Positions 1 through 64,000 of a stretch of DNA of 64,000 bases are shown piece by piece (the first letter of the stretch is position 1; each line of letters opens with the position of its first letter). Source of the DNA: Rhodothermia bacterium (lineage in GTDB: Bacteria > Bacteroidota > Rhodothermia > Balneolales > Balneolaceae). The stretch covers positions 186,001-250,000 of the forward strand of contig JAUICM010000006.1 of the NCBI GenBank assembly GCA_030427885.1, read 5' to 3'. The notes under the pieces were generated by a model that saw only the letters and a list, made by a program, of their open reading frames with translations, was not told the origin of the DNA and ran no database searches. The position numbers were made by a program, and so were the translations under genes.

Positions 1-178
1 CCAAAACGCTTAGAATGAGGATAAACTGTTCTTGTGGAATATGACGGGCCCGCCATATTAAAATTCTAGCAAAGAAATTCTTTGGAGGAGGGAGCATTGA
101 TGATAGCCAAAATTTTGAGCGTGCAAATATACAGAACTTTCATTCCAATTATTGGAAGCAATGCTGGAAAAATAAATA
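1..178. other. Window edge, no gene called
   Basis: This stretch lies downstream of menE. On the minus strand a frame of 19 codons starting with ATG near position 57 stays open to the window edge and could be the first codons of a gene outside the window, but it is too short to identify. On the plus strand a frame opens after a stop at 42-44 and runs antisense into the menE tail; it has no credible start codon. Confidence 0.3.
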
Positions 179-1678
179 TCAGGAGGAAGCTGAGGAAGTG
201 CAGAGCCTGATCAGCTCATGTCTCTTAACTTTTCCAGTGGAGGTTTTTGGGAACTCTTTGACCACTTTGAGTTCCTTGGGTAATTTGTAATCAGTAAGGT
301 TTTTACGAAGTGATTCGCGTACTTCTTCAAGTTCAGGAGTCTTGCCATTCGACAGGGTAACGAAGGCGGTTACTTTTTGTCCCCATTCTTCATCAGGAAT
401 ACCCAGTACAATGGCTTCTTTTATGGAGGGGAGTTTTTCAATGGCTTGTTCCACTTCAACAGGATTTACATTTTCACCGCCCGTGATGATCAGATCATTT
501 CTCCGGGACTCAATGAATAATTGAGAAAATCCATTCAGGTGGCCATAATCACCCGTGTTAAACCAACCTTTTTTATCGAAGATCCCCTCATTTTGCTCTT
601 TGTTATAATATCCATCAAAAACCTGGGGACCTTTCAACCAGATAGTACCTGATTGATTTTTGCCAAGAACTTTGCCTTTGTCATCACGGATCTCTAACTC
701 ATTGGGAGGAAATGGTTTGCCCACACTTTTGATCGGCGTATAGGTGCCTGAAGGAAGCAAGGTCGGGTTGGCTACGATCTGTGCGCATGTTTCTGTCATT
801 CCATAAGAAGAGATCAGTGGAATTCCTCTTTCAACTGATCTGCGAAGTAATTGCTCTGAAATTGGTCCTCCACCCAAAAGGATTGCTTTAAAATCACGGT
901 GTGTTTTGAATAACGGGTCATCCAGTAATCTTTTCAGCATGGTTGGAACCAGTGATGCAGCCTGGAAACGAGTATTTTCTCCTAAGAATTCTTTGATCAT
1001 CTCTTCATGGAAAACATCCATTCTGTAAATAGCTGAGCCGTAAATGAGAGATCGCAATATGATAGAGATGCCCCCGACATGATTCAATGGAAGACAAAGC
1101 AGCCAGAAGTGGTTTGCATCAGGGCGGAAATTCTCGGCTGATGCTTTAGCTGCAGCAATGATCTGGCGACGTTTTAAGGGCACGACCTTAGGAACCCCGG
1201 AAGTTCCGGAGGTAAAGAAATACCCAAATACTTCTGATTCCTTGATCTTGGATTCATCGGGCAGCTCCATACTTCGGATATCGAAAGTAAAGGCGTTTAG
1301 AAAAAAGTTTTCGTCCATTACGATCACATCCTCGCCAAAAACGCGTCCACGGCTTCGGGTATCAGTGAAAATAAGACTTGGATTCAACTCATTGATCTGG
1401 CGTTCCAGTTCTTCCTGTGGTAGCTTTGAGTTGAGAGGGATAAATGGAATACCAAGTTTCCAGCAGGCAGCAATAGCAAAAACCAGCATATCTGAAGATT
1501 CTGACAGAAAAGCGATGGGCCATTTTAGAGAGTCAGATTTACGTTCGAGGATGTCTTTGAAGAATGCAGTAAACCTGTCCAGATCGCTATAGGTAAACAT
1601 CCCATGCTGAGAGGTCAGAAAAACCTGCTGAGGATCTGTTTTTTTAAATTCAAAAATATGTAGTCGCGATTTAAACAC
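179..1678 (-). CDS. menE: o-succinylbenzoate--CoA ligase MenE
   Basis: This enzyme activates o-succinylbenzoate with ATP and CoA in menaquinone synthesis. The 499-residue protein is an ANL-superfamily adenylating enzyme. Visible motifs are the P-loop-like TSGTSGVPKVVPLKR near residue 155, the A5 motif SYGMTET, the A7/A8 region GWFNTGDYG, and the C-terminal catalytic lysine motif KTSTGKVKR near residue 485. The start codon is GTG and directly abuts the TAA of menC, so the genes are very likely cotranscribed as menA-menC-menE. The identity rests on the adenylation motifs together with the men neighbours; from sequence alone it could be another acyl-CoA ligase. The last seven residues (CTSSASS) extend past the conserved end. 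Confidence 0.93.
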   Translation of the reverse strand: MFKSRLHIFEFKKTDPQQVFLTSQHGMFTYSDLDRFTAFFKDILERKSDSLKWPIAFLSESSDMLVFAIAACWKLGIPFIPLNSKLPQEELERQINELNPSLIFTDTRSRGRVFGEDVIVMDENFFLNAFTFDIRSMELPDESKIKESEVFGYFFTSGTSGVPKVVPLKRRQIIAAAKASAENFRPDANHFWLLCLPLNHVGGISIILRSLIYGSAIYRMDVFHEEMIKEFLGENTRFQAASLVPTMLKRLLDDPLFKTHRDFKAILLGGGPISEQLLRRSVERGIPLISSYGMTETCAQIVANPTLLPSGTYTPIKSVGKPFPPNELEIRDDKGKVLGKNQSGTIWLKGPQVFDGYYNKEQNEGIFDKKGWFNTGDYGHLNGFSQLFIESRRNDLIITGGENVNPVEVEQAIEKLPSIKEAIVLGIPDEEWGQKVTAFVTLSNGKTPELEEVRESLRKNLTDYKLPKELKVVKEFPKTSTGKVKRHELIRLCTSSASS

Positions 1679-2749
1679 TTAACTGATCTCTTCCAAGTAT
1701 TTTAAATCAACAGGACTTCCGAGTCCGGGCTGTTTTGAGACTCTGTAAAAACCTTTCTGTATTTCTGCTTCTCCGGGGTCAACTTCTTTTAGGTAAGTAC
1801 CGGTAGCTAAGCCATGTGCTAGTTTTTTTGAACCCAAACCGGACGCCAGTATCGCTGTTGCTGTCCTTCCAATTACACCTTCAAATGAGGTAGTTAAAAC
1901 TACTTCTATATTATGAGTAATTGCAAGCTCTTTTGTTACGATTAGCTTATTAATCCTGCCAAAGAGCATAGGTTTGAGTATCAGGACCTTACAGGCTTTT
2001 TGGTCTGCTAAGTTTTTTACATCCTGAAAATTCCTGGCCGATTCATCAGCAGCTATTGATACCGAAACGTTCTCAGTAACACTTTTCAAGCCCTCAGGAT
2101 CGTCGCAAGAGACAGGCTGTTCGCAATATTCGATGTCAAGATCTGATAGTTGATTGAGATTTCTGACCGCTTCATCATAACTCCATGCCTGGTTCGCATC
2201 AATTCTGATGTTAATTTCTGGGAAGTTCGCCCGTACTGATCTCAATGCTTCCATTTCTGATTTGAAATCACCCCCGACTTTGAACTTTATAGTTTTGAAG
2301 CCTTCAGATATCACCTGATGCACTTGTTCTTTAAGCTTATCCGGAGCACTGAGACCCAATGCAAAATTACAGGCTACTTGTTTGAAACTCTTTCTGAACA
2401 AAAATTCATGAAAACTCAGACCGGATCGTTTAGCATTCAGATCTGTTTGCAGAGTATCTAATCCAAAAGAAAGAGAAGGGAATTGGTGAATGGAATCAAG
2501 AAGAGAGATGATTGTTTCAGTATCCCCTGAAGTGAAAGCATCATTCAGAAATTTTTGGTTATGTTGCAGCACCTGGATAACCTGATCCAGGGATTCTAAA
2601 GAGAAACCGGGAAGAGGAGCAACTTCACCAAAAGCAATTATTCCGTCAGCTTCATAGGTAAGGATGAGCCCTTTTCGGTGAGTTAGAGTCCCGACTGAAG
2701 TACGAAAAGATTTTACAAAGGGAACCTGGTATTTAAAGATGCGAAACAT
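1679..2749 (-). CDS. menC: o-succinylbenzoate synthase MenC
   Basis: MenC dehydrates SHCHC to o-succinylbenzoate in menaquinone synthesis. The 356-residue protein is an enolase-superfamily member with the expected capping domain and barrel. The barrel shows KFKVGG (catalytic lysine), then the metal ligands in IRIDANQAW, EYCEQP and IAADES, followed by a distal lysine in KVLILKP. The ATG overlaps the TGA of menA by one base, which indicates translational coupling. The order menA, menC, menE on one strand supports the pathway assignment over the related dipeptide epimerases. Confidence 0.93.
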   Translation of the reverse strand: MFRIFKYQVPFVKSFRTSVGTLTHRKGLILTYEADGIIAFGEVAPLPGFSLESLDQVIQVLQHNQKFLNDAFTSGDTETIISLLDSIHQFPSLSFGLDTLQTDLNAKRSGLSFHEFLFRKSFKQVACNFALGLSAPDKLKEQVHQVISEGFKTIKFKVGGDFKSEMEALRSVRANFPEINIRIDANQAWSYDEAVRNLNQLSDLDIEYCEQPVSCDDPEGLKSVTENVSVSIAADESARNFQDVKNLADQKACKVLILKPMLFGRINKLIVTKELAITHNIEVVLTTSFEGVIGRTATAILASGLGSKKLAHGLATGTYLKEVDPGEAEIQKGFYRVSKQPGLGSPVDLKYLEEIS

Positions 2750-3633
2750 CAGCTCAGAACTATGCCTGCAGAAAACAGAATTCCAAAAAGTGCCATGAAT
2801 TTTGCTGTTTGTTCCAGCACTTTGTTGAGATTTACTTTCTCAGTTTCTTTCCAAACTTTTATAGAATGAATGAATGCGAGGGGTAAAATCAAAAAAGGTA
2901 AAAGAACCCACGGCCCATAATCCAGTTTGAAATAGAAATGAGGCGGGATAGCATATGCGAGTAAAAGCATTAAAGTATATTCTGCTTTCAACGTAGTATC
3001 CCCGAATAATACGCCGAGTGTTCGTTTTCCTGCTTTTGTATCCTGCTCCACATCCCTGAGATTATTTATAACCAGAATATTTGTACATAAACCACCTACC
3101 GCAAGCGATGCCCAGAAAGAAGATTCAGACCATTCCAAAGCATTGATATAATACGTGCCCATTACTGCTACAATTCCAAAGAATATGAATACAAAAACAT
3201 CACCAAGTCCGTTGTATCCCAGAGGATATGGTCCACCGGTATAAAGTATTCCGAAGAGGAGTGAAAATAGTCCGATTATCAGAACCTGCCACCCTCCAAT
3301 CCATACTAGATATTGTCCGATAAGGAATGCTAAGCCCATGGTTAGAATAGTAGCATTCCGCATTGTTTTAGGGGCAATGAGACCAGCCGCAGTAGCCCGC
3401 TGAAATCCGATACGTTCGTGGGTATCTGCACCTTTGATGAAGTCGTAATAATCGTTTGCGAAGTTTGTACCTATTTGTATGAGGAATGCACAAATCAATG
3501 CTACGGAGGTACTGGCGGCAGAAAAGGCAGAATCGTGCCAGGCAATTCCTGCCCCGACAATAACCGGAGTGAATGCAGCGGGGAGAGTTTGTGGACGAGC
3601 GGCCTCGATCCAGGTTTTCAATTTAGGGTTCAC
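2749..3633 (-). CDS. menA: 1,4-dihydroxy-2-naphthoate polyprenyltransferase MenA
   Basis: MenA attaches the isoprenoid tail to 1,4-dihydroxy-2-naphthoate in the inner membrane, giving demethylmenaquinone. The 294-residue protein is a UbiA-family membrane enzyme with about eight or nine hydrophobic helices. The first aspartate-rich motif is NFANDYYDFIKGADTHER (about residues 58-75) and the second is NNLRDVEQDTKAGKRTLG (about 190-207). The N-terminus AARPQTLPAAFTPVIVGAG is typical of MenA rather than UbiA. It is the first gene of a men cluster that lacks menF, menD, menH and menB here, so those must be elsewhere. Confidence 0.95.
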   Translation of the reverse strand: MNPKLKTWIEAARPQTLPAAFTPVIVGAGIAWHDSAFSAASTSVALICAFLIQIGTNFANDYYDFIKGADTHERIGFQRATAAGLIAPKTMRNATILTMGLAFLIGQYLVWIGGWQVLIIGLFSLLFGILYTGGPYPLGYNGLGDVFVFIFFGIVAVMGTYYINALEWSESSFWASLAVGGLCTNILVINNLRDVEQDTKAGKRTLGVLFGDTTLKAEYTLMLLLAYAIPPHFYFKLDYGPWVLLPFLILPLAFIHSIKVWKETEKVNLNKVLEQTAKFMALFGILFSAGIVLS

Positions 3634-3926
3634 TGATTCTTATGGTTTTTTAAGCTAAAGGATGTGGATAACTGTAATTCAAAAGATACTGTATTTCGGG
3701 TAGGGTTAAAAAGTAAAGCAAAGAGGAATTTCGGGCATAATTTTATTAAGAAAACAGGTATAGAAACTGGTTCTTTAAAAAATTTTTTAAAGTGTAAGCG
3801 CTTTTTAACCTGTGTTATTTATATGTGGATAAATATTGGTCTAATTTTATTGAGTGTTTCCTAAAAAGTACTTTATATTATCGACCAGTTTTTATCGTAG
3901 AAAACCTAACAAACCAGATCACACAC

Positions 3927-4940
3927 ATGTCGTATGCAAAACTAGAATATATTTGGCTTGACGGTTACAAACCTACTCAGAGCCTCAGAAGTAAAACCAA
4001 GATCGTCCATGATTTCGGTGGTACATTGGAAGAATGTCCGGAATGGTCATTTGATGGAAGTTCAACAGAACAGGCAGAAGGGGGTAGCTCAGATTGTTTA
4101 CTTAAACCAGTAGCTATCTATCCTGATCCTGAAGTAAAGAACGGATATTTGGTAATGACCGAAGTATTGAACGCTGATGGTACTCCACATGAAACAAACG
4201 GACGTGCTACCATCGATGATGAAGACGATGATTTTTGGTTCGGGTTTGAGCAGGAATATTTCCTGATGGATCTTGATACTAAATTACCACTTGGATTCCC
4301 TGAGAATGGATATCCAAGGCCACAAGGCCCTTACTATTGTGGTGTTGGTGGACAAAACGCGTATGGCAGGGCTTTCAAAGACGAACATCTTGATATTTGC
4401 CTTGAAGCAGGTCTTAATGTTGAAGGAACAAATGGTGAAGTTGCTGCCGGTCAGTGGGAATGGCAGATCTTTGCTAAAGGTGCTCAGTCAGCTGGTGACC
4501 AGATCTGGGTAGCTCGTTTCCTTATGGAAAGACTTTCTGAGAAATATGGTGTATACATTGAATACCATCCAAAACCACTTGGAAAAACAGACTGGAACGG
4601 ATCCGGTATGCATGCAAACTTCTCAAATGAGTATATCAGAACTGCGGGTTCCAGAGAAAAAATTGAAAAAGTATGTGAAGCATTCCGAAGCGTGGTAGAT
4701 GAGCATATCGCTGTATATGGTGCTTACAACGACCAGCGTTTGACAGGAGCTCACGAAACTGCAGCTATCGATCAGTTCTCCTACGGTGTTTCTGACCGTG
4801 GCGCCTCAATTCGTATTCCGGTTTATACAGCTACTCATGGCTGGAGCGGATACCTGGAAGACAGACGTCCTGCATCTAATGCGGATCCGTATAAAGTAGC
4901 AGCTCGTATCATCAAAACAGTTAAAACTGTTACTGATTAA
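3927..4940 (+). CDS. glnA: Glutamine synthetase, eukaryotic-type GSII
   Basis: This enzyme makes glutamine from glutamate, ammonia and ATP. I chose the ATG at 3927 (337 residues) over an upstream in-frame ATG at 3825, because MSYAKLEYIWLDGY is the usual GSII start and the 34 upstream residues look like non-coding sequence. GSII hallmarks are the beta-grasp segment with WSFDGSSTEQAEGGSSDCLLKP, the active-site EQEYFLMD, the motif GQWEWQIF, the ATP/glutamate site KTDWNGSGMHANFSNE, and ASIRIP near the C-terminus. This is the short decameric class found in eukaryotes and some bacteria, not the 470-residue dodecameric GSI. A strong terminator follows, so it is probably monocistronic. Confidence 0.95.
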   Translation: MSYAKLEYIWLDGYKPTQSLRSKTKIVHDFGGTLEECPEWSFDGSSTEQAEGGSSDCLLKPVAIYPDPEVKNGYLVMTEVLNADGTPHETNGRATIDDEDDDFWFGFEQEYFLMDLDTKLPLGFPENGYPRPQGPYYCGVGGQNAYGRAFKDEHLDICLEAGLNVEGTNGEVAAGQWEWQIFAKGAQSAGDQIWVARFLMERLSEKYGVYIEYHPKPLGKTDWNGSGMHANFSNEYIRTAGSREKIEKVCEAFRSVVDEHIAVYGAYNDQRLTGAHETAAIDQFSYGVSDRGASIRIPVYTATHGWSGYLEDRRPASNADPYKVAARIIKTVKTVTD

Positions 4941-4965
4941 GAGTTACTCTTAAGAGATTATCTCA

Positions 4966-4997
4966 AACCCCGCTTTCGAAAGAGAGCGGGGTTTTTT
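4966..4997 (+). terminator. Rho-independent terminator after glutamine synthetase
   Basis: A nine-base-pair stem, AACCCCGCT pairing with AGCGGGGTT, encloses a ten-base loop and runs into six thymines. It lies 26 bases after the glutamine synthetase stop and just before the CsaA-like gene. Confidence 0.9.
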
Positions 4998-5011
4998 ATT
5001 GTTCAAAGAAA

Positions 5012-5350
5012 ATGAAAGAAATCAGCTGGAATGAATTTGAACAGGTAGAACTAAGAGTTGGTACAGTCCTGGAAGTCCATGATTTCCCTGAAGCCAGAAA
5101 CCCTGCCTATAAATTGATCATAGATTTTGGGAATGACGTTGGAACCCGAAAGTCCTCTGCACAGATCACTCATCATTACACAAAGGAAGAGTTAATTGGA
5201 AAACAAGTAATAGGGGTTGTGAATTTTCCAGAGAAACAAATAGGTCCGTTCATGTCTCAATGCCTTGTTACCGGTTTTTATGATGAAGAAGGGATGGTGA
5301 TACTGGCAGTACCTGATAAAGAGGTATCAAATGGTGCCAAACTTGGATAA
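5012..5350 (+). CDS. csaA: CsaA-like tRNA-binding protein
   Basis: This 112-residue protein is a stand-alone tRNA-binding OB-fold domain, the fold found at the C-terminus of MetRS and in the export-related chaperone CsaA. Visible family motifs are VELRVGTVLEVHDFPEARNP at residues 12-31, the core segment RKSSAQIT, KQVIGVVNFPEKQIGPF, and the terminal PDKEVSNGAKLG. The length matches CsaA almost exactly. CsaA forms dimers and has been linked to protein export chaperoning and to tRNA binding in B. subtilis. It follows the glutamine synthetase terminator and is close to the next gene, so it may start a small operon. Confidence 0.9.
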   Translation: MKEISWNEFEQVELRVGTVLEVHDFPEARNPAYKLIIDFGNDVGTRKSSAQITHHYTKEELIGKQVIGVVNFPEKQIGPFMSQCLVTGFYDEEGMVILAVPDKEVSNGAKLG

Positions 5351-5413
5351 ATTCTGAATGAAAATGGTAAGCATTTGGTTAAATCAGCTCAATATAATAA
5401 TCATCAGACAGGC

Positions 5414-5863
5414 ATGAAGCACTTACGACTCTTATTAGTTTCAGGGTTAATATTCTTATCAACAGAAATAATTGCTCAAGAAGTAACCAGTGATTCAGTA
5501 CTCCAAATCTCCAGATTCACCCTGTTGGTTGAGGGCATTCCTGAAGTGAAAGGAGAGATCAGGATCGCAATGTTTGATTCGGAGCAGAGATATCCGGAGG
5601 ATCCTATCCATGCAATAGTTCTTCCGGTTGACCAGAAGGATATCGAATGGATAGTTGAAGATCTGCCTTTTGGGGAATATGCCATAGCGGTATACCATGA
5701 TAAAAATAAAAATGGTGAGCTGGATTCAAACCTGTTGGGTATCCCCAAAGAGAATTATGGTTTTTCGAATAACGCCCGTGGCAGATTTGGCCCTGCTTCA
5801 TGGAAAGATGCCAGTTTCAAAGTGAATGAAACGAATTATTTTGAAAGAATAGAGATCAAATAG
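5414..5863 (+). CDS. DUF2141 secreted protein
   Basis: This is a periplasmic or secreted protein of 149 residues. The ATG at 5414 is preferred over a TTG 13 codons upstream because it begins a clean signal peptide, MKHLRLLLVSGLIFLSTEIIAQ. The mature part is a small beta-sandwich with the DUF2141 hallmarks: KGEIRIAMFDSE, then GEYAIAVYHDKNKNGELDSN and LGIPKENYGFSNNARG, ending in ASWKDASFKV. The DxNxNGxLD segment looks like a calcium-binding loop. The function of DUF2141 proteins is not established. Confidence 0.85.
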   Translation: MKHLRLLLVSGLIFLSTEIIAQEVTSDSVLQISRFTLLVEGIPEVKGEIRIAMFDSEQRYPEDPIHAIVLPVDQKDIEWIVEDLPFGEYAIAVYHDKNKNGELDSNLLGIPKENYGFSNNARGRFGPASWKDASFKVNETNYFERIEIK

Positions 5864-5918
5864 AGCTGAAACCAGAGTCAGCTGTTTGCGTAGGGCATTC
5901 TCTAATCAAAAGGGAAGT

Positions 5919-7133
5919 ATGTCATATTTTATCAAATCCGTTTTAATTGCCTTGCAAAATATCAGGGCGAACCCACTTCACACTTTTTTATCTACACTTG
6001 GTATTATTATTGGGGTTGCTGCTTTAGTTGGGATTTTAGCTTTAGGTGATGGGCTTGAAGAGACAGGAAGGAGGCAGTTAGCAAATACCACTTCATTGAA
6101 CATGTTGAGTGCGAGTTCCAACAGTACCAAGGTCATCAATGAAGTACGTGTTTCGGTGGAAAACAGACCGGTAATTACAAGTGAGATCGCCGATGAGATC
6201 AGCCAAAAATATTCTACTAGAGGCATAACAGATCTGGGAACATCCCGAACCGCTGAAGTTGGCTATGGCGATTCTTTAAGTGGAGTGTATTTATATGGGG
6301 GAAGTGAGAAAGCGATCAGAATATCCCCGGATTCTGTTCAGTTTGGTTCTTTTATCGACAGATCTGATGTGTTGAATAAAAAGTATGCTGCTGTTATTTC
6401 ATATAAACTGGCAAGCCAATGGACTGAAGTGCCGGAAGAGATACTGGGTCATAGTTTTTTACTGTGGGGAAAAGAGTTCAGTATAAAAGGAATCTTACAG
6501 GAAAAAGAAGGGGATGCCCCCAGAATACTCGTGCCTATTTCAGTGTATATGGATAATGAAAAGGAAGTTTATCCTACACTAAGAATGAAGGTGACAAATG
6601 CGGAGGATATACCTGAGATACAGGAAGAATTAAAGCTATTATTCGACGAGAAGTACGAGGAAGGGCACGAAGCATTTACTATAAGTTCGAATGAATTCAG
6701 AGTAGAACAATTTTCAAAAGGGATCCTGATGTTCAAACTTATCATGGGAGCAATAACAGGAATTTCGGTTCTGGTTGGCGGAATTGGCGTAATGAATGTA
6801 TTACTCATATCTGTAACCGAACGAACAAAAGAGATTGGGATCAGAAAGGCTACAGGCGCTAAGAAGAAAGACATTGTTCTTCAGTTCATGGCTGAATCGG
6901 TTACGATCGCTTTTGTGGGATGTATTATTGGTGCTGTGATCGGGATCCTGGGAGTGTTTGCCTTTGTTCCGATCGTGAACGCTGTGGCAGGTTTTGGATT
7001 CCAGGCGGCTGTAAGTAGCGGAACGTTAATAGTAATACTGGTGCTGGGACTTGTTGTAGGTGTTGTTTTCGGAACATATCCGGCCTGGAGGGCAGCTCAA
7101 CTGGATCCGATCGATGCCATCCGGCACGAATAA
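5919..7133 (+). CDS. MacB/FtsX-family ABC transporter permease
   Basis: This is an inner-membrane permease of the MacB type, 404 residues from the ATG at 5919; that start is preferred over a TTG 11 codons upstream. It has one N-terminal membrane helix (about residues 22-45, LSTLGIIIGVAALVGILALG), a periplasmic MacB_PCD-like domain, then three C-terminal helices of the FtsX domain. The family signature GGIGVMNVLLISVTERTKEI is followed by GIRKATGAKKKDI, the cytoplasmic coupling helix. MacB-type permeases use mechanotransmission to move lipoproteins, toxins or peptides; the substrate here is unknown. No ATPase gene is adjacent, so the partner must be encoded elsewhere. Confidence 0.9.
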   Translation: MSYFIKSVLIALQNIRANPLHTFLSTLGIIIGVAALVGILALGDGLEETGRRQLANTTSLNMLSASSNSTKVINEVRVSVENRPVITSEIADEISQKYSTRGITDLGTSRTAEVGYGDSLSGVYLYGGSEKAIRISPDSVQFGSFIDRSDVLNKKYAAVISYKLASQWTEVPEEILGHSFLLWGKEFSIKGILQEKEGDAPRILVPISVYMDNEKEVYPTLRMKVTNAEDIPEIQEELKLLFDEKYEEGHEAFTISSNEFRVEQFSKGILMFKLIMGAITGISVLVGGIGVMNVLLISVTERTKEIGIRKATGAKKKDIVLQFMAESVTIAFVGCIIGAVIGILGVFAFVPIVNAVAGFGFQAAVSSGTLIVILVLGLVVGVVFGTYPAWRAAQLDPIDAIRHE

Positions 7134-7154
7134 AAAAGGCTCCCTTGGGAGCCT
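7132..7154 (-). terminator. Terminator for the beta-solenoid/sigma operon
   Basis: The stem AGGCTCCC/GGGAGCCT with a two-base spacer is followed on the minus strand by a run of six thymines. It overlaps the stop codon of the converging permease gene. On the plus strand no T-run follows, so it acts for the minus strand. Confidence 0.8.
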
Positions 7155-7168
7155 AAAAAACAGATCAT

Positions 7169-8527
7169 TTATTTCTGACGGACGACAATATCAGCGTTCT
7201 GGTTTTTGATCTTCATACTTCCTGAAGGAGTACCTGAGGTTCCATGGATGATCTGTTCGTTTCCTTCTTTCGTAATGGTTTGATTCTTAAGATCCATATT
7301 GGTGTCACTTTTGCCATATTTTGTTTCTAAAGTCACAATGCCATCAAATTTCTTATCCATACTGAGTTCAACTTTACCATACTGAGAGTCAATGCGGACT
7401 TGTTTGAGCTTATTTTTAGCTTCAATTGATATAGAGCCTGAACGGTTAACGACCTCAAGATTTTCACCTTTAAAGTCCCTGATCACCATGGGTAAGTATT
7501 CACCATTAATAACCAGATCCCTTCCAAGACCGTTAATATCAATATTCGCTGATCTGTTTTGGATATGAGCCCCACCTACAATTTTTTCGAGCCTTATATT
7601 CAGATATTGACCACTGATGCGTACATCACCTCCAACATCAGACAATTCTATATTGGCTGATCTGCCTTCGATCTCAACACCTTGCTCACTTTTTATATGC
7701 TCAGCTTTGATATTGGTATAATCGCCGGCAACCTGTAGTGATCTTACGGTACTAATAACCACTTTACCGCTCTGATTATTCATAGCAACATCTCCATCGA
7801 TGTTAGTGAGTTCATATTCCATATAAGGACCATTTACAATCAGATTTCCCTGAATATCAAATGCATTCAAAACCCCACTGCGATTACTAAGGTCAAGGTC
7901 ACCATTTATTCTGGAAATATTCATTTTCGAGTATTCTGCATTCACACTCACTCTTCCGGTAACATTTTTGATGTCAATATTTGCAGATCTGTTAGAGACC
8001 ATTACTTCACCCTGAACACTATTCAGATCTACAGCACCATAATCATTATTTATTACAATGGTCTGCTTTACATTTTCAACTTTAACGAGTCCGCTTCTGT
8101 TGTTGACAGATAAACCTCTTGTGAAACCCTCTAGTTTGATTTTAGAATAGCGGCTGGAAATATCCAGATAAACAGATGCCGGTATTTCCAGAGCAAGAGC
8201 ATGTCTTTTGATTTCGTAATTAATATTCTTCTTGTTTTGGTCAGGGAATCGGATATCAAAGCGGGCTTCGCCTCCCCGTTTCTCAAATTCAGGTTCAAAA
8301 TTTTCGAAATAGTGTTCGTAAGATTCCTTGTTTCCATCGAAGTCATAGACATATCTTAGTTGGTTATCTTGACTGGGTTTAATCTCAATTTGCATTCCAG
8401 CATCAATCCGGATTGTAAGTTTTGTTATCGCCGATACATCAAAAGCTCCATTTTTTGATCCATTCTGAGCAAATAGAGTCAGGTTTATAAGTAAAAGTGT
8501 AAACAAGGTAAGTATGGGTCGTTTCAT
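7169..8527 (-). CDS. Secreted beta-solenoid (DUF4097-like) with alternating 18-residue rungs
   Basis: This 452-residue exported protein has the signal peptide MKRPILTLFTLLLINLTLFAQ. From residue 127 to 404 it is a near-perfect repeat of 18 residues. Rungs carrying (N/G)(R/Q)S(G/A) alternate with rungs carrying an aromatic tyrosine (NDY, AEY, GPY, GDY, GQY, GEY, SQY). Key serines fall at 145, 181, 217, 253, 290, 326 and 363; key tyrosines at 127, 163, 199, 235, 270, 308, 344, 383 and 404. This resembles DUF4097-type adhesin beta-strand repeats. It is the last gene of an ECF sigma operon and overlaps the anti-sigma-like gene by four bases, so it is probably made when that envelope regulon is on. 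Its binding partner is unknown. Confidence 0.85.
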   Translation of the reverse strand: MKRPILTLFTLLLINLTLFAQNGSKNGAFDVSAITKLTIRIDAGMQIEIKPSQDNQLRYVYDFDGNKESYEHYFENFEPEFEKRGGEARFDIRFPDQNKKNINYEIKRHALALEIPASVYLDISSRYSKIKLEGFTRGLSVNNRSGLVKVENVKQTIVINNDYGAVDLNSVQGEVMVSNRSANIDIKNVTGRVSVNAEYSKMNISRINGDLDLSNRSGVLNAFDIQGNLIVNGPYMEYELTNIDGDVAMNNQSGKVVISTVRSLQVAGDYTNIKAEHIKSEQGVEIEGRSANIELSDVGGDVRISGQYLNIRLEKIVGGAHIQNRSANIDINGLGRDLVINGEYLPMVIRDFKGENLEVVNRSGSISIEAKNKLKQVRIDSQYGKVELSMDKKFDGIVTLETKYGKSDTNMDLKNQTITKEGNEQIIHGTSGTPSGSMKIKNQNADIVVRQK

Positions 8528-9024
8528 GATTCATTATCCTCTTTTAGTAACAGGTCTTTATAAAAGTCCAGTTTGGTTGCGTATAATCGTTTTAAGTTGT
8601 GTTGTTTGATGGGGGTTACCCCGTTGATGAGCATATCGTCTCGTATCTCATTTATCAGGCGGTCGATCTCTTCAATAGCCATAGCGGTCGATTCTATGGA
8701 CATCTTTCGAGGCCCTGAAGCCTGCTCTATCAGCAGTGGAGTAATATCTTTAAGCTGATCGGTAGCCGAAGTCAGGGTCTGATACATTTGGTCGTTCACA
8801 GGTACAGTCTTATCATCATTTATTAAAGCTTTTCCGGTATTGAATAATCCAACAAGTGCAAAGCCAATAAGAATAGCTGCAGCATTACCGATCCAGAAAC
8901 TTCTCCAGTGAAGCGAAAGTACAGGCGTCTGTTTTACTTCAACCGATTCTGATATCTGATTCCACATCTCCTGTTTCTCATCTGGATCCGGGAGGTCGGA
9001 AGGGGAGTAGATAGATGTATTCAT
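8524..9024 (-). CDS. Putative membrane anti-sigma factor
   Basis: This 166-residue protein has an acidic cytoplasmic-like N-terminus, one membrane helix (about residues 47-66, WIGNAAAILIGFALVGLFNT) and a C-terminal helical region probably in the periplasm. It does not show an obvious zinc-binding anti-sigma motif (HxxxCxxC). The assignment rests on its position: its start overlaps the stop of the ECF sigma gene by four bases, and its own stop overlaps the next gene by four bases. This layout is the standard sigma/anti-sigma arrangement. The sequence itself is not diagnostic. Confidence 0.65.
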   Translation of the reverse strand: MNTSIYSPSDLPDPDEKQEMWNQISESVEVKQTPVLSLHWRSFWIGNAAAILIGFALVGLFNTGKALINDDKTVPVNDQMYQTLTSATDQLKDITPLLIEQASGPRKMSIESTAMAIEEIDRLINEIRDDMLINGVTPIKQHNLKRLYATKLDFYKDLLLKEDNES

Positions 9025-9542
9025 GAGTTTACTTTTTTTCGTAATTCTTCTTTAGTTCGGTGCAATATGATTCTGGATGTGCCTTCTTTGATGGAAAGCA
9101 TGCCAGCGATCTCTTTATGGGAGTAACCTTCTGCTACATGCAATAAAAGGATCATCTTTTTTTGGGGATCAAGATCCCGTATCGCTTGTTTGGCATGATC
9201 CCAAAGTTCCGGATCAATATCTTCATCTGGTAAATCTTCGATCTCAGGTTCCTGTAATTCCACAAACATGACCGATGATCTCATATCTGTTCTCATTTCA
9301 TTTAAGCCGATCGTAAATAACCAGGATTTAAATCTGGCTTTAAATTGAAATGTGTTTAGTTTGTTGAATGCTTTAATGAAGGCTCGTTGGGTCCAGTCTC
9401 TGACGAGATCACGATCTTTTGAGAACTGGTTCAGGAAAGCAAATAACCCGTCAATGTGGTGGTCATATAATACTTTATACGCATTCTGGTCACCATTAAT
9501 GGCTTGGTTAATAAGCTTTATTTCTTCAGTTCCTGAAAGCAA
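9021..9542 (-). CDS. ECF-type RNA polymerase sigma factor
   Basis: This 173-residue protein directs RNA polymerase to a small regulon, probably envelope-related. Region 2 spans about residues 20-90, with YDHHIDGLFAFLNQFSKDRD and the promoter-melting DWTQRAFIKAFNKLNTFQ. Region 4 spans about 115-168, with DPQKKMILLLHVAEGYSHKE and the recognition helix EIAGMLSIKEGTSRIILHR. It is the first gene of a three-gene operon with a membrane protein and a secreted beta-solenoid. A divergent gene starts at 9667, so the 125-base gap holds both promoters. Confidence 0.92.
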   Translation of the reverse strand: MLSGTEEIKLINQAINGDQNAYKVLYDHHIDGLFAFLNQFSKDRDLVRDWTQRAFIKAFNKLNTFQFKARFKSWLFTIGLNEMRTDMRSSVMFVELQEPEIEDLPDEDIDPELWDHAKQAIRDLDPQKKMILLLHVAEGYSHKEIAGMLSIKEGTSRIILHRTKEELRKKVNS

Positions 9543-9666
9543 TGGTCTCGATCTTTATTGGTTTGATGTAATAATGAAGCGTTTCGTTACAATTAAATGA
9601 AAAAATATTTTATTGATGCTGAACAGTGGATTTAAGTATAACATCAATATGTGAGTATAATTTATT

Positions 9667-10266
9667 ATGAATAGCCGTTTCTTTATTGACGATGTTAACA
9701 AAACCCCAGGGAGGACTGTGAAACGCATAGTTTTTCTCATAGCGATGATTGTCCTTACAAGTGCACCTAATCAGGCTCAAAGTCTTAATAATGACCCTGC
9801 CAATGCGAGATCGCAGAAACAGGAGTTGCAGGATTTTGAACATAGCCTGGATAAGTTCTCTTATTCAATGTTGGTTGGAGATGTGAAATCAGCAAAAACC
9901 ATTAAGAATAGAATACTTATGGCCATGGAAAGAGAAATAGCTCAGCAAAGGCGTTCTCTTCGTCAACTTACTAATGACGAGAGCGTAATTGATTATGGGG
10001 CTGAAAGAGGAGCAGCGAACAGCAGTACTCAGTATTCCAAAAGAAACAGTATTGCAGGGGGTAATGATCTTGACAGAGAAACAAGAGAGCTGTTAAGAAA
10101 ATTAGACAGGATGGAATATCTATTCTACGAGTTCGATACTACTCAGCTCACAGACAGAAGTAACAGAATTTTTAATAAAACCAAGCATCGTAAACTGATG
10201 TATGACTTCAGAGATATGATGCGAGACGAGGTCGAAAAGTTAAGAGGGAACGGTCAGGAGAGATAG
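9667..10266 (+). CDS. Small secreted protein of unknown function
   Basis: I do not recognise this family. The frame gives 199 residues from ATG 9667, but a GTG at 9718 is a good alternative: it begins a clean signal peptide (KRIVFLIAMIVLTSAPNQAQ) and has an AGGGAGG just upstream, although the spacing is short. The mature part is hydrophilic and mostly helical, rich in Arg, Lys, Glu and Gln, with no cysteines and possible coiled-coil segments (REIAQQRRSLRQLTND, RETRELLRKLDRMEYLFYEF). It is divergent from the ECF sigma operon and ends in a strong terminator. It may be a periplasmic partner of that regulon, but nothing in the sequence proves it. Confidence 0.6.
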   Translation: MNSRFFIDDVNKTPGRTVKRIVFLIAMIVLTSAPNQAQSLNNDPANARSQKQELQDFEHSLDKFSYSMLVGDVKSAKTIKNRILMAMEREIAQQRRSLRQLTNDESVIDYGAERGAANSSTQYSKRNSIAGGNDLDRETRELLRKLDRMEYLFYEFDTTQLTDRSNRIFNKTKHRKLMYDFRDMMRDEVEKLRGNGQER

Positions 10267-10290
10267 GGCTGGTCGAGAGAGAGTCAAAGA

Positions 10291-10326
10291 AAAAAGCCCG
10301 GCAGTTCTACCATGCCGGGCTTTTTT
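10291..10326. terminator. Bidirectional terminator between converging genes
   Basis: The eight-base-pair stem GCCCGGCA/TGCCGGGC is flanked by a run of adenines on the left and six thymines on the right, so it can stop both the plus-strand gene ending at 10266 and the minus-strand YbjQ gene ending at 10347. Confidence 0.88.
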
Positions 10327-10346
10327 ATTATAAAGATAGTTGTTGA

Positions 10347-10667
10347 TCACTCAGCCATTACCGCCGTTCCGCTTACAGATACCATTAACATACTCCCATT
10401 AGCGCCGATCGTTTCATAATCGATATCGATCCCAATGACAGCATTAGCACCAACGCGATTTGCTTTTTCTTCCAGCTCACCGAAGGCAATACGACGAGCT
10501 TCCTGAAGCTCACGCTCATAGGAAGCAGATCTTCCACCTACAATGTCACGGATTCCTGCAAAGATATCTTTAAAAATATTTGCCCCTAAGATGGCTTCCC
10601 CGGTTACGATACCGAGATATTTCTTTACTTCTCTTCCTTCTAGTTTATTTGTTGTGGTCATTATCAT
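10347..10667 (-). CDS. YbjQ/UPF0145 family protein
   Basis: This cytoplasmic protein of 106 residues belongs to the YbjQ (UPF0145) family. Family features are [28 protein letters not shown] at the start, the [20 protein letters not shown] segment, and the conserved end [17 protein letters not shown] with [11 protein letters not shown]. Known members are small pentamers with a possible heavy-metal-binding role, but the function is unsettled. A start at the second methionine (MTTTN) is equally possible. Confidence 0.92.
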
Positions 10668-10767
10668 GACAATTGCTCCGTTTTTTAATTCATCTGTAAC
10701 TGGGATTACCCCACATGAGGTCTGATACTGATTTAAGACTTAAATGTTACTCGAAAAATGAGGGCAT

Positions 10768-10800
10768 AAAAAAAGCCCTATAGTAAACTATAAGGCTTTC
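10768..10800 (-). terminator. Terminator of the RRM protein gene
   Basis: A 12-base-pair stem with one mismatch (AAAGCCCTATAG against CTATAAGGCTTT, four-base loop) is followed on the minus strand by seven thymines. It lies 20 bases after the stop of the RNA-binding protein gene. Confidence 0.8.
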
Positions 10801-10819
10801 ATCAAAACAAAAAGTTTGA

Positions 10820-11131
10820 TTAATAACGGTTTCTTCCACCGCCTCCGCCACCACCACGATGGCCACCGCCACCGCCTCTTGGACGATCTTCACGAGGACG
10901 GGCCTCGTTTACTTTAACGGAGCGACCGTCGATCTCGGCACCGTCCAACTGTTCGATTGCAGCTTGGCCTTCGGCATCGTTATCCATCTCAACAAAACCA
11001 AAACCTTTTGAGCGGCCAGAGTATTTGTCAGTAATTACTTTTGCGGAGCTTACAGTACCGTAAGCTTCGAATACTTCGCGTAAATTGTCATCAGAAACCC
11101 CATAGCTAAGATTTCCTACATAAATGTTCAT
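10820..11131 (-). CDS. Glycine-rich RRM RNA-binding protein
   Basis: This 103-residue protein has a single RNA recognition motif (residues 1-80) with RNP2 as IYVGNL (3-8) and RNP1 as KGFGFVEM (43-50). It is followed by an Arg/Gly-rich tail of about 22 residues (PREDRPRGG then RGG-type repeats ending GRNRY). Bacterial proteins of this type resemble cold-inducible plant and cyanobacterial glycine-rich RNA-binding proteins and are thought to act as RNA chaperones. The long AT-rich upstream region could carry a regulatory leader. Confidence 0.95.
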   Translation of the reverse strand: MNIYVGNLSYGVSDDNLREVFEAYGTVSSAKVITDKYSGRSKGFGFVEMDNDAEGQAAIEQLDGAEIDGRSVKVNEARPREDRPRGGGGGHRGGGGGGGRNRY

Positions 11132-11586
11132 GTCTATCTAATCTTGTTAAAAAATAAGTAGGAGAGAATACAAGGTCAGAGCTATAGGTCAAAAAAATGG
11201 ATCTTTAGTCTGTAGTCTAATACCAATCCTTGAGCAAAAGTACATTAAAAACAGGTTAACACAAAAGTTTGTGAAAATATTTTTTTACAGCCCGCAACCT
11301 GAAATTCACTAAATCGTTTAAGATCACCAATTCTGATACTAACTCAGACTACAGGGTTTCAAACTCACGGCTCATCCGGAGTGTTGAAATCAAGCTGTTG
11401 AAAATCAAATCATCTAATAACTAAAATATTTATACAGAGGTATACAGGCAGCTATTTACTATCGAAACAAAACTCCATAATTTTAGTTCGATTCTGACCC
11501 GCCAGACTAAAATCACACTCCCAGCCATTCTGGAGTGATCAAGATCGGTTGCTAAAGATCGATAACAACAAACCAACTTAATTACA
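11132..11586. other. Intergenic region between divergent genes
   Basis: This 455-base region separates the RRM gene from the divergent sorting-domain gene and must hold both promoters. It contains no protein-like frame and no tRNA-like fold that I can see. One hairpin is visible at about 11516-11537 (CACTCCCAG against CTGGAGTG, one bulge), about 50 bases before the ATG at 11587, with no T-run after it, so it could lie in a 5' leader. Confidence 0.5.
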
Positions 11587-13011
11587 ATGAAAACAAAAAT
11601 GTGCCAGATTTTGGTGCTTCTTATGATAGCTACGTCTGGTGTTACCGCTCAAGAGCACAAAATTAAAAAGTCAGAGAAATCACCAATTGAGAAATTTCTG
11701 TTAAAAGTAGCTAAAGCTCAGCATTTCCAAAACTATAAATTTAAGTCAGTATCAGAAGATCTGATCACAGGTTTTGATATTGATTTCTGGGCTGGTGAAC
11801 AATGGTTTCCATCTTCACATAGTGTACTTACCTACGACTCAGGTAAACTTAGTACCAGAACAACCAGTGTTGAATTCTTTGATGAATGGTATATCTCTGA
11901 GAAAAAAACCAACTCATATACGAATGGATTACTCACTCTGGAACTTCTGGAAGTTACAGATGAAGAATCCGGCGAATTAGTACCAGACGAAAGAACAGGA
12001 TATACCTATAAAGCCGGAACATCACCGGCTATCGTTGAAACAATCACATACCAGTGGTGGACAGGAAATAGCTGGGTGATAGGTGATAAAGACGAGTTTG
12101 AGGTTTCAGATAATATGATCACTGGTGGGACCTATTATGAATGGGATGGATCTGCTTTAGAGCCCGTGGATAAATTCACAGTATCTACAGAGGGTGAGAA
12201 TGTAATTCTTACTTATGAGTATTGGATAGAAGGATCATGGATCAAACTGGATCGGAATGTATATCAGGGGATCACTATTCAGGAACTATATGATGAATCT
12301 TTCGAACAGAATGTGATGAGTGAGATACCCTTTTTGCTTCTCAATGAAATTTCATTCGATGTGATCTATCAGGAATGGTCTGGAACAGAGTGGGAGAATT
12401 CAGAACGCAATGTTACTGAAAAGACTTTTGGAACGAATTCAGAGTTGCTGCTTGAAACCATTAATACAGAATATTGGGATGGAGGTGAGTGGCAAGCTGA
12501 AGAAAGCCTGAAAATTCACTACAACGGTAAAGCAAACCCAGATTCAGCAGTGATATCTTACTACCTGGGATTGGATGAAGAAGTACAATGGGGTACTTAC
12601 CTGAAAGATATCTACAGCTATGACAGTAATGGATTATTCGATAGTGTTATTGTGATGCTCAATTTTGATGAGGGACTGGAGAATTTCTACCGTTATAAAT
12701 TTTGGTGGAATGGAAGCACAACCAGTGCAGAGGAACCGGAAGAAGTGTCTGCATTTACTTTGAAGCCAGCGTATCCAAACCCCTTTAACCCTGCAACAAA
12801 TATTACTTATTCAATGGCCAAAAGTGGTTTTGTGAGCATTGAAGTGTTTGACTTGCTGGGAAGAAGAGTAGCAACACTTGAGAATAATTACCGACAAGTG
12901 GGTGAACACACCGTACGTTTTGATGCCGGTAGCCTTTCAAGTGGTCAGTACATTGTGCGGATGCAAACTCCGGGATATGTTAAGACACAATCGATCACTT
13001 TAATCAAATAA
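11587..13011 (+). CDS. Secreted W-x4-W repeat protein with type A sorting domain
   Basis: This 474-residue exported protein has the signal peptide MKTKMCQILVLLMIATSGVTAQ. The middle carries repeated beta-hairpin-like units centred on W-x-x-G-x-W type pairs: W68-W73, W158-W163, W213-W218, W264-W269 and W297-W302, with a degenerate one at W186. The last 80 residues form the type A sorting domain: YPNPFNPATNITYSM, IEVFDLLGRRVATL and GQYIVRM. Such domains direct proteins through the type IX secretion system to the surface. The function of the repeat region is unknown. A strong terminator follows. Confidence 0.85.
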   Translation: MKTKMCQILVLLMIATSGVTAQEHKIKKSEKSPIEKFLLKVAKAQHFQNYKFKSVSEDLITGFDIDFWAGEQWFPSSHSVLTYDSGKLSTRTTSVEFFDEWYISEKKTNSYTNGLLTLELLEVTDEESGELVPDERTGYTYKAGTSPAIVETITYQWWTGNSWVIGDKDEFEVSDNMITGGTYYEWDGSALEPVDKFTVSTEGENVILTYEYWIEGSWIKLDRNVYQGITIQELYDESFEQNVMSEIPFLLLNEISFDVIYQEWSGTEWENSERNVTEKTFGTNSELLLETINTEYWDGGEWQAEESLKIHYNGKANPDSAVISYYLGLDEEVQWGTYLKDIYSYDSNGLFDSVIVMLNFDEGLENFYRYKFWWNGSTTSAEEPEEVSAFTLKPAYPNPFNPATNITYSMAKSGFVSIEVFDLLGRRVATLENNYRQVGEHTVRFDAGSLSSGQYIVRMQTPGYVKTQSITLIK

Positions 13012-13025
13012 GGATCAATACCAGA

Positions 13026-13053
13026 AAAGCCTCCCGTCGGGAGGCTTTTTCTT
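13026..13053 (+). terminator. Terminator after the W-x4-W repeat protein
   Basis: The ten-base-pair stem AAAGCCTCCC/GGGAGGCTTT has a three-base loop and is followed by further thymines; it starts 15 bases after the stop codon. Confidence 0.92.
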
Positions 13054-13145
13054 TAAAATTACTACCGTTTTGTGAAGGCAACTAAACTCATAATTTGAGG
13101 GTGCTCCCGCCATGTAAGAAACGGACTTTCATACATAATGAATTA

Positions 13146-14969
13146 TTAATTCTTTGACTTGTTCTGGTAATACTCCTGAAGAATAAAATAGGCCTGTTTC
13201 TTTTCACCCTGATCACCTATCAAGCCCTTGCGGTTCCAGCCGTCCTGAATACCAGAAAGTTGTCTTCTCGGAGAACGGAAATCTGTGAGGATCCAGGGAG
13301 AGAAACCCCTTAGATTCGGGATGTTTTCAACCATCTGAAGGGTTTTTGTATAGAGATCAGCCTGGTATTCCTCACTGAAGCGGGTTAGTGAATCGGCGTG
13401 GAAACCCGCTTTTGCACCGGCTCCAAATTCGGAGATAAAGACGGGTTTGTCGTATGGAACCTTCCAGGAAGACTGTAGGGTTTTATCCGGTAATCCATTA
13501 TACCAGCCGATATATTCATTAAAACTGACTATGTCTACATATTCGGCCAGTTTATCCTCTACAATAAACTCCAGTGGTTTTCCCGGTTCAGTATGTACCT
13601 CCATTGCCGCGCTAAGTAATCTGGATTTATCGAGGGAACGTGCCAGTTTCGAAAATTTGTGGAGGAATTCATTTCGGGGTTCACTTACCGGGGTTTCGTT
13701 AGCCAACGACCAGATGATGGTTGCAGCACTGTTTTTATCACGCTGAATCATGGCTTCCAGCTGTGCTGCAGCATTAGCATAGGTTTCAGGGTTTTCCCAG
13801 TGGATGGTCCAGTAGACCGGAACTTCTTCCCAGAGCATGATCCCCATCTCATTCGCTTTTCTGATCATATGCTCATTATGAGGGTAGTGCGCCAGTCGGA
13901 CAAAATTACATCCCAATTCTTTTGCCCAGCCAAGGAGCAGCTCTGCATCTTCCTCAGAAGCAGCTCGTCCTACCCGATAGGGGACTTCCTCATGAATAGA
14001 TATTCCTCTCAGAAATACTGGTTCTCCGTTTAGCAAAATATCAGCCCCTTTGGTCTGAACCGTTCTGAAACCGATCTCATCAATTACTTTATTCTGTTGA
14101 GTGGATATGACAACATCGTAGAGCTTTGGATTCTCAGGAGTCCATTTTTCAATTTTTTTTGTGGGGATAGTAAAAGTGCCAAATCCGTCACTATCAGTTA
14201 CAAAATCAATATTCAGTTTTGCTTCAGGAATGCTGATTGATACTTTTTGAGAAGGTATTTCACCATCTATCTGTATATAACCTCTGATGGAGTTTGGATC
14301 ATTGGGATCAAGTTGGATAAGATAGTCTTTAATAAAAGTCTCTGGGGTTTCAACAACAAGAACATCACGGGTGATCCCTCCAAAGTTCCACCAATCAGTG
14401 TTCACAGTTGGAACAGCTTCCGGTTTGCGATTATTGTTAACCATCAAAACCAGGGAATTCTCTTCTTTGATGAGATCAGTTACTTCATATTGAAAAGGAG
14501 TGAACCCACCAATATGTCGTCCAAGTTTCACTCCATTGAAATAGACATCAGCACGGTAGTTAACAGCCCCAAAATGAATAAAGATCCTACTGCGATCATA
14601 GGTTTTGGAATAAGTAAATTTCTTGCGGTACCAGATCGATCCTTCGTAGTATTGCAGTCGGGGATCCTGGTGATTCCAGTCTCCCGGCACCTTGATAGTG
14701 GGGGAAGTATCCCAGTCGTACTCCAGTAATTCAGTTTTGTCGTATTGCTTCGAATCGGTGAAGTAAGCACTTCGGGGAGGATTTCCCATTTCATCGAAAG
14801 CATTAAGCCTGTAATTGTAGAATCCGTTCTCATACGGATCGATCAGAAATTTCCACTCTCCGTTTAGTGAGGTGACCGAGCGATTATGAACATTGATAAT
14901 ATTCTCGGATTGAGCAAAAAGAGTGGAACTGAATAGTACACCCAGTAAAGTGAGTTTGAGGGCTTTCAT
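13146..14969 (-). CDS. Glycoside hydrolase family 2, beta-glucuronidase-like
   Basis: This 607-residue exported enzyme has the signal peptide MKALKLTLLGVLFSSTLFAQ. It shows the GH2 order: sugar-binding jelly roll (about 30-205), immunoglobulin-like domain (about 215-305), then the TIM barrel. The acid/base is in SLANETPVSEPRN (Asn424-Glu425) and the nucleophile in VFISEFGAGAK (Glu514). Near the C-terminus DGWNRKGLIG contains Asn579-x-Lys581, which matches the NxK motif used by beta-glucuronidases to bind the glucuronate carboxylate. A beta-galactosidase is less likely because of that motif and the length, which is close to UidA. It is not part of an obvious polysaccharide locus here. Confidence 0.88.
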   Translation of the reverse strand: MKALKLTLLGVLFSSTLFAQSENIINVHNRSVTSLNGEWKFLIDPYENGFYNYRLNAFDEMGNPPRSAYFTDSKQYDKTELLEYDWDTSPTIKVPGDWNHQDPRLQYYEGSIWYRKKFTYSKTYDRSRIFIHFGAVNYRADVYFNGVKLGRHIGGFTPFQYEVTDLIKEENSLVLMVNNNRKPEAVPTVNTDWWNFGGITRDVLVVETPETFIKDYLIQLDPNDPNSIRGYIQIDGEIPSQKVSISIPEAKLNIDFVTDSDGFGTFTIPTKKIEKWTPENPKLYDVVISTQQNKVIDEIGFRTVQTKGADILLNGEPVFLRGISIHEEVPYRVGRAASEEDAELLLGWAKELGCNFVRLAHYPHNEHMIRKANEMGIMLWEEVPVYWTIHWENPETYANAAAQLEAMIQRDKNSAATIIWSLANETPVSEPRNEFLHKFSKLARSLDKSRLLSAAMEVHTEPGKPLEFIVEDKLAEYVDIVSFNEYIGWYNGLPDKTLQSSWKVPYDKPVFISEFGAGAKAGFHADSLTRFSEEYQADLYTKTLQMVENIPNLRGFSPWILTDFRSPRRQLSGIQDGWNRKGLIGDQGEKKQAYFILQEYYQNKSKN

Positions 14970-15026
14970 AAGGTCTTCATTTGGTTAGGAGACCAAAGAA
15001 AGAGAAAGCCAGGAAAAGGAGCAAGA

Positions 15027-15512
15027 CTATTTTAAGTTATCCGTTTTCTTTCTGGATTCTTCAGCCATTCCTTTGTGATAGTTTTCAAGCTTTTTAGAAA
15101 TGGTCTCATCTTCAGTTCCCAGAATTCTGAGAGCAAGCAATCCTGCATTCTGAGCTTTGCCGATGGCTACTGTTGCAACGGGAATACCATTCGGCATCTG
15201 AACGATTGAGTATAAGCTGTCAACCCCGCCCAGGGCAGAGGTTTGAACAGGAACGCCTATAACCGGAAGGGTAGTGTGACTGGCAAGCATGCCGGGAAGA
15301 TGAGCTGCTCCACCTGCTCCGGCTATAATGATCTTAATGCCTCTGCCTTTGGCTTCTTTACCATAATAGGCCATATCATCCGGGGTACGGTGAGCGGAAA
15401 CCACTCGTTTTTCGAAAGGAACACCAAATTCTTCCAGAATATCTGCTGCTTGTTTCATTGTAGGCCAGTCGCTGTCGCTGCCCATTACTACTCCTACCAA
15501 AGGTTCTGCCAT
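15027..15512 (-). CDS. purE: N5-carboxyaminoimidazole ribonucleotide mutase PurE
   Basis: PurE converts N5-CAIR to CAIR in de novo purine synthesis. The 161-residue protein is class I Pur[16 protein letters not shown] at the start binds the phosphate, the catalytic histidine lies in VVSAHRTPD, and [14 protein letters not shown] and VIGVPVQT follow. It works with PurK, encoded about 3 kb upstream on the same strand, but the two are separated by a large sorting-domain gene rather than overlapping as in most bacteria. Confidence 0.97.
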
Positions 15513-15619
15513 AGTATTAAAATCGAATTAATGGTTCGTAGAAATTCCAAAAACGAAATTCCAAATGCCAAACAAATATAAAAAAACTTAAATCTCAATT
15601 TCTGAAGTCACTTTCGAGA

Positions 15620-18442
15620 CTACTTTATCAGCACCATTCGTCTTGTTCTGCTCCCAAATTCTGAATCCACTTTATAGAGGTAGATACCCGAGCTAAGCAT
15701 GGAAGCATCAAAACGCACAGAATGAGTGCCCGGGGTTTGGACCTCATTTACAAGTGTGGAAACAAGCGACCCCTGGATAGTATATACCTTCACCGACACA
15801 AACGATTGCTGAGGAATAGTGTAATGGATAGAAGTGGTCGGATTGAATGGATTCGGATAATTTTGGAATACTTCGAATCTTTCCGGCTGATCTTCAGGTT
15901 CATTAGAAACACCAGAAGTATTTTGAATGATGAGCGAAAGCGAAGAATTCTGAGACTCTGTCATTTCTATGGGGTAGGTAACAGATCTTTCCAGCAAATC
16001 AGTTTCCAAGGTTTCCTGATCTTTTATAGAGAAAGTGAATCGATCTCCCATATTGACTTCCTTCAGGATCTTCAGCTCCAGAGAATTATCGGTGTTATAA
16101 GCGTTTATCTGCAAAGGAATAATGAAGGGTTCAGAAGATCCGAAAGGAAGTGAGATCTGCGTTTGCTGTATTTCAGCTCCATTTCTGGTTCCAATCCCGG
16201 AAATTGACAAAGCTGTTTTGTTTAAAGGGGGGAGCTCTTGAGCGTCTTTGTCATCCCAAAAGATCTCCGATGATTCTGAAAAGTACACTACAAACTGATC
16301 TTTAATAGTATTAGCTGGATCAGAAACTGATAAAACTATATAAGCGTGATCTTCAGGAAGGTCCTTGAGGAAATTCCCATCTTCAATGACTGAAGCTGAT
16401 GGTATCGTTACGCTGCTGGCATCGCTGTTTTCGATCATAATACCCTGCCAGGCTGCTATAGAATCTCCAATAGAAGTAGTAGTTACATAAGATTTTGATT
16501 CCGGGTCATAGATCTGGCCCACGCTGCTGGTCAGAGATCCGCCATTAACGGTCATCTGTCCAAAGTCGATAGCCTGATCGAAAGGATTTCCGATCAGATT
16601 CCAGCCATCGCCATTAGCATGGAGATCAATGTCAACATCTGAGTTGGGGGTAGATCCTGTTCCTCGGATAGTCAAGGGTAGCTCGGCACTTTCAGCAGTA
16701 TCGTTGTCGAAGAAATAAAGTATAAATCCTTTTCCATTTTGCAGTGAATCAGAGAGAGAGGAGGGATATTCCCATTCCGATCCGGACCAGGAGGTATAAA
16801 AGTTACGGGTATGTCCGTCTCCAAAACCCTGAATGGGGGTGAAGGCGGTTATATCTGAGATTGGCATATCTATCGTTGGAGCAGCCATCATTCTCCATCC
16901 TGCAGTTCCTGAGATCGTTACAAACGGGAGGAATGGATCTCCGTTTATTTTGGTGCCGGGTGAGAATAAGGAAGCATCATCGGTATCAGCATCACTGTGA
17001 GCATAAAGACTATCGCCGGTAATATCAGGATTGAGGGTAAGAGACTCTCCGCTGATATCGCCCGGGTATTCCAAATAGGTGATGACATCATTAGCCGGGG
17101 TTTTGATATTCAGTTTATCTCCGGAATTATTCAGACTTAAAGTTTCAGAGGAGGCCGCCTGAACATCAGCTCCTCCAAAATCACCCACAAAAGTATCTCT
17201 TCCGAACACCAGTAATGCCTGTCCAGGAAGGATCGTGGTACCGGATTCGATGACATGGCGATCTTCGGTATTATCTGCAATGATCCAGTTATCCAGAGTA
17301 ATAGCAGATTCGGCAGTGTTTATGATCTCAAGGAATTCATCTGACACACTTCCGACATTACCATCGTTATTGGCATCTCCGTCAGTTGGGTCAGGATTGA
17401 AGTGAATTTCATTAATGGTTAGCGAAGGGTAATCAGGAAAGGTAACGGTACTGAAAGACCGGGGAATTACCGCTGCAAAAGCATCGATCACTTTTTTATG
17501 GCCACCAAGTGATCTTCTTATGATCGAACTCTGCTCCATATGAAAGAAATATCCGGTATTACTGACAGGCTGATCATCAGCAGGATTGCCGGAACCGTTG
17601 ATATAGCGACCCTGCACATTGGTGGTTCCGCTGAGAGTGCATAAGGAACCATCTCCCGTCATAGCAGCATCAATCCCATAAGCGATCAAAGTATCACGCA
17701 CAGACTGGAGTGAAGGCTGAGGGTCATCGCTCCGGCCGTTAGAGAGATATACATCCTCACAACTTGAACTTGCATGACCATGCACATTAATAGCATAGAC
17801 ATTAGCTGACAGCTCTTTGGTCGACTCGTGAGCGATCTGGAAAGCACTTGAATCATAATGAGCCATATCCGAAACCTTGAATTTCTCTGACAGGTCGGAA
17901 TCGTTACATACTGTGGTAGTTCCGTCGCTGAAAGCAGAATCGGCATTAGCGCACCTATGAGTCCCAGCCATGGTAAGTACCCTTGCTCCCAGATATTGAA
18001 ACAGATTCACACCTTCCTGAGGAGTGAATGAATCATGAAGAGGGTGGGGAACAGCGATGATCGCATCCCGCTGGTATTCAGGGTCGGAAGCGAATAAACC
18101 CCATCCATAAACAACAGGTGTTTTCTCCCGGATAAGATAATATTCGCGATTTATGAATGAGGTATCTGTCAGGAGTACCATTTCATAGTTACTGAAATTA
18201 GTACTCAGACTGTCCTCGGCTTCGGAATAGGATTCAGCCACGAACAGGTCCATCATCCGTTTCCATTGTTTAAGCTGAAGAGAATCGGGGACAACATACC
18301 CTTCAGAACCTTCATCGGGCATCAGGTTTTGTTCATAGTGGATGAACTCCCCCATCAGATTACCATTTTCAGAAGATATCTGAGCTTGTACCGATACCGG
18401 GATAAGTATCAGAAGAAATAGCAGTCTTTTGAATAATACCAA
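15620..18442 (-). CDS. Large secreted protein: putative hydrolase-like N-terminus, lamin-tail domain, sorting domain
   Basis: This 940-residue exported protein has the signal peptide MVLFKRLLFLLILIPVSVQAQ. Residues about 60-335 hold an unrecognised domain with clustered histidines: VPHPLHDS, MAGTHRCANAD, DMAHYDSSAF, NVHGHASSSC and FFHMEQSS. This pattern recalls zinc amidohydrolases of the N-formylglutamate amidohydrolase type, which is only an inference. A lamin-tail domain follows (LTINEIHFNPDPTDGD, EFLEIINTAES, LDNWIIADN). After a further beta-rich region the type A sorting domain closes the protein (NYPNPFNPTTSIHYTIPQQ, SGIYLYKV). It lies between purK and purE on the same strand, 84 bases after purK. 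Confidence 0.82.
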   Translation of the reverse strand: MVLFKRLLFLLILIPVSVQAQISSENGNLMGEFIHYEQNLMPDEGSEGYVVPDSLQLKQWKRMMDLFVAESYSEAEDSLSTNFSNYEMVLLTDTSFINREYYLIREKTPVVYGWGLFASDPEYQRDAIIAVPHPLHDSFTPQEGVNLFQYLGARVLTMAGTHRCANADSAFSDGTTTVCNDSDLSEKFKVSDMAHYDSSAFQIAHESTKELSANVYAINVHGHASSSCEDVYLSNGRSDDPQPSLQSVRDTLIAYGIDAAMTGDGSLCTLSGTTNVQGRYINGSGNPADDQPVSNTGYFFHMEQSSIIRRSLGGHKKVIDAFAAVIPRSFSTVTFPDYPSLTINEIHFNPDPTDGDANNDGNVGSVSDEFLEIINTAESAITLDNWIIADNTEDRHVIESGTTILPGQALLVFGRDTFVGDFGGADVQAASSETLSLNNSGDKLNIKTPANDVITYLEYPGDISGESLTLNPDITGDSLYAHSDADTDDASLFSPGTKINGDPFLPFVTISGTAGWRMMAAPTIDMPISDITAFTPIQGFGDGHTRNFYTSWSGSEWEYPSSLSDSLQNGKGFILYFFDNDTAESAELPLTIRGTGSTPNSDVDIDLHANGDGWNLIGNPFDQAIDFGQMTVNGGSLTSSVGQIYDPESKSYVTTTSIGDSIAAWQGIMIENSDASSVTIPSASVIEDGNFLKDLPEDHAYIVLSVSDPANTIKDQFVVYFSESSEIFWDDKDAQELPPLNKTALSISGIGTRNGAEIQQTQISLPFGSSEPFIIPLQINAYNTDNSLELKILKEVNMGDRFTFSIKDQETLETDLLERSVTYPIEMTESQNSSLSLIIQNTSGVSNEPEDQPERFEVFQNYPNPFNPTTSIHYTIPQQSFVSVKVYTIQGSLVSTLVNEVQTPGTHSVRFDASMLSSGIYLYKVDSEFGSRTRRMVLIK

Positions 18443-18526
18443 AGCGTTTCAGATTGTTGGAAAATGATACGCCGGAATACTAGTGTTTTTTTATGGATTT
18501 GGGAACAGGTGTTACGAATTGTTTAC

Positions 18527-19687
18527 CTAGATCTCTATCGAAGAAGTCACTTCTTTTGCTTTCTGATGGGTTTTCTCAAGATCATTTCCCAGTAAAGTAT
18601 AATGTGCCATTTTCCGGCCAACTTTACTTTGCAGTTTACCATATACATGCAGATGACCATTGTCCGTTTCAAACCCCTCAGTTATATGATCCGCTGCAGC
18701 TGGACGATTATGTGTTCCTAAAAGATTGATCATCGCTGCCGCGGGTTTGGTCATGGCTGTTGATCCGAGGGGAAGTCCTAATACCGAACGTACATGGTTT
18801 TCAAACTGGGATGTTACACAGCCTTCAATGGTATAATGACCAGAGTTGTGTGGTCGGGGAGCAGACTCATTCAACAGTACCTCACCGGTTTCAGTCAAAA
18901 AGAACTCAAATGCATAGATCCCTTTTCCATCAATGGCTTCAACTGCTTTGACCGCGAGTTCCTGTGCTCTGAGTTGATACTTATCCTCGATAGGTGCGGG
19001 TGAAAGCACCGCTACACAAATATGATTTTCCTGAACAGTCTCACAGCAAGGATAGACCACAGACCCTGTTTCGTTTCGTGCTACCTGAACAGCAAGCTCT
19101 TTGGTGAACGGGACAAAAGCCTCTGCCAGAATATCGTGACCAGCTTCACCACCCAGTTTCTTAAATCCCTCCTTGGCTGATTCCAGATCTCTGGCTGTAT
19201 GATTGCCGTATCCGTCGTATCCACCTTTGGAAGACTTCAGCATATATGGCCAGCCGTATTCGTCGCCAAATGATTTGAGGTCGCCTTCAGATGCAACCAG
19301 CTTGTACGGAGTAACAGGAATCCCGGCATTCTCAAAAGTCTGTTTCTCGATCAGTTTATTTTCAATCAGAGCGAAGCTATCGGGAGAAGGGTAGATGGGG
19401 GTTCCGCTCTTTTCCTGAACTTCTTTCAAGAGCTCTGAGCTGATGAACTCATTTTCAAGAGTTACCACATCACATTCTTTGGCAAAAGCCACCATGTCAT
19501 CAACAGAATCAAAAGAACCGGAATAAGAAAAGGGGGTCATAAATTGAACGGGTTCATTTTCAGGTCGGTCGGAGAATACAGAAACCTGGATTCCAAAACG
19601 GAAAGCCTGAAGAGCGCTCATTCTTGCTAATTGTCCGGCACCGAGAAAGCCGAGTTTGGTGGTTGCTGGGAGTGATGTACGGGGCAT
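18527..19687 (-). CDS. purK: N5-carboxyaminoimidazole ribonucleotide synthase PurK
   Basis: PurK makes N5-CAIR from AIR, bicarbonate and ATP. The ATP-grasp protein has 386 residues from the ATG at 19687; an in-frame ATG 11 codons upstream adds MLISYFKKKKF and looks less likely. Motifs are TKLGFLGAGQLARM at the start, YPSPDSFALIENKLIEKQTF, PYMLKSSKGGYDGYG for ATP binding, FEFFLTETGEVLLNESAPRP and HNSGHYTIEGCVTSQFENH at the C-terminal lid. It is upstream of purE on the same strand with one gene between them. Confidence 0.96.
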   Translation of the reverse strand: MPRTSLPATTKLGFLGAGQLARMSALQAFRFGIQVSVFSDRPENEPVQFMTPFSYSGSFDSVDDMVAFAKECDVVTLENEFISSELLKEVQEKSGTPIYPSPDSFALIENKLIEKQTFENAGIPVTPYKLVASEGDLKSFGDEYGWPYMLKSSKGGYDGYGNHTARDLESAKEGFKKLGGEAGHDILAEAFVPFTKELAVQVARNETGSVVYPCCETVQENHICVAVLSPAPIEDKYQLRAQELAVKAVEAIDGKGIYAFEFFLTETGEVLLNESAPRPHNSGHYTIEGCVTSQFENHVRSVLGLPLGSTAMTKPAAAMINLLGTHNRPAAADHITEGFETDNGHLHVYGKLQSKVGRKMAHYTLLGNDLEKTHQKAKEVTSSIEI

Positions 19688-19718
19688 GAATTTTTTCTTT
19701 TTAAAATAAGAAATTAAC

Positions 19719-19764
19719 AATTAGGAATTAGGAATAGATAAATCCGTATTCCTAATTCCTAATT
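19719..19764. repeat. 17-bp perfect inverted repeat upstream of purK and prfA
   Basis: A left arm AATTAGGAATTAGGAAT and a right arm ATTCCTAATTCCTAATT pair perfectly around a 12-base loop. It sits in the divergent purK/prfA promoter region. It has no T-run of its own and each arm is itself a seven-base tandem duplication. Confidence 0.85.
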
Positions 19765-19832
19765 ACCATTCTCTTTCTCTCAACTTTATTCTTAATTTAG
19801 CTCCACATTAAAAAGACAGCATTACGCCCTAC

Positions 19833-20912
19833 ATGGATATAGAAGTAAAATTAAAGCAGATCAAATCCCGGTTTGAGGAAGTAAACGCAGCAATGAGTGA
19901 TCCATCAGTGTTTGACGACCCCGATAAGTACACCAAACTCACCAAGGAAAGAAGTGATCTGGAGGAATTGGTTGAAGATTACGACAAATGGGCTGATCTG
20001 AAAAACAGGTTTGATGGAAATAAAGAGCTCATCGATCTTAATGAGGATGCCGAGATCACCGAGATGGCTCGTGATGAGAATAAGGAGATCGTAGTGGAAC
20101 TGGACAGGCTTGAAGAAGAGATCAAGATGAAGCTGGTTCCCAAAGATCCGGAAGATTCCAAGAATGCGATCATTGAGATACGTGCAGGCACCGGGGGTGA
20201 TGAAGCTGCTATCTTTGCCGGAGATCTGTTTGATATGTACCGGCGTTTTGCCGATGGGGAAGGATGGAAGATGAGTTTGCTGAGCCTCAATGAATCGGAA
20301 AAAGGAGGTTACAAAGAGATATCATTTAGTCTTGAAGGCACGGAAGTGTTTGGTAAGATGAAATATGAATCCGGAGTGCACCGGGTACAACGCGTTCCTG
20401 CAACGGAAAGTCAGGGAAGAGTTCATACCTCAGCGGCAACAGTGGCTGTACTACCCGAAGTGGAGGAAGTTGATATCCATATAAATCCTGCTGATCTGAG
20501 AGTGGATACATTTCGGGCAAGTGGTGCAGGAGGTCAGCACGTAAACAAAACGGATTCTGCTATCCGGATCACCCACGAGCCAACAGGAATTGTGGTGGAA
20601 TGCCAGGAAGAACGATCGCAGCATCAGAATAAAGAGCGCGCCATGACCATGCTCCGGGCTAAGATGTATGATATTGAACTGGAGAAGAAACAGAAGGCCC
20701 GTGCGGCGGAGAGAAAAAGCCAGGTTTCTACCGGTGACCGTTCTGCCAAGATCAGAACTTATAATTATCCACAAGGTAGACTAACAGACCATCGTATCAA
20801 TCTCACTCTTTATAACCTTGATAGCATTATGAAAGGCGATATTGAAGAAGTGGTAAAAGCTCTACGTGTTCAGGATAACCTGGAACGTATGAACGAAATG
20901 GCGGAAAGTTAA
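19833..20912 (+). CDS. prfA: Peptide chain release factor 1
   Basis: RF1 reads UAA and UAG stops and triggers peptide release. The 359-residue protein has the codon-reading tripeptide PAT (residues 189-191, in RVPATESQGRVHTSAATV), which marks RF1 rather than RF2 (SPF). The catalytic GGQ lies at 233-235 in RASGAGGQHVNKTDSAIRIT, followed by GIVVECQEERSQHQNKERAM. The C-terminal signature RTYNYPQGRLTDHRINLTLY is intact. The length is normal. Confidence 0.98.
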   Translation: MDIEVKLKQIKSRFEEVNAAMSDPSVFDDPDKYTKLTKERSDLEELVEDYDKWADLKNRFDGNKELIDLNEDAEITEMARDENKEIVVELDRLEEEIKMKLVPKDPEDSKNAIIEIRAGTGGDEAAIFAGDLFDMYRRFADGEGWKMSLLSLNESEKGGYKEISFSLEGTEVFGKMKYESGVHRVQRVPATESQGRVHTSAATVAVLPEVEEVDIHINPADLRVDTFRASGAGGQHVNKTDSAIRITHEPTGIVVECQEERSQHQNKERAMTMLRAKMYDIELEKKQKARAAERKSQVSTGDRSAKIRTYNYPQGRLTDHRINLTLYNLDSIMKGDIEEVVKALRVQDNLERMNEMAES

Positions 20913-20914
20913 AA

Positions 20915-20997
20915 GTCACTCAGAGCGAAGCAATGAGTCCACAAAGCAAAGTAATTTGTTAATAGCTGTGTAGATCCATCGCTTTACCCTGGATAAC
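20915..20997. repeat. Degenerate palindromic repeat of the GTCACTCAGAGCG family
   Basis: This intergenic element just after prfA begins GTCACTCAGAGCGAAGCAAT and ends with GTGTAGATCCATCGCTTTAC then CCTGGATAAC, which is roughly the inverted form of its beginning. A better-preserved copy lies at 62411-62520. Elements of this type are common between genes in Bacteroidota-related genomes. Confidence 0.65.
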
Positions 20998-20998
20998 A

Positions 20999-22078
20999 CT
21001 AGTAGTTTAATTGATTTGCAAACTCCTTCATCACCGCCCAGTGCTCATCTGTCATAGCGCTGATGCTGTACACAGAGATACCAATGGAACCGGCATCTTT
21101 TGCGTTTTGAATGGCGGTTTGAAATCCACCCGGGGTGAGGGATGGAATATATAATCCGGGCATGAGATCGAATCTCCCATGTGCTTCACGGATTCCCTGC
21201 TCTGCAGAGAATTTGATCCATTCAAGATTCTGTAAGTAAAAATTCTGATACAGCATCGGTAATGCAATATCCAGGTTCCAGCTGGCCCAATCCTGACGGA
21301 CCATCTGTCGGCTCATTTCCGGAAAGGGAAATACTGCTGCGGTAAGGAGTTTATCATTCTCATGTGCGATCTCAGAGATCTCATTAACAAGAGAAGTCAC
21401 TGCATTCAAGCGGTACTGCAGCCATTCCATGCTTAGTTCCGGATGTTCCATTTCCATCGGGTCTTCTCCAAAAATCTCTTTAAATCCCTTGCGGGCAATC
21501 GGATGATATCCATAATCGTATTCCGGGAATTGGTGGTCCTGTACAATGTCATATTTAGGTTGAAGCTCTTTTCCAAGGATCACATCCACATACCGTACAT
21601 AGTCCAGGTGAACGGACTTAACTCCTTTGGCCGCAGCTACTTCGCGCATATTACTTTTGATATACTCCCTGGCACCCGGAGAAAAAGGAGAAAGCCATTG
21701 GTAATAATCCACATAAGCGCGATAGTCGTAGGAATTTTCGCCTTTTCGATTTACTGCGTACCAATCAGGGTGTTTGGCAGCAGTGGTATCACCGGGACGA
21801 TTAAGCGTCCAGATCCAGGCGTGAATATCGATATCATAGTCATTAGCATAGGAAGCGACTTCTTCAAGTTTATCCTTACCTGCGGAGAGAAACAGGTCCG
21901 TCAGCCCATGTTCTGAAAATTTCGAAAGTTGTTCCCTCCATTCCACTTCACTGGTGGCAATATCGGCTCCTGTCCATGCACCGAATCTAAATGCAGGTTC
22001 TTTTTTGGCCGGGGAGCAACTGAAAAGTAAACAAGCAAGAATTGCAAAAGTGGTGATAACGGTTGAAAAGTTTTTCAT
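20999..22078 (-). CDS. Putative glycoside-hydrolase-like lipoprotein (GHL10-type barrel)
   Basis: This 359-residue lipoprotein has a lipobox ending at Cys21 (CLLFSC). The rest looks like a TIM-barrel glycoside-hydrolase-like domain of the GHL10/family-10-like group. Supporting motifs are FRFGAWTGADIA at the first strand, DIDIHAWIWTLNRPGD, WLSPFSPGAREYIKSNM, the conserved KSVHLDYVRYVDVILG near residue 165, and DIALPMLYQNFY. The substrate is unknown, and the assignment rests on motif resemblance. It is followed upstream by a CBM9-like lipoprotein on the same strand, with a palindromic repeat between them. Confidence 0.75.
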   Translation of the reverse strand: MKNFSTVITTFAILACLLFSCSPAKKEPAFRFGAWTGADIATSEVEWREQLSKFSEHGLTDLFLSAGKDKLEEVASYANDYDIDIHAWIWTLNRPGDTTAAKHPDWYAVNRKGENSYDYRAYVDYYQWLSPFSPGAREYIKSNMREVAAAKGVKSVHLDYVRYVDVILGKELQPKYDIVQDHQFPEYDYGYHPIARKGFKEIFGEDPMEMEHPELSMEWLQYRLNAVTSLVNEISEIAHENDKLLTAAVFPFPEMSRQMVRQDWASWNLDIALPMLYQNFYLQNLEWIKFSAEQGIREAHGRFDLMPGLYIPSLTPGGFQTAIQNAKDAGSIGISVYSISAMTDEHWAVMKEFANQLNY

Positions 22079-22088
22079 AATCTTATTT

Positions 22089-22192
22089 TGTCATTTCGAT
22101 CAGCCGAATGGCTGGGAGAAATCTCATGAGTTACTTGTTGGGAATATAATCCTTTAGATGTTTCATCCGACTTCGCTGGATTCGACATGACA
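22089..22192. repeat. Palindromic intergenic repeat (TGTCATTTCGA type)
   Basis: The element begins TGTCATTTCGATCAGCCGAA and ends CTGGATTCGACATGACA, so its ends are inverted copies of each other. The middle contains GGGAGAAATCTCATGAG. This composition is familiar from repeats between genes in Bacteroidota-related genomes. It separates the two lipoprotein genes and shows no T-run. Confidence 0.65.
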
Positions 22193-22206
22193 GAATTGAT
22201 ACTCTG

Positions 22207-23274
22207 CTAATTACTAATGGTTAAATACCCATCCTGATTAAGAGTAAGGTTTCCATTATCAGAATGTACTGTTATTTCGAAACCCAGTTTAGTTTTTGCG
22301 AGACTGGCAGTTAATGGCATTCCGTTCACAATAAAATCCGGTCCGTCAAGATCCCTGATATCGGAAGTGAAGGATTCATTATCCCTCAGCCAGTCAAGTT
22401 GTTTTCTATAAAGATGATAGATCAATTGATACTCGTTTTGGTAGGGATCATCGTTCACCTCACTATTGGCATCACCCACAAAATAAAGGTAGCCCCAGTG
22501 TTCCGGCCGGTGCATATCAACAGCTGATTGCTGAGTCCACACCCAGTTGTTTTCAGGTAATCGATTTCCATTATCATCTAGTTTTCGTGTGTATTTCCCA
22601 TCGGTGATTGTGTGTTGCCATTGAACCCGTGAAAAATTTATGCGCCAGGTACTTCCCTTGCCAAAGGGTGTGCCTCGATCAACGTCGGTAAGTGGTTTGA
22701 TTGGAACAGCCCATTCTACGCTCCATCCTTTGTCTGTATCAGATGGATCGTTTACTGTGCCCTTTACATCTATGCCGACCTTTTGGTCATTAATATCCCA
22801 ATGATCCAGAACCGGGCCGTTCCTTCTATAGGGCCGGGCGAGAAATAACTCCCAGATCGTACCCAGTACATTCACTTCAAATTCTCCATAATAGGGTTGA
22901 AACTGGTTGGGACGGATGAAGATCTCAAAATCATTGTTGTGGAATATCACGGCATCCCGTTGGGTGATATCGCCCCAAACGTGTTCTTCTTCCAGCTCGG
23001 CATAAAAGTAGATAAAGTCTTCGTTCCAAAGCATTTTCATTCGTGTCTGGTAATAAGGAACTGGTTTAATGTCCCCCTCAATGTCGATGAAATGATCGGT
23101 CCATTCGGCGTTGGCCCAGTCAGCTTCATCTGCCTTTCCATCTATATCAATAGTGGAGGTAGCTTTGGTGATAGAATAGCTTTTTGGGATTGGAAGGTTA
23201 AGCACAGTTGGTTCATTGTTTTCACAACCAAAAGTGACAGCAACTATTAGTAAAGCGGGAAGGATCTTTTTCAT
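22207..23274 (-). CDS. CBM9-like carbohydrate-binding lipoprotein
   Basis: This 355-residue lipoprotein starts at the ATG at 23274, which gives a clean lipoprotein signal (MKKILPALLIVAVTFGC, Cys17). An ATG 17 codons upstream adds an implausible leader that lies in the pckA terminator. The domain is carbohydrate-binding module family 9-like: STIDIDGKADEADWANAEWT, then RMKMLWNEDFIYFYAELEE, HVWGDITQRDAVIFHNNDFE and FEVNVLGTIWELF. These sandwich proteins bind sugars at the cell surface. Its neighbour is a GHL10-like lipoprotein, which may act on the same polymer. Confidence 0.85.
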   Translation of the reverse strand: MKKILPALLIVAVTFGCENNEPTVLNLPIPKSYSITKATSTIDIDGKADEADWANAEWTDHFIDIEGDIKPVPYYQTRMKMLWNEDFIYFYAELEEEHVWGDITQRDAVIFHNNDFEIFIRPNQFQPYYGEFEVNVLGTIWELFLARPYRRNGPVLDHWDINDQKVGIDVKGTVNDPSDTDKGWSVEWAVPIKPLTDVDRGTPFGKGSTWRINFSRVQWQHTITDGKYTRKLDDNGNRLPENNWVWTQQSAVDMHRPEHWGYLYFVGDANSEVNDDPYQNEYQLIYHLYRKQLDWLRDNESFTSDIRDLDGPDFIVNGMPLTASLAKTKLGFEITVHSDNGNLTLNQDGYLTISN

Positions 23275-23307
23275 GAAGGAAGGTAAAAAATTAAAATCCT
23301 TCAGCAA

Positions 23308-23341
23308 TAAAAAAGCCCCACACATCGAAATGTGCGGGGCT
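23308..23341 (-). terminator. Terminator of pckA with UUCG tetraloop
   Basis: On the minus strand the RNA AGCCCCGCACAU-UUCG-AUGUGUGGGGCU forms a 12-base-pair stem (one G-U pair) closed by a stable UUCG tetraloop and followed by a run of six uridines. It starts about 25 bases after the pckA stop. Confidence 0.93.
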
Positions 23342-23363
23342 AAGCATACACTTAATTATTCAC

Positions 23364-25028
23364 TTAATTGTTGCTCCACAGTACTCGAGGTGCTGCACTG
23401 CGAATTTCTTTGCTTGCCACGCCTTCAAACTGCTTGAAGTTATTGATGAACATCTGGGCCAGTTTCTGGGCTTTCATGTCATACTGATGGGCATCTTCCC
23501 AGGTATAACGTGGGATGAGGATCTTGGAAGGAACGCCATCCACTGAGATAGGAACCTGGAATCCAAAGATCGGATCTTTCACATATTCCACATCATCCAG
23601 CTTACCATCGATTGCCTGGGTTAGCATTTTACGGGTATAGCTTAATTTCATTCTGGATCCGGTTCCGTATTCACCACCAGTCCAGCCGGTATTCACCAAC
23701 CAAACTTTAGATTCATGCTTCCTGATCTTTTCAGCAAGAAGCTCGGCATACACGGTTGGGTGCAAAGGCATGAATGGTGAGCCAAAGCAGGCAGAGAATG
23801 TAGCCTGTGGTTCAGTTACGCCACGTTCAGTTCCGGCCACCTTAGCAGTATATCCACTTATGAAGTGATACATGGCTTGTTCAGGGGTCAGACGTGAGAT
23901 CGGAGGTAAAACACCAAAAGCATCACAAGTCAGGAAGATGATATTTTCAGGGTGATTTCCGGTTCCGGTCTTGCTGGCATTAGGGATAAAATCGATAGGA
24001 TATGAGCATCGGGTATTCTGAGTCAGGCTCACATCATCGAAATCAGGTTCACGATCAGCGTTAAGTACTACGTTTTCCAGGATTGTACCGGGCATTTTAG
24101 TAGTAGCATAGATCATAGGTTCGCCTTCTTCAGAGAGGTTGATGGTCTTGGCATAGCAACCGCCTTCAAAATTAAAGACCCCTTTATCACTCCAGCCGTG
24201 TTCGTCATCACCAATAAGGGTTTTGTCAGGATCGGCAGAGAGGGTGGTTTTACCTGTACCAGAAAGTCCAAAGAAAACGGCAGTTTTACCATTTTCGTCG
24301 TGATTTGCTGAACAGTGCATGGCCATTACTCCCTTTTTGGGTAGTAGATAGTTCATCACTGAAAAGATCCCTTTCTTCACTTCACCGGAATACATGGTGC
24401 CACCTATAAGGATGATCTTCTTCTCGAAATTGCACAGAATAAAGGTACTGGATTGGGTACCGTCCACAGCAGGATCAGCCTCAAAAAAAGGAGCAGCCAG
24501 TACTGTAAATTCTGGTTCGTGTACTTCCAGTTCTTCTTTAGAAGGACGGATAAACATATTATGAGTAAAGAGGGCGTGGTAAGCTACTTCACTAACCACA
24601 CGCACTTTGAGTCGGTTTTCAGGATCGGCACCTGCGAAAACATCTTTCACAAAAAGACGTTTGTCTGCCAGATATTCCTGAACCTTTTTGTATAGCCTGT
24701 CAAATACTTCCTCAGAAGCCGGCTGATTGATAGGACCCCAGTCGATATCATCCTGGATGGAATCCTGTTCGATCACAAATTTGTCTTTGGGAGATCGGCC
24801 GGTAAATTTACCGGTATGTACCAAAAGGGCATGATCTTTAGTTAAAATAGCTTCTCCATGAAGGATAGCATGTTCATAAAGTTCGGCTGGATTTAAGTTC
24901 CAGTATACCTCTTCGTTGTTTTCTAATCCTAGATAGTCAAGCCCAATATGGCTTTTAGCATGAACGTCGTAGTCCGCTTTCATAGCTCCTGTTTCAATTG
25001 GTTTGTAAGGTCCTTTCAAGATAAGCAT
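23364..25028 (-). CDS. pckA: Phosphoenolpyruvate carboxykinase (ATP)
   Basis: This enzyme converts oxaloacetate and ATP to phosphoenolpyruvate for gluconeogenesis. The 554-residue protein has the PEPCK-ATP features: HTGKFTGRSPKDKFVI (residues 71-86), the lysine and metal region GGTMYSGEVKKGIF, the P-loop GLSGTGKTTLSAD (254-266) and the second metal motif IGDDEHGWSD (272-281). The adenine-binding part is near GSRMKLSYTRKML. A start at the internal methionine at residue 16 is possible. The gene ends in a strong terminator and is monocistronic. Confidence 0.97.
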   Translation of the reverse strand: MLILKGPYKPIETGAMKADYDVHAKSHIGLDYLGLENNEEVYWNLNPAELYEHAILHGEAILTKDHALLVHTGKFTGRSPKDKFVIEQDSIQDDIDWGPINQPASEEVFDRLYKKVQEYLADKRLFVKDVFAGADPENRLKVRVVSEVAYHALFTHNMFIRPSKEELEVHEPEFTVLAAPFFEADPAVDGTQSSTFILCNFEKKIILIGGTMYSGEVKKGIFSVMNYLLPKKGVMAMHCSANHDENGKTAVFFGLSGTGKTTLSADPDKTLIGDDEHGWSDKGVFNFEGGCYAKTINLSEEGEPMIYATTKMPGTILENVVLNADREPDFDDVSLTQNTRCSYPIDFIPNASKTGTGNHPENIIFLTCDAFGVLPPISRLTPEQAMYHFISGYTAKVAGTERGVTEPQATFSACFGSPFMPLHPTVYAELLAEKIRKHESKVWLVNTGWTGGEYGTGSRMKLSYTRKMLTQAIDGKLDDVEYVKDPIFGFQVPISVDGVPSKILIPRYTWEDAHQYDMKAQKLAQMFINNFKQFEGVASKEIRSAAPRVLWSNN

Positions 25029-25419
25029 TGTTGTATGGAATTTTAACCTCGGTGAGTGAGATTGGTTAATATTGAAGCCTTTTTTGAACCCGTTTAAATC
25101 GGCATTTTTTATTAATGCAGAATCAGGGAACTGCCTTAATATTCATCGGATTGATGAAGATTTTATGAAAATTTGAAGGGGTGAAAATTGATTTGGAAAA
25201 GTTCAAAAATATACTTGTCCAATATAGCTGGGTGAGGCTGAGAATTGTTGGTCTGTGTTTCAGAAAAGCGGTTACACGAGTGTGAAGTTTCCATGAAGAA
25301 GTGCTCAAAAAATTTCACCTTTTTATGTAGTGTGATCCTGAAATTTATGTGTTAGTTACTGCCAATCATTAACCAAAAATTTTAGGCAGCCTTGCCTGAA
25401 GTAAAATTTGAGGAGTAGT
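25029..25419. other. Intergenic region between divergent genes
   Basis: This region of about 390 bases separates pckA from the divergent propeller gene and holds both promoters. I see no gene-like frame, tRNA or strong hairpin in it. The right end carries an AGGAG at 25411-25415, five bases before the ATG at 25420, one of the few plausible ribosome binding sites in the window. Confidence 0.5.
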
Positions 25420-28400
25420 ATGAGAAGAATAATACTATCAATGCTAACAGTGGTATTTACTGTTAGTGGGGTTGCAGCTCAGCAACTCTCGGTTGAACGG
25501 GACGCAGATCGGTTTATATCCTACCAGATCGGTTCCAGAATGGCAGAATCGGAACCAGTACCAAGCGACTTATTTAAAGCTGAATTAGCAAAACGTTTCA
25601 AGCAATCTGAGACGGGGCAATTCAAAGGTATGGGCGATCATCCTGCAATAGGGGCAAACATCAAACATTATACGGCGGTAAATACCGGAGATAATGGCTT
25701 GAGTGAGATCTTTACTCGGTTTGTATATCAAACTGCAAACGGAGACCTGTTTTTCGGTGCTCGCGGTATCGATATCTGGGACGGATTCACCTGGGAGAAC
25801 ATGAACCCAAATAATTCCGCATTTCCATCAGTATCGGTGTATGATATGCTGGAAGATACAGACGGGAATTTGTGGTTTGCTACCTTTTCAGGTTTAGTCC
25901 GCTGGTCAAAGTCTGCCAATATGATTGATGTGTATACTCCTGAAAATTCCGGCATCAAATCGCCATTGGTATATACATTGTACCAGGCTACTGACGGTAA
26001 GATCTATGCGGGTCACAGGTGGGATGAAACCTATTTGGGTGAAGTAACCATTTTTAACACTTCAGGTTCAGTGATCGGTACGGTTACCAGTGGTGAAGAT
26101 GGTATGTATGGATCCAGCGTGGAAGATATAGTAGAAGATGCAGATCATAATATTTGGATCGCTACCGCGGCTGACCCTGCAACCGGAGAGTATGGTGGTG
26201 TTAATAAATACAACCCGGGATCTGATACTGTAGAGGTTTTCTACAATAAGGATAACTCCGATTTACCAACCAATGAAGTTAGTTCACTTGCTGTTGATAA
26301 CGATGGCAACCTCTGGGTCGGATTATTTACAAACACTGGATTAGGCCACACTGAAGGCGGTCTGGTAATGTTTGATGGAACAGACTGGACATACTACAAC
26401 AAAACCAACGGAGATGAGATCGGTAATTCGATCAGAGGCCTTGTTGTAAGTAAAGACGGGACTCTCTGGATTGCAGCAGGAGATGGAGCTTATTCTTTTG
26501 ATGGCTCAGCATTATCTAAAATAACTGAAGAGGATGACGGACTTGCAATAAGCAATGTACTTGGGGTTTCTGAATTATACGACGGCAGAATTGCCTTTGC
26601 TAAATCGGTAACTGCCGGAGAAGGTGGTGGAGTTAGTTTTCTTGATCTATCAGACGACACCTGGGAACATATCAGTACCCGCGACGGGGGACTGGCTTCA
26701 CAGGCTATCTTCGGAGCAGCGTATGACAGCCAGGGAAATCTATGGGCAACCGGATTCTACGGTCTCCAGAAATTCGATGGCGAAAAATGGACTCTATGGA
26801 CTGAAAAGGATGGGTTAACAGCTACATACGGCTGGGACCTGATTGTTGACTCAAATGATAATGTTTGGGTAAATGGTGCACTTAATGGTTTGACCAGAGT
26901 GAATGCAGATGGAACCATCGAAACCATCACCGATAATGGTGTATTCGTGGAAAGTAACTGGGAAGCCAGAAATGGCGACATGTGGTTTGGAGATTATAAT
27001 GACGACTATGATGGAACCGGATATTTCTATTCAAATGGGATGCTTAGATATGATGGTACTAACTATACTGTGTATGACTCTACCGATGGTTTACCAGCCG
27101 GAAATATGGGTACAGTAACCAGTATAGCGGAAGATGCAGATGGAAATATACTTGCAGCAACCTGGGATGGTTTGTACAAACTTGAAAGCGGAAGCTTCTC
27201 AAAATATGAGTTTGATGGTTATACCGGAGGAAGTGTGGAGAAAGTACACCTGGATTCTGCTGATCGCGTCTGGCTCAGCTATCAGGGTAATATTCATATG
27301 TTCGATGGCACCGACTGGCATGTATTCTATGGCTTCGGTTGGGTCGAGGATATTGAACATGATCTAAGTGGTCGTGTTTGGTTTGCTCAGCAAAACGGAG
27401 CAGTAATCTATGATGACGGCGAGTTCCATAAGATCACACCTAAAAATGGTTTCCCGACCGTGGGTACTTCGTACGGTTATGCCAACACCTATGATCTGGC
27501 ACCTTCAAAAACCGATGCTTCTAAAATGGCATTTGCTTTATACAGAGCAGGTATTGCAGTGCTTGATACAGATCTGCCAATAGAGATAGCCAGTCTTGCT
27601 GATAACCCAAACGATCAGGGCGGATGGCTGAGACTGAAAGTTGACGGCTATTTACTAAGTCCTCAATTTACAGGTGCCAGTGCAGATGCCTGGAGAGCAG
27701 AAGTGATGATGGACGGTCACTGGGAAGCAGCTTCTCCTTTATCTCCCGCGAGCTCAAAATCTATTAGTGTTCAGGTGCCGGTAACCAAAGAAACAGGAGC
27801 TGCAGCTGATGAGACCAACAGTTTCGATTTCAGAGTGGTAGCCCTGGATATTGATGGTGATATAGTTGGAATTAGCGCTCCCGTAAATGGCTTTGCTGAA
27901 GATAACATAGTGCCTTCTCAGGTGGTTTCTCTGGATGGAGAAACATCCGCCACCGAGATATCACTTTCATGGGCTCCGGTACCAGACAATGATCTGAAGT
28001 ACTATGCAGCTTATGAGGCCAGTGTATCTGATTTCGCTGGTAACGATCCGATCGCGGTGACTACTTCCACTCAGTTGTCTTTTGAAAATGATGGCTATGG
28101 TGGAATTGTAATTGTGGCTGTGGATGATCACAATAACTATGGCCCTGCTTCTGAGCAACTGGTAGTAACGGGGATTGAAGGCCATACTGAAGTTGAGGAA
28201 TTCGAGCTTACTCAGAATTATCCAAATCCTTTTAATCCGAGTACTCAGTTCAGCTATAATCTGCCTCAGAATGCCAAAGTAAATATCACCGTCTTTAATA
28301 GTCTTGGTCAGGCTGTGAAAGTACTGGTAAATGAGGTGCAAACGGCAGGAGCTCACCAGGTGACATTCAGAGCGGGCGATCTGCCAAGTGGAATGTACAT

Positions 28401-28458
28401 CTATAGAATTCAGGCTGGAAGTTTCACCCAGACCCGTAAGATGACCTTGCTTAAATAA
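25420..28458 (+). CDS. Two-component-regulator-type propeller protein with sorting domain
   Basis: This 1012-residue exported protein starts at ATG 25420, which has AGGAG upstream; a TTG four codons earlier is less likely. The signal peptide is MRRIILSMLTVVFTVSGVAAQ. Residues about 60-720 are beta-propeller repeats of the type found in hybrid two-component sensors, with recurring D-x-x-G-N-L-W-x-A/G units (DTDGNLWFATFSG, DADHNIWIATA, DNDGNLWVGLF, DSNDNVWVNGA). After linker domains including an FN3-like stretch, the protein ends with a type A sorting domain (NYPNPFNPSTQFSYNLPQNA, SGMYIYRIQ). No kinase is present, so it is a surface-exported propeller. The ligand is unknown. Confidence 0.87.
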   Translation: MRRIILSMLTVVFTVSGVAAQQLSVERDADRFISYQIGSRMAESEPVPSDLFKAELAKRFKQSETGQFKGMGDHPAIGANIKHYTAVNTGDNGLSEIFTRFVYQTANGDLFFGARGIDIWDGFTWENMNPNNSAFPSVSVYDMLEDTDGNLWFATFSGLVRWSKSANMIDVYTPENSGIKSPLVYTLYQATDGKIYAGHRWDETYLGEVTIFNTSGSVIGTVTSGEDGMYGSSVEDIVEDADHNIWIATAADPATGEYGGVNKYNPGSDTVEVFYNKDNSDLPTNEVSSLAVDNDGNLWVGLFTNTGLGHTEGGLVMFDGTDWTYYNKTNGDEIGNSIRGLVVSKDGTLWIAAGDGAYSFDGSALSKITEEDDGLAISNVLGVSELYDGRIAFAKSVTAGEGGGVSFLDLSDDTWEHISTRDGGLASQAIFGAAYDSQGNLWATGFYGLQKFDGEKWTLWTEKDGLTATYGWDLIVDSNDNVWVNGALNGLTRVNADGTIETITDNGVFVESNWEARNGDMWFGDYNDDYDGTGYFYSNGMLRYDGTNYTVYDSTDGLPAGNMGTVTSIAEDADGNILAATWDGLYKLESGSFSKYEFDGYTGGSVEKVHLDSADRVWLSYQGNIHMFDGTDWHVFYGFGWVEDIEHDLSGRVWFAQQNGAVIYDDGEFHKITPKNGFPTVGTSYGYANTYDLAPSKTDASKMAFALYRAGIAVLDTDLPIEIASLADNPNDQGGWLRLKVDGYLLSPQFTGASADAWRAEVMMDGHWEAASPLSPASSKSISVQVPVTKETGAAADETNSFDFRVVALDIDGDIVGISAPVNGFAEDNIVPSQVVSLDGETSATEISLSWAPVPDNDLKYYAAYEASVSDFAGNDPIAVTTSTQLSFENDGYGGIVIVAVDDHNNYGPASEQLVVTGIEGHTEVEEFELTQNYPNPFNPSTQFSYNLPQNAKVNITVFNSLGQAVKVLVNEVQTAGAHQVTFRAGDLPSGMYIYRIQAGSFTQTRKMTLLK

Positions 28459-28481
28459 TTAGAAGTAAGAACCTTCCAACC

Positions 28482-28513
28482 AAAGCCACTCTTTGACCGG
28501 AGTGGCTTTTTTA
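28482..28513 (+). terminator. Terminator after the propeller protein
   Basis: The ten-base-pair stem AAAGCCACTC/GAGTGGCTTT is followed by a T-rich run. It lies about 24 bases after the stop at 28458 and runs up to the end of the converging gene. Confidence 0.88.
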
Positions 28514-29941
28514 TTTGATGAAAAACATTTTTTTGGAATGCACTTCTCCCAGATCGCGGGTAATAAGCTGATAAAAATATACTCCACTGGCCAAATCATG
28601 TGTTCTAAACCTAACGGAATAATATCCTTTTGTCTGATATTCATTTACCAAGAATTGAATTTCTCTACCCAATCTGTCATATACCTTGAGCTCTACATAA
28701 GTATCAGAAGGTAACGAGTACATTATATTGGTAGACGGATTAAACGGATTGGGATAATTTTGATGGAGGACAACCCTCTTTGGGAAGTCTTTGGGTTCTG
28801 GTTCGTTGGAAACGGGGAGGGTTTTTAAAGATGTTGTAGTTCCTGACTCAATATTGAGCTCAAACAGTTCATCAGTTGTTAGCACATAAAGAAGTTCTGA
28901 ATCAGGTTTTTTGTAGAGGCCCGAGATTTTATCATCAGGTGCCAGAAGCAGTTCGAAATTGTCTCCATAGTCAGGTGAGAAGTAGATATAGGATGAATCG
29001 GCAATAAACAGATGTCCATTTCTACTAAGGTCTGCTACCATAAAACGGATCCTGTTGAGTCCTTCGGGGGAGGAAAGGTCAGCCCATGAGCCATATTCTC
29101 CAAAGGAATCAGAGCGTTTAAGTGTAGCCACAGAACGATCATTAATTTTATTAATGATCACAGAATATATGACTGATGAGTCACTATCTATTGCAGTAAG
29201 GACATGAGAACCAGATGAATCTGCGATTTCGAAATGGGAAGAGTAATTAGTACTTCTGTATAGATTGCCAAATAAATCTCTGGCATAATAAAGTGAATCT
29301 AAAGCCGGATTTACTCCAATCAAAATCGGATAAAATAAAACACTGTCAACAAAATCATGGTATTGATCAGCATTACTAATTACAGGCCACTCATTGGGAT
29401 CACTTGAAAGAGTTATTGTACCTTCACGATCAGGAGGATTAATAAACATTGATTCCTGATTCGGAGAGAAGAAAAAAAGACGATCCGAAGTATAAAAAAT
29501 GGAAGTGTTTGGATTAGATTTAGTAATACAAGGCAAGAAAAAATTAAACACCGAACCGGTATATGCTTTCAGCCCAAAGTTGCACCCTGCTGAATTTGTA
29601 ATAACCCATTTGTTGAGGTCATTGTTGATGAAACCGTAATCCTCAACAGATTCCGAGTCATATTCATCATAAAGACACCATGGACCAAAATAATCGTTGA
29701 ATAGTATTGAATCTGTGTCAGTAGTTGAGTTGTAATGAAAAACGTTATTCTTATTAGGGTAGACTACATAGTTATTATCCGGGCAGGTAAATTTCTTTCT
29801 TTCATAGTGGCGATAAAACAAATGGGTAGTGCCTGTAGAATCTTCCATTCCCCTTAATTCATGGAAATATTTTTCCAGAACCTGACCTTTAGCTGGAAAG
29901 GAAAGAAGTATTGTGAATATGAACAGGAGAGCTAATCTCAT
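28511..29941 (-). CDS. Secreted protein with type A sorting domain (paralog of next gene)
   Basis: This 476-residue exported protein has the signal peptide MRLALLFIFTILLSFPAKGQ. It begins HELRGMEDSTGTTHLFYRHY, which is nearly the same as its neighbour at 29941-31392. The body is beta-rich and resembles sequential-reading (BNR/VPS10-like) repeats. At about residues 345-390 a segment (GLYKKPDSELLYVLTTDELF and following) is almost identical to the neighbour, although the flanks differ. The sorting domain has NYPNPFNPSTNIMYSLPSD and ends SKKMFFIK. It is translationally coupled to the upstream paralog by a TAATG overlap. Function unknown. Confidence 0.83.
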   Translation of the reverse strand: MRLALLFIFTILLSFPAKGQVLEKYFHELRGMEDSTGTTHLFYRHYERKKFTCPDNNYVVYPNKNNVFHYNSTTDTDSILFNDYFGPWCLYDEYDSESVEDYGFINNDLNKWVITNSAGCNFGLKAYTGSVFNFFLPCITKSNPNTSIFYTSDRLFFFSPNQESMFINPPDREGTITLSSDPNEWPVISNADQYHDFVDSVLFYPILIGVNPALDSLYYARDLFGNLYRSTNYSSHFEIADSSGSHVLTAIDSDSSVIYSVIINKINDRSVATLKRSDSFGEYGSWADLSSPEGLNRIRFMVADLSRNGHLFIADSSYIYFSPDYGDNFELLLAPDDKISGLYKKPDSELLYVLTTDELFELNIESGTTTSLKTLPVSNEPEPKDFPKRVVLHQNYPNPFNPSTNIMYSLPSDTYVELKVYDRLGREIQFLVNEYQTKGYYSVRFRTHDLASGVYFYQLITRDLGEVHSKKMFFIK

Positions 29942-31392
29942 TATTTGATCAGTGTGAATTGTTTGGTGTCAACGAATCCAGTTGTTTCCAATCTGTAGAA
30001 ATAAACTCCGGATGAAAGTCCATAAGCATTGAAAGTTACTTGATGGCTGCCCGCATTCACTTTTCCATCCACCAACACAGCCACTTCACGGCCAAGTATA
30101 TCAAACAACTTCAAGGAAACTACACTACTCACTGGCAACTGATACCTGATCACTGTACTTGGGTTGAATGGGTTTGGGTAGTTTTGGTGAAGTACCACCT
30201 GGTTGGGGAGGTCTGTGGGTTCAGGTTCGCTGGAAACCGGGAGTGTCTTTAAAGATGTTGTAGTTCCTGACTCAATATTGAGCTCAAATAGTTCATCAGT
30301 TGTTAGCACATAAAGAAGTTCTGAATCAGGTTTTTTATAGAGCCCTTTTATAGTATGAGTACTTTCGTAGAGAATGGACATAGATGCTGATTGATCCCAA
30401 AGATAGATTTTATTTCCAGATCCAATGTATACTTTAAGATCACCCAATCCTGTAGTTGTATAAACCCTGTTGGTATCAGAAAAAATAACGTCCCAGTTTT
30501 TTCCGGAATCTGATGATATATAGACTGAACTTGAATCAAAATGATTCTCCCGGTTTAATATAAACTCACGGGTATCTGTATTGGCAAGTAAATAACGATC
30601 GTCAGATAGTTCAGTAATGGTATTTACAGAAGACCACTGAAGGTCTGAGTTATAGAAGGTAATTTCTTCACCAGGGTTTTTAGTAGTAAAAAGGGAGTCA
30701 TTTTTTTGAAGGAAGTTTACAGAATCCTGATCGCCATTAAATTTCAGGCTGGAGTAATCGAAAAACGAGACACTGTCTGACTTTCCGTAAATACATGGAC
30801 TTTCACGACTCTCAAAACACTCATCTTCATCAGAAGAAATTGGCTTTACAAGAATTGCATAGGGGTAATCGATAGAAGGTAAAGTATCAGAGTTGAGGGT
30901 GATGAATGCACTGGCTAAAGAAATATTAGCGATTACAACTTTTGAGCTATCAGTTTCAGTCAGTGAAAACGAGGTTATTCTGTTAAAACCTCCGTGAAAG
31001 AATGAGCCATTATATCCAAATATATAATAGTAGCTATTGCTCCACTCGTCATCCCTGAAACTAACCCAAAAGGGTTTATTAATGTCATTATTAATGAAGA
31101 GATAATCGCCCGTTAAATTATGCGCTCCATAGAAATTAGTATACCTTCTTTCAGATTTAAAAAAGACAGAATCCTGATCTGTTGAAGTATCGTAATGATA
31201 TATATGGTTTGAATATTGCGGATTATTGGATGCAGGTTCCGAAGTGTTAGAGCTGAAGAACCTGTAGAACAAATGAGAGGTAGCAGTTGAATCTTCCATT
31301 CCTCTCAACTCATAAAAGTACTTTTGATGCTCCTGAGCAAAGCCCGGAAGGGAAACAAGAACTGTTAAAACGGAAAATAGGAGTGTTCTCAT
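29941..31392 (-). CDS. Secreted protein with type A sorting domain (paralog pair member)
   Basis: This 483-residue exported protein has the signal peptide MRTLLFSVLTVLVSLPGFAQ. It shares the N-terminal YELRGMEDSTATSHLFYRFF motif and a central-to-C-terminal conserved block with the gene at 28511-29941, while the middle of the protein diverges. The sorting domain has NYPNPFNPSTVIRYQLPVSS and LFDILGREVAVLVDGKVNAG. It is the upstream member of the tandem pair; the pair probably arose by duplication. The function is unknown. Confidence 0.83.
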   Translation of the reverse strand: MRTLLFSVLTVLVSLPGFAQEHQKYFYELRGMEDSTATSHLFYRFFSSNTSEPASNNPQYSNHIYHYDTSTDQDSVFFKSERRYTNFYGAHNLTGDYLFINNDINKPFWVSFRDDEWSNSYYYIFGYNGSFFHGGFNRITSFSLTETDSSKVVIANISLASAFITLNSDTLPSIDYPYAILVKPISSDEDECFESRESPCIYGKSDSVSFFDYSSLKFNGDQDSVNFLQKNDSLFTTKNPGEEITFYNSDLQWSSVNTITELSDDRYLLANTDTREFILNRENHFDSSSVYISSDSGKNWDVIFSDTNRVYTTTGLGDLKVYIGSGNKIYLWDQSASMSILYESTHTIKGLYKKPDSELLYVLTTDELFELNIESGTTTSLKTLPVSSEPEPTDLPNQVVLHQNYPNPFNPSTVIRYQLPVSSVVSLKLFDILGREVAVLVDGKVNAGSHQVTFNAYGLSSGVYFYRLETTGFVDTKQFTLIK

Positions 31393-31487
31393 GACCTATA
31401 AGATTGGTTTACATGAACATACAAAAAAAGCACTAAAACACAAGATAACCGTATTGTTATTAACGGCTTTCACCTCTACTTTTTGAC

Positions 31488-32648
31488 ATGAGCCGATTTC
31501 ACTCTTATCTCAATTCTACTGTACACATCCTCGAACAATACCAGGGAAATGAACCTTTTTCTTTGTTCATAAAACGATTCTTCTCCAGAAATAAAAAATA
31601 TGGTTCCCGCGATCGCTGGCTGATCTCAGATTTTTGTTTCTATTATTTCAGGCTTGGAAAAGCATTGACAGATCTGCCCGTGGAAGAAAGAATCCTGATC
31701 GGGATCTTTTTGTGTTCAACCAAACCCAATCGTATGCTGGAAACGCACAAACCGGAGTGGAATGAAAGAGCAGAAGCAGATCTGAAAACGAAGTGCACGA
31801 TTATCGGGATTGAACATGATCAGTTACTGAATGATATTTTTCCGATGACAGATGATCTTAGTGAGGGGATGGATCACCAATCGTTTGCAGCATCCTATTT
31901 CACCAAACCAGACGTGTTTCTTCGGTTAAGATCTTCCGGTATTGCATCGGTGAAACACAAACTGAAATCAGCTCATATTCCTGCCACGCAGATCTCAGAA
32001 AAAACGATTGCTGTACCGGCGGGAGCGAAAGCAGATCGCGAGCTTAATATCGATTCTGAAGTCGTGATTCAGGATCTCAGTTCACAGAAAGTTGAGGAAT
32101 TCTTTCCTGAACTGGAGCACCCATCGATTTGGGATTGCTGTGCAGCCAGTGGAGGTAAATCCATCATGGCTATGGATCACTATGAGAAAGCAGAGCTGAC
32201 TGTTTCTGATGTGAGAGAAAATATTCTGCACAACCTGGATAAACGGTTCGAATCGGCAGGAATAAAAGAATACTCTAAACTGGTAGCCGATCTCACAAAA
32301 CCGGTATCGGAACTTGAAGGGAGGCAATTCGATCTTATTATTGCAGATGTTCCATGCAGTGGAAGCGGAACCTGGGGCAGAACCCCGGAGCAACTATTCT
32401 ATTTTGAAGAGTCAGGGATTGAACGCTATGCTACGCTCCAGAAAGACATCGTTTCAAATGTGATCCCACAACTTAAAGCGGGTGGGTATCTTCTTTATAT
32501 CACCTGCTCAGTCTTCAAACAGGAAAATGAGGAAGCTGTGGAATTCATAAAAAGCGAATATGGCTTAGAGACGGAACAGCTTGAGCTTATCAAGGGATAC
32601 GATAAAAGAGCCGATACCATGTTTGCGTGCTTGTTCAGTAAACAGTGA
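31488..32648 (+). CDS. RsmB/NOP-type RNA m5C methyltransferase
   Basis: This 386-residue protein is a predicted RNA cytosine-C5 methyltransferase. The N-terminal part (about 1-150) is helical and NusB-like. The SAM-binding motif I is WDCCAASGGKS (about residues 220-230). Motif IV is ADVPCSGSGTWGRTPEQ with Cys290, and motif VI is ITCSVFKQENEEAV with Cys340; the two cysteines are the catalytic and release residues in this family. The substrate is most likely 16S rRNA by analogy with RsmB/RsmF, but this cannot be fixed from sequence. Confidence 0.9.
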   Translation: MSRFHSYLNSTVHILEQYQGNEPFSLFIKRFFSRNKKYGSRDRWLISDFCFYYFRLGKALTDLPVEERILIGIFLCSTKPNRMLETHKPEWNERAEADLKTKCTIIGIEHDQLLNDIFPMTDDLSEGMDHQSFAASYFTKPDVFLRLRSSGIASVKHKLKSAHIPATQISEKTIAVPAGAKADRELNIDSEVVIQDLSSQKVEEFFPELEHPSIWDCCAASGGKSIMAMDHYEKAELTVSDVRENILHNLDKRFESAGIKEYSKLVADLTKPVSELEGRQFDLIIADVPCSGSGTWGRTPEQLFYFEESGIERYATLQKDIVSNVIPQLKAGGYLLYITCSVFKQENEEAVEFIKSEYGLETEQLELIKGYDKRADTMFACLFSKQ

Positions 32649-32700
32649 TCAGTGTACAGTAATCAGTTGATTGGTGGCTTATATTAGATAACCTTCTTAA

Positions 32701-32740
32701 CTGATAACTGATAACTGATAACTGATAACTGATAACTGAT
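32701..32740 (+). repeat. CTGATAA tandem repeat (5.7 copies)
   Basis: Five complete copies of the seven-base unit CTGATAA and a partial sixth (CTGAT) follow one another between the methyltransferase gene and gatB. A seven-base unit does not preserve frame or helical phase. Confidence 0.95.
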
Positions 32741-32811
32741 TTAGTTTAATATCTCATCCTCAACTTTAATATCTTTGGCCTTCTTGCAAGATGGACTGAA
32801 ATTTATACTGA

Positions 32812-34455
32812 ATGAGCACGATTGCCCACGAACGTTTTGAGGCCGTAATAGGTCTTGAAGTACACGCCCAGTTACTGACTAAAAGCAAAGCTTTTGCACC
32901 GGTTCCACCGATCTATGGTGAAGCTCCGAATACTATGGTTACCCCGCTGTGTCTGGGGCATCCGGGAACCCTTCCTGTAGTCAATGAAAACCTGGTTCGG
33001 TATATCATTAAAATGGGACTGGCGACCAACTGCCAGATCGCACCCAAATCTATTTTTGCCAGAAAGAATTATTTTTATCCGGATCTTCCCAAAGGATATC
33101 AGATATCACAGTTCGAGACACCTATTTGTCATGATGGTTTTGTGGATATTGAGTTAGAAGAATATGACAAGCGCATCGGTGTTACCCGTATTCATATGGA
33201 GGAAGATGCCGGAAAATCTATTCACGATCAGGATCCATATAATACCCTGGTGGATCTGAACCGTGCCGGAACACCATTGATCGAGATCGTATCGGAGCCC
33301 GATCTGAGAACACCGCAGGAAGCGTATGCTTATCTCACTAAGATCAAACAGATCGTTCAGTACCTGGAGATATGTGACGGTAACATGGAAGAGGGAAGTC
33401 TGAGATGTGATGCCAACGTATCTGTACGTCCACGCGGACAAAAAGAATTTGGTACCCGAACCGAGCTCAAAAACATGAACTCTTTCCGGAATGTGGAGAA
33501 GGCGATCGAATATGAGATATATCGACAGATCGAGTTGATCGAGGGTGGAGGGACTGTAGTTCAGCAAACACGTCTGTGGGATACATCAAAGATGCAATCC
33601 CGCCCGATGCGATCCAAAGAAGAAGCGCACGATTATCGTTACTTCCCGGAACCGGATCTTCCGCCAATCATCGTAAGTGATGAGATGAAGGAAGAAATAA
33701 GAGCTGAACTTCCAGAATTAGCTGATGTCCGGCAGAAACGGTTTGTTTCGGAATATGGAATGAGCGAAGATGATGCAAAAACTCTTACAGAGGATAAGTA
33801 TTTAGCTGATTTTTTTGAAAGAGAAATAGGAGATTATCCCAACCCCCTAGACATATCTAATTTTATTAAAACACATGTTTTAAGAACTCTAAATGAGGAT
33901 AAGAAACATATTTCAGAAGTAAATTTACCTACAGGATCAGTTCAAGCAATAGTTAGTCTAAATGGTAAAAATGAAATAAGCTCAAGTAATGCAGTTAAAT
34001 TATACGATGAGATATATGACTCTTTTAACAATTTCCAAAATGTATTACCTGATCAAGATTTTGTAACTGGAAACATAACTTTTTTAAAAGGTAACCTAGA
34101 TACTAATCCTGAAAGCGTTTCAAATTTTGTACCGATTAATACATCAATACCTGATTATTCGGTTAGAATAAACACAGATTTACCAGATAATACTTTGGTA
34201 TATCTTCCAGTACTTGAGTACAGTAGTGCAAAAGGATTAGCTGAAAAACTTAACTTAATTCAGGTTTCAGACAGCGGATTCCTTGAGGAACTGGTGGATG
34301 AGATCATTGCCAATAACCCAGATGAGGTTGAACGCTACCGGGGTGGTAAAAAACAACTGATGGGCTTCTTCGTTGGACAAGCAATGAAAGCCTCAAAAGG
34401 TAAGGCAAATCCAAAAATGGTGACCCAGATGGTCGCAAAAAAGCTGGAAGGCTAA
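32812..34455 (+). CDS. gatB: Asp/Glu-tRNA amidotransferase subunit B with an internal insert
   Basis: GatB binds Asp/Glu-tRNA and activates it for transamidation with GatA and GatC. The 547-residue protein has intact hallmarks: EAVIGLEVHAQLLTKSKAF, YPDLPKGYQISQFE, RIHMEEDAGKS, EGSLRCDANVSVRP, KNMNSFRNVEKAI and the C-terminal YRGGKKQLMGFFVGQAMKAS. Between SSSNAVKLYDEIYD and SAKGLAEKLNLIQVSDSG, residues about 408-471 have no counterpart in the usual roughly 480-residue GatB. The region 33780-34262 is also much richer in A+T than the rest of the gene. The insert lies in the helical/YqeY-like tail domain, so the catalytic cradle is unaffected. GatA and GatC are not in this window. Confidence 0.93.
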   Translation: MSTIAHERFEAVIGLEVHAQLLTKSKAFAPVPPIYGEAPNTMVTPLCLGHPGTLPVVNENLVRYIIKMGLATNCQIAPKSIFARKNYFYPDLPKGYQISQFETPICHDGFVDIELEEYDKRIGVTRIHMEEDAGKSIHDQDPYNTLVDLNRAGTPLIEIVSEPDLRTPQEAYAYLTKIKQIVQYLEICDGNMEEGSLRCDANVSVRPRGQKEFGTRTELKNMNSFRNVEKAIEYEIYRQIELIEGGGTVVQQTRLWDTSKMQSRPMRSKEEAHDYRYFPEPDLPPIIVSDEMKEEIRAELPELADVRQKRFVSEYGMSEDDAKTLTEDKYLADFFEREIGDYPNPLDISNFIKTHVLRTLNEDKKHISEVNLPTGSVQAIVSLNGKNEISSSNAVKLYDEIYDSFNNFQNVLPDQDFVTGNITFLKGNLDTNPESVSNFVPINTSIPDYSVRINTDLPDNTLVYLPVLEYSSAKGLAEKLNLIQVSDSGFLEELVDEIIANNPDEVERYRGGKKQLMGFFVGQAMKASKGKANPKMVTQMVAKKLEG

Positions 34456-34465
34456 GTTTAGACAA

Positions 34466-35818
34466 ATGAGAAAAAATATAATTTGGGTAGTTTTTGTACT
34501 ACTGCTTGTAACGGTTTCCTGTTCAAGAGATGAGAAGCCGGTTAAAACGAAATTTATTGCTGAGGTTTCGGTCGCTGATTCGGTTGATCAAAGCGGAGAT
34601 TTTTCAGGATTCAAATTCCTGATCTATCAACGAGAAAATCCTGTTGCTGCAGCCGATACCGTTTTCCTGGCTGAAACCGATGAATCAGGTAAGCTCGAAG
34701 GCGAATTTGAAGTACCGGATGCAGGATTGTATCCTCTGCAATTAAGCAGGAATGGTATATCACTGGTGCAGCTTAATGTAGCTGTTGCTGACGGTGACAC
34801 CATTCAATTTAAAGCTGAGTTTCCAAATGTGGAGGAAACCCTTGAGATCGATTCCAGAGAAAACAGAGCTATGCGAGTTTATGAAAGGGTTGAAAGAGGG
34901 TTTCAGCAAACCAATGCCTTTATACTGGCCGGACAAATAGCAGATTCACTGATACCCGGAGAATTCAGAAAGTGGAGCGATCTGTACTGGGAAGTATATG
35001 AAAAGCACAAAGGAACCCTGGCATCCAAATTTGCACTGGAAGGGGCCATCTCTTTACTGGAAAGGATCAACCGGCCGGAGATGTTTGCCAGGATAAATCA
35101 GTCTTTTGATGAGGATCTGACCTTTGGACTGGCCCTTACACTGGGTAAGAATTATGTTGCAGGAACCCGTGGTCTTGAAGCAGCCATAGCTTATGTTGAT
35201 TCTGTGGCTGAGATCAGTGACCGTGAAGGGGTTGAACGTGCAGCTGCTCAATCGATTGTTAAAATATATCTGGATAGTGCATATGTTGATAAAGCAAATA
35301 CACTGCTCGCTCAATATGCCAAAAAGTATAATAAGAAAGATCAGGAGCCTTCATTCTGGTATAAGAACATGAGGTTTGAACTTGCTAACCTGGCTCCGGG
35401 AATGGATATCCCGGCTTTTGAATTTGCCACGACAGAACAGGACACTATCACAAATACTTCTCTTAAGGGATCAGCGTATGTGCTGGAATTCACGCAAATG
35501 GCTAATAAGTTATATCAAAGCCAGTATGACGAAGCAACAGTGATCTTTCAATTGTATGCCCCTCAGGGACTTAAATATTTTACACTTCCTTTTGATGCCA
35601 GCTCAAACACCATTATTGGATTCTTTCAGGAAAGAGATCGTTTTTGGTCACTGGTAGAGCCACCTTCATTTGATAAAAAAGAAGTCGCTGAAGATTTTAA
35701 CATCAAGTATTACCCGACCCGTATTCTGGTTGATGCCAACGGGAAGATCGTACGAAAATATGTAGGGGATGAATTTGAAGATATGATCCCTGATATCATT
35801 ACAACCTTAAATAAGTAA
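34466..35818 (+). CDS. Lipoprotein with thioredoxin-like fold lacking the CxxC
   Basis: This 450-residue lipoprotein has a lipobox ending in the cysteine of VTVSC near residue 19. The first half is a beta-sandwich similar to the DUF4369-type N-terminus of TlpA-like proteins (AVADGDTIQFKAEF). From about residue 310 there is a thioredoxin-like domain: LAPGMDIPAFEFATTEQDTI, AYVLEFTQMANKLYQSQYDE, IKYYPTRILVDANGKIVRKY. At the place of the usual WCxxC the sequence reads FTQMANKL, so it cannot act as a redox enzyme. It may be a structural or scavenging relative of TlpA-type proteins. It follows gatB by 10 bases. Confidence 0.8.
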   Translation: MRKNIIWVVFVLLLVTVSCSRDEKPVKTKFIAEVSVADSVDQSGDFSGFKFLIYQRENPVAAADTVFLAETDESGKLEGEFEVPDAGLYPLQLSRNGISLVQLNVAVADGDTIQFKAEFPNVEETLEIDSRENRAMRVYERVERGFQQTNAFILAGQIADSLIPGEFRKWSDLYWEVYEKHKGTLASKFALEGAISLLERINRPEMFARINQSFDEDLTFGLALTLGKNYVAGTRGLEAAIAYVDSVAEISDREGVERAAAQSIVKIYLDSAYVDKANTLLAQYAKKYNKKDQEPSFWYKNMRFELANLAPGMDIPAFEFATTEQDTITNTSLKGSAYVLEFTQMANKLYQSQYDEATVIFQLYAPQGLKYFTLPFDASSNTIIGFFQERDRFWSLVEPPSFDKKEVAEDFNIKYYPTRILVDANGKIVRKYVGDEFEDMIPDIITTLNK

Positions 35819-35832
35819 AAGGCAAACTAACT

Positions 35833-36600
35833 ATGCGCCGTTTTTTAATTGCAGGTAACTGGAAAATGAATTGTGGTCCGGCTGATGCTGCCGAGCTGCT
35901 CGAAGGACTAAAAGAGAAAAAAGCCGAAGTGGCTGAAGAAGTGGATGTGTTGGTATGTCCGCCTTTCGTATCCCTTTCAATGTCGGTGAACTATCTTCAT
36001 GATACTGATATCGAAGTAGGAGCTCAGAATATCCATTTTGAAGAAAACGGAGCCTACACCGGGGAAGTAAGTGCAAGCATGCTGGTTGAAGCTGGTTGCA
36101 ACTTTGTGATCATAGGGCATTCAGAACGAAGAGAATATTTTGGTGAAACAGATACCACAGTGAATAAAAAAGCTAAGAAAGCCCTTGAACATAATATTGT
36201 GCCTGTTGTTTGTGTGGGTGAAAGCCTGGATCAGCGTAAAGCAAATATCCATTTTGAGCTGGTTAAAAATCAGGTTACTGCAGCATTCGAAGGGATTTCA
36301 GATACAGAAGCTCTTGATATCGTGATCGCATACGAACCGATCTGGGCTATTGGAACAGGTGAAACGGCCTCTCCGGAACAAGCCCAGGAAATGCATGCGC
36401 ATATTCGATCAATCCTGGCTGAGCTGTACGATCAGGAAACAGCGGATGGCATCAGGATTCTGTATGGTGGAAGTATGAAACCGGGGAATGCCGAAGAACT
36501 GCTTGGACAGGAAGATGTGGATGGCGGACTAATCGGCGGAGCAAGCCTCAGTGCTGATAGTTTTGCTGAGATCATCACCATTGCTGAGAAGTTGTCATAA
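35833..36600 (+). CDS. tpiA: Triosephosphate isomerase
   Basis: The enzyme interconverts dihydroxyacetone phosphate and glyceraldehyde 3-phosphate. The 255-residue protein has Lys11 in AGNWKMN, the electrophile His96 in IIGHSERREYFGE and the catalytic base Glu168 in YEPIWAIGTG. Phosphate-binding loops ILYGGSMKPGN and GLIGGASL are intact. It lies 14 bases after the preceding gene and may share its transcript. Confidence 0.98.
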   Translation: MRRFLIAGNWKMNCGPADAAELLEGLKEKKAEVAEEVDVLVCPPFVSLSMSVNYLHDTDIEVGAQNIHFEENGAYTGEVSASMLVEAGCNFVIIGHSERREYFGETDTTVNKKAKKALEHNIVPVVCVGESLDQRKANIHFELVKNQVTAAFEGISDTEALDIVIAYEPIWAIGTGETASPEQAQEMHAHIRSILAELYDQETADGIRILYGGSMKPGNAEELLGQEDVDGGLIGGASLSADSFAEIITIAEKLS

Positions 36601-36645
36601 AAGACGGGTACCGGAATTTGAATATTATGCTTTTAGTGAGTTTTA

Positions 36646-36746
36646 AACCCACCCCTTTATCCCCTCCCAAGGAGGGGAAATTTGATGTTGTTTTCTTTAT
36701 TTAGTCAAAGACCGTCCCCTCTTGAGAGGGGACTGAGGGGTGTGTG
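36646..36746. repeat. Paired GC-rich palindromes (CCCCTC..GAGGGG family), copy 1
   Basis: Two palindromes lie head to head in the 170 bases between tpiA and purD. The first (36660-36678) reads TCCCCTCC CAA GGAGGGGA and is preceded by ACCCACCCCTTTA. The second (36714-36733) reads GTCCCCTC TTGA GAGGGGAC and is followed by TGAGGGGTGTGTG. Flanking tails are inverted copies, so the whole element is a larger palindrome. It ends about 25 bases before the purD ATG. Confidence 0.88.
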
Positions 36747-36771
36747 ATATTACTAGCTAGGCATTCAAAAA

Positions 36772-38061
36772 ATGAAATCAATGTCTTATAACGTATTACT
36801 AATCGGAAGTGGAGGAAGGGAGCATACCCTTGCCTGGGGAATAGCGAAATCACCCAAACTCAGCAAACTATTTATAGCCCCCGGTAACCCTGGTACCGCT
36901 TCTCTGGGTGATAATGTAAACCTGAATGTTTCTGATCATAATGCAGTACTGGAATTCATTGAGTCGAATGCAATTGATCTCACTGTTATTGGCCCGGAAC
37001 AACCTCTGGTGGAAGGAATAGCTGATTTTCTGGATGCAAAAGGTCATGCTGTATTTGGCCCAAAACAACAGGCGGCAATGCTGGAAGGGAGTAAAGAATT
37101 TGCCAAAGACTTCATGAAGCGTCAGAATATCCCTACCGCCAAATATGAAGTCTTCAGTCAGGATGAATTTGATAAGGCAGCGGAGTACATCAAATCGGAA
37201 AATAACTACCCGGTTGTGTTAAAAGCAGACGGACTTGCTGCAGGGAAAGGCGTGCTGATACCTGAATCAGAAGAAGAAGCGCTGAAAGCATTGGAAGAGT
37301 TGAGATCTGGAAGTCTGAGCGGCGCAGCTTCGCGCTTAGTGATCGAAGAGTTTATGGAAGGGGAAGAAGCTTCAGTTTTTGCGATCTGTGATGGAGATTC
37401 TTTCAAAGTGATCGGTAATGCACAAGACCATAAACGGGTGGGTGAAGGTGATACCGGACTAAATACCGGAGGGATGGGAGCTTATTCACCGGCACCAATT
37501 GTAACTCCGGAATTGCTCCAAAATGTTGAAGCAGATATCATCAAACCCACTATTGATGGCATGAAAGCTGAAGGATATCCGTATCAGGGAATTTTGTATG
37601 TAGGATTGATGATCACAAGTGAAGGCCCTAAAGTAGTGGAATACAATTGCCGTTTTGGTGATCCTGAATGTCAGGTGATAGTACCTGCCATGAGATCAGA
37701 TCTGCTGGAAGTGATAGCGGCATGCACAGAGGGTACACTTTCAGAAGCGGTGATCGATCTGGATTCCAGATACCGTTGCACTGTGGTAATGGCATCCGGG
37801 GGATATCCCGAAGCCTATGAAAAAGGAAAAGAGATAACCGGAATTGAAAAGGTTGATAAAGCCATCGTATTCCATGCCGGTACTAAAATGGAAGCCGGAA
37901 AATTACTTACTAATGGTGGGCGTGTGCTAAACGTAGTAGCTGAGGGAGAAACGCTTAAAGATGCGATTGATGCTTCCTATGCCCAGATCAATAAGATCCA
38001 CTTTGACAAAGCCTTTTACCGGAGCGATATTGGAGCCAAAGGTTTAAAAAGAGTTACATGA
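36772..38061 (+). CDS. purD: Phosphoribosylamine--glycine ligase PurD
   Basis: PurD condenses phosphoribosylamine and glycine in purine synthesis. The 429-residue ATP-grasp protein has VLLIGSGGREHTLAWGIAKS near the start, IAPGNPGTASLG, VIGPEQPLVEGIADFL, VVLKADGLAAGKGV for ATP binding, TGGMGAYSPAPIVTPE, and LYVGLMITSEGPKVVEYNCR with FGDPECQVI. A start at the second methionine (MSYNVLL, 36781) is equally likely. Its stop overlaps the next start as ATGA. Confidence 0.98.
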   Translation: MKSMSYNVLLIGSGGREHTLAWGIAKSPKLSKLFIAPGNPGTASLGDNVNLNVSDHNAVLEFIESNAIDLTVIGPEQPLVEGIADFLDAKGHAVFGPKQQAAMLEGSKEFAKDFMKRQNIPTAKYEVFSQDEFDKAAEYIKSENNYPVVLKADGLAAGKGVLIPESEEEALKALEELRSGSLSGAASRLVIEEFMEGEEASVFAICDGDSFKVIGNAQDHKRVGEGDTGLNTGGMGAYSPAPIVTPELLQNVEADIIKPTIDGMKAEGYPYQGILYVGLMITSEGPKVVEYNCRFGDPECQVIVPAMRSDLLEVIAACTEGTLSEAVIDLDSRYRCTVVMASGGYPEAYEKGKEITGIEKVDKAIVFHAGTKMEAGKLLTNGGRVLNVVAEGETLKDAIDASYAQINKIHFDKAFYRSDIGAKGLKRVT

Positions 38062-38936
38062 AACTCAGCATGCACCCCGTTCAAATTCAGAATTTTCCCC
38101 TCTTGAGAGGGGATTCAGGGGTGTGTTATTTAGCGGTTCTTTTGATGCTCTTGATGAGTGGCTCCTCATCAGCCCAAAATAAAGCAGTCCAACCGGAAGT
38201 ACTCTACAATAATCTCAGCAAACCAACTTCAGTTTACGCAACTCAAAACCACTTATTTGTAGTAGAATCAGGTAAGAACAGAGTGTTAAAATTTGACCAT
38301 TTTGGTCAGCTTATAGAAAGTTATGGTGGGCTGGGTGCAAACGAATACCAGTTTGATCTGCCAATCGATGTTGACGCTACCAACGGATTGAAGATCTATG
38401 TTTCTGATAACCGGAATAACAGGATACAGATCTTTGACCGGCACTTTCAGTATCTGTCGACACTAAAACGTTATCCATGGGGCCGATCGTCCCGGCCGAT
38501 ACGTCCTACTCAACTGGGAGTAAATAATTTCAATGAGTTGTTTTTCTACGATCAGGATTCGAACTCGATTATTAGTGTAGATGACAAAGGGAATAAAATG
38601 GATGAATTTCTTATTCCTGGGGTTATTCGTGAAGTTAGTGATCTTCAAGTGGTGGGCAAAGATCTCTATATTTTGGATCTGAAATCGAAGAAGTATCATA
38701 TTCTCACCTATAACGGAGTTCAGGCCCGGAGCTTTCCCTTGAATGGAGCCATCCAGATATTTGTAGACCGCAATGGGGAAGAGTGGCTGATCTATCCATC
38801 ATCCATTCAAAATTCCAGAAACCCTGAAGTGTTGATCGAGTTTCCTCAGGATATAACGATCAAAGACGTGACAAAGATCAACGGCGTTTTTTATATCCTG
38901 ACTAATAAATCTATGCTCTCAGCAGCAGCAGAATGA
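38058..38936 (+). CDS. NHL-type beta-propeller exported protein
   Basis: The frame gives 292 residues beginning at an ATG that overlaps the purD stop (ATGA). The first 20 or so codons, including FPLLRGDSGV, are encoded by a copy of the intergenic palindrome family (38096-38126). A GTG within that copy would start a plausible exported leader (CYLAVLLMLLMSGSSSAQ), so the real start may be there. The mature part has NHL-like repeats: NLSKPTSVYATQNHLFVVES, KNRVLKFDHFGQL, FDLPIDVDATNGLKIYVSDN, RNNRIQIFD. The function is unknown; the next gene is LuxE-like. Confidence 0.78.
   Translation: MKLSMHPVQIQNFPLLRGDSGVCYLAVLLMLLMSGSSSAQNKAVQPEVLYNNLSKPTSVYATQNHLFVVESGKNRVLKFDHFGQLIESYGGLGANEYQFDLPIDVDATNGLKIYVSDNRNNRIQIFDRHFQYLSTLKRYPWGRSSRPIRPTQLGVNNFNELFFYDQDSNSIISVDDKGNKMDEFLIPGVIREVSDLQVVGKDLYILDLKSKKYHILTYNGVQARSFPLNGAIQIFVDRNGEEWLIYPSSIQNSRNPEVLIEFPQDITIKDVTKINGVFYILTNKSMLSAAAE
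38096..38126 (+). repeat. GC-rich palindrome family (CCCCTC..GAGGGG), copy 2
   Basis: TCCCCTC TTGA GAGGGGATTC continues into AGGGGTGTGTT, the same order and spacing as the right half of copy 1. It lies inside the apparent start of the propeller gene and supplies the codons for the segment FPLLRGDSGVC. Confidence 0.9.
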
Positions 38937-38963
38937 TCCCGTTCAAAGATTAAGTCTATTAAT

Positions 38964-39956
38964 ATGAATGTTGATCCATTTGATATCGAAACTACATTTG
39001 AAGAAAAAGCCCTTCAGGTTTATGAATATCAAAGGGAGAACAATTTGGTGTATCAAAAATTCTGCAAAGCGCTCGGAATTCAGGATGTTCAGTCAGTAGA
39101 TGAGGTCCCTCTGCTTCCAATCCAGGCTTTCAAAGACACAGAAGTTATTACCGTAACGGATAACTCAAAACTAAGCACTCAACACTCAAAACTATATTTC
39201 GAAAGTAGTGGGACCTCCGGCATGCAACGTAGCAGGCATTATCTGCTGGATATCGATATCTACAAAGAATCACTGATCAAAGGGATGAGCCAGTTTTATG
39301 ATCTGCAGAATTATGTGATATGGGCATATACTCCAGGCTATAATGAGAACCCAAATTCCTCGCTCATAACCATGTTGAATGCTCTGATCAACAGTGAAGG
39401 ATCAGGGTTAAGCCGCTTTCTCGAAGTAGGAAAACCGATCTCCGGGACCCATTTAGAACAGATTAAGGATTCAGGTAAAAGACTGATGCTTTTCGGGGCA
39501 GCATTTGGATTGATGGATATTGTTGAAAGTAGTACAAACCTGCCACCAAGTACGATCATCATAGAAACAGGAGGGATGAAGACCTGGCGCAGAGAGATGA
39601 GCCGTAAGGAATTACATACAAAACTTGCCCGGGGATTCGGATTACCTGAACAGAATATCCATTCCGAATATGGTATGACGGAATTACTAAGTCAGGCCTA
39701 TAGTTTGGGGGATGAGTGGTTTGAATGTGCCCCCTGGATGAAGGTTTCAATTCGTGACCCAAAAAATCCAATGAATGAACTCGAATATGGAGAAAATGGG
39801 TTAATTGGAGTGATCGACCTGGCTAATATTAATTCATGTTCATTTATATTAACCGGTGATAGGGGTATACAGTCTGAGGATGGACGGTTTCAGGTAATGG
39901 GCAGGTGGCACGCTCAAAATCTGAGAGGCTGTAACTTTTTGATTGACAGAGATTGA
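38964..39956 (+). CDS. LuxE-like acyl-protein synthetase / PaaK-related
   Basis: This 330-residue cytoplasmic enzyme belongs to the LuxE acyl-protein synthetase family of adenylate-forming enzymes. It has DEVPLLPIQAFKDTEVITV, the phosphate-binding YFESSGTSGMQRSRHYLLD, IIETGGMKTWRREMSRKELH, and IHSEYGMTELLSQAYSLG (the aromatic T-E motif). The pair with the LuxC-like gene 90 bases downstream suggests it activates a fatty acid for reduction to an aldehyde. No luxA or luxB is present in the window, so light production is not implied. Confidence 0.88.
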   Translation: MNVDPFDIETTFEEKALQVYEYQRENNLVYQKFCKALGIQDVQSVDEVPLLPIQAFKDTEVITVTDNSKLSTQHSKLYFESSGTSGMQRSRHYLLDIDIYKESLIKGMSQFYDLQNYVIWAYTPGYNENPNSSLITMLNALINSEGSGLSRFLEVGKPISGTHLEQIKDSGKRLMLFGAAFGLMDIVESSTNLPPSTIIIETGGMKTWRREMSRKELHTKLARGFGLPEQNIHSEYGMTELLSQAYSLGDEWFECAPWMKVSIRDPKNPMNELEYGENGLIGVIDLANINSCSFILTGDRGIQSEDGRFQVMGRWHAQNLRGCNFLIDRD

Positions 39957-40010
39957 AGAAGAGGCAAAAAATCAAGGTAGCAAAGGCACAAAGAGATAAT
40001 TTAACAATCT

Positions 40011-40043
40011 TCCCCTGTTGAGAGGGGATTGAGGGGTGTGTTA
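40011..40043 (+). repeat. GC-rich palindrome family (CCCCTC..GAGGGG), copy 3
   Basis: TCCCCTGTTGAGAGGGGATT continues with GAGGGGTGTGTTA and ends directly before the ATG at 40044. One base of the TTGA loop side differs from copies 1 and 2. The palindrome forms the whole 5' flank of the LuxC-like gene. Confidence 0.9.
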
Positions 40044-41081
40044 ATGAATATAGATCAACATTTACAGCGAGTGGAACAAGCAGCCCAGCGCTGGCTTCAG
40101 CCCGATAACATGGCTTTGAAAGCAGCTATTGACCGTACCGTTGCAGAAGAATTATTCACATTAGAGGATATTAAATTCCAGATCAGAACTCTGAAAGAGA
40201 ACATCGATTCAGGACAGATTTCCGAATGGGCAGAAAGAGCAGGGCTGAGTGATTCAAAGAATTCAAGAGGGAAGAAGGTTCTGTGCCTGCACGCCGGGAA
40301 TCTGCCCTTAGTTGGATTTCAGGATGCCCTGGGAACCATACTATCAGGTGCAGATTATTATGGAAAGCTGTCCAGAAAGGATCCGTACCTGCTCCCCACT
40401 TTTCTGGATGAAATACAGAAGGTTCTTAATGATCAGAAAGTAAAGTATTCAACGGATCTTGAGCAATTCGTTAAACTGAAATCAGATAAGGTTCTTTTTG
40501 CCGGCTCCGAAAATTCAGTCCCAACAGTTAAAGAAGAACTGGCTCGGTTAGATCTGGTGAATAGTGGTACTGAGTTTGTGATCCGTACCGCAAAATTCTC
40601 GATGGCGTATATCGCCAATGAAGATCCTGCGACTATCACAGACTTGGTAGAAGCGATATTTCGGTATGGAGGACAAGGCTGTCGATCCGTGGCAGTTGTG
40701 GTAAGTCCGATCCGGTTCAATAGCCTTAAATGTCATTTTCAGGATTATATTGAGGCCTTCTGGCTGAAAAATCCACAGCTCAAAAAACCAACCGAAGCAC
40801 TGGCCTACCAGTTTGCCTATAACAAAGCCATTGACCGTCCCCAGGCATGGCTCGACCACTTTCTGATCCAGGAAAGTGAGGAATTCCCGGAACTCGATTT
40901 CACCCTGCATTGGGTACCGGGAGATGAGTCAAAACTCAAAGAACTGAAAGAGAGATTTGGTTCTGCAGTACAATCAGTCTATACCGCGGGAGAAAAGATC
41001 GAAGGGGTGGAGACAGAGTTTCTGAGTCAGGCCCAACGCCCACCACTTTGGTGGAAACCCGATGGGGTAGGGGTTATTTAA
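40044..41081 (+). CDS. LuxC-like acyl-CoA/acyl-protein reductase
   Basis: This 345-residue enzyme starts at ATG 40044 immediately after a palindrome copy; an in-frame start five codons earlier would lie inside the repeat. It belongs to the LuxC/aldehyde-dehydrogenase-related family. The catalytic cysteine is Cys213 in FRYGGQGCRSVAVVV. Other family segments are VLCLHAGNLPLVGFQDALGT, ADYYGKLSRKDPYLLP and VLFAGSENSVPTV. Together with the LuxE-like gene it forms a fatty acid reductase pair that would make a long-chain aldehyde. The physiological product is not known here. Confidence 0.88.
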   Translation: MNIDQHLQRVEQAAQRWLQPDNMALKAAIDRTVAEELFTLEDIKFQIRTLKENIDSGQISEWAERAGLSDSKNSRGKKVLCLHAGNLPLVGFQDALGTILSGADYYGKLSRKDPYLLPTFLDEIQKVLNDQKVKYSTDLEQFVKLKSDKVLFAGSENSVPTVKEELARLDLVNSGTEFVIRTAKFSMAYIANEDPATITDLVEAIFRYGGQGCRSVAVVVSPIRFNSLKCHFQDYIEAFWLKNPQLKKPTEALAYQFAYNKAIDRPQAWLDHFLIQESEEFPELDFTLHWVPGDESKLKELKERFGSAVQSVYTAGEKIEGVETEFLSQAQRPPLWWKPDGVGVI

Positions 41082-41084
41082 AAG

Positions 41085-43232
41085 CTAATTCGATATTGTA
41101 AAAGAGTTCCATTTGCCAGTGAAGTTATAGAACTTAAATGCCTCACTATCGCGAATTAATAATTGATTTGATTTCTTGAGGTAAAATATAGTTGGGTCTT
41201 CGAAAGTGCCAAACTCAGAAGCGAACCTAGTTTCTGAATTAACTTTAAGCGAAAAAATATCATCCGCAATTTCAAAAACGATAATGTCTAAAGTCGGAAC
41301 ATATGTTAGTAGCTTAATAAATTTGGAACTATAAAGAGAAGAAGAGATCATTGAAGTTAGGTTCATCAGCTTAATAGCGTCCGAAGAATAGAAAAGAGTA
41401 TCAGATTGCAGAAGGATTGATGAAATCGGAGTATCCTCCTGAATAATCTGTTCAACACCATCGGTATTTGCATTATAACTGACTATCGAGTTGTGACAAT
41501 TTGCAATAAACCTGTAATCTGAATTACTCCGAATTAAGCTTTCAATACAGCCACTTGATTCAAGTGTTTTTTCTGAAAGAAGTACCCCCGTAGAAATATT
41601 ATAAGTATATGCAATATCCTTTTTGGACTCATTACTATACTCTAATAAGATTATTTGTTTAGAATCGGATGAAAATTCGAATGATATTGGCCAATTATCA
41701 CGGACGTGTAAAGATTGAATCTCATTAAAGTTATCAGTATCAAAAATTTTTAAAGAGTAAGGCCCGTATACAGAAGCGCCATTCACAACTTCATATCTGA
41801 ATACTCTCGTTGCAACATATTTATTATCTGGTGATATATTAATGTCGTCCATAATATAATTTGGATAAGTTTTACCTTTTCTAGTTCCTGTAGTTAAGTC
41901 AAATTTAGATATCCTATTATTCGTATCAGTTATAAATAAATGATCATCATTTTTTGTAAGTACTAATTCCTCACCTTCTAAGGCAGGAGAAGTAATCTGC
42001 CTATCCAATGAAATTCCAGGTGCGAATTGTACTCCTTTTATTTGAGTTGGTTCTGAACTCAAGGTCTTGATTCTGTAAAAATAGGTATCAGATGCGTTCA
42101 AATTCTCATCTAACAAACTTTTCTCGGTCCGGGCTAGAGTATCAATTGGGGCAAAATTATCAGTACCATTTATAGATTTTTCTACTATAAAATTACCATG
42201 ACCGTTAGATTCAAAATAGTCCCAGAATAGCATTACAGATTTTTCAGAAACCGGTTCAATTTGAAAATTATGAGGTGGGTCTACAGAAAAAAAATTTGTA
42301 ATAAGCTCTGAACTACTTGTTTGGTTATCTGATACTGCAACTAAACTAAATTCATGTTGCTCTTCTGTTGCTCCGACATTCGTTCTATAAGAAGTCAGGT
42401 CTTTTGTTATAGTAAATTTTTCTGTTTTGTCTTCATATGTATGATATATCAGGAAATAGTCTTCAAAATCTGAGTTGTCACTCCATGAAAAAGAAACATT
42501 ATTTTCATTGTGGAATTTTAGATCAAAATTTGATGGTTGATTAATTTGGAATTTTTGTGATTCTGAACCTATTTCCTCAAAAAAACCAAAGGGGGTTTGA
42601 ACAAAAGTTTTTGCACGAATTGTAATACTAAACGTCTTTGGGAATTCTAAAGTAAATGTGCTTGAAGTATTTCCATATAAAGTGTCGATCGTTTCAAAAC
42701 TTGAAAGATCATTAGTGATATTTTTTTCTAGTACAATGGCATCATAGTTTGCAGAACTTGTCAACCAGCTTAGTTTTAGAAGATCACTACTTTCGTCAGC
42801 CAATCCGATAATATCAGTAACAACACCAAATTTGACTTCTGTTTGGAGTATTGCTCTTGTAGTATCATTTATTGAGGAATCTGAAATATCACCAAAAAAA
42901 GGTATGACTCTGTAGATGGTTTTGGCTCCAAATTCTTGACTGAGATCCTCATACTGTGATTGATTTGGAGAGAGTGTATCTATGTTTTCAAAAATTGGAT
43001 TAGATGAAATGCTTTTTTGGATCAAAAATCCCGATTCTGCAATTGACTCATCTTCCCAAATCAATTTTATGATTCCACTGCTGTCAATCTCGTTTCTAAG
43101 GTTACTAATTGATGGAACATACTTATTAGACTTAGGATCATTAATATTATCTCTTTCATAATCCGGACCTGTACTACAATAAGTAATAATCAATAATAAT
43201 GAGATTAAAACTACAGAATGGATTTTAGTCAT
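41085..43232 (-). CDS. FN3/beta-propeller lipoprotein, copy B (PEGA cluster)
   Basis: This 715-residue lipoprotein has a lipobox ending at the cysteine of IITYC near residue 19. Residues about 40-405 contain at least three fibronectin-III-like domains (IDSSGIIKLIWEDESIAESG, NVSFSWSDNSDFEDYFLIYH, KSVMLFWDYFESNGHGNFIV). The C-terminal half resembles a WD40/YVTN-like propeller (DINISPDNKYVATRVF, SFEFSSDSKQIILLEYSN). It overlaps the stop of the upstream PEGA gene by four bases. The same domain plan occurs in the gene at 44279-46261. The region is AT-rich (about 30% by eye). The ligand is unknown, and the pairing with a PEGA protein is the only clue. Confidence 0.82.
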   Translation of the reverse strand: MTKIHSVVLISLLLIITYCSTGPDYERDNINDPKSNKYVPSISNLRNEIDSSGIIKLIWEDESIAESGFLIQKSISSNPIFENIDTLSPNQSQYEDLSQEFGAKTIYRVIPFFGDISDSSINDTTRAILQTEVKFGVVTDIIGLADESSDLLKLSWLTSSANYDAIVLEKNITNDLSSFETIDTLYGNTSSTFTLEFPKTFSITIRAKTFVQTPFGFFEEIGSESQKFQINQPSNFDLKFHNENNVSFSWSDNSDFEDYFLIYHTYEDKTEKFTITKDLTSYRTNVGATEEQHEFSLVAVSDNQTSSSELITNFFSVDPPHNFQIEPVSEKSVMLFWDYFESNGHGNFIVEKSINGTDNFAPIDTLARTEKSLLDENLNASDTYFYRIKTLSSEPTQIKGVQFAPGISLDRQITSPALEGEELVLTKNDDHLFITDTNNRISKFDLTTGTRKGKTYPNYIMDDINISPDNKYVATRVFRYEVVNGASVYGPYSLKIFDTDNFNEIQSLHVRDNWPISFEFSSDSKQIILLEYSNESKKDIAYTYNISTGVLLSEKTLESSGCIESLIRSNSDYRFIANCHNSIVSYNANTDGVEQIIQEDTPISSILLQSDTLFYSSDAIKLMNLTSMISSSLYSSKFIKLLTYVPTLDIIVFEIADDIFSLKVNSETRFASEFGTFEDPTIFYLKKSNQLLIRDSEAFKFYNFTGKWNSFTISN

Positions 43233-44254
43233 GGCTTAAAACTCATTTGTAGAGTTGCTCTAGGAATAAAACCATTTTCAGTTAATTGATTCGAAAAATA
43301 AAAATTAAGAGGTTTTGCTTCATAATAACCTCCATTCGGTTTGCTTATAAAAGCATCAATTATGTTGTATATATATGAAATCATAGTGATGCTTAAGTAA
43401 ACTTGTCTTTTATTATCGAGTGTAGTCAAAATTTTATGTTGCTTATCTACCAAGTCACCTAATCTTAAAGCTTCTGATTCTGTTGTTGCAGAATTGTAGC
43501 GAAGGGTGAGATTAATAAAATCCCGATTTTCTAAACTGTACTTTTTGTTATTTCTGAACCATAAATAAGCAAAAAGAGACGTGCCACTAAATATTAAAGT
43601 TCCCTTTGTGTATTGCTTTTTATATATCTGACTTGCGCCAGGAACCAAACTCGCGGAATAAGCAAGTTTACGAATCGGTTTAACGAAGTATTCGTTTAAA
43701 GTAAGAGGTTTATTATTTCTGTATTTAATTTTTACATATGATGTTTTGTGGTAAGGATTTTTAAATTCGATAGTATTAACACCAGGTTTAAAATCTAAAA
43801 ATGCGAATCCTGTCCCTTTGAACTCTCCATCAAAATAAATGTCGGTATCACTATCAGTTTGCATAGCATAATTCGCATTCCAATATTCAGCTGCGGCGTA
43901 ATTTGCATACAAAGATTCACTAGAGACATTATTAGATTGAAATAAATACCGAACTATTGTAGTAGTCCCTGAACTGACATTTGGGAATTCCAGATATCTA
44001 ACATCAAAAGGGGTGTAAACCTCAACAACATGAGTACCTATTGGTAATCGAATGGAATCTCCTGATGCTATTTTCATAACTCCCATTACATCATTATCTA
44101 AAACAAGATGTGCTGAGTCGGTATTAAATTCGAATTTTAAGTAGCCTGATTGTTGTGCAGTACTAAACTGAAAAATAAATAGAGAGAACACAATGAAAAG
44201 ATACCATCGAATCATGGATATTTTTATATCTACTTTTTTTTGAAATTTAATCAT
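43229..44254 (-). CDS. PEGA-repeat membrane protein, copy B1
   Basis: This protein has 341 residues from the first ATG; a methionine 13 codons in (44215) begins a better signal peptide, MIRWYLFIVFSLFIFQFSTAQ. Two PEGA-like beta-modules follow: GYLKFEFNTDSAHLVLDNDV with LPIGTHVVEVYTP, then DTDIYFDGEFKGTGFAFLDF. A C-terminal part with one or two membrane helices (PGASQIYKKQYTKGTLIFSG, NIIDAFISKPNGGYYEAKPL) recalls DUF5683-type proteins. It is the most diverged of four paralogs in this cluster and is coupled to the downstream FN3/propeller lipoprotein gene. Confidence 0.78.
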   Translation of the reverse strand: MIKFQKKVDIKISMIRWYLFIVFSLFIFQFSTAQQSGYLKFEFNTDSAHLVLDNDVMGVMKIASGDSIRLPIGTHVVEVYTPFDVRYLEFPNVSSGTTTIVRYLFQSNNVSSESLYANYAAAEYWNANYAMQTDSDTDIYFDGEFKGTGFAFLDFKPGVNTIEFKNPYHKTSYVKIKYRNNKPLTLNEYFVKPIRKLAYSASLVPGASQIYKKQYTKGTLIFSGTSLFAYLWFRNNKKYSLENRDFINLTLRYNSATTESEALRLGDLVDKQHKILTTLDNKRQVYLSITMISYIYNIIDAFISKPNGGYYEAKPLNFYFSNQLTENGFIPRATLQMSFKP

Positions 44255-44278
44255 TTGTATAAGGCTGTTTAGCCAATT

Positions 44279-46261
44279 TTACTGTTCATTTGTAATAAAC
44301 AATTCCCATGTACTGTTTTGAAAGTCATACTTTTTAATTCCTTCATCTGTAAACACAATTATAAACTCATCGTTATCAGAAAGCAGGAACCCTGATAAGT
44401 GGTCTTCTAAATCAAAAGTATAAGGTCTCTCTAAACTTCTTCTAAAGCACCTTAATATTCTATCATCCACATTTTTTTTAATAACAACACACTTAAGTTG
44501 CCCGTTATTTGAAGAGCCGAAATAAGAAATAAAATGCGGTTCTTTATCAAACTCAAGAACTTCAATTTTTGGATTATCCATATCAATTCTCATAACTCCA
44601 TCATAAGTGCTGTGCAAATAATACACGTCTTCATTTTGAGAAAGAAGACCAGGATCACGTTCTGGTACTATATATTCTATTTCGTCGCTATTTAAGGTTA
44701 GTGTGTTCATTAGAGAGAAGTCATCAAGAGAGTAGCGAGTTAGTTTATTTTCAAAAACTTCGTATACCAATATTGACTTATCAGAGGATGCAAGTTTGAA
44801 GTAACCGGATTTATCAGTGGACGTCAAAACTTTAACAGTTTCTGAAGTATTCATGTCATATACAGATACTGAGAGTAATACAGAATTATCATTTTGAGGG
44901 GTGGGAGAGTAAAGAACTGCATACGGTGTATTTCTAACAAAATTAATTTCTGTAATGGACCCGGTTTGATAAAGTGGAGGTATAATTTTCTTCCGAGTAT
45001 GTGTTTCAATATCATTTAATTCTACAAACCAAAAATTCCCTTCATTGAAGTGACGCGAGAAAAGAGTGCTGTTATTATACTCAACTATTTGAGTGGTTAA
45101 ATGCCTGAGTTCAGGCTCGTATGCATAAACCTGTTGAAGATTTTCAAGGTCATAAACATATTGTGATCGATTTGATTTCGAGATTGTCGCATATCTTCCA
45201 TCAGAAGTAATTTCCCCCCCAATTTTTGAATTACTAGCAATGTTCGTGTTTATTTCCTGGGTAAGTTTCGGTGTTATATTACGGGCGATGCTGAAATAAA
45301 TATTATTTTCTGAATAGTAGGGACCTTTTTGTGCAGAAATTTTGAACTCATAGGAATGCTCATAAGAAAGTCCATCTATATTGAAAGAGCTGGAACAACT
45401 CTGAATTCGGTCAAATTCTGAATAATTGTTGGTGTTGGTATTTTTTTTTGATAAAACAATATTTGTTATTGGATCTCCATAATCTTCACAATGGATTTTC
45501 ACCTCGTTTTCTGAAATATGTTCAAGTATAATATTATTAGGAATTTTTACTGAAGCCGATGGAGTAAATATTAAGTCATTAGATCTGGTGTATTCGTTTT
45601 CGGCATATAATTTATATGTAATAAGTTCTTCTGGAAATGAATTATAAGCAATTGAGATAGTTTCAGAAGCTTGAAATTTTCGTAAGAACTCAAAATCCGA
45701 ATCACCGATTTTTTGTTCAATTGTTAATTGGGATAAAGGGCTAAAAGTGTGGGATATTGAAATATTTACACTATCTGAACTTACCCAATAAGCCTCAGCT
45801 GAATAGAGTGACTGATTTAAATCAGTCTGCACAGTATCTGAGAATACCTGAGTGCCATCTTCTTTTTCAAAGTATGCCAGAAGTCGATAATGAACATCAA
45901 TTAGGTTCCAATCAATTGTGTCTATGAACTCATTTTTATCGCTAGAGAGTTCTTTTATTAACTCATAATCTTGCTGTTCATCTTTGGATCTGTAAATCAA
46001 ATATCCGGTAACAAAATCTGAAACAGAAGCTTTCCAATTTAAGTTTATACCATCCGAAGTAAATGTGGCAGACAGGTTAGAGGGTTTTGATATCTCATAA
46101 TCTGAACTCTCTGGATCAACAGGATTAGTAGCTGAAAAGACCGGATTTTTTTTACAGTGCGTTAATACTAAGATCAAAGCCAAAATAGCCGTAATGGTAT
46201 AAAGAGGTTTTCTGATGCTCCTCACTGGGTGTTCAGGGGATATGCTAAAATTCCAATTCAA
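44279..46261 (-). CDS. FN3/beta-propeller lipoprotein, copy A (PEGA cluster)
   Basis: The frame gives 660 residues from a TTG that overlaps the previous stop. A GTG 12 codons in (46225) begins a better lipoprotein signal, RSIRKPLYTITAILALILVL then THC. The N-terminal part has FN3-like domains (SATFTSDGINLNWKASVSDF, VTGYLIYRSKDEQQDYELIK). The C-terminal half is a propeller-like region with SKIGGEITSDGRYATISKSN. It shares its plan with the gene at 41085-43232 and is likewise placed directly after a PEGA gene. G+C is about 27-30% where counted. Function unknown. Confidence 0.8.
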   Translation of the reverse strand: MNWNFSISPEHPVRSIRKPLYTITAILALILVLTHCKKNPVFSATNPVDPESSDYEISKPSNLSATFTSDGINLNWKASVSDFVTGYLIYRSKDEQQDYELIKELSSDKNEFIDTIDWNLIDVHYRLLAYFEKEDGTQVFSDTVQTDLNQSLYSAEAYWVSSDSVNISISHTFSPLSQLTIEQKIGDSDFEFLRKFQASETISIAYNSFPEELITYKLYAENEYTRSNDLIFTPSASVKIPNNIILEHISENEVKIHCEDYGDPITNIVLSKKNTNTNNYSEFDRIQSCSSSFNIDGLSYEHSYEFKISAQKGPYYSENNIYFSIARNITPKLTQEINTNIASNSKIGGEITSDGRYATISKSNRSQYVYDLENLQQVYAYEPELRHLTTQIVEYNNSTLFSRHFNEGNFWFVELNDIETHTRKKIIPPLYQTGSITEINFVRNTPYAVLYSPTPQNDNSVLLSVSVYDMNTSETVKVLTSTDKSGYFKLASSDKSILVYEVFENKLTRYSLDDFSLMNTLTLNSDEIEYIVPERDPGLLSQNEDVYYLHSTYDGVMRIDMDNPKIEVLEFDKEPHFISYFGSSNNGQLKCVVIKKNVDDRILRCFRRSLERPYTFDLEDHLSGFLLSDNDEFIIVFTDEGIKKYDFQNSTWELFITNEQ

Positions 46262-47241
46262 AACTCAATCTTTAGCTTAACTTCAGAATAGAGAGTTGAG
46301 TTAAAAGAGCTCATTTGTGCATGAACACGAGCTGGACCTTTATATCCTGATCTTGGTTTCAGAAAGCCATCGATAGTCGTAATTGCATATACTGCTAATG
46401 CACTTAAAGTAAACGCTCGAGTTTTAAAATTTATAGAATCCATTTCATCTAAGTATTTAATGGCTTGAGTTCTATACTGGACAGCTTGAACAGAGCTGGT
46501 AGTTAACAAGTATTCTTTATAAACAGAATCATATTTAGTTCTTATTTCATTATGCTTGTTGTTTTGAAAAAAAATCCCTGTACCTAAGGATGCTAGAGTG
46601 GCAATCGTAATTACGGCCCGAGTATTCCTTTTTTGGGAGAAATATCCGATTCCAGGGATGAACTTTAGTATTGGGGAAAAATTGAAAGGTCTTTCATTGT
46701 ATCTAGCAATAGTTTTAATGCTCTGAAAATCAGCGTTAAAACTTTTGGTAAGTTTTCCTTTTTCTGGATGTACTATTTGAAGTTTGTGTTTTCCAGCAGA
46801 TAATAATAACTCAGTATAATTACGGCCTACCAATTCACCATCAATAAAAATATCCGATTCCGAATCTGTAAATATTCTAATATTAATTTCATTTTGTAGA
46901 GCATGAAAAAAAGATCTTGGTCGTTTTGGGAATGTTGGAAAAAGTATGGTCTTTCTTGTTGTTTGACCGGTACGAACGTAAACCATTGTATTATAATCAT
47001 GTATGCTTTCACCAATGATTGTTAGTTCCTGATAACCGTGAGGTAAGAAAAGGCTATCGCCTGAATGATAAAGTTGGTGTTTTTCCAAATCTCTGTTGAT
47101 CAAAACAAAGAATTCAGGAATATTGATTTTTAATTTAACCCATCCATAATCAGTGCTATCATGTTCAGTAGGTTGAGCTAATGTGCCTATAGGTACTATT
47201 AAGAATAAAAGGATGAAAAGAGAAGGTAATGGAAACTTCAA
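46258..47241 (-). CDS. PEGA-repeat membrane protein, copy A1
   Basis: This 327-residue protein has the signal peptide MKFPLPSLFILLFLIVPIGT-LAQ. It carries two PEGA-like modules (GWVKLKINIPEFFVLINRDL with LPHGYQELTIIG; DSESDIFIDGELVGRNYTEL with SAGKHKLQIVHPEKGKLTKS). After RYNERPFNFSPILKFIPGIG comes a membrane helix and then a helical stretch; a second hydrophobic segment and TTIDGFLKPRSGYKGPARVH precede a final beta-strand. This order matches the genes at 47329 and 48282. Its stop overlaps the start of the FN3/propeller lipoprotein. It probably sits in the envelope; the role is unknown. Confidence 0.8.
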   Translation of the reverse strand: MKFPLPSLFILLFLIVPIGTLAQPTEHDSTDYGWVKLKINIPEFFVLINRDLEKHQLYHSGDSLFLPHGYQELTIIGESIHDYNTMVYVRTGQTTRKTILFPTFPKRPRSFFHALQNEINIRIFTDSESDIFIDGELVGRNYTELLLSAGKHKLQIVHPEKGKLTKSFNADFQSIKTIARYNERPFNFSPILKFIPGIGYFSQKRNTRAVITIATLASLGTGIFFQNNKHNEIRTKYDSVYKEYLLTTSSVQAVQYRTQAIKYLDEMDSINFKTRAFTLSALAVYAITTIDGFLKPRSGYKGPARVHAQMSSFNSTLYSEVKLKIEF

Positions 47242-47328
47242 TTGATCAAGTGGTTAGATGATTTGATCGAACCGAATATAAAAGAAAAAATCAGAAGTAA
47301 AACAGAAACAATAGCTAGTGTTTAAGCT

Positions 47329-48249
47329 TTAGTTGGTGAACCTGTATGTAAAAGTAACTTCCGGATAGGTTATGGAGCTCACAGAATTGGCTGACAGATC
47401 AAAATCGACCTTTTTACCCGGATACCCATTTTTTGGCTTTCGGAAGCTATCAATTGTAGTAAGCAGGTAAAATCCGAAAAAGCCTAGTCTGGACAAGTCA
47501 CGGTTGCGCTTAAGATTCGTCAGGTGCTGTTTAGAAACGGTTATATAGTCGCCATAGAAATCATACTCACTTTTCGCATCATTATATTTCTGTGTAGTGC
47601 TATACCATGAAAAACCAAGGCCGGCTAAAACAAGGTAAGTGCCAATGGCACGTTGGTTCTGTCCGTTTATCAGATATCCCGCCCCGGGCAGGATCTTCAT
47701 AGCAGGATTGAACTTGATGGGATTAACATTGTATCTGGCGTAAGAAAGCCCTTCAGCATATCCGATCTCTATCTTGTCTTTGAGTGAACCTTCATCAGGG
47801 TGCTCGATTCGTAATTTGTAGGTACCCGGATTCAAAAGCAGGGAAGCCTGGGATAACCCGACTTCCTGATCGTCAATATAAATAACAGATTCATCGTCTG
47901 TCTGAATGATCACATTTGTTTCATTCATGAGATACTTCCAGGAGGAATTATGATCGATCCGGAAGGTTGAAATTTGTTCTTTGACAAGGGTTGTTTTGCC
48001 TTCTTCAACAAAAACATCACGAAATATGTCATCAAAATAGTGCGAAATCATAGTTATTGTATGTTCACCGGTAGGAACAGAGACCGAATCTCCGGATGTA
48101 ATTAATCTGCTTTGGTGAAAATCATTATCAGGTACCACATAAAAAGTACCCGGAACATTTACTTCAAATCTGACATATCCCGTTTGTGCGGATACCCCGG
48201 AATTGATCATTAAAATAAAAACGAAGAAGAGGTAAAGAGCTCTGGACAA
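47329..48249 (-). CDS. PEGA-repeat membrane protein, copy 3
   Basis: This 306-residue protein has the signal peptide MSRALYLFFVFILMINSGVSAQ. Its two PEGA-like modules read GYVRFEVNVPGTFYVVPDND with VPTGEHTITMIS, and DDESVIYIDDQEVGLSQASL with LNPGTYKLRIEHPDEGSLKD. The shared block RYNVNPIKFNPAMKILPGAG then leads to a membrane helix, and TTIDSFRKPKNGYPGKKVDF to the terminal beta-strand TYPEVTFTYRFTN. The composition is that of the surrounding genome (about 42%), unlike copies A1 and B1. It is the third gene of a four-paralog series and has no lipoprotein partner. Confidence 0.82.
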   Translation of the reverse strand: MSRALYLFFVFILMINSGVSAQTGYVRFEVNVPGTFYVVPDNDFHQSRLITSGDSVSVPTGEHTITMISHYFDDIFRDVFVEEGKTTLVKEQISTFRIDHNSSWKYLMNETNVIIQTDDESVIYIDDQEVGLSQASLLLNPGTYKLRIEHPDEGSLKDKIEIGYAEGLSYARYNVNPIKFNPAMKILPGAGYLINGQNQRAIGTYLVLAGLGFSWYSTTQKYNDAKSEYDFYGDYITVSKQHLTNLKRNRDLSRLGFFGFYLLTTIDSFRKPKNGYPGKKVDFDLSANSVSSITYPEVTFTYRFTN

Positions 48250-48281
48250 GACGTATTCGGATTTGGTTTTAAAACAGAGAA

Positions 48282-49229
48282 TTAATTTTTAAACCGATAG
48301 GTCAAAGTAAGTTCCGGGTAGATCTGGGAATCGAACATATTACCGGCAAACTCAAATTCTACGGGTTTACCCAGATATCCTTCTTTTGGTTTTCGGAGTC
48401 CGTCAAAAGTAGAATACAGATACACGGCAACAATAGCGGCCCCGTAGATAGCTCTTTTTCTGCTCAGACTTTCTTCCCGGTCTTTTTGCTGAACAATGGT
48501 ACCGGATGGATAGTGTTTGGCGTTATAATACTCCCGGTTTGTCAGAACAAATCCGGTGGTAAGTCCGGCTAAGGCTGCATAAGTGATGGATGCTTTCACA
48601 TATTCTTTTTTACTGAGGTAAGCAACTCCAGGAAGGAACCGGTCAAATGTGGGAGGGCCTTCAGGATTCTCATTGTACCGGGTAACCGAAATTCCAGAAC
48701 CATATCCTACATTCAGTTTTTTCTTCAGGGTTCCATAGTCTTTATGTCGGATAAGAAGGTTATGTGATCCGGGTGATAACAATAACTCCGAATACGCGGT
48801 GTCCACTTTATTACCATCTATATAAATAACCGAATGACGGTCAGTCTGAACGATCACATTTTTATTGAATCGCAGGTAATTAAAGGATGTGTATGGCCGG
48901 TATTCTTCTTTGGAAGGTTCGAATTTTACGGTTTCAGTTTCTCCCGATGTTATAGATACTTCTTTGAATATATCGTCATAGTCTCTGAAGATGAGGGAAA
49001 GTTTATGTGTTCCGGGCTCAACGGGAATCCGAAGTTCTGGAGTGATTAAGCGCTTACTTTCAAAGTCATCATCAATTATAACGAAAAATGAATCTGTGGT
49101 GCTGGTTTCAAATTCAACCCAGCCCTGATCCTGTTGCTTAGCAGACAGATCTGTGGTTAGAAAAAAAACAGGAATTAACAGCGTAAGTAGTAATGACTTT
49201 TTAACCATATTTGTTCTTGCCATGATCAA
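48282..49229 (-). CDS. PEGA-repeat membrane protein, copy 4
   Basis: The frame gives 315 residues; the methionine at residue 8 (MVKKSLLLTLLIPVFFLTTD) begins a better signal peptide. The two PEGA-like modules are GWVEFETSTTDSFFVIIDDD with VEPGTHKLSLIF, and DRHSVIYIDGNKVDTAYSEL with LSPGSHNLLIRHKDYGTLKK. The common core RYNENPEGPPTFDRFLPGVA precedes a membrane helix, and YSTFDGLRKPKEGYLGKPVE precedes the final beta-strand YPELTLTYRFKN. It is the first gene of the series as transcribed and diverges from leuS. Ends such as YRFKN/YRFTN look like a strand from an outer-membrane or membrane-associated beta-structure. Confidence 0.82.
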   Translation of the reverse strand: MIMARTNMVKKSLLLTLLIPVFFLTTDLSAKQQDQGWVEFETSTTDSFFVIIDDDFESKRLITPELRIPVEPGTHKLSLIFRDYDDIFKEVSITSGETETVKFEPSKEEYRPYTSFNYLRFNKNVIVQTDRHSVIYIDGNKVDTAYSELLLSPGSHNLLIRHKDYGTLKKKLNVGYGSGISVTRYNENPEGPPTFDRFLPGVAYLSKKEYVKASITYAALAGLTTGFVLTNREYYNAKHYPSGTIVQQKDREESLSRKRAIYGAAIVAVYLYSTFDGLRKPKEGYLGKPVEFEFAGNMFDSQIYPELTLTYRFKN

Positions 49230-49358
49230 ATTTTGTTCGAGAATAGCAAATTAACGGGAGAATTACAGAAGTGTTATAGAAATAAATAGGGGCCAACAAT
49301 TAGCTTTCAAAATCCCTATTTTTGGTGCTTACAAAAAATTCGAAAAACTAAAGCGTAA

Positions 49359-51890
49359 ATGCACTCTTATAATCCTGCAGACATCGAGCCCAAGTGGCAG
49401 AAATTCTGGCTCGAGAATAAAACATTCAAAACACCTACTGATACTTCAAAGCCAAAATTTTATGTACTGGATATGTTTCCATATCCAAGTGGTGCCGGGC
49501 TACATGTAGGCCACCCGGAGGGATATACGGCTACAGATATCGTCGCGCGCTATAAGAGAATGAAAGGTTTTAATGTGCTCCACCCGATTGGCTGGGACGC
49601 CTTTGGATTACCGGCAGAACAGTATGCCGTTAAAACAGGAACGCATCCGGCTGTAACTACCCAGAAAAATATTGACCGGTTCAGGGAACAGCTACAGTCA
49701 ATTGGTTTCAGCTATGACTGGGACCGGGAAGTTAATACTACTGACCCGAATTACTTCAAGTGGACACAGTGGATCTTTTTGAAGCTGTACGAGAAAGGCC
49801 TCGCCTATGAAGATGAGGTGGCGGTGAACTGGTGTCCGGAGTTGGGAACTGTGCTGGCGAATGAAGAAGTGATTGACGGAAAGAGCGAAGTAGGCGGATT
49901 TCCGGTAGTAAGAAAGCCAATGCGTCAGTGGGTACTTAAGATCACGGAATATGCTGAGCAATTATTAGAAGGGCTCGAAGATCTGGACTGGTCAGAATCG
50001 CTTAAGGATATGCAGCGCAACTGGATCGGTAAGTCTATTGGTGCTGAGATCGATTTTCAGATCGAGGGTAGCGATAAGCAACTTAAAGTATATACTACCC
50101 GACCGGATACGATTTTCGGGGCTACTTATATGGTGATTGCTCCTGAACATCATTTAGTAAGCCAGATCACTACTGACGAACAGAAAGATGCAGTGGCAGA
50201 ATACCAAAATGCAGCTTCTCTTAAATCTGATCTGGATCGCCAGGAACTTAGTAAAGACAAGACCGGCGTATTCACCGGGGCATATGCCGTTAATCCCGCT
50301 AACGGAAAACAGATCCCGATCTGGATCGCGGATTATGTATTGGTGAGTTATGGAACCGGAGCTATTATGGCGGTGCCCGGTCAGGATGAACGTGACTGGG
50401 AATTTGCAGAGAAATTCGATCTTCCAATTGTCCGGACTGTTCAACCTGAGGAAGGATTTGACGGAAAAGCCTATACAGGGCAGGGACCGGCTATCAACAG
50501 TGAGTTTTTGAACGGACTTGAAATTGAAGAGGCCAAGAAAAAGATCATTGAATTCCTGGAAGAGAAAGGAGTAGGGAAGAAGGCAGTCAATTATAAACTG
50601 CGTGACTGGTTGTTCTCACGTCAGCGTTACTGGGGAGAACCCTTTCCGATCATTCATACCGAGGAGGGTCACAAGGCAGTGAGTTATGATGAATTACCGG
50701 TAGCACTTCCTGAAGTGGAGAAATATCAGCCGACGGGCGATGGGGAACCACCTTTGGCCAATGCTACTGACTGGTTGAATACGACTGATCCTGAAACCGG
50801 AAAGCCAGCAAAAAGAGAAACGAATACTATGCCTCAGTGGGCGGGTTCATGCTGGTACTATCTCAGGTATATTTCTCCGAATTGGGATGGTGGTCCGGTG
50901 GATCCGGAATTCGAAAAATACTGGATGCCGGTAGATCTGTATGTGGGTGGTGCGGAACATGCGGTGCTTCACTTGCTGTATGCACGATTCTGGCATAAAG
51001 TGTTGTTTGATCTAGGACTGGTTTCAACGAAAGAGCCTTTCCAGAAACTGGTGAATCAGGGGATGATCCTTGGAGAGATGGAATTCACAGCTCCAGATGG
51101 AAATAAGCTTCAGGAAGATGAAGTGGAGAAGAAAGGAGATGCTTTCTACAAAAAGGGTTCGGATATCAAAGTGGAAGCCCGTGCTCACAAGATGTCTAAA
51201 AGCCGCGGTAATGTGATCAATCCGGATAGCGTGATTGAACGCTTCGGAGCAGATTCACTTCGTCTTTATGAGATGTTCATGGGGCCGCTTGAACAGGTTA
51301 AACCGTGGAGTACCAAAGGGGTGGATGGTGTGAACCGTTTTCTGAACCGTGCCTGGAGATTGCTGATCAACGACCATACCGGTGAGCTTAATGATACCCT
51401 GAAGGAAGCCGAAGCTAATAAAGAGCAATTGAAAGCACTTCATGAAGCTATCAAGAAAGTAACTGAAGATATCGAAGGATTAAGGTTCAATACGGCAATT
51501 TCAGCATTAATGATCTTTGTGAATGAAGCCAATCAGTGGGATACCGTACCAACTTCGGTTGCTAAGATTTTTGTACAGTTATTGGCTCCGTTTGCTCCCC
51601 ATATTGCTGAAGAACTGTGGGAGAAGCTTGGAGAAAGCGACACGATCGCATATACCGAATGGCCGGCTTATAACGAAGAATATCTGAAGGATGATGAGAT
51701 CATGTACCCGATCCAGGTAAATGGAAAAGTACGTGCCGATATCTACGTACCTGCGGATAAAGCCAGGGACAAAGATTTTGTACTGAACTTAGCTAAAGAA
51801 GACGAACGGGTAGCCAAATATCTCGAAGAAGGAAATCTGGTGAAGGAGATCTTTGTACCCGGACGAATTGTGAATCTGGTGGTGAAGTAA
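49359..51890 (+). CDS. leuS: Leucyl-tRNA synthetase
   Basis: LeuS charges tRNA-Leu. The 843-residue class I synthetase has the HIGH-type motif in [17 protein letters not shown] near residues 39-55, the editing domain ([20 protein letters not shown]), and the KMSKS motif at residues 611-615 in [20 protein letters not shown]. The anticodon-binding and C-terminal domains end in [12 protein letters not shown]. The length is normal and no domain is missing. The region between leuS and the PEGA gene is a divergent promoter of about 130 bases. Confidence 0.98.
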
Positions 51891-51958
51891 TCTTTGCGTT
51901 AGTTTGTGCTCTTGGCGGTTTTACTAACTGTGGAAATCTCGAAGTCTGACCGGCAGGA

Positions 51959-52843
51959 TTATCTTTTGGTCTGAGTCATGTTATCGGCAACTACGATAAT
52001 GTAATTGGCAATGGTGGCTTTATCTTCCCCGGTCAATTCTTCCCATTCTGATCGGTCTACGGTAGTAATTGATTTTATTTCCAGTCCGGGCCGGATCTTA
52101 TTGATCCACCAGATTATACCCTGATCATAGTTGGAATGATAAGAGCCCTCAAAATGAAATAAGAGATTTCCGGGGCTAAAGTTCTTCACAGAAAAATATG
52201 CCATGGTTGCATCTTTAGCGGCCTGCGCAGTTTGGATATTAAGCATGTTGGGAGGGACATGTCCGCCCATGTTGTCGGCCATTTCAGCATAGGCTTTCAC
52301 TGTTGGATCAAAATATTCCTTCAGATCAGGTCCGATCATAGCCAGAGCTTCTTCACTCAAACTGTCTAAAGCAGAGATTCCCATTTTGTTGATCATGGAA
52401 GCGTATCGTCGTGGGATATTGGTAGCAATAAAACGGAGCTTATTTTCTTTAGCGAAATCAACGAGGGGCTTGTAGTCTGTTTTGTAATTCCCCCATAACT
52501 GTGTTATTTCGGGGATCATTTTGTCCTCAGGATAGAACCCCTGTAAATATTCGTTGAGTACCAGTTGGTTCCCGTTCTCGAACATCTCAGCTCCCAGAAA
52601 CAGATCATTCCCTTTGATCTCATAAAAGCTTTTAGTCATCTCTAATTGCAGCCAATGTGAAATGGGATTGGTGTGATATTCCCCAAAAAATACCATGTCG
52701 CTGGTTGCCAGATCAGCGATCATCTCATCATAATCAGCGAGCTCACCGTTATTCGTAAATAACTCGTATGCGGGTTTATTTTGTGCTTGTGAAGTAATTG
52801 TGAGAGAAAGGATTAGAATTAAGGTAAGCAGTAAGGATCTCAT
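51959..52843 (-). CDS. ChaN-family (DUF399) exported protein
   Basis: This 294-residue exported protein has the signal peptide MRSLLLTLILILSLTITSQAQ. It belongs to the ChaN family, whose Campylobacter relative is an iron-regulated haem-binding lipoprotein. Supporting motifs are DMVFFGEYHTNPISHWLQLE, LFLGAEMFENGNQLVLNEYL, RFIATNIPRRYASMINKMG and LLFHFEGSYHSNYDQGIIWW. There is no lipobox. Whether it binds haem here is not shown. Confidence 0.85.
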   Translation of the reverse strand: MRSLLLTLILILSLTITSQAQNKPAYELFTNNGELADYDEMIADLATSDMVFFGEYHTNPISHWLQLEMTKSFYEIKGNDLFLGAEMFENGNQLVLNEYLQGFYPEDKMIPEITQLWGNYKTDYKPLVDFAKENKLRFIATNIPRRYASMINKMGISALDSLSEEALAMIGPDLKEYFDPTVKAYAEMADNMGGHVPPNMLNIQTAQAAKDATMAYFSVKNFSPGNLLFHFEGSYHSNYDQGIIWWINKIRPGLEIKSITTVDRSEWEELTGEDKATIANYIIVVADNMTQTKR

Positions 52844-52971
52844 GTAATTTCCAGGATTAAAATTTTTGCTAAAGAAACTGAATTAATCGGTTAACTAAAA
52901 CAAGCAAGTTTGTGAACCCTCATCTTCAGCGGGAAAGAATATTTCCGGTCGATCCTTATTAATATACCCAT

Positions 52972-54606
52972 CTACTTCATCAAGGTCAGTAACTTACTCT
53001 CGGTATAATTTCCAACGGTTAATCTGTATAAGTACACTCCGCTTGAAAGGTCTGAGGCATCGAAAGAAACCTGATGTCGACCAGCTGACTGATACCCATC
53101 CACCAGCGTTGCAACCTCCCGTCCCAACATATCAAACACCCTTAAACTAACAATGCTATTAGCTGAAAGCTGATAGCTAATAGCTGTTGTTGGATTAAAG
53201 GGATTCGGGTAATTTTGCTCAAGGGTAGTTCGCAACGGGAGTTCACCAGTACCATCATCGAAGATCGAAGTTCCGAAACCAGTATATTCCACTTTGAGAA
53301 TGAGATGGTTGATCCAGTCACTGCTCATATACAAACTTCCTTCACTATCGGTGGTCAAGCCTACTGGTTTGCCCCAGATATTGTCCTGAATAGGAGGGAA
53401 CGGCCAGAAACCTGTCATGAAATCAGCGACCTCAGCATTAGAGCCATCTTCATCCATAAACAGAGCAACCACCTTATGTCCGGGATCAGGTCCTCTGAAT
53501 CCAGATCGGTATGCTACAAAAGCGGCATTGTGGTATTCATCGGGGAAATTACCATCCGTATAGAAATGAATAGCCATAGGGGAGGAATGGGCGTCAATGA
53601 GTACTTTCGGTCGTTCCATGCTTTGAACCAGTACGGTGTCTGCAGCGGTGATCGGTGGCACGCGCCAGTGACCCCGAATATCAAAGTTTATCCATACCTG
53701 ATAACCGAAAGCCAGAGGCCAGCCATAAAAGCCACCATCCCGAACAATGTCGATCCATTCGGGAGGCATGGTGTTTTCCTCTTCGGTATGACCATTGTTG
53801 GTCGCCCATAAATCTCCTGATACCGGATGAATATCCATTCCAATGGAATTGCGTAATCCTGTTGCAAAAATTCGTCGATCCGATCCATCGGTATTGAAGG
53901 CCAGCATGGTTGCCCGTTCCGGATCTTCTTCCCTGCAGACATCACAGGATGATCCAACCGAAACATAGAATAATTCCTTTGCCTCATCCACTTCGATCGT
54001 ACGGGTGATGTGTGGCGTTGCTGCCGTTGGGATACTGTCAGCAAAAACTTCCCGCTCCTCATACACCAGGTCACCGTCATTATCGGCGAATTTAACGATC
54101 TGGTGCGTATCTGCTACATACATATCTCCTTTGTAGAACACGAAACTGTTCGCCCAGCGGAGGCCATCAGCAGCAATAATGACAGTATCGGCAACACCAT
54201 CATTATCGCGATCGGGAAGAGCGAGGATCTGGCTTGCAGAATTACCTTCGGGTTGAAATTCCGAAGCACCCCCGGCCTTCATATTGGCAACGTGTAATAC
54301 TCCGTTATCATCAAAAGCCATCATTCTTGGTCCGCGTAAACCAGTTGCCGCAAACACCTTTACCGAAAATCCTTCCGGAAGATTCAGCGTCAGATCATCG
54401 CGGACCATTCCCTGAAATTTCTCCGGGACTACCAGCGGAACCTCCTTCAAGTCCAGATTCACTTTCGGAGTCATTTGTACAGTTCCCGGAGGATACTCTT
54501 CATCCTGAGCATAAAGAGCAGAAGGGTAGATTACCGTAGTTGTGGCTTCTATTAGTAAAAGAAATAAGAAGGATAAAGACGCAAAATGGATGTACTGTCT
54601 TTTCAT
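52972..54606 (-). CDS. PQQ-type sugar dehydrogenase propeller with sorting domain
   Basis: This 544-residue exported protein has an N-terminal hydrophobic leader (ASLSFLFLLLIEATTTVIYP). The body matches soluble aldose/pyranose dehydrogenase propellers that bind PQQ: GFSVKVFAATGLRGPRMMAF, LFYVSVGSSCDVCREEDPER, IFATGLRNSIGMDIHPVSGD, LWATNNGHTEEEN and DIVRDGGFYGWPLAFGYQ. The type A sorting domain follows (NYPNPFNPTTAISYQLSANS, SGVYLYRLTV). A 36-base part of its signal-peptide-coding sequence is repeated upstream at 54744-54779. Cofactor and substrate are inferred from the family only. Confidence 0.83.
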   Translation of the reverse strand: MKRQYIHFASLSFLFLLLIEATTTVIYPSALYAQDEEYPPGTVQMTPKVNLDLKEVPLVVPEKFQGMVRDDLTLNLPEGFSVKVFAATGLRGPRMMAFDDNGVLHVANMKAGGASEFQPEGNSASQILALPDRDNDGVADTVIIAADGLRWANSFVFYKGDMYVADTHQIVKFADNDGDLVYEEREVFADSIPTAATPHITRTIEVDEAKELFYVSVGSSCDVCREEDPERATMLAFNTDGSDRRIFATGLRNSIGMDIHPVSGDLWATNNGHTEEENTMPPEWIDIVRDGGFYGWPLAFGYQVWINFDIRGHWRVPPITAADTVLVQSMERPKVLIDAHSSPMAIHFYTDGNFPDEYHNAAFVAYRSGFRGPDPGHKVVALFMDEDGSNAEVADFMTGFWPFPPIQDNIWGKPVGLTTDSEGSLYMSSDWINHLILKVEYTGFGTSIFDDGTGELPLRTTLEQNYPNPFNPTTAISYQLSANSIVSLRVFDMLGREVATLVDGYQSAGRHQVSFDASDLSSGVYLYRLTVGNYTESKLLTLMK

Positions 54607-54708
54607 ATAATACTCTCTATGTTTAAGTAAATTGGTAGTGTTGCGGTCAATCAGTTTAAAAGAGGAGCACAGATCAAACTTCTACTCTGCGTTAACATTA
54701 TTTTAAAA

Positions 54709-54737
54709 CTGGTTCCGTAGCTGAGCTACGGAACCAG
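54709..54737. repeat. Perfect 14-bp palindrome of the GGTTCCGTAG family
   Basis: CTGGTTCCGTAGCT G AGCTACGGAACCAG is a perfect inverted repeat with a single central base. It lies in the 231-base divergent gap before the GH115 gene and shows no T-run. Related sequences occur at 58221, 59849 and 60436. Confidence 0.9.
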
Positions 54738-54743
54738 AACGAA

Positions 54744-54779
54744 GAAGGGTAGATTACCATATTTGTGGCTTCTATTAGT
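54744..54779. repeat. 36-bp duplicate of the adjacent gene's 5' coding sequence
   Basis: This stretch matches 54521-54556, part of the signal-peptide region of the neighbouring minus-strand gene, at 34 of 36 bases in the same orientation. The copies are separated by about 190 bases that include the gene start and the palindrome at 54709. Confidence 0.85.
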
Positions 54780-54837
54780 TTAAGCTTTATTACAATTATT
54801 TCATTAACACTTAAGCCCGTACATACCTATTTCACTG

Positions 54838-57800
54838 ATGAGTTATAAGTTATTTGGTCTTTCATTCCTTTTTGCCCTGTTGGTACAGCTTCCGCAGGCT
54901 GTTGCTCAGTTCACGATCTCGGATGAGGAGGAGGTGGTGTCGATCGTGTATGATCTGGAGAGTTCGGATCTGGATTCCATCGTGGCACATCTACTGGCCG
55001 GGGATATTGAAGCGGTGAGTGGAAACCGTCCCGAAGTGTACCCGTCTCTTGAAGGGGTGAAAGGAAATGTGATCGTGATAGGAGATATCAGTTCCGGACT
55101 GATAAGCACCTACATGAGTATTCATGAATTGAACGGACAGTGGGAGACCTACCAAAGAGTGTTCAGATCCAATATCGCCGATGGTATTGATCAGGCTATG
55201 TTTATTGTGGGGAGTGATCCCCGTGGCGTGGCGTATGGTGTATTTGAGCTTTCTGAAGAGATCGGTGTTTCCCCGTGGTATTGGTGGGCGGATGTAGCTC
55301 CCCGAGTGCAAAAGTCTTTATCTGTTAGTGATACAGATAGCTACTCAAAACCTCCCTCAGTGAAATTCAGAGGGATATTTCTGAATGATGAAGGATGGGG
55401 ACTCGAACCCTGGGCTTCCAAAACCTTTGAACCGGAAGTGGGGAATATCGGACCCAAAACCTACGGAAGGATCTTTGAATTACTGCTCCGTCTGAAGGCC
55501 AATATGTTCTGGCCGGCCATGCATCCGAATACCGTTCCTTTCTTTCAGGTCCCCGGAAACAGAGAGGCAGCAGAGCAATGGGAAATAGTGGTGGGGAGTT
55601 CCCATGCCGAACCCATGCTTCGCAATAACGTAGGGGAATGGGATCATGACACCATGGGAGATTTTAATTATCAGACCAACGATTCCTCGGTGTATGCCTA
55701 CTGGGAGCAGCGGGTGAAGGAAAGCAAAGGACTGGATGCTATTTACACGGTTGGAATGCGGGGGATCCACGACAGCGGGATGGAAGGGGCAAACTCGATG
55801 GAGGAGAAAGTGTCCGCCCTTGAAAAGGTGATCTCAGATCAGCGCGGATTACTTGGGGATCATATCAACGGGGAAGTATCTGAGGTGCCACAGTCTTTTA
55901 CTCCTTACAAGGAGGTGCTGGAGATCTACGAAAGCGGAATGGAGGTTCCCGAAGATATCACCATCACCTGGCCGGATGATAACTACGGTCATATCCGGCG
56001 ATTCTCTAACAAGGCCGAGCAAGGTCGAAGTGGTGGAGGAGGGGTGTATTATCACTTGTCCTATCTCGGTTCTCCACATCCGTACCTGTTGTTTTCGTCT
56101 TCGTCACCGGCCAAGACCTGGCGGGAGATGAAGCGGGCCTGGATGCATGGGATGGATCAGCTGTGGGTAGCCAATGTAGGGGATCTGAAACGTCGTGAGT
56201 GGGAAATGGAATTCTTTCTGGATATAGCCTGGGATATCGATTCCCGGGAACCAGAAACGATTGAAGACTTTTACCAGGATGTTGCTTCACGTGATATATC
56301 CGGTGAATATGCGGATCAGATCACTGAATTGATGTGGGAATCCAAAAGACTGGCTGCAGAACGAAAGCCGGAACTCATGGGCTTCAACCGGCCACAATGG
56401 GCGGGTTGGCCTCCGATACAGGATCCGGAGTTCTCTTTATTCCATTATGGTGATGAGGTGGAAAAACGGTTGCAAAGCTATCAGAAACTTAGGGACAGGG
56501 CTGACGCTATTTCAAAACAAATCCCTCCAGAGGCGCAGGATGCCTTTTTCGAACTGGTGTATTTTCAAATAGCCGGTGCAACGGCCTTAAATGAGAAGAT
56601 ACTCTATGCATACAAAAGCAGGGAATATGCTAAACAGGGGCGTGCCGTTGCCAATCAGTACAGTGATTCAGCTTTTGCAGCACACCAAAGATTACAAGAA
56701 CTGACCCAACGCTATAACAAGGAAGTCGCCGGAGGGAAGTGGGACCATAGTGCGGATCCAACACCCGGGTACGAAAAAGGATCCAGCGTTTTCTTTGAAC
56801 CGATCACAACACGAATTCAAACGGAAGGAGTTCGGGGAATAGGACTTGCCATAGAAGGACAAGAGCATCCCCTGAATCCGGTAAAGGGAAGTCTTCCGGA
56901 AATAACCACAGCGGGTTCAGGCATTAAGCTCGGCGTCTCAGAAGCGGAAGTGTATGGTGAAATGGAACGTGCTGAAGACGAGAACGGCGTTTTCGCCACA
57001 TGGCCGGATGATGGAATAGGTAAAACCATTCCCGGACCAGGCAACTACGATGTGATCCCCTATGAAGTGGACAGTGACACCAAAGCCGTATTTACATTTG
57101 AAAACAAGATGCCCGGCGGAGTACACACGTTGTACCTGAAAGTGGATCACCCGGATGAGGACCAAACTTCCTGGTGGGTAACCCTGAACGATCACGCCCC
57201 GGTCTTAGCTGAAGGAAATGCGTCTGTGCTGAAGGTGGAAGAAGTGGTACTGCAAGCCGGAACCAATACCCTGACCATCCACCCGCATGAACCTGGGGCC
57301 AACCTCTATGGAGTGGAACTGGTGCAGGAAGCTGTTCAGATTACCCCCGAAACTAGCGGTTCTGCTCAGCTACCGGCTTTTTCCAGTCTGACAGAGGACA
57401 AATATTTCATTGATGTGTTTAGTCGGGGTGAGGAAGAAGTGACATGGTCAGCAAAAGTCAGTGCTCCATGGATTGGGCTGAGCGAAGAAAACGGCACTTT
57501 GAAAGAGGGTTCCACACGGGTTCGGGTGCATGTGGATCATGACCGATTGCCGGAAGGAGAACAGAGTGAAGGAAAGATCGAAATTAGTAGTGGAGAATTT
57601 CTGTATGTGGTTAATGTGGTGGTAATGAATCCTGAACAAGAGGCTCAGCCCGGGGCTTTTGTGGAAAGTAATGGAGTTATTGCCATTCCGGCGCATGACT
57701 ATCACGAAATGAAGGGAGGCACAGAGGCATCCTGGAAATCAGTAAAAGGATTAGGAAGAAGTGGTTCGGCAATGGTGATGGACCCGCTGGATAGTCCGTA

Positions 57801-58200
57801 CATAATGTTTTTGAATAATGTTAAGAACGAAGCACCAGTACTGAGTTATGAGCTCGTAGTTACCGAAGGCGGACAAGCAAAGCTGATCATCGAGGCTGTA
57901 CCCGCTTTTGCATCGGATATAACTCAGATCTTACGACTAGCGATCAGTGTGGATGACGGCGAACCACAATGGATCACCTTTGATATGTATTCGTACTGGA
58001 CGACCAAAGTAGCCGAAAACCGGATGACCGGAACTGCCCGTCTGGACCTTGAACCCGGAACTCATACGCTCCACCTCTGGGGCACCGATCCCTCCGTTAA
58101 CCCGGATAGGATTCTGATTGATTTTGGAGGATTACAGCCTTCTTACAACGGGCCGGAGTCTACCAGGATAAAGACTTTCCCCTCCCGGGGAGGGGATTAA
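54838..58200 (+). CDS. Glycoside hydrolase family 115 (alpha-glucuronidase)
   Basis: This 1120-residue exported enzyme has the signal peptide MSYKLFGLSFLFALLVQLPQAVAQ. The family 115 plan is visible: an N-terminal domain (NRPEVYPSLEGVKGNVIVIG), then the barrel with FRGIFLNDEGWGLEPWASKT, MFWPAMHPNTVPFFQVPGN, and GSSHAEPMLRNNVGEWDHD, followed by VGMRGIHDSGMEG, ITWPDDNYGHIRRFS and GGGVYYHLSYLGSPHPYLLF. C-terminal beta-domains follow. GH115 enzymes remove glucuronic acid side chains from xylan. The last residues (FPSRGGD and stop) are encoded by a repeat element (58177-58210). Confidence 0.92.
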   Translation: MSYKLFGLSFLFALLVQLPQAVAQFTISDEEEVVSIVYDLESSDLDSIVAHLLAGDIEAVSGNRPEVYPSLEGVKGNVIVIGDISSGLISTYMSIHELNGQWETYQRVFRSNIADGIDQAMFIVGSDPRGVAYGVFELSEEIGVSPWYWWADVAPRVQKSLSVSDTDSYSKPPSVKFRGIFLNDEGWGLEPWASKTFEPEVGNIGPKTYGRIFELLLRLKANMFWPAMHPNTVPFFQVPGNREAAEQWEIVVGSSHAEPMLRNNVGEWDHDTMGDFNYQTNDSSVYAYWEQRVKESKGLDAIYTVGMRGIHDSGMEGANSMEEKVSALEKVISDQRGLLGDHINGEVSEVPQSFTPYKEVLEIYESGMEVPEDITITWPDDNYGHIRRFSNKAEQGRSGGGGVYYHLSYLGSPHPYLLFSSSSPAKTWREMKRAWMHGMDQLWVANVGDLKRREWEMEFFLDIAWDIDSREPETIEDFYQDVASRDISGEYADQITELMWESKRLAAERKPELMGFNRPQWAGWPPIQDPEFSLFHYGDEVEKRLQSYQKLRDRADAISKQIPPEAQDAFFELVYFQIAGATALNEKILYAYKSREYAKQGRAVANQYSDSAFAAHQRLQELTQRYNKEVAGGKWDHSADPTPGYEKGSSVFFEPITTRIQTEGVRGIGLAIEGQEHPLNPVKGSLPEITTAGSGIKLGVSEAEVYGEMERAEDENGVFATWPDDGIGKTIPGPGNYDVIPYEVDSDTKAVFTFENKMPGGVHTLYLKVDHPDEDQTSWWVTLNDHAPVLAEGNASVLKVEEVVLQAGTNTLTIHPHEPGANLYGVELVQEAVQITPETSGSAQLPAFSSLTEDKYFIDVFSRGEEEVTWSAKVSAPWIGLSEENGTLKEGSTRVRVHVDHDRLPEGEQSEGKIEISSGEFLYVVNVVVMNPEQEAQPGAFVESNGVIAIPAHDYHEMKGGTEASWKSVKGLGRSGSAMVMDPLDSPYIMFLNNVKNEAPVLSYELVVTEGGQAKLIIEAVPAFASDITQILRLAISVDDGEPQWITFDMYSYWTTKVAENRMTGTARLDLEPGTHTLHLWGTDPSVNPDRILIDFGGLQPSYNGPESTRIKTFPSRGGD

Positions 58201-58210
58201 GGGGAGGGTC
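58177..58210 (+). repeat. GC-rich palindrome family (CCCCTC..GAGGGG), copy 4
   Basis: TCCCCTCC CG GGGAGGGGA is followed by TTAAGGGGAGGG. It covers the end of the GH115 gene and provides its last codons and TAA stop. It resembles the left half of copy 1 in its CTCC arm. Confidence 0.85.
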
Positions 58211-58220
58211 ATTTGCTTAT

Positions 58221-58273
58221 GGTACCGTAGCTCCGCTGCGGAACTTGTTTTCAGGAGCTCCAGCTCCAGTGGA
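58221..58273. repeat. GGTACCGTAG / GGAACTTGTTTTCAGGAGC repeat family
   Basis: GGTACCGTAGCTCCGCTGCG is followed by GAACTTGTTTTCAGGAGCTC and CAGCTCCAGTGGA. A copy with the same right part (GGAACTTGTTTTCAGGAGCT) is at 60436-60480, and the left part is related to the palindromes at 54709 and 59849. Confidence 0.8.
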
Positions 58274-58293
58274 AAATAACAGCCTGATATTTC

Positions 58294-59718
58294 CTACAAT
58301 CGTACATAAGCTTCCCCAAGAAAATAGATCGATTTGATCTGCTCATCAGTACCAACCGAGACCGATAACTTGTTTTCACCATAAGGGCAGTCCGTTCCGG
58401 TCCATAACTCATTATCAATGATATTGAGGGACCAGCTTCCTCCGGCAGCATTTGTCCATTTTAATGAGTCCATATCCATCACGATCTCCACCTCATGCCA
58501 TTGATTTTCTACAGGTCGTCTTTCGTATTGACCAACCAATATCATAGGATCCGAAATTTCAAATTCGGCAGACTCTGGAGCAGTAAGACCTTCCGCAAGG
58601 GAAGGGGTAGCATTAAGGAGTCGTTTGGTTATTGACTCTGCATAATAGTCGGGTTCCCATCGTCCTGTAAAATCAGAAGGCCAGGTGTTTCGGACAAACC
58701 ATTGATGTCCGGTTTCCTCCAATTTGAATTCAGGCCAGGTTCGGTAGAGATGATGCATAAATTCATGCTGGAACCATTGTGGTTGGTACGCCATGACTTC
58801 AATCTCATGGTATTTTCCTTCACCGAGGTGTTCAGGTTTCCGGATGAACCAGGCATCGTCAGATATAAATAAAGGAAGTCCGGCTCCATAGCCCCCCATT
58901 CCTCCGGTAATAAAATGCCTGTTATATCCTGCACCATTACCGGGCACTCCTGAGGGGGCGATCGCCCACCAGAAATCAGTTTCATCTGCAATTGCATCTG
59001 GCACAGCACGAACCATGGCCTGTGAATTGGGGTAGCTTATAATAGTGCTTCCATCATCGGCGAAATCAACCGTTGTACACTCTTCTAGTGTGTAGATCTC
59101 TAAATTTACTTTGAGCCCTCCGGTTATTGACTGAACCCATGTACGAAATAAAGCAGTCGATACCTGTAAAAGATGTCCATCATCGGCTAATATTTCAGGA
59201 GCGATATCTAAATTAACCGTCACCGGATCCAGGTTGGGCAGAGTAGGTCTCGTTACTTCTGCACAGGGAGCCACGACAGCAGTCATGGTAAGTGATTCCG
59301 AATTTTCGGGGATACCCAGAGTAACGATCTGGTCCAACATTCTTAATCCATAATAGGCAATGGGCTTCCCGAGAACTAAAGAGCAACCACTGCAGTGGGA
59401 ATTAGAAGACATTTCCCACCAATCCGGGTGAGATACAGGCAGCTCTGCAAATACCCCGTCTATTCTGTTTTTTGCATCATCCAGATGGCCTGCCTCTATG
59501 TCTTCAAAAGCAAATATTAAGCCCTCCAATGCAATTATTTGATTAGTCTGGAATGCACCTCGCCCTCCATGTTCATTATAAAATGAATTCAGCAGGGTAT
59601 AATCCTTATTCGGATCTCTGGGTACATCTGAATCATCCCTGACCGGGTCACTACAGTTAATAAGCATTGATATAAATCCAAGAAAAACACAAAATCTCAG
59701 AAAAGAGGAAATTTCCAT
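58294..59718 (-). CDS. Lipoprotein with HExxH-like metal site, unknown function
   Basis: This 474-residue lipoprotein starts at ATG 59718 with a leader ending in a cysteine (GFISMLINC). An ATG eight codons upstream is less likely. It has EMSSNSHCSGCSLVLGKPIA, and the metal-site-like QHEFMHHLYRTWPEF near residue 330 (HEFMH, an HExxH pattern) followed by a Glu about 15 residues on. The C-terminal domain is beta-rich (QWHEVEIVMDMDSLKWTNAA). I do not recognise the family; the HExxH suggests a metallopeptidase-like fold but the rest has no known peptidase pattern. It lies next to the GH115 gene. Confidence 0.7.
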   Translation of the reverse strand: MEISSFLRFCVFLGFISMLINCSDPVRDDSDVPRDPNKDYTLLNSFYNEHGGRGAFQTNQIIALEGLIFAFEDIEAGHLDDAKNRIDGVFAELPVSHPDWWEMSSNSHCSGCSLVLGKPIAYYGLRMLDQIVTLGIPENSESLTMTAVVAPCAEVTRPTLPNLDPVTVNLDIAPEILADDGHLLQVSTALFRTWVQSITGGLKVNLEIYTLEECTTVDFADDGSTIISYPNSQAMVRAVPDAIADETDFWWAIAPSGVPGNGAGYNRHFITGGMGGYGAGLPLFISDDAWFIRKPEHLGEGKYHEIEVMAYQPQWFQHEFMHHLYRTWPEFKLEETGHQWFVRNTWPSDFTGRWEPDYYAESITKRLLNATPSLAEGLTAPESAEFEISDPMILVGQYERRPVENQWHEVEIVMDMDSLKWTNAAGGSWSLNIIDNELWTGTDCPYGENKLSVSVGTDEQIKSIYFLGEAYVRL

Positions 59719-59848
59719 ATGGTGGTTTTTAAGGGTACTCAATGATTGTAGCTAATATAACAACGAAGCTTCTGCCGGATTTTTCTCAGGCATTGTACCA
59801 TAACACGAATATAGTAAATGCAAGGTAATTTGAAAGGGCAGGATCATT

Positions 59849-59889
59849 CTGGTTCCGTAGCCTTCCGACAAAGGCAGGCTACGTGACGA
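59849..59889. repeat. CTGGTTCCGTAG palindromic repeat, imperfect
   Basis: CTGGTTCCGTAGCCTTCCGA is followed by CAAAGGCAGGCTACG, so the CGTAGCCT arm pairs with AGGCTACG. It starts with the same 12 bases as the palindrome at 54709 and overlaps the upstream edge of the next gene. Confidence 0.75.
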
Positions 59890-59890
59890 G

Positions 59891-60349
59891 TTAAAAATGA
59901 TACCCTATTTTGAGTGCTCCCCAAACAGGTGTTTTAGCTCTGCCTAAAACCAGCCCCGCTATTTCCGCTCCAAAAGTAAACCCATTATGTTTCATTATCT
60001 GCATACCCAAAGGGATATATAGTCCTACTCTGGCCGGTGTGCAGTTAAAAAAACAAATTTCCGGGATATACATAACATTCAATCCAGCATAGGGTGTCCA
60101 TTCCGATACCGACTGATCCCTGTTCCAAAAGTATTTTACCCCCGCGAACGTACCTATGATACCTGTCCCCAATTCGATATTGGTCTTTTCAGTTACAAAA
60201 TAATCCATAGATACAGACAGCAATACAGTAGGACCTAATACATTGAGATTTACTCCAAAACGCCTCTCTTCGTTTAGATCTGAATTTTCCTGTGCATATA
60301 TATTACCGGTGACGAGCATAGTTACAACAACAATAATCAGGTTTCTCAA
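59891..60349 (-). CDS. Small exported outer-membrane-like protein
   Basis: This 152-residue protein starts with TTG and has the signal peptide RNLIIVVVTMLVTGNIYAQ. The mature part is alternating beta-sequence with glycine turns and ends in a phenylalanine (VWGALKIGYHF), as many outer-membrane beta-barrels do. Two close cysteines (CFFNC) may form a loop. The function is unknown, and no relation to the neighbours is clear. Confidence 0.7.
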   Translation of the reverse strand: MRNLIIVVVTMLVTGNIYAQENSDLNEERRFGVNLNVLGPTVLLSVSMDYFVTEKTNIELGTGIIGTFAGVKYFWNRDQSVSEWTPYAGLNVMYIPEICFFNCTPARVGLYIPLGMQIMKHNGFTFGAEIAGLVLGRAKTPVWGALKIGYHF

Positions 60350-60435
60350 TCAGATCCTTTTGTTAGATGGGGTTTCGGGCCCGGACAATGTAGGGAAAGT
60401 CCCGGTTCTTTTATGTACGGGGTCTGATTTAGTCT

Positions 60436-60480
60436 GGCTCTGCTGTGGAACTTGTTTTCAGGAGCTCCTGCTTCTGTGGA
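60436..60480. repeat. GGAACTTGTTTTCAGGAGC repeat, second copy
   Basis: GGCTCTGCTGTGGAACTTGT continues with TTTCAGGAGCTCCTGCTTCT and GTGGA, nearly identical to 58231-58273. It lies in the 225-base gap before the DUF5343/HEPN module, which also has a hairpin at about 60535-60557 (TTTTAAGTC against GACTTAAAA). Confidence 0.82.
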
Positions 60481-60574
60481 GGTGGAGAGGTTAATTATAG
60501 GCAGAATGGAAGTCAGAGACTTCAGGAGCTGGTTCTTTTTAAGTCGCAGACTTAAAAGAGCTGGGGGTACTATT

Positions 60575-61015
60575 TTAAAATAGCTTATGAGAGTATACGC
60601 CTATCATTAAAATAATGAGGCAGAGTATTCCAATACTGAATGCTGATATTTGAATAGAAAAAAATATTCTAGTTCTATTTCCAATAATTCCTACTAATTC
60701 TCTCAGCTCTTCGAGTTCATCATCATATTCACCTTTTGATTTCTTTCGCACAATTGTTGAAGTAGTACGAAAATCTTTAACACGGTTAACAATACAAGAA
60801 ATTCCTATTCCGCTTGCTGCTAATAGTGATATCAACGAAATAAGAAACAGACATTTTTCCCAGCAATTAAGGGAGAAATTCTCATTATCCAACAAGCTAA
60901 TTTCGAAACCAATCGCTCCAATTGATAAACCCAAAAATAGATTTACTGCATAGGAAAAATAATCAAGAGACCGTCCTTGCCATCTGATAAATCGTTCTTG
61001 TTTAAAATCTGTCAT
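60575..61015 (-). CDS. Small multi-helix membrane protein (HEPN module)
   Basis: This 146-residue protein has about three hydrophobic segments: 20-42 (SYAVNLFLGLSIGAIGFEIS), 56-75 (CLFLISLISLLAASGIGISC) and 118-142 (FFSIQISAFSIGILCLIILM). A charged middle linker (VRKKSKGEYDDELEELRELV) joins the last two. The family is not recognised. The gene begins 10 bases after the HEPN gene, the last of three co-oriented genes, so it is likely the membrane component of that module. Confidence 0.7.
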   Translation of the reverse strand: MTDFKQERFIRWQGRSLDYFSYAVNLFLGLSIGAIGFEISLLDNENFSLNCWEKCLFLISLISLLAASGIGISCIVNRVKDFRTTSTIVRKKSKGEYDDELEELRELVGIIGNRTRIFFSIQISAFSIGILCLIILMIGVYSHKLF

Positions 61016-61024
61016 TTAAATTAT

Positions 61025-61609
61025 TTATAAACCAATAACTCTATTCCAGTCTGATATATACATGTATATTCGTTGGAATTCGCTAGGTAAAAGCATTCTA
61101 TTATGTGCAATAAAGTTCCTCGACTTTTCAAGTTCTTCCATTCTCTGCTTTAACCAATGTTGTGATGGAATTAGGTTGCTAAAGTACTCCCAATGTTCAA
61201 TCATGATAGCAGCAAGCATACCAAAATTTATGAAACCGAGGAGATCACTTTTTTCACCCTCAAGCCAAGAATCTTTTATTGCTGTTTCCTGACGTGACTC
61301 AGCATGACGTTTCATTTTTGGGGTTAATTTGTCCCACCAGTCTACACCAACTTCTTCTGAAAGGGTTTCTCTTATGAAATCTCTAATCTCATTCTCAAAA
61401 CAATTTATTACAGCGTATAATCGAGCCATTTCTAATGCATTATTTCTCCTATTAACTCCAAATGGTGATAGTGCTTCAGCTAGTAATTGTTCTTCTGCAT
61501 TGCTTGAATCTGCACCAATTTGAATTCCTGCATTTTGAAAACGAGTAGCCTCAGACTCAAACATCATACCTCGGAATAGAAAGTCTCGTATTTCTTTTTT
61601 ATTACTCAA
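61025..61609 (-). CDS. Swt1-family HEPN domain protein
   Basis: This 194-residue protein resembles the Swt1-type HEPN family. It starts with TTG, eight bases inside the end of the DUF5343 gene, so the two are translationally coupled. Visible features are LYAVINCFENEIRDFIRETL and WWDKLTPKMKRHAESRQETA in the helical core, and EELEKSRNFIAHNRMLLPSE near the end. RNFIAH matches the HEPN catalytic pattern R-x4-H. HEPN proteins often cleave RNA in toxin-antitoxin and abortive-infection systems. The family resemblance is good, but no nuclease activity is shown here. Confidence 0.82.
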   Translation of the reverse strand: MSNKKEIRDFLFRGMMFESEATRFQNAGIQIGADSSNAEEQLLAEALSPFGVNRRNNALEMARLYAVINCFENEIRDFIRETLSEEVGVDWWDKLTPKMKRHAESRQETAIKDSWLEGEKSDLLGFINFGMLAAIMIEHWEYFSNLIPSQHWLKQRMEELEKSRNFIAHNRMLLPSEFQRIYMYISDWNRVIGL

Positions 61610-62228
61610 CTAAATGTTCCTTTAATGATTTGAAAATAGCATTGTAAACCTCAACATCTTTTGTTGCTGGTAAGTGAATTTGAATATTGTAATGTAGTCC
61701 TAAAGTATTTTCAATAGGTTTTGAGGGAGTGGCTTTTTTTTGTGTTTCTTTTTCAGTGCCTTCCTCAACTCGCTTTTTGACTTTTTCACTTTGTAGTTTT
61801 TTGTCATCAAATTCTATATCAGCCAGATCGAGTAAACTATAAAATGTTTTAGACATCAATTTTGCCACGTTATCACTTGTGTTATGATAACTTTTAAATT
61901 TCCCTTCAATTAAATCTTTATCTTGATCTGTAGGATGTGATTTTATTAGAAATAAATCTGAATATGCGTCTGTCAGTGCTTCACCCATTACGCGTTCAGA
62001 AAGAGCATGATTACGATAGTCATTATACCTCTTTGTCGGGATACCGTCTGCTGTTAGGAACCCAAGAGCTTTCATTAATGGGATAAAGGGCCGATGGTTA
62101 TTTGATTTAAAACCCAGATCTTTTAAAATCTGATGGGTAAATTTATCTGGTGCTTGCGCATCTCTTATTTTTGAGAAAAAATCACTGAGAGCGCCATATG
62201 CTTGGGTGTATGTGGTAGGTAATGACAT
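61602..62228 (-). CDS. DUF5343 domain protein
   Basis: This 208-residue protein matches the DUF5343 family: TTYTQAYGALSDFFSKIRDA, FTHQILKDLGFKSNNHRPFI, PLMKALGFLTADGIPTKRYN and the GEALTDAYSDLF region. A charged linker (about 140-170) leads to a C-terminal helical tail (LHYNIQIHLPATKDVEVYNA) ending in KSLKEHLVE. DUF5343 has no established function but is frequently near defence-type genes; here it is first in a module with a HEPN protein and a membrane protein. Local composition is AT-rich, as counted in one line. Confidence 0.82.
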   Translation of the reverse strand: MSLPTTYTQAYGALSDFFSKIRDAQAPDKFTHQILKDLGFKSNNHRPFIPLMKALGFLTADGIPTKRYNDYRNHALSERVMGEALTDAYSDLFLIKSHPTDQDKDLIEGKFKSYHNTSDNVAKLMSKTFYSLLDLADIEFDDKKLQSEKVKKRVEEGTEKETQKKATPSKPIENTLGLHYNIQIHLPATKDVEVYNAIFKSLKEHLVE

Positions 62229-62410
62229 TGGATTTTAAATTAAAAAGATTGAGTAAAGTAAAAGCCGTATAACATATTATTATTCGATCGAGGCATACTT
62301 TATCAAAGGTCGAATAAAAACGTAACTCTACCTCAATCAATTTGACAATATAACATCATCCCGCTGTAAATCAAGAGCTTAATAGGAGGGGAGAGAAAAC
62401 TAAAGAGAAT

Positions 62411-62520
62411 TGTCACTCAGAGCGGAGTGATGAGTCTGCACTATAAGATCTGTGGTGGTAAGCGCTGTGCAGATCCTTCGTTTCGCTCTGGATGACCCCA
62501 CCACTTTACTTCGTTGGTGG
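62411..62520. repeat. GTCACTCAGAGCG family repeat at the end of a hydrolase gene
   Basis: TGTCACTCAGAGCGGAGTGA continues with TGAGTCTGCACT, and the right half (GTGCAGATCCTTCGTTTCGC, TCTGGATGAC) is the approximate inverse of the left. A CCACCA/TGGTGG hairpin then overlaps the final codons and stop of the hydrolase at 62506. A degenerate copy is at 20915-20997. Confidence 0.8.
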
Positions 62521-63510
62521 CTTCAAATTGATATACGTTGGCTCATTGCGATCGGCGGTGATCTTTCCATCTTCATATTTAAGTTCAACCACCTGAATGG
62601 AGCTTCGCCTTTGCTGATAAGGATCGGTCTCTGATTCCACACGGCCCGGATGCGTAAAATAGAAGAGGTAGGCACGGTCATCATTTACCACAATATCAGG
62701 ATGTTGACCGGCTACGCCGTCATCTTCTCCGGTTCCGGGTTCCTGGACGAGGTTACCCGGAATGCGTTCCCAGTCAACCAGGTCCTCTGAACGATATAAT
62801 CCCAGTCCGTCCCACACGTCCGTGACCATCCAGTAGTGGCCTTTCCATTCAAAGATATTAGGTCCTTCGCCAGCCTGATCACCCACGGCCTTGCCTTTGT
62901 CCTCCCAGGTGTAGAGGTCTTCACTGTCCGCATAATAGATGGATTTGTGGTCCATTTCATTGTTATACCACATCCGCCAGGTTCCGTCCGGCAACTGTAT
63001 CACGTCTGCATCAATCACCTTGTGGTTGGCCAGTTCCAGCGTGGATTGGTATTCCCAGTCTACCAGATTGGTGCTGGTGAGGTGGATGATATCCCTTGGG
63101 TGACTCCAGTTATCGAATATCCCCGGCACGTAGGTTAGATACATATGATACAGTCCCTCATGCTCCAGTACATCCGGTGCCCAATGCGTTTCGGTATAAG
63201 GTTCAGGAATATTACTGATCCCTTTATAGGTCCAGCTCGCTCCGCCATCGATGGATTCTGCAATACCGATCCGGGTCCCGTGAACCCAGGTAACTCCATC
63301 CAGCCCTTCGGTGTTGGCTCTCCGGTTGGTGTACACCATATTCCATGTTTCCGTCTGTCGGTTCCAGATCACCACCGGATCGGCAGCTCCGTCAAAGATC
63401 GGATCCCTGAACAAGGGTTTGTCGGCTATTTTGTTCTTTGTGGCTGTTTCTTTTTGACAGGCTGTGAAGGGTATCAATAAAAGGAAAAAGAGAATTAGAA
63501 AACGAGGCAT
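62506..63510 (-). CDS. GH43-like five-bladed propeller lipoprotein
   Basis: This 334-residue lipoprotein starts at ATG 63510 (MPRFLILFFLLLIPFTAC); an in-frame ATG 15 codons upstream is less likely. Five-bladed propeller features of the GH43/GH117/GH32 type are visible: FDGAADPVVIWNRQTETWNM, YTETHWAPDVLEHEGLYHMY, VIDADVIQLPDGTWRMWYNN, and GEGPNIFEWKGHYWMVTDVW. The conserved acids near ADP, APD and GEGP fit the three catalytic carboxylates of such enzymes. The substrate is unknown. Its C-terminal codons and stop overlap a palindromic repeat. Confidence 0.83.
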   Translation of the reverse strand: MPRFLILFFLLLIPFTACQKETATKNKIADKPLFRDPIFDGAADPVVIWNRQTETWNMVYTNRRANTEGLDGVTWVHGTRIGIAESIDGGASWTYKGISNIPEPYTETHWAPDVLEHEGLYHMYLTYVPGIFDNWSHPRDIIHLTSTNLVDWEYQSTLELANHKVIDADVIQLPDGTWRMWYNNEMDHKSIYYADSEDLYTWEDKGKAVGDQAGEGPNIFEWKGHYWMVTDVWDGLGLYRSEDLVDWERIPGNLVQEPGTGEDDGVAGQHPDIVVNDDRAYLFYFTHPGRVESETDPYQQRRSSIQVVELKYEDGKITADRNEPTYINLKPPTK

Positions 63511-63655
63511 AGAATTTCGTTTTTGCTGAAGAAAGGGAATAATAACATTGCCCACAAGCTTTACTATAAAATGGGGTAAGCAAGTTGTAGTTAGTCAGAG
63601 TTGCAAGACACTCCGTAACTACTAACCAATATGAAAACCAGGAACAGCCTGTTCG

Positions 63656-64000
63656 TTAGTATGCTCGCAGAATACTCACAATCCGGTTATACACAATTTC
63701 TGTTTTCGACCAGGAGGTACCACCGGCTGTATTTACAAACTGGATCACAACCGCGTCAATATTTTTATGGTAGCGTGCTATGCTGGAATAGCCGGGAAGC
63801 AGTCCGGTGTGATCGTATCCATAAATAGTGGAATAGATAGCTTGTTCTTCTTCAGTTAATAGTGAACCATCGTTCAAGGCCCGCAAGAATTTTCCCACAT
63901 CTTCAATACGTGCAACCATGGAACCTCCGGGAGAGGAAAACGAAGTGTATTTTAAATCTGGCTCATAGCCCACATAATATCCACTCATTACGTCATCTAT
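63656..64000 (-). CDS. Beta-lactamase-family serine hydrolase, C-terminal part (truncated by window edge)
   Basis: Only the C-terminal 115 or so residues are visible; the frame is open through position 64000, so the start lies outside. The segment SSPGGSMVARIEDVGKFLRA and YGYDHTGLLPGYSSIARYHK (HTGLLPGY near the KTG-box equivalent) is typical of class C beta-lactamase-family and penicillin-binding-related hydrolases. The end IVSILRAY is intact. The catalytic SxxK and YxN are outside the window, so activity cannot be judged. Confidence 0.85.
   Translation of the reverse strand: MDDVMSGYYVGYEPDLKYTSFSSPGGSMVARIEDVGKFLRALNDGSLLTEEEQAIYSTIYGYDHTGLLPGYSSIARYHKNIDAVVIQFVNTAGGTSWSKTEIVYNRIVSILRAY

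Follow-up and report, generated by a model that had tools for sequence, protein, structure and literature searches.

Conserved pairing of PEGA/DUF5683 and lipoprotein genes in Bacteroidota: probably an uncharacterised envelope system

Main Finding and Organization of the Locus

A gene for a PEGA/DUF5683 protein and a gene for a lipoprotein, usually overlapping or nearly overlapping, form a conserved and co-inherited unit, in which each paralogue class of the PEGA protein goes with its own lipoprotein class. In the window, that is, the whole stretch of 64,000 nucleotides that was analysed, six ORFs located at 41085-49229, all on the minus strand, most likely represent two copies of such a cognate envelope pair, accompanied by two extra membrane partners.

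The order of the genes is P4, P3, P2, L2, P1, L1, with gaps of 32, 87, -4, 24 (44255-44278) and -4 bases. P4 (48282..49229, 315 aa), which heads the run, and P3 (47329..48249, 306 aa) are solo copies of the PEGA/DUF5683 type; P2 (46258..47241, 327 aa) has L2 as its partner (type B), and P1 (43229..44254, 341 aa) has L1 (type A). L2 (44279..46261, 660 aa) is an FN3 lipoprotein, whose TTG start is uncertain, and L1 (41085..43232, 715 aa) is an FN3/propeller lipoprotein. A preliminary description of this DNA had noted that two PEGA genes overlap the start of a lipoprotein gene; indeed, both overlaps measure exactly 4 bases, TTGA between the P2 stop and the L2 start (46258..46261, minus strand) and ATGA between the P1 stop and the L1 start (43229..43232, minus strand). 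Such overlaps may allow translational coupling, which would keep the amounts of both partners matched. Elsewhere in the window, an NHL-repeat protein with a hydrophobic start is encoded at 38058-38936; its gene adjoins a purD-like gene and is convergent with the cluster.

The PEGA/DUF5683 Proteins

P1-P4 are homologous over their full length and are the sole members of such a close type in the genome: the other three copies are 39, 35 and 28% identical to P4, with E values from 3e-58 to 9e-16. The relatedness of the four proteins and their shared plan, as originally described, are thus real, and the plan comprises a signal peptide, two PEGA modules, a PG-led hydrophobic helix and a second hydrophobic stretch. 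The motifs proposed at the same time are less uniform: PGxGY is exact in P2 and P3, but reads PGVAY in P4 and PGASQ in P1, while xVIYIDG and LLLxPGxHxLxIxH can be read clearly in P3 and P4 but are eroded in P2 and weak in P1.

Both Pfam families are recognized in part of the set. The resemblance to PEGA (PF08308, curated cut-off 20.8 bits) lies in the two beta-sandwich modules and the xVIYIDG motif; two of the four copies, P3 (28.6 bits) and P4 (29.1 bits, E 9.5e-7), exceed the cut-off, whereas P2 (18.7 bits) is under it and P1 gave no match to the PEGA profile, the latter two being recognized via their paralogues alone. The resemblance to DUF5683 (PF18935, cut-off 26.7 bits) lies in the PG-led helical hairpin, with a D in its second helix; P1 passes the cut-off with 44.2 bits, P3 is borderline (26.4 bits, rising to 29 when its neighbours in the frame are included), and P2 and P4 remain below it.

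The AlphaFold2 model of P3 (mean pLDDT 91.7) contains two beta-sandwich modules, a long helical hairpin at 198-268, formed by helices 198-235 and 237-268, and a C-terminal beta-hairpin at 281-302; the first module resembles transthyretin-like and CnaB-like domains. For the membrane part, no convincing solved relative was found by sequence. Since the structural matches are common sandwich folds and helical hairpins, they are uninformative on whether the fold is new.

The Lipoproteins

L1 and L2 are homologous across the lipobox and the first FN3 (BLASTP E 2e-7). Both carry a signal peptide with a lipobox cysteine, C19 of L1 and C36 of L2, as judged from a pattern check alone; the lipobox reads TYC followed by STGPDYERDNINDP in L1, and THC followed by KKNPVFSATNPVDP in L2. 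The conserved portion of the lipoprotein is its start, in which C19, R27, N29 and D32 are invariant, and the FN3/propeller arm is the least conserved portion.

The two proteins had been described as made of FN3 domains and a propeller. The FN3 part holds for both, which pass the FN3 cut-off (PF00041, 25 bits) with 27.3 bits for L1 and 32.5 bits for L2; the propeller is instead a prediction, as the Pfam search of L1 and L2 returned no propeller or WD40 match, while relatives of L1 match WD40 models. The AlphaFold2 model of L1 (mean pLDDT 74.5) shows about four FN3 modules and then propeller-like strands, with an unreliable segment at 599-679 (pLDDT <50); for L2, a propeller-like C-terminal half is putative.

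Conservation of the Pair and of Its Partner Classes

The two-gene unit noted in the preliminary description proved to be conserved among relatives. In 92 genomes of the host family, with strong matches defined by E <1e-15 for PEGA and E <1e-12 for the lipoprotein, PEGA matches occur in 18 genomes; the lipoprotein is found in 17 of these 18 and in 0/74 of the rest (Fisher p 1.3e-17, a p-value that overstates independence because the genomes are related). A lipoprotein with a C...NxxDP start lies directly 3' of 29 of the 34 family PEGA genes whose close neighbour is not a PEGA gene, a count from which PEGA genes followed by a further PEGA gene are omitted, versus 4/163 background neighbours; at the family loci it mostly starts -29 to +15 bases after the PEGA gene.

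A profile built from 41 PEGA proteins has members in 18 of the 39 genera of the order. The lipoprotein adjoins the PEGA gene at six loci from other families of the order and, within the phylum, at nine loci from other families, with further adjoining pairs at three more; in one of these cases (L214) the lipoprotein has FN3 plus a WD40-type propeller match. In one family, represented by three loci, the 3' lipoprotein has no NxxDP motif, and two loci (L230 and L242) have no clear partner. The gene context of loci elsewhere, which includes cytochrome and NrfD genes or DUF58 and DUF4350 genes, pointed to no function in common.

Partner classes, assigned by eye from the lipoprotein sequence independently of the PEGA sequence, are followed by the PEGA tree, in which class B, with most solo copies, is split from the rest with an SH-aLRT of 99 (a quick tree, in which P2 was placed and long branches are present); this suggests that the two pairs are old and that each PEGA class retains its lipoprotein class. 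PEGA distances correlate with lipoprotein N-terminal distances (Mantel r 0.51), a value reached by 0/5000 partner swaps within genomes (maximum 0.495). This agreement of trees and distances shows co-inheritance with a fixed partner class but, by itself, no contact; the trees would agree equally well if a linked cassette had simply been duplicated. The earlier suggestion that the unit was multiplied by duplication is supported, with the correction that, according to the tree, the split between the two pair types predates the genera compared.

It might be argued that linkage and shared regulation simply keep the two genes together, while their products serve separate envelope tasks. Contact between the products is indeed only proposed, and matching trees are expected from cassette duplication alone; however, the pairing recurs in distant families and at differing positions in the genome, and the partner class is conserved within genomes, which makes mere linkage unlikely.

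Age and Origin of the Locus

As first described, the paired copies are AT-rich and the solo copies less so: their G+C is 0.316-0.334 and 0.408, respectively, with a mean of 0.442 for the flanking genes. The pairs are thus about 11 points under the flanking-gene mean, as expected of a recently acquired AT-rich island, and acquisition had been raised as a possibility accordingly. However, the cluster lies next to leuS in 12 relatives, of which 11 also carry counterparts of the window genes on the opposite flank, so that the position between leuS and the flanking block is shared. By the closest matches of its leuS, the genome itself falls near Balneolaceae. Furthermore, in every relative examined the G+C of the PEGA and lipoprotein genes is under the flank mean, indicating that the low G+C belongs to the genes themselves and was not left by a transfer. 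The divergence is also deep: LeuS is 80-85% identical between these genomes, whereas P1 reaches 35% at best, indicating that the pair evolves fast. Synteny and composition in relatives both indicate that the locus is old and resident; the acquisition initially considered is not supported, and a recent arrival, contradicted by the shared synteny and now very improbable, was rejected.

Membrane Location and Proposed Role

By analogy, insertion of the PEGA protein in the inner membrane is taken as the default. The two helices are marginally hydrophobic (mean best 19-residue KD 1.03 and 1.34, about one in ten reaching 1.6), and on the PEGA side the flanks of both helices carry positive charge, features that together fit poorly with simple inner-membrane insertion. 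In the C-terminal strand, hydrophobic residues alternate with polar ones, and the last residue is F in 33 of 39 PEGA sequences; a strict beta-signal-like pattern, with a C-terminal aromatic and alternating hydrophobics, is found in 19/41 PEGA proteins versus 2/338 background proteins. This resemblance to an outer-membrane beta-signal would be compatible with a role in the outer membrane. In such a case, the PEGA/DUF5683 protein would lie outside the inner membrane, with an amphipathic C-terminal hairpin bearing the beta-signal, and several subunits would assemble in the outer membrane into a small oligomer, by which the cognate lipoprotein is held or displayed; as regards a barrel, the P3 model predicts a two-strand hairpin alone. 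This arrangement is considered improbable.

The reading of the pair as a cognate envelope unit, in which we infer the contact, the membrane location and the ligand, falls just short of an even chance. The PEGA protein would be exported, with its helical hairpin as the membrane anchor, and would dock the lipoprotein through two periplasmic PEGA domains that bind the conserved start of the mature form (Cys...NxxDP plus the first FN3). The lipoprotein would reside in the outer membrane and bind a ligand or a surface structure by its FN3/propeller arm. Thus, the pair may act as a receptor or a tether, in which a binding arm at the outer membrane is linked to a membrane anchor; it is in this sense that we infer a joint function of the two proteins. 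The lack of a lipoprotein of their own for P3 and P4 counts against this reading.

A working model for docking is provided by PpkA-RtkS of Serratia type VI secretion (PMC6082577; 9k1u), where a small periplasmic module of similar fold is bound by a secreted partner. RtkS contacts the periplasmic domain of PpkA directly (PMC6082577), and a Foldseek search with the PEGA model matched the solved complex of RtkS and PpkA (9k1u); at the sequence level the match of PpkA to the PEGA protein is weak. Unlike the window, which has no kinase, PpkA is a kinase, and the comparison carries no claim of homology.

Alternatively, the PEGA protein may be a dedicated factor for the export, stability or surface display of its lipoprotein, with no lasting receptor being formed. 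This would suit the PEGA gene coming first and overlapping or nearly overlapping its partner, the single PEGA class per lipoprotein class, and the conserved lipoprotein start (C19, R27, N29, D32), which is the portion that such a factor would read. However, this genome has extra PEGA copies with no lipoprotein, and relatives contain fusions of PEGA-DUF5683 with a caspase-like domain, more in keeping with an anchor than with a cargo factor; a role of this kind is accordingly regarded as unlikely. A function in anti-phage defence was also considered and rejected, as PADLOC profiles gave no match for any of the six window proteins.

Related Units and Significance

A further unit of the same kind as the window pairs is present in the same genome (locus L257, contig C4, 2955-5873), where a 655-aa multi-PEGA protein with a DUF5683-like end is followed, 3 bases 3', by a 315-aa FN3-like lipoprotein. 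Other arrangements were also encountered. At L096 (7619-11189) and L241 (130-2989), a PEGA-DUF5683 protein with an N-terminal caspase-like (Peptidase_C14) domain precedes a lipoprotein; its C-terminal part and the kind of 3' lipoprotein are as in the window, from which the Peptidase_C14 domain is absent. In the same genome as the window, a DUF5683-type protein (L258, 3301-7625) overlaps a 1126-aa protein in which, by eye, propeller-like segments are repeated and the C-terminus is outer-membrane-like, and a short DUF5683 protein (L259) adjoins ParA/ParB-like genes. The latter arrangement, seen also at L093-L095 and L097, is unlike the window, with no PEGA domains seen and no lipoprotein immediately 3'. 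At L245 and L249, short DUF5683 proteins devoid of PEGA precede a small lipoprotein gene, which overlaps them or begins at most 5 bases away.

The open literature that was searched for DUF5683, PEGA lipoproteins and Balneolaceae lipoproteins has no description of the pair, and it mentions DUF5683 in a single paper, on a nematode. The unit, kept in several Bacteroidota families, is thus probably a real yet uncharacterised envelope system. As its partner class is readable from the sequence, it offers a first way into the functions of DUF5683 and of PEGA domains outside kinases.
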